From Anaerolineae bacterium (GTDB taxonomy: Bacteria; Chloroflexota; Anaerolineae; UBA1429), in assembly GCA_016928125.1 (NCBI GenBank), contig JAFGLK010000254.1, positions 1 to 19,020 on the forward strand: a stretch of 19,020 bases of DNA, written 5' to 3'. The notes below the pieces were generated by a model that ran no database searches, was not told where the DNA came from, and worked only from the letters and a program-made list of their open reading frames with translations. Made by a program: the position numbers and the translations under genes. Below are positions 1 to 19,020 of the stretch, one piece after another (within the stretch, counting starts at the first letter, position 1; every line of letters begins with the position of its first letter).

Positions 1-897
1 CCCACGGGCACGGGCAAAACGCTGCTGGCCCAGACACTGGCGCGCTTCCTGGACGTGCCCCTGGCCATGGCCGACGCCACCACCCTGACGGAAGCGGGGT
101 ACGTGGGCGAGGATGTGGAGAACATCCTCACCAAGCTGCTGCAGGTGTCCAACTACGACGTGGACCGGGCGCAGCGCGGCATCGTGTTCATCGACGAGAT
201 CGACAAGGTGGGCCGCAAGAGCGAGAACCCCTCCATTACCCGGGATGTGAGTGGCGAGGGCGTGCAGCAGGCCCTGCTCAAGCTGGTGGAAGGCACCGTG
301 GCCAACGTGCCCCCCCAGGGCGGGCGCAAGCACCCGCACCAGGAGTTCATCCAGCTCGACACCACCAACATCCTGTTCATCTGCGGGGGCGCCTTTGACG
401 GCCTGGTGGATCTGGTGGCCGCGCGCACCCGCACCAAGGGTGCGCTTGGCTTTGGCCATGCGAGCGAAAAGCGGTCCGACTTGTCCGATTCGGAGCTTCT
501 CAGCCAGGTGACGCCCGAGGACCTGCTCGGTTACGGGTTGATTCCAGAGTTCGTCGGCCGGCTGCCGATCGTGGTGAGCGTCGAGCCGCTCACCGAGGAC
601 GACCTGGTGCGCATCCTGACCGTGCCCCGCAATGCCTTGGTGCGCCAGTACACCAAGCTGCTGGCCTTGGATGATGTCGAGCTCGAGTTCACCGATGCAG
701 CCCTGCGGGTGGTGGCTCAGGAGGCCATGCAGCGCAAGATGGGCGCTCGCGCTCTGCGCTCGATCATCGAAGAGTCGTTGCTCGAAGTCATGTATCAGAT
801 TCCTTCGCACCCCGAAATCCAGCGCTGGAAGGTGGATGTGGAGGATATCCGCAATCGTCGCGACCAGAATCGCAAGCGCTTTGACGCTGCTGCCTGA
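1..897 (+). CDS. clpX: ATP-dependent Clp protease ATP-binding subunit ClpX, 5'-truncated by the window edge
   Basis: AAA+ unfoldase that recognises tagged substrates and threads them into ClpP. The frame is already open at base 1, where it reads the Walker A motif (PTGTGKT). There follow the pore-1 loop GYVG, Walker B (VFIDEIDK), the RKH pore loop (GGRKHP), a ClpP-docking loop of the IGF type written LGFG, the [13 protein letters not shown] motif and the sensor-2 arginine (MGARALR). 298 residues are visible; full ClpX is about 420, so roughly the first 120 residues, including the zinc-binding N-domain, lie upstream of the window. A GTG at 55 is an internal codon, not the start. It is followed by a hairpin and then the independent alaS promoter, so it probably ends its own transcript. 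Family assignment is secure. Confidence 0.97.
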
Positions 898-902
898 TCC
901 TG

Positions 903-936
903 GGCGGTCGGTGAGGCCAAGGTCTCGCCGACCGCC
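903..936 (+). terminator. Hairpin after clpX, probable terminator
   Basis: A 13-bp stem (903-915 with 924-936, one G-U pair) encloses an 8-base loop, six bases after the clpX stop. It is followed within ten bases by a short TTTT run. The stem is strong but the U-tract is weak, so intrinsic termination is likely but not certain. Confidence 0.6.
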
Positions 937-1022
937 ATGCCTTTTGGCTGGTCCTCAGCCGCCCTCCCTGGGCAAGCGTGTGATGCGGCCTCGGCGCCCC
1001 CAATGACAGTCTCCGCGATTCT

Positions 1023-1051
1023 TTGACACCCCTTATCCCATGGTATAGAAT
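1023..1051 (+). promoter_or_regulatory. Sigma70-type promoter for the alaS cluster
   Basis: A perfect -35 TTGACA (1023-1028) and a -10 TAGAAT (1046-1051) are separated by exactly 17 bases. Transcription would start near 1058, giving a leader of about 28 bases before the preferred alaS start at 1087. No room is left for a T-box. It is the best promoter in the window and would drive alaS and probably the four genes after it. Confidence 0.8.
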
Positions 1052-1086
1052 CGGTTGACTCTGCAGGTCCGATGAAAGGGAGCGGT

Positions 1087-3729
1087 ATGGTCTCGAGTGC
1101 TGACATACGCAGCCATTTTCTGGCCTTTTTCGAGCAGCGGGGGCATACGGTTGTGCCGAGCTCTTCGCTCATCCCTGCCAACGATCCGACCCTCCTTTTC
1201 ACCAACGCGGGCATGGTGCAGTTCAAAGAGATCTACCAAGGCCTCGAGACGCGCTCCTACTCGCGCGCGGCTTCGTCGCAAAAGTGCATGCGTGTGAGCG
1301 GCAAGCATAACGATCTTGATGCGGTGGGCCCGTCTCCTCGCCATCAAACCTTCTTTGAGATGCTGGGCAATTTCAGCTTTGGCGACTATTTCAAAGCGCA
1401 AGCCATCGAGTATGCCTGGGCCTTTTTGACGCGTGAGATGGGCTTGCCTGCGGAGCGGCTCTATCCCACCGTGTACCAGGAGGATGACGAAGCGATCCGT
1501 CTCTGGCAAAAGATCGCGGGCCTGCCGGCGGCGCGCATCACCCGGTTGGGGAAGAAGGACAACTTCTGGGAGATGGGGGACACGGGCCCTTGCGGGCCCT
1601 GTTCCGAGATCCTGTACGACCGCGGCGCACCGGCTTGCAGTTGCGGCTCAGCGGACTGCAGCCCGGCGAGCGAATGCGACCGCTGGCTAGAGCTGTGGAA
1701 CCTGGTGTTCACCCAGTTCGACCAGCAGCCAGACGGCTCGCTCGTGCCCCTGCCCAACCCCAATATCGACACGGGCATGGGCCTGGAGCGCATCACAGCG
1801 GTGGTTCAGGGCGTAGACAACAACTATGACACCGATCTGTTTCTGCCCATCATGGAGCGGACGCGCGCCCTGCTGGGGGCCAGCGAGGCCGCCATGCGCG
1901 CCAACCTCGTGCCCTATCGCGTCATCGCCGATCACAGCCGTGCGCTGGCCTTTCTGATCGCCGACGGGATACTGCCGGGCAATGAGGGGCGCAGCTATGT
2001 GTTGCGCATGATCCTGCGGCGCGCGGCGCGCTACGGCAAGCTGCTCGGATTCGAGCGGCCCTTCCTGGCCGAGGCCGTCCAGGCTGTGATCGATAGCATG
2101 GGCGACCACTATACAGAACTGCGCGAGCGCCAGGCCTTCATCCGCGAGGCCATCACCCAGGAGGAAGAGCGTTTCCTGACGACCCTGACGGTGGGCCTCT
2201 CGCGCCTCGATGAGCTGGCCCAGCGCCTGCGTGCCAGTGGCAGCCAGCAAGTGCCTGGCGAGGAGGCCTTTCGGCTCTATGACACCTATGGTTTTCCGCT
2301 GGAGCTGACCCGGGACGCCGCCCACGAGCTGGGCCTGGCGGTGGATGAGATGGGCTTTCAGGAGGCCATGGCGCAGCAGAGGGAGCGCGCGCGTGGCGCT
2401 CAGCGCTTTGCGGCCGACGCAGAGGGCGACGCCTATCGTCAGTTCGCGCTGCCCAAGACCGTGTTCCTCGGGTATGAGTCTCTTTCAGCCCGCGCCAGGG
2501 TCCTGGCCATCGTGCAGGACGGCCAGAGGCTGAGCCTCGCCGAGGCTGGCAGCGTGGTGGACGTAGTGCTGGATGTCACACCGTTCTACGCCGAGGCCGG
2601 GGGGCAGGTGGGCGACACGGGCGAGCTGCGCGCCGAGTCGGGGCGCGCCCTGGTGATGGACACCGTGAGACCGGTGCCCGAGACAGTGGTGCATCGGGTG
2701 CGCGTGCGTGAGGGCCGGCTGGCCGTCGGCGCCAGCCTCGAGGCGGTGGTGGATCGGGAGCGACGCCTTGACATCGCTCGCAACCACACGGCTACGCACC
2801 TCTTGCACCGCGCGCTGCGCCAAGTGTTGGGCGAGCATGCGGCTCAGGCGGGCTCGTTGGTCGCTCCGGATCGGTTGCGCTTTGACTTTGCGCACCTTGC
2901 GCCCGTTTCCCAGGCGGAGCTCAAGCGCGTGTCAGAGATCGTGAATGCGGAGATCAGGGCGAACCGATCGCTCAGCACCCGCATCACCAGCTATGAGGCC
3001 GCCGTTCAGGCCGGCGTGGTTGCCCTCTTTGGCGAGAAATATGGCGATCAGGTTCGGGTCGTCCAGGTCGAGGGTTTCTCCGCCGAGCTGTGCGGGGGCA
3101 CGCACCTCCACGCCACTGGCCAGATCGGGGCATTCATTATCACGAGCGAATCGAGCATTGGGTCGGGGTTGCGCCGCATCGAGGCCCTCACCGGGCGAGG
3201 TGCTGAGGCCTATGTCTATACCCGCCTGGACCGCTTGGCGCGCATCGCCGACCTGGTGGCGGCCCGCTCGGGCGATGAGGTGGAGCGCGTCGAGACCCTG
3301 CTGACGGAGACGCGCGAGCTGCGTCGTACGGTGCACGAGCTGCAGCAGCAAGTGGCGCTGGCCCGGGTCGATGACCTGCTGGATCAGGCCGAAGAGGTCA
3401 AGGGCGTGCGTGTGTTGGCCTCCGTCGTGGACGCTGCGGATGTGGATACGCTGCGGAGTATGGGAGATCGCTTCCGTGACAGGCTGGGCAGTGCCGTGGT
3501 GGCGCTGGGCGCGCTGGTGGATGGGCGTCCGTTGCTGATCGTTGCTCTCACGCAGGACCTGATCGGTCGCGGCTTGAGCGCAGGCCAGATCGCCAAGCGC
3601 GCCGCTGCCATCATGGGGGGTGGGGGCGGAGGTCGGCCCGATTTTGCTCAGGCCGGTGGCAAGGAGGCCGCAGCGCTTCCCCAGGCCCTGACGGCTGTGT
3701 CGCGGATCGTGGCCGAATCGCTGCATTGA
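1087..3729 (+). CDS. alaS: Alanine--tRNA ligase
   Basis: Charges tRNA-Ala with alanine in the cytoplasm and edits mischarged Ser/Gly. From the preferred start it has 880 residues, normal for the family. The N-terminal class II catalytic core begins with the typical SSSLIPANDPTLLFTNAGM block. The editing domain carries the zinc-binding HTATHLLH (HxxxH) and CGGTH motifs. The C-terminal DHHA1 region ends with the glycine run GGGGGG and RPDFAQAGGK. Two in-frame ATGs exist, at 1072 and 1087. I prefer 1087 because GGGAG lies four bases before it and the first helix then starts as in other AlaS proteins. It heads a cluster with the next four genes; the gap to the next gene is only 40 bases without a clear terminator. 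Confidence 0.97.
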   Translation: MVSSADIRSHFLAFFEQRGHTVVPSSSLIPANDPTLLFTNAGMVQFKEIYQGLETRSYSRAASSQKCMRVSGKHNDLDAVGPSPRHQTFFEMLGNFSFGDYFKAQAIEYAWAFLTREMGLPAERLYPTVYQEDDEAIRLWQKIAGLPAARITRLGKKDNFWEMGDTGPCGPCSEILYDRGAPACSCGSADCSPASECDRWLELWNLVFTQFDQQPDGSLVPLPNPNIDTGMGLERITAVVQGVDNNYDTDLFLPIMERTRALLGASEAAMRANLVPYRVIADHSRALAFLIADGILPGNEGRSYVLRMILRRAARYGKLLGFERPFLAEAVQAVIDSMGDHYTELRERQAFIREAITQEEERFLTTLTVGLSRLDELAQRLRASGSQQVPGEEAFRLYDTYGFPLELTRDAAHELGLAVDEMGFQEAMAQQRERARGAQRFAADAEGDAYRQFALPKTVFLGYESLSARARVLAIVQDGQRLSLAEAGSVVDVVLDVTPFYAEAGGQVGDTGELRAESGRALVMDTVRPVPETVVHRVRVREGRLAVGASLEAVVDRERRLDIARNHTATHLLHRALRQVLGEHAAQAGSLVAPDRLRFDFAHLAPVSQAELKRVSEIVNAEIRANRSLSTRITSYEAAVQAGVVALFGEKYGDQVRVVQVEGFSAELCGGTHLHATGQIGAFIITSESSIGSGLRRIEALTGRGAEAYVYTRLDRLARIADLVAARSGDEVERVETLLTETRELRRTVHELQQQVALARVDDLLDQAEEVKGVRVLASVVDAADVDTLRSMGDRFRDRLGSAVVALGALVDGRPLLIVALTQDLIGRGLSAGQIAKRAAAIMGGGGGGRPDFAQAGGKEAAALPQALTAVSRIVAESLH

Positions 3730-3769
3730 TCGAATCTAGAGGGCACGCACCCGATCGAGCTGTGACGCT

Positions 3770-5032
3770 ATGTTTAGGTTGAGGCGCAGAAGCGATCCGC
3801 TGCCTGCCGCATCGGTGCGGCATCAGAGCGTCATCACCTGGGAAAACGGGCATGTGCGCGCCGCCGTGCTACAGCTGGGCGAAGGGACGGCGGAGATGGT
3901 GGGCGTTTCGGCGGCGCCGGTGCAGGGCATCAGCCGTACCACGCATCCCGACGTGGACCGGTGGCACGCCGGCTGCGAAGAGGCCCTCAGCCAGGCGGAG
4001 GACATGACTCCCAAGCTCTGCGGACGCAAAGTCGTGCCCGACCATGTGACCATGAGCCTGCCCGCCGAGATCACCCGGAGCCTTCCGGTCACCGTTGCGC
4101 AGCAACGTCGCAACGGACAGCGCCCGGTCACCCTGGATGAAGTCAGGCGTCTGGTTCTGCGCAGCTTTCGCACGGCGCAAGACTTGCTCGGCGCTGAGGC
4201 CAGCCAGGGCGAAGATATCGTCCACGGGTCTGTGGTGGCGACGATCCTGGATGGGCGCGCTGTCAACGATCCCTTGGGCCTACATGGCGAAGAGCTCGAG
4301 CTGCGGCTCTGCTACCATGTGGCGCCGCTAGAGTGGATTCGCGCCCTCGAGACGGTCGCGGCGCGAATGGAGTTGGTCCTGATCTGTCTCGTCCCTCAGC
4401 ACGTGGCCTATGCAGCCTCGCTCCGGGATCCCAGGGCGCTGCTTCTGCTGCTCGACGAAGGTCACACCACGCTCTCGCTCGTGCGTGGCGGGCGGGTTGA
4501 GGCGACGGCGTTGTGCGAGCACGGCGCTCGCGAGATCATCGATGCGGTGGGCGCCGTGTTGAACCTGCGTGGCAGGCAAGCTGAGGCACTGGTGCGGGCC
4601 TTTCGAGCGGACCAACTGCGTTCCGATTTCTCGCTCTATGTGGCGCGCACCTTCTGGGTGGAGTTGCGCCGCTGGATGTCGGCCCTGGCCCGGGATGTTC
4701 TGGCCATGACTCGCGATGAGGGGGTCCCGCTCCGCATCTACTGTCAGGACCTCTCGCGGCGGCTTCCTGAAGCGCTGCAGGCGCTGGAGACGCCCTTCTG
4801 GGAGCAATCCCTGGCACTGGGATCTTGTCCCGAGGTTGAGGAGCTCAACATTAGCCTTTCGCGCAATGTGCTCGACTGCACGGCGCAGGCCGCCGATCGG
4901 GGCTATCTGATGCTGCGTGCCCTGGCCGGCGATGTGGCGCAACGCCATGCGCAGGATATGGCGCTCGAGCGGTGGTTGGCCGAGATCGTCTGTTCGCGCC
5001 GGCCGCCGCTGTCGTTGCGCCGATCGCGCTGA
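3770..5032 (+). CDS. FtsA/PilM-like actin-fold protein with degenerate nucleotide site
   Basis: 420 residues with the domain order of FtsA/PilM-type actin-like ATPases. An N-terminal strand pair (about 21-40, ITWENGHVRAAVLQL) sits where phosphate-1 lies. An SHS2/1C-like segment follows (about 90-215): a conserved strand near VTMSLPAE, a long helix, then HGSVVATILDG, DPLGLHGEELELRL and VPQHVAYAAS. The phosphate-2-like strand is LLLLDEGHTTLSLVRGG (225-241), and the rest is helical. The usual DIGGGTTD is reduced to DEGHTTLS, and no GG-type adenosine motif is visible, so ATP binding may be lost or unusual. There is no signal peptide or membrane span; it should be cytosolic, perhaps membrane-associated through a partner. 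The start lacks a clear Shine-Dalgarno. The next gene encodes a bitopic membrane protein, an arrangement like PilM with PilN. Fold is fairly sure; role is unknown. Confidence 0.72.
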   Translation: MFRLRRRSDPLPAASVRHQSVITWENGHVRAAVLQLGEGTAEMVGVSAAPVQGISRTTHPDVDRWHAGCEEALSQAEDMTPKLCGRKVVPDHVTMSLPAEITRSLPVTVAQQRRNGQRPVTLDEVRRLVLRSFRTAQDLLGAEASQGEDIVHGSVVATILDGRAVNDPLGLHGEELELRLCYHVAPLEWIRALETVAARMELVLICLVPQHVAYAASLRDPRALLLLLDEGHTTLSLVRGGRVEATALCEHGAREIIDAVGAVLNLRGRQAEALVRAFRADQLRSDFSLYVARTFWVELRRWMSALARDVLAMTRDEGVPLRIYCQDLSRRLPEALQALETPFWEQSLALGSCPEVEELNISLSRNVLDCTAQAADRGYLMLRALAGDVAQRHAQDMALERWLAEIVCSRRPPLSLRRSR

Positions 5033-5047
5033 CATAGAGGAGGTCGG

Positions 5048-6556
5048 TTGGGTCCCGTTCAAGTCATCTTGCTGACACGTCACGACACGGTAGATACGGC
5101 CTGCCAGCTACTGCGTAGCGCCACGAGTGGGGCGCAAGTCTGGATGGTGATTCCCTGGCGCAATCGTATCGCTGGAACCCTGTTCGATCTGAAGCGTCTG
5201 CGTCACGTGGCTGCCGCAGCGGCGCTCGACCTGCGCATCGTATCCGGCCGGCTGCGCACGCGCACCTTGGCCCGCGAGGCCGGCATCCGCACGCGAGTGA
5301 GGCTGCCTTGGCGGCTGCTCAAGTATCGGCGACACCGTGCGCCGGCCAAGCTTGGCGCAGGGGGGAGGCTGGTAGCCACTCGCGAGCAGGTCAAGCGGCG
5401 CGCGCGAGGCGAGCCAGCCTCGCTCACCTTTGGTGCCGCCTTGCTCACCCTCCTGCTTGTGGTGTTGCTGGCAGCCACCATGCTCGCCACAGCGGCGGCC
5501 CTGGTGCCCAGCGCCACAATCCAGCTTGAGCCGCTGGCGGAGCCGGTGGAAGCGCGTTTTGATCTGACGGCCAGCCCGGCCTATGCGGGCATCCAGTATG
5601 CGCAGGCTATCGTGCCCGCGCGCATCATCGACCTGGTGATCGAGGGCCGCGGAGAGACTCCTACGACGGGCACGATCTGGGTCAAGGAGAAGCACGCCTC
5701 GGGGAATATCGTGCTCGTGAACCGCACCGATAGTCCGGTCTTGGTGCCCAAGGGCACGATTGTGCGCACCGGCAGCGGCGTCAATCTGCGCTTCTACACC
5801 GTAGCGGATGTGGAGCTGCCTGGCCAGGTGTATGCCCACCGACGCATCGGCATCATCGCCCTTGAACCTGGAGAGGAAGGCAACGTCGACGCCCTGACGA
5901 TCAGCGTGGTTGAGGGCGAGAATGCCCACCTGGTTGATGCGATCAATGACACCCCTACCTCCGGCGGCGAGGACGTTACCAAGTATGTGGTCAAACGCGT
6001 CGATTTCGAGACCCTGCGAGAGGATCTCAAAAAGAAACTCGAGAATGACGCCTATGATCAGTTGATGGACAGCCTCGAAGAGGAAGAGTTCGTGCCCCGG
6101 GAATCGATCCGGGGCGAGATCGTGAGTGAGGACTTTCATCAGGTGCTAGACGAGCAGACCGATGTGCTCTCGATGGATATGCAGGTGCGCGTGACGGCCG
6201 TGGCTGTGGATGGCAAGGCCATTGAGGAACTGGCCAAGCGCTTTCTCGAGTCGGGCTCCGATCGGGAGCTGCAGGTGGTGCCGAGCAGCCTGTCTATACA
6301 GCGCTCGGAGGACGTCGAGGTGAGCGGCAATGAGGTGCGTCTGTCCGTCGTGGCGCGCGGCGCCGTGGCCGAGACGATCGACGTGGAGCGCATCCGCCGC
6401 GCCGTGCGTGGCAAGGAGCTGGACCAGGCCTCGGCGTGGCTCAGCCAGCAGTATGATCTCAACCGGCAGCCCGAGCTAGAGGTCACACCCGATCTCTGGG
6501 AACGCATGCCCCTGCTCCCGGCTCGCATCGAGGTCAAGATCCTGGCTGGCGTGTGA
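5048..6556 (+). CDS. Bitopic membrane protein with baseplate J/gp47-like ectodomain
   Basis: 502 residues, starting with TTG at 5048 behind AGGAGG four bases upstream. Three parts can be seen. Residues 1-95 form an alpha/beta, possibly Rossmann-like, cytosolic domain (strands VQVILLT, AQVWMVIP, LDLRIVSG). A very basic linker (about 80-122) precedes one strong membrane helix (about 126-153). A large outside part of about 350 residues follows. Within it, residues 216-305 resemble the baseplate J/gp47 domain (GNIVLVNRTDSPVLVPKGT, then a GEEGNV turn). The basic linker puts the N-terminus inside. It lies 15 bases after the actin-like gene and its stop overlaps the ruvX start. I see no phage genes nearby, so it is probably an envelope protein rather than a tail baseplate. 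Function unknown. Confidence 0.7.
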   Translation: MGPVQVILLTRHDTVDTACQLLRSATSGAQVWMVIPWRNRIAGTLFDLKRLRHVAAAAALDLRIVSGRLRTRTLAREAGIRTRVRLPWRLLKYRRHRAPAKLGAGGRLVATREQVKRRARGEPASLTFGAALLTLLLVVLLAATMLATAAALVPSATIQLEPLAEPVEARFDLTASPAYAGIQYAQAIVPARIIDLVIEGRGETPTTGTIWVKEKHASGNIVLVNRTDSPVLVPKGTIVRTGSGVNLRFYTVADVELPGQVYAHRRIGIIALEPGEEGNVDALTISVVEGENAHLVDAINDTPTSGGEDVTKYVVKRVDFETLREDLKKKLENDAYDQLMDSLEEEEFVPRESIRGEIVSEDFHQVLDEQTDVLSMDMQVRVTAVAVDGKAIEELAKRFLESGSDRELQVVPSSLSIQRSEDVEVSGNEVRLSVVARGAVAETIDVERIRRAVRGKELDQASAWLSQQYDLNRQPELEVTPDLWERMPLLPARIEVKILAGV

Positions 6557-6981
6557 TGCGCTATCTGTGTTTGGATGTGGGCGACGAACGTATCGGCGTG
6601 GCGATCAGCGACGAGCTGGGCGCGCTGGCCCGTCCGTTGGAGGTGCTACGTCGAGCGAGCGGCCCGGGCAGCTTCCAGCGCCTGGCAGAGCTGGTGCATG
6701 AGTATGAGGTTGGCATGCTGGTGGTGGGTCTGCCCCTTCTGGAGGATGGAACTGAAGGGGAGCAGGTGCGTTCGACGCGTGCGTATGTCCGAGGGCTGCG
6801 GGGTCACGTCGATTCGCCGATCGTTTTCTGGGATGAGCGTGACAGCACCAAGCGGGCTGAGGAGATCATGAGCATCAATCGTCGAAGCAGGCGCCGTCGC
6901 CAGGGGGGCCTCGATGCCGTTGCGGCGGCTGTGATTCTGCAGAGCTACCTGGATGCACAGACTGGCGAGGGCGGCGCATGA
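6556..6981 (+). CDS. ruvX: Holliday junction resolvase-like RuvX/YqgF nuclease
   Basis: 141 residues with the RNase H-like fold of the YqgF family, implicated in pre-16S rRNA 5' processing and Holliday junction resolution. The first catalytic Asp is D7 in LDVGDERIGVAISD. The middle strand gives VVGLPLLEDG. The second acidic site is in WDERDST (93-98) and the last is D120 in LDAVAAAVIL. The second motif is usually DERLTT; here it is DERDST. The ATG at 6556 shares one base with the upstream TGA, and a GTG one codon earlier is also possible. Its stop overlaps the mltG start in ATGA, so the three genes are very likely translationally coupled. Confidence 0.92.
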   Translation: MRYLCLDVGDERIGVAISDELGALARPLEVLRRASGPGSFQRLAELVHEYEVGMLVVGLPLLEDGTEGEQVRSTRAYVRGLRGHVDSPIVFWDERDSTKRAEEIMSINRRSRRRRQGGLDAVAAAVILQSYLDAQTGEGGA

Positions 6982-8132
6982 GCAAAGTGCTGCGCATCTC
7001 GCTGCGGCTTGTCACGCTGGTGCTGGCTCTTTCGGCGGTGCTCTTGATGATCACGGGCGGTTTCTGGTACATGTGGACCAACGCCCAAGACAAGGCGCCG
7101 CGCGTCGAGCTCGAGATCACGCCGAGCAGGATCGAGCATCTGGTGCTGGGCGCATATCTCCGCTATCGCGGCGAGGAGGTTGCGCGGCCGGCCAATCCGG
7201 ACGATGAGCGCGAGATCCCCTTTATCGTAGAGCCCGGCGAATCCGTGAGCACCGTGGCGTATCACCTCCAGCGCGATGGCTTGATCAGCGATGCCGAGCT
7301 CTTTCGTCGCGTGGTGCAGTATTGGGAGGCCGACGGTGATATTCAGGTGGGGGTCTATACGCTAAGGCCCAACATGACGATGGAGGAGATCATGCAGCAG
7401 TTGCAGCATGGTCGCCTCCCAGAGATCGAGCTCACCATCGTCGAGGGTTGGCGCATCGAGCAGATCGCGGAGGCGCTTGAGCAGGCGGGGGTCACCACAG
7501 CCAACGCCTTCCTCGCGGCCGCCAGCGTGCCGCGCACCGAGTTCGCTTTCCTGGCGGACCGCCCCGCGGGCAGCCCTCAGACGTTGGAGGGCTTTTTGTT
7601 CCCTGAGACGCACAAGCTGCCCCTAGGCGCGCGGCCCGAGCAGGTGATTGACATCATGCTGCGAACTTTTGACCGCCGCGTCCCGGAGGAGCTGCGACAA
7701 AAGGCCGCCGAGCACAACCTGACGTTCTATGAAGCCATCACGCTGGCTTCGATCGTCGAGCGAGAGGCTGTGGTCGCCGAGGAGCGTCCGGTCATCGCCA
7801 GCGTCTACCTGAACCGCCTGAAGGAGGGCATGTATCTGCAGGCCGATCCGACGGTGCAGTATGCCAAGGGCTACAGCCCCGACACGGGAAAGTGGTGGAA
7901 TCCGACGACCTTGGAGGAATACGCCGAGGTGATCTCAGCCTACAACACCTATCTCAACCCGGGGCTGCCGCCAGGGCCGATCTGCAATCCAGGCCTGGGC
8001 TCGATCATGGCGGTGCTCGAGCCGCCTGCCAGCGAATACCTCTTCTTCGTGGCCAAGGGAGACGGCTCGCATGTGTTCGCTGTGACGTATGAAGAACACC
8101 TGCGCAACTATGAGTTGTACAGCGGACGCTAA
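6978..8132 (+). CDS. mltG: Endolytic murein transglycosylase MltG
   Basis: Membrane-anchored lytic transglycosylase that cleaves nascent peptidoglycan strands and is thought to end glycan polymerisation. It has 384 residues. The N-terminal membrane helix spans about 10-32, and the rest is extracytoplasmic. A LysM-like part is seen around PFIVEPGESVSTVAYHL (81-97). The YceG core has GFLFPETHKLP (205-215), the catalytic Glu E261 in LASIVEREA, then SVYLNRLKEGMYLQADPTVQY and GLPPGPICNPG, and ends near the usual FVAKGDGSHVF. An extra segment of about 40 residues lies between the anchor and the LysM-like part. It overlaps ruvX by four bases. Peptidoglycan synthesis is therefore expected in this organism. 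Confidence 0.95.
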   Translation: MSKVLRISLRLVTLVLALSAVLLMITGGFWYMWTNAQDKAPRVELEITPSRIEHLVLGAYLRYRGEEVARPANPDDEREIPFIVEPGESVSTVAYHLQRDGLISDAELFRRVVQYWEADGDIQVGVYTLRPNMTMEEIMQQLQHGRLPEIELTIVEGWRIEQIAEALEQAGVTTANAFLAAASVPRTEFAFLADRPAGSPQTLEGFLFPETHKLPLGARPEQVIDIMLRTFDRRVPEELRQKAAEHNLTFYEAITLASIVEREAVVAEERPVIASVYLNRLKEGMYLQADPTVQYAKGYSPDTGKWWNPTTLEEYAEVISAYNTYLNPGLPPGPICNPGLGSIMAVLEPPASEYLFFVAKGDGSHVFAVTYEEHLRNYELYSGR

Positions 8133-8212
8133 GGTTGAACGCATCGTCGGTGCGGACGCGGGGCTCGATCTGCGCTCGGGCCGCCTGGTCTGACCGACCG
8201 CGCCCCGGGATT

Positions 8213-8241
8213 TTGACAGCCCTGCATTGAGCTGCTAAGAT
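8213..8241 (+). promoter_or_regulatory. Sigma70-type promoter for the small gene at 8269
   Basis: A perfect TTGACA (8213-8218) and TAAGAT (8236-8241) are 17 bases apart. The start of transcription would be near 8248, giving a leader of about 20 bases. The 130 bases between mltG and this gene hold no other clear feature. Confidence 0.65.
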
Positions 8242-8268
8242 CGCGCAGCTCTTGAAGGAGTATTGGCG

Positions 8269-8577
8269 TTGGCAGAGCAGATGCGAAGCGACATACACGC
8301 GGGATTCTCGGGGCCTCCGGTGCCATCCGACTATGTGCTGTCGTCTGGGGATATGGAGGTGCTCCTCGAGGGGCATCTCGATCTGGTCGAACGGGAGATC
8401 CGGCGGCTGCTCCGCCAATTGGACGGTGCCGTCTGGCCTGGCGAAGAGCCGGTGCGGTGGCGACAGCCGCGCCAAGTGCGGACCTGGCTACGAGCCTGGA
8501 CGAGCCTCAACTACCTGATCCACGCCAGAGATGCGCTCAGGGATGCGCTGGATCCGGCGGCGCGCCATTTCGACTAG
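8269..8577 (+). CDS. Small hypothetical protein
   Basis: A 102-residue protein I do not recognise. It is soluble, with no membrane span or signal peptide. It is rich in Arg, Leu and Asp and mostly helical: an amphipathic stretch EVLLEGHLDLVEREIRRLL and a second helix pair near the C-terminus (VRTWLRAWTSLNYLIHARDA). The start is uncertain. TTG at 8263 is only two bases from AAGGAG (8255-8260); TTG at 8269 has an eight-base spacing and is preferred; ATG at 8281 is a third choice. The strong promoter just upstream and the Shine-Dalgarno support a real gene. Another frame is open over part of this region (8252-8518), but its composition is not protein-like. Confidence 0.6.
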   Translation: MAEQMRSDIHAGFSGPPVPSDYVLSSGDMEVLLEGHLDLVEREIRRLLRQLDGAVWPGEEPVRWRQPRQVRTWLRAWTSLNYLIHARDALRDALDPAARHFD

Positions 8578-8585
8578 GCGCCGGG

Positions 8586-8613
8586 GAGCGGAGAGCAGGC
8601 CAAAGCTCCGCTC
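8586..8613 (+). terminator. Hairpin after the small gene
   Basis: An 8-bp perfect stem (GAGCGGAG at 8586-8593 with CTCCGCTC at 8606-8613) and a 12-base loop lie nine bases after the stop. No U-tract follows, so it may terminate weakly or only stabilise the 3' end. Confidence 0.35.
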
Positions 8614-8629
8614 TGTGGTGTAAGCTCAG

Positions 8630-9115
8630 ATGGGATCCATATCGGTGGGTGTGAAGGCGTGGTGGCAGCGGTTCCAGGCAATGCCAGACGCCCAGAGGGC
8701 CAGATTGCTGGCGCTTGTTCTGGGCTCTCTTGTCCTGGGCACGTTGTACGGGCTCGGGGGCCTAAGCCTGTATCTGCGAGCCAGCTTTCTGGCCGAGACG
8801 CCGACTCGGCTTCGCGTCACAAAGGCGGCCGCCGATGGGATGCCAAGCCCGGCCGTGACGCGCGCGCAGGCGGCGCCAACGGGCCAAGTCGGGGCTACCC
8901 TTGCGCCGACGCTCTATCCGACGGTGACGCCCGATCTGACCCGTACCGAGATGGCAGCCATAGCGCCACGAGCCCAAGAGGGTGCTGCGGTGGCGCCCTA
9001 CTACACGGCGACGCCGTATCCCACACCTACTGCCGGTCCACCCACGCCGACGCCGACCGGCACAGACGCGGGCGCGGCGGAAAGGGGCGCAGTGCCGACG
9101 CGCTCGTTTCGTTGA
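8630..9115 (+). CDS. Small membrane-anchored Pro/Thr-rich protein
   Basis: 161 residues of unknown function. A short N-terminal part (1-24) with two Trp is followed by one membrane helix (about 25-48, LLALVLGSLVLGTLYGLGGL). An extracytoplasmic tail of about 110 residues follows, low in complexity and rich in Ala, Pro and Thr. It includes YPTVTPDLT and a final stalk-like block TATPYPTPTAGPPTPTPTG. No catalytic motif can be seen. Such tails often act as wall-spanning spacers or sites of O-glycosylation. The ATG at 8630 has no clear Shine-Dalgarno, and a GTG at 8648 is possible. It lies 52 bases after the preceding gene, past a hairpin. Confidence 0.62.
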   Translation: MGSISVGVKAWWQRFQAMPDAQRARLLALVLGSLVLGTLYGLGGLSLYLRASFLAETPTRLRVTKAAADGMPSPAVTRAQAAPTGQVGATLAPTLYPTVTPDLTRTEMAAIAPRAQEGAAVAPYYTATPYPTPTAGPPTPTPTGTDAGAAERGAVPTRSFR

Positions 9116-9189
9116 GGGGGGCGCAGCGACGGACCTGCGGCGTGGTATCTGCGCGTGGTGCCGTACGCAGGCGGGCCTCCAGCCTCTCG

Positions 9190-9212
9190 CAAGGCCGGAA
9201 GGCGGCCTCTTG
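9190..9212 (+). terminator. Imperfect hairpin before the M42 operon
   Basis: CAAGGCCG (9190-9197) pairs with CGGCC and TTG (9203-9212) with a two-base bulge and a five-base loop. It lies 75 bases after the stop of the Pro/Thr-rich gene. The rest of 9116-9327 shows no gene and no convincing promoter. Low confidence. Confidence 0.25.
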
Positions 9213-9327
9213 ACGGCCAAGCCGCTGTGCTGGGGCTAGAGCGGGCCCTCTTGTTTGGATCATGCTTGTTGGCGATGGGCGCCAGACTGCCCCCGAGGCA
9301 GTGTTCAATGATTGAGGAGGTGACTGC

Positions 9328-10383
9328 ATGCATGTGGTCGAGCTTTTGCGCGAGCTCTCCGATTCTCATGGCGTGTCCGGCTATGAGGCGGCGCCGCGCG
9401 AGATCGCGCGCCGGGCGATGGAGCCCTATGTGGATGATGTGCGCGTCGATGCGCTCGGCAATCTGATCGCATGGCGGCGCGGAGAGCAGGCGGAGGCAGC
9501 CCCGCGGCGCTCGATCATGCTCGCCGCCCACATCGACGAGATCGGCCTGATGGTCACAGGCCTGGACGCGGGATTCATCCGGTTCACGAATGTGGGCGGT
9601 GTAGACTTGCGCACGATCGTCGGGCAGGAGGTGATGGTGCATGGCACGCGCTCGCTGCCAGGGATCGTGGCCAGCCTCCCGCCGCACGTTCTGACGGCAC
9701 AGGAGCGCGAGCAGCCCATTCCTCAGGAAAAGCTCTTCATCGACATCGGCTATGCAGCGGACGAGCTGAAGCAGCTGGTGTCCATCGGCGACCTGATCAC
9801 CCTGCGACGCGAGATGCTCGAGCTCTCTGAGGGTTATGTGGCGGGCAAGGCCTTTGACGATCGCACGGGGGTGGTGGCCATGGCGCTATGCTTGGAGACC
9901 CTCAGCGGGTTGCGCCATACGTGGGATGTGTATGCCGTCGCGACGACGCAGGAGGAGGTGGGCCTGCGCGGCGCGCTGGTCAGCGCCTACGGCATCGCCC
10001 CTAGCGCGGCGATCGCCATCGATGTGGGCTTTGGGCAACAGCAGGGCGTCAACGAGACCGAGTCGATCGCCATGGATGGCGGCCCGGCCATTGCCATGGG
10101 GCCTAACATCCATCCGCTCATGCAGCGCCGCCTGGTGAGCACCGCCAAGCAATACGAGCTCAAATATCAGCAGGAGGTGGCCGAAGGGCGCACCGGCACC
10201 GATGCCTGGGCCATCCAGGTGACGCGCGAGGGCATCCCTACGGCCTTGCTCTCCATTCCGCTGCGCTATATGCACACCAGCGTGGAGACGGTGAGCATCC
10301 GCGATATCCAGCGCACCGCGCGCCTCATGGCGCTCTTTATTGCTGGCCTCGATGCCGATTTTGCCGCTGAGCTCGGATGCTGA
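9328..10383 (+). CDS. M42 family metallo-aminopeptidase, first copy
   Basis: 351 residues. M42 (TET/FrvX/PepA-like) enzymes are cytosolic di-metal aminopeptidases that assemble into large tetrahedral particles and trim peptides. All expected metal and catalytic sites are visible: AHIDEIG (H68, D70), the bridging Asp in KAFDDRTG, catalytic and ligand Glu in TQEEVGLRG (E209/E210), D232 in IAIDVGFG, and the last His in RYMHTS (H316). The GTDAWAIQ block replaces the usual GGTDA. The start is fixed by AGGAGGTGA seven bases upstream. It begins a three-gene operon of paralogues. Substrate range cannot be read from sequence; some M42 proteins have been annotated as endoglucanases, which I consider unlikely here. 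Confidence 0.93.
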   Translation: MHVVELLRELSDSHGVSGYEAAPREIARRAMEPYVDDVRVDALGNLIAWRRGEQAEAAPRRSIMLAAHIDEIGLMVTGLDAGFIRFTNVGGVDLRTIVGQEVMVHGTRSLPGIVASLPPHVLTAQEREQPIPQEKLFIDIGYAADELKQLVSIGDLITLRREMLELSEGYVAGKAFDDRTGVVAMALCLETLSGLRHTWDVYAVATTQEEVGLRGALVSAYGIAPSAAIAIDVGFGQQQGVNETESIAMDGGPAIAMGPNIHPLMQRRLVSTAKQYELKYQQEVAEGRTGTDAWAIQVTREGIPTALLSIPLRYMHTSVETVSIRDIQRTARLMALFIAGLDADFAAELGC

Positions 10384-10399
10384 GGGGAGGAAGAGAGTG

Positions 10400-11443
10400 A
10401 TGTTGCTCAAAGAGCTGTCCGAAGCCCGGGGGGTCTCCGGCAACGAGGGTGCGGTCCGCAAGCTGATCCAGGCTGAACTCGATGGTCAGGTGGACGAGCA
10501 ACGCGTTGACGCCCTGGGCAATCTCATCTGCGTGAAGAGAGGCACGGGCGACGGCTCGACCTGGCCGCACAAGGTGATGGTCGCCGCCCATATGGATGAG
10601 GTCGGGTTCATCATTAACGGCTTTAACGGCGATGGCACGCTGCGTTTCGCTCAAGTGGGCGGCCTGGATGATCGCATCCTGCTCTCCAAGGCGGTCTTGG
10701 TGGGCGAGAAGGCGGTGCCGGGCGTTATCGGCTACCGGCCCATCCATCTGATCCCACGCGCTGAACGCAGCAAGGTGGCCGATATGAGCAAGGCCGCCAT
10801 CGACATTGGCGCCACAAACCAGTCCCAGGCGGAAAAGCTGGTTAGTGCGGGTGACTATGTCTCCTTTCGGACCTCCTACCAAGTCCTGAGCGAGGAAGGG
10901 CTGCGAACCGTCAAGGGCAAGGCCTTTGACGACCGGGCAGGATGCGCCGTGCTGGTGGAGTTGCTCAAAGAGAGGTATGCCTACGATGTGGTTGGCGTTT
11001 TCACCGCACAGGAGGAGGTGGGCCTACGGGGCGCGCGGGTGGCTGCCTATGCGCTGGCCCCCGACGTGGCTTTTGCGCTGGAGGGCACCATCTGCGCCGA
11101 TCTGCCCAACGAGAGGGATGTGAGCCCGGTGACCGAGTTGGGCAAGGGGCCGGCTATCACGCTGATGGACCGCTCGTTCATCGCAGACCGGCGGCTGGTC
11201 CGTCTGCTGACCGAGGCGGCCGAGGCCGAGGGGATCCCGTATCAGTTCAAGCGCGCTGCGGCGGGCGGCACCGATTCAGGCGCCATCCACCTGGCCCGAG
11301 AGGGCGTGCCCTCGGTCACGGTGGCGGTGCCCTGCCGCTACATCCACGCGCCGGTGAGCCTGCTCAGTCTGGAGGATCTCGACAACACGCTGGCGCTGAT
11401 GAAAGCAGCGCTACAAAGACTCGAACGGGGGCTAGGGTCGTGA
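10400..11443 (+). CDS. M42 family metallo-aminopeptidase, second copy
   Basis: 347 residues, paralogue of its two neighbours and cytosolic. Motifs are AHMDEVG (H64, D66), KAFDDRAG, AQEEVGLRG, AAGGTDSGAIHLAREG and RYIHAPVS. The fourth ligand position reads ALEGTICADLP, with Glu where the other two copies have Asp; this variant is known within M42. The frame is open upstream into the first copy, but ATG at 10400 sits after a purine-rich GGGGAGGAAGAGAG and starts exactly at the family N-terminus, so I use it. It begins 16 bases after the first copy and its stop overlaps the third copy by four bases, which indicates coupled translation. Confidence 0.93.
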   Translation: MLLKELSEARGVSGNEGAVRKLIQAELDGQVDEQRVDALGNLICVKRGTGDGSTWPHKVMVAAHMDEVGFIINGFNGDGTLRFAQVGGLDDRILLSKAVLVGEKAVPGVIGYRPIHLIPRAERSKVADMSKAAIDIGATNQSQAEKLVSAGDYVSFRTSYQVLSEEGLRTVKGKAFDDRAGCAVLVELLKERYAYDVVGVFTAQEEVGLRGARVAAYALAPDVAFALEGTICADLPNERDVSPVTELGKGPAITLMDRSFIADRRLVRLLTEAAEAEGIPYQFKRAAAGGTDSGAIHLAREGVPSVTVAVPCRYIHAPVSLLSLEDLDNTLALMKAALQRLERGLGS

Positions 11444-12432
11444 AAGAACTCATCAAGCAACTGGTGGAAACGTGCGGGCCCTCAGGGCAGGAGGGCCAGG
11501 TGCGCGCCCTGATCGAGGGGCTTGTCGCTGAGACGGCCGACGAGGTGCGCGTGGATGTGATGGGCAACCTCATCGCGCTCAAGCGAGGCAGCGGCGGAGG
11601 CGAGCGCATCATGGTGGCGGCTCACATGGACGAGATCGGCTTGATCGTTACCCATGTGGACAAGCAGGGCTTTATGCGGTTCGCTGCCGTGGGCGGCGTG
11701 CGGCCGCAGACCCTGGTGGGGAGCCGGGTGCAATTCGTGAAGGGACAGCAGGGGGTGATCGGCTGGGAAAAGTGGCTCGAGGCCAATGCCCTGCCCAAGG
11801 ATGAGGAGCTCTTTATCGATGTGGGGGCCGCCTCGGCAGATCAGGCGCCGGTGGGCGTGGGCGATCAGGCCTGCTTTGTGCGCCCCTTGGTCGATCTGGG
11901 CGAGCGCATGGTCTCCAAGGCCATGGATGACCGCATCGGCTGCGCCGTGGCCATCCAGACCCTGCTTAATCTCGGTAGCAGCCCGAACGAGGTCTACTTT
12001 GTGTTCACCGTGCAGGAGGAAGTGGGCACCCGCGGGGCGATGGTCTCCGCGTTCGGTCTCGAACCCGAGGTAGGGCTCGCAGTTGATGTGACCCCGGTAC
12101 GCGACACGCCCGAGGCGCGGCCCATGGCGGTGTCTCTGGGGGAGGGGCCGGCCATCAAGGTGATGGATTCGGGTGCATTGACTCATCCCGGCGTCAAGCG
12201 CTGGATGATCAACACGGCTGAAGCCCTGGGGGTCCCATATCAGTTGGAGGTGCTGCAGGCGGGCGGCACCGATGCGCGCGCCATTCAGCAGAGCCGGGCT
12301 GGCGTGCCCTCGGGCTGCCTTTCGATTCCCTGCCGCTATGTGCACACGCCGTCCGAGATGGTGGACTATGGCGACGTGCAAGGCGCCGTGCGGTTGCTCG
12401 GGGCGCTGTTGGCCAACGAGGTCGCGATCTGA
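11440..12432 (+). CDS. M42 family metallo-aminopeptidase, third copy
   Basis: 330 residues from the GTG at 11440, whose GTGA overlaps the upstream stop. The open frame extends 5' to 10942, but that part lies inside the second copy in another frame and is not protein-like. Motifs are AHMDEIG (H62, D64), KAMDDRIG, VQEEVGTRG, AVDVTPVRDTPE (Asp ligand), LQAGGTDARAIQQSRAGVPS and RYVHTPSE. It is slightly shorter than the other two and resembles the classical FrvX/YsdC type. Three diverged copies in one transcript suggest either a hetero-oligomeric particle or complementary substrate specificities; this is inference. Confidence 0.93.
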   Translation: MKELIKQLVETCGPSGQEGQVRALIEGLVAETADEVRVDVMGNLIALKRGSGGGERIMVAAHMDEIGLIVTHVDKQGFMRFAAVGGVRPQTLVGSRVQFVKGQQGVIGWEKWLEANALPKDEELFIDVGAASADQAPVGVGDQACFVRPLVDLGERMVSKAMDDRIGCAVAIQTLLNLGSSPNEVYFVFTVQEEVGTRGAMVSAFGLEPEVGLAVDVTPVRDTPEARPMAVSLGEGPAIKVMDSGALTHPGVKRWMINTAEALGVPYQLEVLQAGGTDARAIQQSRAGVPSGCLSIPCRYVHTPSEMVDYGDVQGAVRLLGALLANEVAI

Positions 12433-12438
12433 ATCATC

Positions 12439-12485
12439 CGGTTCCTCCGAGCCAGGCCCCCGGGCCGACGGGCTCGGAGGAACCG
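12439..12485. terminator. Bidirectional terminator between convergent genes
   Basis: A perfect 15-bp stem (12439-12453 with 12471-12485) with a 17-base G/C-rich loop fills the space between the stop of the third M42 gene and the stop of the convergent HAD gene. No U-tract is present on either strand, but position and strength suggest it blocks transcripts from both sides. Confidence 0.65.
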
Positions 12486-12486
12486 T

Positions 12487-13287
12487 CTAGCCAAGCTCGG
12501 CTCGCCAGGCCGCGATCAACGCGGGGATGTCCTCGTAGATCAGGTCGGGTGGCGTCTCAAAGCCGGCCGCCTCCTCGGCCGTGGAGATGCCCGTGAGCAC
12601 CATGATGGTGTGAATGCCCGCGCGGTGTCCGCCCAGGATGTCCGTATCCAGTCGATCGCCCAAAATGGCGGTCGCCTGCGCGGTGGCCCCCATCAGGCGC
12701 ATGGCCTGCTCGATGGCGATGGTCTGCGGCTTGCCCACGACGATCGGCTCCACGTCGGTGGCGGCGACCAGGGCCGCCAGCAGGCTGCCAGCGCCTGGGA
12801 TGATGTCCTCCTCGAGCGGATAGGTCTTGTCCGGATTGGTGCCCAGGAAAGTGGCCCCGTTGCGGATGGCCAGCGTGGCTGTGGTGAGCTTCTCAAAGCT
12901 GATGGTGCGATCCCAGCCACAGACCACATACTCGGCGTCGCGGCCCGCCATCACAAAGCCGCGCTTTTCGAGCTCTGCGATCAGGGCGGCCTCCCCGACG
13001 ACGTTGACCTTGGCCCCCTTGGGGGCGAGGCTGGCCAGATACTCGGCCATCGCCACGCCCGAGGTCATGACGCGCCTTGCGGGCACGTGAACGCCGAGGC
13101 CTGCCAGGCGCTGCACGAACTCGGCCGGCCGCAGCGTGGAGTTGTTGGTCAAGCAGACGTACTCGATGCCCCGGTCCTCCAGAAACGCGATCAGCTCTGG
13201 GCCGCCTTGCAGGCCCCTCTGACCGCGATAGAGTACCCCATCCATGTCGATCAAGAGATAGTGAACATCCGCCAGTTTGATCGTCAT
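12487..13287 (-). CDS. HAD-superfamily hydrolase, class IIA (NagD/PGP-like)
   Basis: 266 residues, probably a cytosolic phosphatase acting on nucleotide or sugar phosphates. Motif I is LLIDMDGVLYRG (nucleophile D14, acid D16), motif II is CLTNNS, the motif III Lys is in VVGKPQ, and motif IV is ILGDRLDTDILGGHRAG. The large middle part (about 70-200) is the C2-type cap that defines class IIA. The frame is open seven codons further (to 13308), but ATG at 13287 has GGGAG about four bases upstream and matches the family N-terminus. It could be co-transcribed with the amidohydrolase upstream of it on the same strand, 37 bases away. The substrate is unknown. Confidence 0.9.
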   Translation of the reverse strand: MTIKLADVHYLLIDMDGVLYRGQRGLQGGPELIAFLEDRGIEYVCLTNNSTLRPAEFVQRLAGLGVHVPARRVMTSGVAMAEYLASLAPKGAKVNVVGEAALIAELEKRGFVMAGRDAEYVVCGWDRTISFEKLTTATLAIRNGATFLGTNPDKTYPLEEDIIPGAGSLLAALVAATDVEPIVVGKPQTIAIEQAMRLMGATAQATAILGDRLDTDILGGHRAGIHTIMVLTGISTAEEAAGFETPPDLIYEDIPALIAAWRAELG

Positions 13288-13324
13288 CCCACTCCCTGTT
13301 CCCAGCACAAGAATAGCGTGTCGT

Positions 13325-14647
13325 CTAGAGCCGCCCCAGAAGCGCGTGGGCGTGCTGGCGCGCGCGCGCGACGATGGCCCGTTCGTCCAGAGCCAGCAGC
13401 TCGCGGTGGCGCATGAGCACGCGGCCGCCTACAATCGTCGTGTCGACATCGGCAGCGTCGATGGCGGACAGCAGATGATGCGGCCACGTCTCAGAGTCGA
13501 TCTGGTCGGCGGCGGCATAATCGAGCAGAATGACATCGGCGACACAGCCTTTCTGCAGCCGCCCGACGCCGTCCCTAAAGACCCGGGTGGCTAACGCGCC
13601 GGCGCTCTCCAAGACATTTCGCGCCAGGCGACGTTGCGTCGCCAAAGGGGCCGCGAGCGGGTCCACCTGCAGAAGCAGCGGAGCCGCGCGCAACTCGGCC
13701 AACATGTCAGCCGGGTATTCGTCGCTTCCCAGGGCGAGGCTGAGCATCTCCAGACGCTCCTGCTGATGGCGGCTCTGGCCGATCTCGCGACCGGCATGCA
13801 TGATGAAACGCGGGCAGTAGATCAGCGTGGAGCGACTGTGCGAGAGTCTGGCCAGCTCATCGTCGTCCAGGCTGAGCACGTGCACGAGTGAGGTACGCGG
13901 GCCAAAGAGCCCAAAGCGCTGTAGCCGTTCGATCGCGCCAATGCGGTACTTGAGCTCACAGTCTCGCAGCTCGCCGCGATAGGTGCCCAGGTTGATGTGA
14001 AAACCGATGTTGGCGATGGCCGCCGAGCCCACTGCAGCCATGAGGGTCTCGTTGGATATCCAGGCGCAGGTGCCAATGCCCATGGATGCGGCCAGCATGC
14101 GTTCGTTGCGTATCCGTTCGGCCAGACGCACATTCTCCTGGATGCCCCGTCGGGCATGGGCCACGCCGTCTCGATCCGTGACGGTGTATGACAGGCAGGC
14201 GCGTAGACCGCTCTGGATGATCGCCTCGGCTACCGCGTCGAGAGAAAAGCGCAGCGCGTTGGGCGAGAGGTGGGAATCGAACACGGTGGTGGTGCCGCGT
14301 CGAATGGCTTCGATGGCGCCCAGGAGCGTCGCATAGCGCGTATCCTCGTAGTTGAGAACGGCCTCGATCTGGGGCCAGCGCCGGTGAGGCTGCGTGTCGG
14401 AGGCCAACATGCCTCGGAGCAGCACCCTGTAGAGATGCGTATGGGCGCAGATGAGGCCTGGCATGACGAGCATGCCCTCGGCATCCAGGACGTCGTCGCG
14501 CGGATAGCGGGCGCGCAGGACATCCGTGGAATCCAGGTCAGTGATGTGCGCATGGTCGATGCGCAAGGCACCGTCGTGCAAGACGGCATCGCCCTGCTCA
14601 GCGCGCTCCGGATCGAGTGTGAGCAGTGTACCGTGGATGATCAACAC
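13325..14647 (-). CDS. SsnA-like metal-dependent amidohydrolase
   Basis: 440 residues, amidohydrolase superfamily, closest in pattern to the SsnA/ATZ-TRZ deaminase-like group. Metal ligands are all visible: H69 and H71 in GLICAHTHLYR, H217 in GFHINLG, H256 in LVHVLSL and D309 in LGSDEYPADM. The stretch SYTVTDRDGVAHARRGIQEN is typical of SsnA. Two active-site positions differ from what I know of the group. The Glu three residues after the strand-5 His (HVAE in relatives) is Leu, and the His of the GLHA block reads GIGTCA. The product may therefore use another substrate or be impaired. The start is GTG at 14647 or TTG at 14644, without a strong Shine-Dalgarno. Confidence 0.85.
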   Translation of the reverse strand: MLIIHGTLLTLDPERAEQGDAVLHDGALRIDHAHITDLDSTDVLRARYPRDDVLDAEGMLVMPGLICAHTHLYRVLLRGMLASDTQPHRRWPQIEAVLNYEDTRYATLLGAIEAIRRGTTTVFDSHLSPNALRFSLDAVAEAIIQSGLRACLSYTVTDRDGVAHARRGIQENVRLAERIRNERMLAASMGIGTCAWISNETLMAAVGSAAIANIGFHINLGTYRGELRDCELKYRIGAIERLQRFGLFGPRTSLVHVLSLDDDELARLSHSRSTLIYCPRFIMHAGREIGQSRHQQERLEMLSLALGSDEYPADMLAELRAAPLLLQVDPLAAPLATQRRLARNVLESAGALATRVFRDGVGRLQKGCVADVILLDYAAADQIDSETWPHHLLSAIDAADVDTTIVGGRVLMRHRELLALDERAIVARARQHAHALLGRL

Positions 14648-14741
14648 CGCTGTCTTTGCCCCTGCGTTCCCACTCTCTGCTCTGGCACGGCCAGGCTGAC
14701 GTCGCCAGGCTGGCAGGGCCAGTCCGCTCTGCCAGATCGGG

Positions 14742-14750
14742 ATTATACCA
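14742..14750 (-). promoter_or_regulatory. Extended -10 promoter for the amidohydrolase
   Basis: On the reverse strand TGG directly precedes a perfect TATAAT (14747 down to 14742). No good -35 is found at 17 bases, which the TGN extension can compensate. The leader to the GTG at 14647 would be about 90 bases and contains the two GCCAGGCTG repeats. Confidence 0.55.
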
Positions 14751-14912
14751 TAGACGCGGCCAATGACCTAGCAGAAGGGACGTTGTTGGGCGAGTGGTGT
14801 GGGCCGCGCAGCACAGCGGGCGGGGCCGCCTTCGCCCGCGGCGCTTGCATGGTTGAGCTCACCGATTCATGGCCAAGATGAACAGTTTGTAACCTTCTTG
14901 CGCGAAATAGTG

Positions 14913-14921
14913 TGCTATAAT
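14913..14921 (+). promoter_or_regulatory. Extended -10 promoter for the Pro-Thr-stalk protein
   Basis: TGC followed by a perfect TATAAT (14916-14921). The -35 is poor. Transcription would begin near 14928, giving an unusually long leader of about 165 bases before the ATG at 15093. Confidence 0.6.
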
Positions 14922-14992
14922 GAAAGCGCGGAGCCTTGCGCGACCGTGCGTGTGTCTGCCGCGCTGGCGCGGGGCGCCGCATGCGGCTCCTG

Positions 14993-15027
14993 CGTGTCGA
15001 GACAGGCGCGGTCCCCTGTCTGACGTG
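14993..15027 (+). promoter_or_regulatory. Leader hairpin upstream of the Pro-Thr-stalk gene
   Basis: AGACAGG (15000-15006) pairs with CCTGTCT (15015-15021). The stem extends below a single bulged G through GTC/GAC and two G-U pairs to about 13 bp, with an 8-base loop. It lies within the long leader, 65 bases before the start. It could be an attenuator or a stabilising element; no known riboswitch is recognised. Confidence 0.35.
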
Positions 15028-15092
15028 AGCCACTCTGCACATTGCCAAAGGCGCTAGCGTGGCGCGGCGTAGGCCGCGCAGGGGGGAGGACG

Positions 15093-16556
15093 ATGGACTC
15101 CAAGTCTCGAGATGGTCGGCCGCAGGTTCTGCGAATGCTGATCCCACTGCTGTTGTTCCTGAATATCATCGTCTGGGCGCTGCCTGTGCTGGCCAAGCCC
15201 ACCGAGCCCGACATCCTCTCCTTTCAGGATCGCTGGGATCCGAAACCCAGCCCCACCTGTCCAAGCCCGACCTCCAGCCCCACGGCCACCTCCTGTCTGG
15301 CCAGTCTGCATCTCGACGATCTGATCGACTGGCATGACCCGCTTTGCGCGGGGTGGCGCCAGCGCTACACCATCTCGTTCACCAACGATGGGCAGGTGGC
15401 GCTCACCAACGTGATCGTGCGGGCACTCATCGAGGAGGACACCGAGTTTGATCTGGACGATTGCAGCGAGGGGCTGATCGTGGACGGGCCATATGAGGCC
15501 CGCTGGATGATCTCAGAGATCGCACCGAGCGAAAACGTGGTGCTTTACCTGGAGATCAGGGTCTGGTTGAGTTGGCCTGAGGGCTCGATTCTGACCACCT
15601 GCGTCGACGTGAGCAGCGACCAACTGCCCGGTCAGACTGTCTGCGCAGAGACCGAGATCGAGCAGTGCGAGACGCCTTCGCCGACGCCAAGCGAGACGCC
15701 CAGCGACACGCCGACGCCCAGCGACACGCCGACGCCCACCAACACACCCTCGACCCCGGTCCCCGGCGACACGCCAACGCCCACCGACACGCCCTCGGCG
15801 CCGACCAACACGCCGACGCCGACCAACACGCCTGGGACACCGACGCCGAGCCTTACGCCGTCGCCCACACCCACGCCGATCGTGGATTGCTTTGTGTCGT
15901 CGCCCGGGTTCGACCGCATCTATCGTGTGGACGCCAGCCTCTTCCGTGGCTACGATGGCAGTTCATCGGGCGATTATCCGATGCACCTGATCACCTCGCC
16001 GCCCGCGCCCGTTGGCTGGAATAGCGCGGGCTACGTGCCCGACGCGAGCTGGGGCAGCCCGTCGCCGGTCTTCTGGGGCGCCTGGGCTGGCCCCGGGTGG
16101 AATGTGGTTCCCGAGGGCGCAGTCATCGAGGGCCTGCTGCAGGCAAGCGGGGCGCCCGAGGGGGTGGATGGCACCACGCACCTGCTGTGGCGTCAGATCA
16201 CGCTGACGCCGCCCGGTCCGGGCTGGGAGGCGGGTGAGAGCTGGCTCGATATGTGGAGCGACAACAAGACCGCCTGGTGGTGGAACGGGACGCTGGTGAT
16301 GAGCGAGCGTCAGGGACAGATCGGACGGGTCGATCTGATTCCGGGCACTCACCTGGATGCCTTGGGTGGGAGCTATTCGCTGGCTGTTCAGAACAGCAAC
16401 GACTATATGCGCGTGGAGAATCCCCAGGGCACAGCCTACCGTATGTGCGTCACCTGGGTGTACCAAGGACCGATGGAGCCGAGCCCGACGCCCTCGCCGT
16501 GGCCGCCCATCACACCGGATCTCTGGTTGCCGCTCTATTTTGGCGTGCCCAGGTAG
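15093..16556 (+). CDS. Secreted surface protein with DUF11-like domain and Pro-Thr stalk
   Basis: 487 residues. The start is ATG at 15093 because GGGGGGAGG lies three bases upstream; the frame is open back to 15042. Residues 1-35 form a signal peptide (basic, then [19 protein letters not shown]). A Cys-rich beta domain follows (about 65-190), with [18 protein letters not shown] typical of DUF11-like conserved repeat domains. A Pro-Thr stalk occupies about 194-262. A C-terminal beta-sandwich-like domain (about 264-465) has a DN...W.NG pattern ([12 protein letters not shown]) and [10 protein letters not shown], as in many carbohydrate-binding-like folds. A short second SPTPSP linker leads to the end [11 protein letters not shown], which resembles the YLPLV-type tails I associate with Anaerolineae surface proteins. 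Likely exported and wall-associated; the ligand is unknown. Confidence 0.78.
15672..15880 (+). repeat. Pro-Thr stalk coding repeat
   Basis: Low-complexity repeats built on ACGCCSACGCC units encode alternating TP, PT, DTP and NTP. An 18-base unit occurs as an exact tandem pair at 15701-15736. Such tracts are prone to slippage, so stalk length may vary between strains. Confidence 0.85.
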
Positions 16557-16941
16557 GGGCTACCGCCGGCCAGATCGAAACCATAGGGTCATGTAGTGGA
16601 GGCCGGTCGCCCGTGGGGCCGGCCTCTCGGCGCATAGAGGACCATGGCATGGGCTTGTTCCTCATGGTGGCTCATACGCCTATGAGGGAGGCGAGAGCAT
16701 GGAGGCCCTGGCGTCACCTATCGCCTGTGTCCCCTCATGCGCTGCCCGTGGGCCCTCGCCCTGGAGCGCGCCAGCAGGTACGCCGCGGCCCAGGCCAAGC
16801 GGCGCGAGCCCGACACGTGCGCCTGGCATGCCAAGGCGCGCGGGCCACTGGACAGCAGCGGGCGCCCACCGTATCCTATACCGCCACATGTATCCGGCGC
16901 TTCAGCGCGCGGCGTAGGGATGCGGACAACAAGGAGGCAAC
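16557..16941. other. 385-base stretch without a convincing gene
   Basis: It starts with a terminator-like hairpin (16599-16626). A 72-codon frame (16699-16917) has GAGGGAGG seven bases before its ATG, but the product is a Pro/Arg/Ala-rich low-complexity string with no recognisable fold, and two other frames are open through the same part. I do not call a gene. No clear promoter for the next gene is visible; TATCCT/TATACC sequences near 16872-16881 are weak candidates. Confidence 0.5.
16599..16626 (+). terminator. Hairpin after the Pro-Thr-stalk gene
   Basis: A 10-bp stem (GAGGCCGG followed by TC, paired with GG then CCGGCCTC, one G-U) with an 8-base loop lies 42 bases after the stop. It lacks a U-tract. 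Confidence 0.45.
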
Positions 16942-18120
16942 ATGCGTATCACACGGATCGAGATCTTCGACCTGCAATTCGACGAGGCGCCGACCTGGCA
17001 CCCGATCATCCTGCGCGCCCACACCGACGCGGGGCTGAGCGGTCTGGGCGAGGTGGGCCTGGCCTATGGTGTGGGCCACTCGGCCGGGGCCGACATGGCC
17101 CGCGAGCTGGCCGAGGGGTTCGCCCTGGGCGCCGACCCGTTCAGGACCGAGTGGCTGTGGGACGAGATGTTCCGCAAGACCTTCTGGGCGCAGGGGGGCG
17201 GGCCGGTGGTGTTCGGGGGCATGAGCGCCATCGACATGGCCTGCTGGGACCTCAAGGCCCAGGCGCTGGGCGTGCCGGTCTACCAGCTCCTGGGAGGCAA
17301 GACCAATGAGCGCCTGCGCACCTACGCCAGCCAGATTCAGTTCGGCTGGGGGCCGGCGCGCCAGGTGCTCACCACGCCCGAAGAGTACGCCGAGGTCGCC
17401 CGCGCGACGGTGGCCGAGGGGTACGACTGCGTCAAGATCGACCCCGTCATCTTTGACCTGGAGGGGAATCGGGCGGCGATGAACCTGCGCGGCGTGCTCC
17501 CGCCCGACAAGGTGCGCCTCTTCCGCGAGCGCATCGCCGCCGTGCGCGAGGCCGTCGGCCCGGACGTGGACATCATCCTGGAGCTGCACTCCTTCCTGGG
17601 CACGCCCGCCGCGATCCAGCTTGGCCAGGCCTGGGAGGAGTTCGCCTGCTTCTACTACGAGGAGCCGGTGCACTATCTCAACATGGAGCTGCACAACCTG
17701 GTGGCGCGCAACGTCAAGATCCCCACGGCGGCCGGGGAGCGCATCTACACCCGCTGGGGCTATCGCGAGTACTTTGAGAAGCAGGCCCTGGCGGTGATCC
17801 AGCCCGACCTGGGACTGGTGGGCGGGCTGAGCGAGGGGAAAAAGATCTGCGATTACGCCCACGTCTACGACATCACGGTGCAGGCCCACGTATGCGGCAG
17901 CCCGGTAGCCACGGCGGCGGCGCTCCACCTGGAGGCGGCCATCCCCAATTTCCTGATCCACGAGCACCACACCAACGCGATCAAGCCCTACAACCGGATG
18001 ATCTGCGAGCAGGACCTGCAGCCGGATCGGGGGCAGTTCGCGATCCCCGACGCGCCGGGGCTGGGTGTGACGCTCAACGAGCGACTGATGGCCAGGATGC
18101 CGAGGGTGGTGGTGGAGTAG
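16942..18120 (+). CDS. Enolase-superfamily sugar-acid dehydratase (mandelate racemase/GalD-like)
   Basis: 392 residues, start fixed by AAGGAGG four bases upstream. Cytosolic Mg-dependent enzyme that abstracts the proton alpha to a carboxylate; most relatives dehydrate sugar acids. The N-terminal cap domain (1-120) ends with AIDMACWDLKAQALGVPVYQLLGG. In the barrel: CVKIDP (K165, D167), ELH (E214, H216), YYEEP (E240/E241), GERIYTRWGY (E266), QPDLGLVGG (D289) and VQAHVCGSP (H316). The ELH and GERxxxRW patterns and the C-terminal FLIHEHH block place it near D-galactonate-dehydratase-like proteins rather than true mandelate racemases. No transporter or regulator is adjacent, so the substrate cannot be deduced. 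Its codons look more C/G-ending than those of several neighbours. A 41-base segment (17468-17508) recurs downstream. Confidence 0.9.
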   Translation: MRITRIEIFDLQFDEAPTWHPIILRAHTDAGLSGLGEVGLAYGVGHSAGADMARELAEGFALGADPFRTEWLWDEMFRKTFWAQGGGPVVFGGMSAIDMACWDLKAQALGVPVYQLLGGKTNERLRTYASQIQFGWGPARQVLTTPEEYAEVARATVAEGYDCVKIDPVIFDLEGNRAAMNLRGVLPPDKVRLFRERIAAVREAVGPDVDIILELHSFLGTPAAIQLGQAWEEFACFYYEEPVHYLNMELHNLVARNVKIPTAAGERIYTRWGYREYFEKQALAVIQPDLGLVGGLSEGKKICDYAHVYDITVQAHVCGSPVATAAALHLEAAIPNFLIHEHHTNAIKPYNRMICEQDLQPDRGQFAIPDAPGLGVTLNERLMARMPRVVVE

Positions 18121-18123
18121 ACC

Positions 18124-18179
18124 CGGGGAGGGGAGAAGGGGGGACGCGGAGAGGGGGATGCGCATCGGTCTCCTTCTCC
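18124..18179 (+). other. G-rich tract and hairpin after the enolase-superfamily gene
   Basis: Four runs of at least four G (18125-18128, 18130-18133, 18138-18143, 18153-18157) with loops of 1, 4 and 9 bases could form a G-quadruplex. GGAGAAGG (18132-18139) can instead pair with CCTTCTCC (18172-18179). A perfect 10-base palindrome GATGCGCATC (18157-18166) lies between them. It may act in transcript termination. Confidence 0.4.
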
Positions 18180-18194
18180 TGCTCTCGAGCGAGC

Positions 18195-18223
18195 TTGCCC
18201 GTTGTGACAGCCGGTGATACAAT
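18195..18223 (+). promoter_or_regulatory. Promoter for the hicB-like gene
   Basis: TTGCCC (18195-18200), 17 bases, then TACAAT (18218-18223) with the TGA extension directly before it. The start of transcription would be near 18230, about 26 bases before the ATG. Confidence 0.55.
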
Positions 18224-18255
18224 GTCAGGAACGGACGGTCACTGGGAGAATCGGC

Positions 18256-18477
18256 ATGAAAGAGTGTCAGTTCACAATCATCATCGAGCGTCAGCCAGAG
18301 GGTGAGTACTTGGTGACGGTTCCTGCCCTGCCCGGTTGCTATACCGAAGGCAGCACGCTGGAAGAGGCCCGTGAGATGGCTACTGACGCGATCCGCGCCT
18401 ATTGTGCCAGCCTGGTCAAACACGGGGAGCCGATCCCGTGTGACTCTTGCGAGGAGCAGTACATCGGGCGGCGATGA
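18256..18477 (+). CDS. HicB-like antitoxin, orphan
   Basis: 73 residues with the HicB-like antitoxin fold: a beta strand FTIIIERQPEGEYLVTVPALPGC, then YTEGSTLEEAREMATDAIRAYCASLVKHGEPIP. In type II HicAB modules such proteins bind and block the HicA mRNA interferase. ATG at 18256 is chosen because GGGAG lies seven bases upstream; the frame is open to 18214. Relatives usually continue for several residues after GEPIP with a hydrophobic strand. Here the tail is CDSCEEQYIGRR, and the last codons lie in a segment copied from the enolase-superfamily gene, so the natural C-terminus may have been replaced. No HicA with its usual GSHH-type motif is found on either side. Confidence 0.75.
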   Translation: MKECQFTIIIERQPEGEYLVTVPALPGCYTEGSTLEEAREMATDAIRAYCASLVKHGEPIPCDSCEEQYIGRR

Positions 18478-18503
18478 ACCTACGCGGCGTGCTGCCGCCC
18501 GAC
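18463..18503 (+). pseudogene. 41-base remnant of a second enolase-superfamily gene
   Basis: Matches 17468-17508 inside the enolase-superfamily gene at 39 of 41 bases. In that gene's frame it encodes RAAMNLRGVLPPD, and both differences are synonymous third-position changes in Leu codons. Similarity stops at both ends. It overlaps the hicB stop. It is best read as a scrap of a diverged paralogue rather than a recent copy. Confidence 0.6.
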
Positions 18504-18644
18504 TTCCCTGGGTCCACGTGGTGTAGGCCGAATCGCCGTGTTCAGGCTGCTCTACCGTGGGCCTGGCTCTGTCGGTGCATGGGTGCCGGGCGTACGTCGA
18601 CGAGCTATCTTTGTCAAGCCGTAGTGCGCAATGACCGACTTCTC

Positions 18645-19020
18645 CTACCCGTCGCCAAGACGCTCAAAGAGCGAATCCACCCCCCACAGCGCCACACCAT
18701 ACTGTGCCATCGCGCTGCGCAGCTCGTCATCTGCTCGCAGGTCGGCATCGCCGGTCACGATCGCTTCGGCCCCACCGTCTATGGCTGTGGCGAGCACCGG
18801 GTGATCCTCGGGGTCGCGGCAACGAGGTGGCACCGTGACGAGTTCGACCAGTTCACCGCGAAAGCGCAGTTGCTCAAGCAGTCGCTCCGCATCCTCTGCC
18901 CTAATTCGCTCCCGCAGCCGTGGACGCCTCCAGACTCGATCCAGTTCGTCCACCAGAGCCTGGCTTACCACGATAGTGAACCTGCGCGCGTACCACGCTT
19001 CCAGCAGAGGAAGGGTGATA
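18645..19020 (-). CDS. PIN-domain toxin-like protein, 5' end beyond the window
   Basis: 124 residues are visible, and the frame stays open on the reverse strand to the window edge. A GTG at 18971 would give 108 residues, but the codons before it read LLEAWYARRFTIVVSQALVDEL, exactly the conserved early part of COG1569-type PIN proteins (putative toxin components). The true start is therefore outside, about 20 residues further, with the first catalytic Asp (DTN motif). Visible acidic sites are the Glu/Asp of VDELD, the Asp of CRDPEDHPVLATA and that of IVTGDADL. PIN toxins are Mg-dependent RNases. No antitoxin is seen inside the window on its downstream side; one could lie outside. The 167 bases between hicB and this gene hold nothing else. 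Confidence 0.85.
   Translation of the reverse strand, partial: ITLPLLEAWYARRFTIVVSQALVDELDRVWRRPRLRERIRAEDAERLLEQLRFRGELVELVTVPPRCRDPEDHPVLATAIDGGAEAIVTGDADLRADDELRSAMAQYGVALWGVDSLFERLGDG

Follow-up and report, generated by a model that had tools for sequence, protein, structure and literature searches.

In the closest described systems, an actin-like protein gathers or orders a bitopic membrane partner: FtsA acts on FtsN, and PilM acts on PilN. The GspL/EpsL proteins of type II secretion likewise link a bitopic protein to an actin-like fold in the cytosol, one that binds nucleotide poorly or not at all; in GspL the actin-like and bitopic parts are fused in one protein. In Firmicutes, the genes alaS-ireB-ruvX-DUF1292-mltG occur in that order. 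The window (the whole 19,020-nt stretch of DNA analysed here) carries alaS, ruvX and mltG on the forward strand, with two genes between alaS and ruvX that we call A and B. This five-gene cluster had been proposed from the sequence alone, and the positions of the open reading frames and the Pfam scan, with alaS, RuvX and YceG/MltG all above their cut-offs, show that it was placed correctly (Table 1). The genes are tightly spaced, with 40 nt between alaS and A and 15 nt between A and B; B and ruvX meet or overlap, as do ruvX and mltG. Among open-access papers, searched by title and opening of the abstract, none was found to describe the A-B pair or a Chloroflexota FtsA paralogue.

Table 1. Features of the alaS-A-B-ruvX-mltG cluster, in window positions.
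Feature	Positions	Strand	Basis or comment
alaS, alanyl-tRNA synthetase	1072..3729	+	PF01411, 684 bits; upstream gene of the cluster
A, FtsA-paralogous actin-fold protein, 420 aa	3770..5032	+	
A, former phosphate-1 hairpin, residues 23-28	3836..3853	+	TWENGH replacing DxG[TS]
A, former phosphate-2 loop, residues 227-234	4448..4471	+	LLDEGHTT replacing D[IV]GGGTTD
A, former adenosine motif, residues 326-328	4745..4753	+	QDL replacing GGG
Shine-Dalgarno-like GAGGAGG upstream of B	5037..5043	+	sequence
B, bitopic membrane protein, 502 aa, TTG start	5048..6556	+	PF04865, 23.2 bits (cut-off 21.1)
B, cytosolic alpha/beta domain, residues 1-95	5048..5332	+	
B, membrane helix, residues 128-151	5429..5500	+	one long helix in the model, coinciding with the hydrophobic segment
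B, part of ectodomain with baseplate-J (gp47/gpJ) fold, residues ~213-310	5684..5977	+	
ruvX, Holliday junction resolvase family	6553 (GTG) or 6556 (ATG)..6981	+	PF03652, 136 bits
mltG, endolytic transglycosylase	6978..8132	+	PF02618, 292 bits; TIGR00247, 221 bits

Proteins A and B compared with known families

The window's A matches the FtsA profile TIGR01174 with 33.1 bits (E 3e-8), far under the cut-off of 175.85. Nine of ten relatives scanned score at most 118.2 bits against this profile, and the tenth (L085) has no match. Seven A proteins with an intact ATP site score 81-118 bits with the FtsA profile versus 25-39 bits with the PilM profile, whose cut-off is 133; the window's A was not matched by TIGR01175 PilM in the profile scan, and a single-sequence search of it against the PDB returned no match. 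Along almost all of its length the predicted model of A resembles FtsA, and it has an actin fold with the FtsA-type 1C subdomain, which bears out the cytosolic FtsA/PilM-type fold claimed by the sequence-only reading. In a tree of 86 of 144 rows left after thinning, which contains several long branches, the A rows separate from canonical FtsA rows. The same cells also encode a canonical FtsA. In Chloroflexota, A represents an FtsA paralogue separate from the FtsA that the cell already has. Beyond its low profile score, it differs from FtsA in lying at another locus and, in the clade to which the window belongs (the window clade), in lacking the ATP site.

A likeness to PilM had also been suggested. 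The arrangement is alike, as in type IV pili a cytosolic actin-fold protein likewise stands beside a bitopic partner; A itself, however, is nearer to FtsA than to PilM. B moreover has a cytosolic domain of its own, Pfam yields no PilN hit for it at E<=1, and neither pilN nor pilO was found beside A, whose neighbours are alaS, B, ruvX and mltG. EpsL appears in the fold search list for A (E 3.8e-7); in contrast to GspL/EpsL, A and B are two genes here and the ectodomain is a different one.

B narrowly passes the gathering cut-off of Baseplate_J, and its AF2 model has a pLDDT of 85.4 and a pTM of 0.50. Pfam, the model and the hydrophobic segment all agree with the earlier description of B as a single-pass protein with a baseplate-J-like ectodomain. 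In a correction to that description, the cytosolic part of B holds a folded domain in the model. B thus has the baseplate domain of the baseplate J/gp47 family, but differs from that family by its N-terminal domain, its membrane helix and its setting in a chromosomal housekeeping cluster. A part of a phage or contractile-injection baseplate was considered and rejected on the membrane helix and the identity of the clustered genes. In one group with large genomes (L050, L052, L053, L054 and L135), B has ~455-520 residues before the membrane helix, versus ~110-260 in most other B proteins.

Conservation and nesting of the A-B pair

We examined 150 loci, comprising the window, 9 loci from named Chloroflexota/Anaerolineae records, 120 picked by A matches (two weak ones, L083 and L084, lie off this locus) and 20 chosen for B without A. 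Cluster-type A is present in 127 of the 150. At 125 of these 127 loci B lies downstream of A in the same orientation, the matches being separated by a median of 62 nt; at the two exceptions, L071 and L190, the contig breaks off directly after A. The pairing of A with B is far beyond chance. Upstream, alaS was found at 120 of the 127 A loci; five of the remaining seven reach a contig end first, and at L049 and L171 the stretch examined upstream contains no alaS. The complete order alaS-A-B-ruvX-mltG occurs in 98 of 150 loci. Although the DNA continues, L073 and L169 lack both ruvX and mltG, and L076, L077, L173 and L198 lack mltG; other clusters without the downstream genes finish at or near a contig end. 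The proposal that the pair would recur beyond this genome therefore passed its neighbourhood test, the pair being kept across much of Chloroflexota in the slot after alaS.

The dependence of the two genes is one-sided. Among the 20 loci chosen for lacking A, 16 read alaS-B-ruvX-mltG, L085 carries a divergent A, and the remaining three are incomplete. In genomes lacking both A and B, 20 mltG loci were inspected, and neither gene was detected there at E<=0.01; alaS-ruvX-mltG follow one another directly at nine of them, ruvX-mltG stand together at four and mltG alone is found at seven. A was matched at E<=2.5e-15 in 119 genomes (the loci of two, G178 and G327, were left out of the locus analysis), and 117 of these have a B match; in G059 (L075) a refined profile places B beside A, and in G347 the contig stops at A. 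Conversely, 152 genomes have B and no A match at E<=2.5e-15. Because the phylum scans scored only the best 3-5 candidates per genome, such absences are upper bounds, and one opened genome counted as B without A (G093, L085) carries the divergent A. Apart from the two contig ends, no cluster among the loci examined had A but not B. Together, the loci and genome counts give nested states of core alone, core with B, and core with A and B. As a fixed pair, then, A and B hold up from the side of A, which B follows almost without exception, and fail from the side of B, which is often present without A.

Peptidoglycan genes and the probable role of A and B

B was found in 259 of 346 genomes with MurG versus 6 of 49 without it, and A (E<=2.5e-15) in 116 and 2, respectively; MurG matches were taken at E<=1e-10, and since 212 of the 346 fall under the curated cut-off, the MurG-positive set may be overcounted. 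All six MurG-negative genomes bearing B have MltG. Neither A nor B was found in any of the 39 genomes that match neither MurG nor MltG. Canonical FtsA (E 6e-54 or better) is encoded in 38 of them, and so the presence of A and B tracks wall genes rather than FtsA, a co-occurrence confounded by kinship, as these 39 genomes are mostly 1-2 Mb and probably represent few lineages. According to passages of PMC10608941, ftsZ and ftsA are retained as neighbours in Dehalococcoidales and SAR202; the passages also speak of an S-layer-like wall 'instead', and the pattern in these 39 genomes fits with them.

We also compared evolutionary distances at 84 loci given AlaS. The A-B pair gave the highest covariation of the six gene pairs (r 0.556), followed by B-ruvX (0.43), A-ruvX (0.273), ruvX-MltG (0.199), B-MltG (0.053) and A-MltG (-0.136). 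Without the window clade, A-B fell to 0.344 and B-ruvX stood at 0.439. These values support some coupling of A with B and no specific tie to MltG. MltG is moreover present in 74 of 80 MurG-positive genomes that lack A and B, and hence does not need either. The envelope scaffold coordinating MltG that the sequence-only reading had envisaged is thus supported in so far as A and B go with peptidoglycan genes, whereas the coordination of MltG is not, since their distances do not follow those of MltG given AlaS. We regard a direct action of A-B on MltG as doubtful.

On balance, we consider A to be probably a cytosolic adaptor for B, the single-pass envelope protein with the baseplate-J-like ectodomain. 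A would contact B and bind the membrane, and the B ectodomain would act in the cell wall. More tentatively, Chloroflexota may run a second, wall-dedicated FtsA system, in which an actin-like ATPase organises a baseplate-J-derived envelope protein apart from the FtsA of the Z-ring. Alternatively, A might act in cell division, joining the Z-ring as a second FtsA; B would then be a divisome recruit comparable to FtsN, and the adjacency to mltG would only reflect inherited gene order. FtsA is indeed the nearest fold and family of A, but the 39 genomes described above retain FtsA in all but one case and have neither A nor B; a septal wall role would still be compatible with this pattern, and we judge participation of A in the Z-ring to be unlikely.

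Loss of the ATP site in the window clade

The three nucleotide motifs of A are replaced in the window (Table 1). In alignment A1 (the window plus 54 of 62 other matches; a second alignment, A2, holds the window plus 32 of 33), the glycines of phosphate-2 are mostly gone, Asp (D327) stands in place of an adenosine-motif glycine in 55 of 55 rows, and 26 columns are invariant. Phosphate-1 can be aligned only to within two residues, and E25, present in 51 of 55 rows, may stand for the Asp. Among cluster A rows, all three motifs are present in 107 of 127, none in 12 and a partial or cut set in 8, three of which (L180, L201, L204) were so scored for missing sequence; canonical FtsA rows have all three in 16 of 16. 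The 12 rows without any motif (the window, L001-L009, L045 and L046) make up the entire window clade. The motif table initially held 131 A rows, 108 of them fully intact, and the four rows removed as off-locus were L084 (a canonical FtsA, intact), L083 (FtsA-like, away from alaS, partial) and the second copies L081 (motifs lost) and L203 (partial). These second copies belong to two 8.9 Mb genomes and have no B or alaS nearby (L081, 9318-10604; L203, 5509-7863); the former is without ATP motifs and the latter is partly decayed.

On an AlaS tree (86 of 126 rows kept), the eight lost-site rows form one clade (support 100), which is joined (98) by six A-less rows and by L085, whose A is partly decayed. 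The A-less rows require four changes on this tree, and the partly decayed L082 joins A-less L103 and L104 (98). We read this pattern as probably repeated decay and loss of A while B was kept, though gains may have contributed. Within the window clade the mean distance is 0.95 for A versus 0.459 for AlaS (8 loci), and outside it 0.863 versus 0.888 (76 loci); relative to AlaS, A evolves about twice as fast in the window clade, and elsewhere it is about as conserved as AlaS. The best C-terminal amphipathic moment is 0.76 in the 107 intact A rows (0.52 when shuffled) and 0.74 in the 16 FtsA rows (0.54), and is lower, at 0.66 (0.56), in 13 lost-site A rows.

Judged from its motifs, the A of the window clade is probably a pseudo-ATPase. 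Because most sampled A lineages combine an intact ATP site with an apparently amphipathic C-terminal helix, the system probably began with a membrane-bound actin-like protein, switched by ATP, that gathered or ordered B. In the window clade, A has lost the ATP site and would persist as a scaffold working without nucleotide; neighbouring lineages would have dropped A altogether and gone on with B alone. The lost motifs, the faster relative rate of A and the A-less sister lineages would also suit a relic, the ATP site and then the gene decaying in the window clade while B works alone. We consider such decay improbable, as no A frame is interrupted across the matched stretch, either in the window or at the 11 other loci of the clade, the close pair L006/L009 has a dN/dS of ~0.09 for A (dN 0.059, dS 0.65), similar to 0.074 for B (dN 0.058, dS 0.78), and the clade has new invariant residues such as D327 besides its other invariant columns. 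A place for A-B in a pilus or secretion machine, in the manner of PilM/PilN, is more improbable still, given the higher FtsA than PilM scores of the same seven intact proteins, the folded N-domain and baseplate-J-like ectodomain of B, and the fact that none of the five cluster genes is a pilus gene.

If A does serve as an adaptor for B, the actin-like and bitopic design of FtsA-FtsN and PilM-PilN would gain a further branch, conserved across a large, poorly studied phylum and going with peptidoglycan genes rather than with FtsA, and a phage-baseplate-like fold would be at work in the envelope of ordinary cells. All evolutionary states would be on view (ATPase with B, pseudo-ATPase with B, B alone, and neither), and the window clade would offer a naturally occurring FtsA-type protein that does its work without nucleotide. 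The series from intact site to lost site to lost gene makes the role of the nucleotide in FtsA-type proteins testable.

Elsewhere in the window, three tandem M42 glutamyl aminopeptidase paralogues (9328-10383, 10340-11443 and 11428-12432) match PF05343 with 280-294 bits each. The 504-aa product of 15042-16556 contains a stretch of Pro/Thr-rich repeats, gives no Pfam hit at E<=1e-5 and resembles a surface protein. A 41-nt direct repeat of 95% identity has copies 995 nt apart, one (17468-17508) within a mandelate-racemase-like gene and the other (18463-18503) at the end of a HicB-like antitoxin gene (18214-18477, forward strand), which is followed by a convergent PIN-domain gene (18645-19019, reverse strand) cut by the window end.
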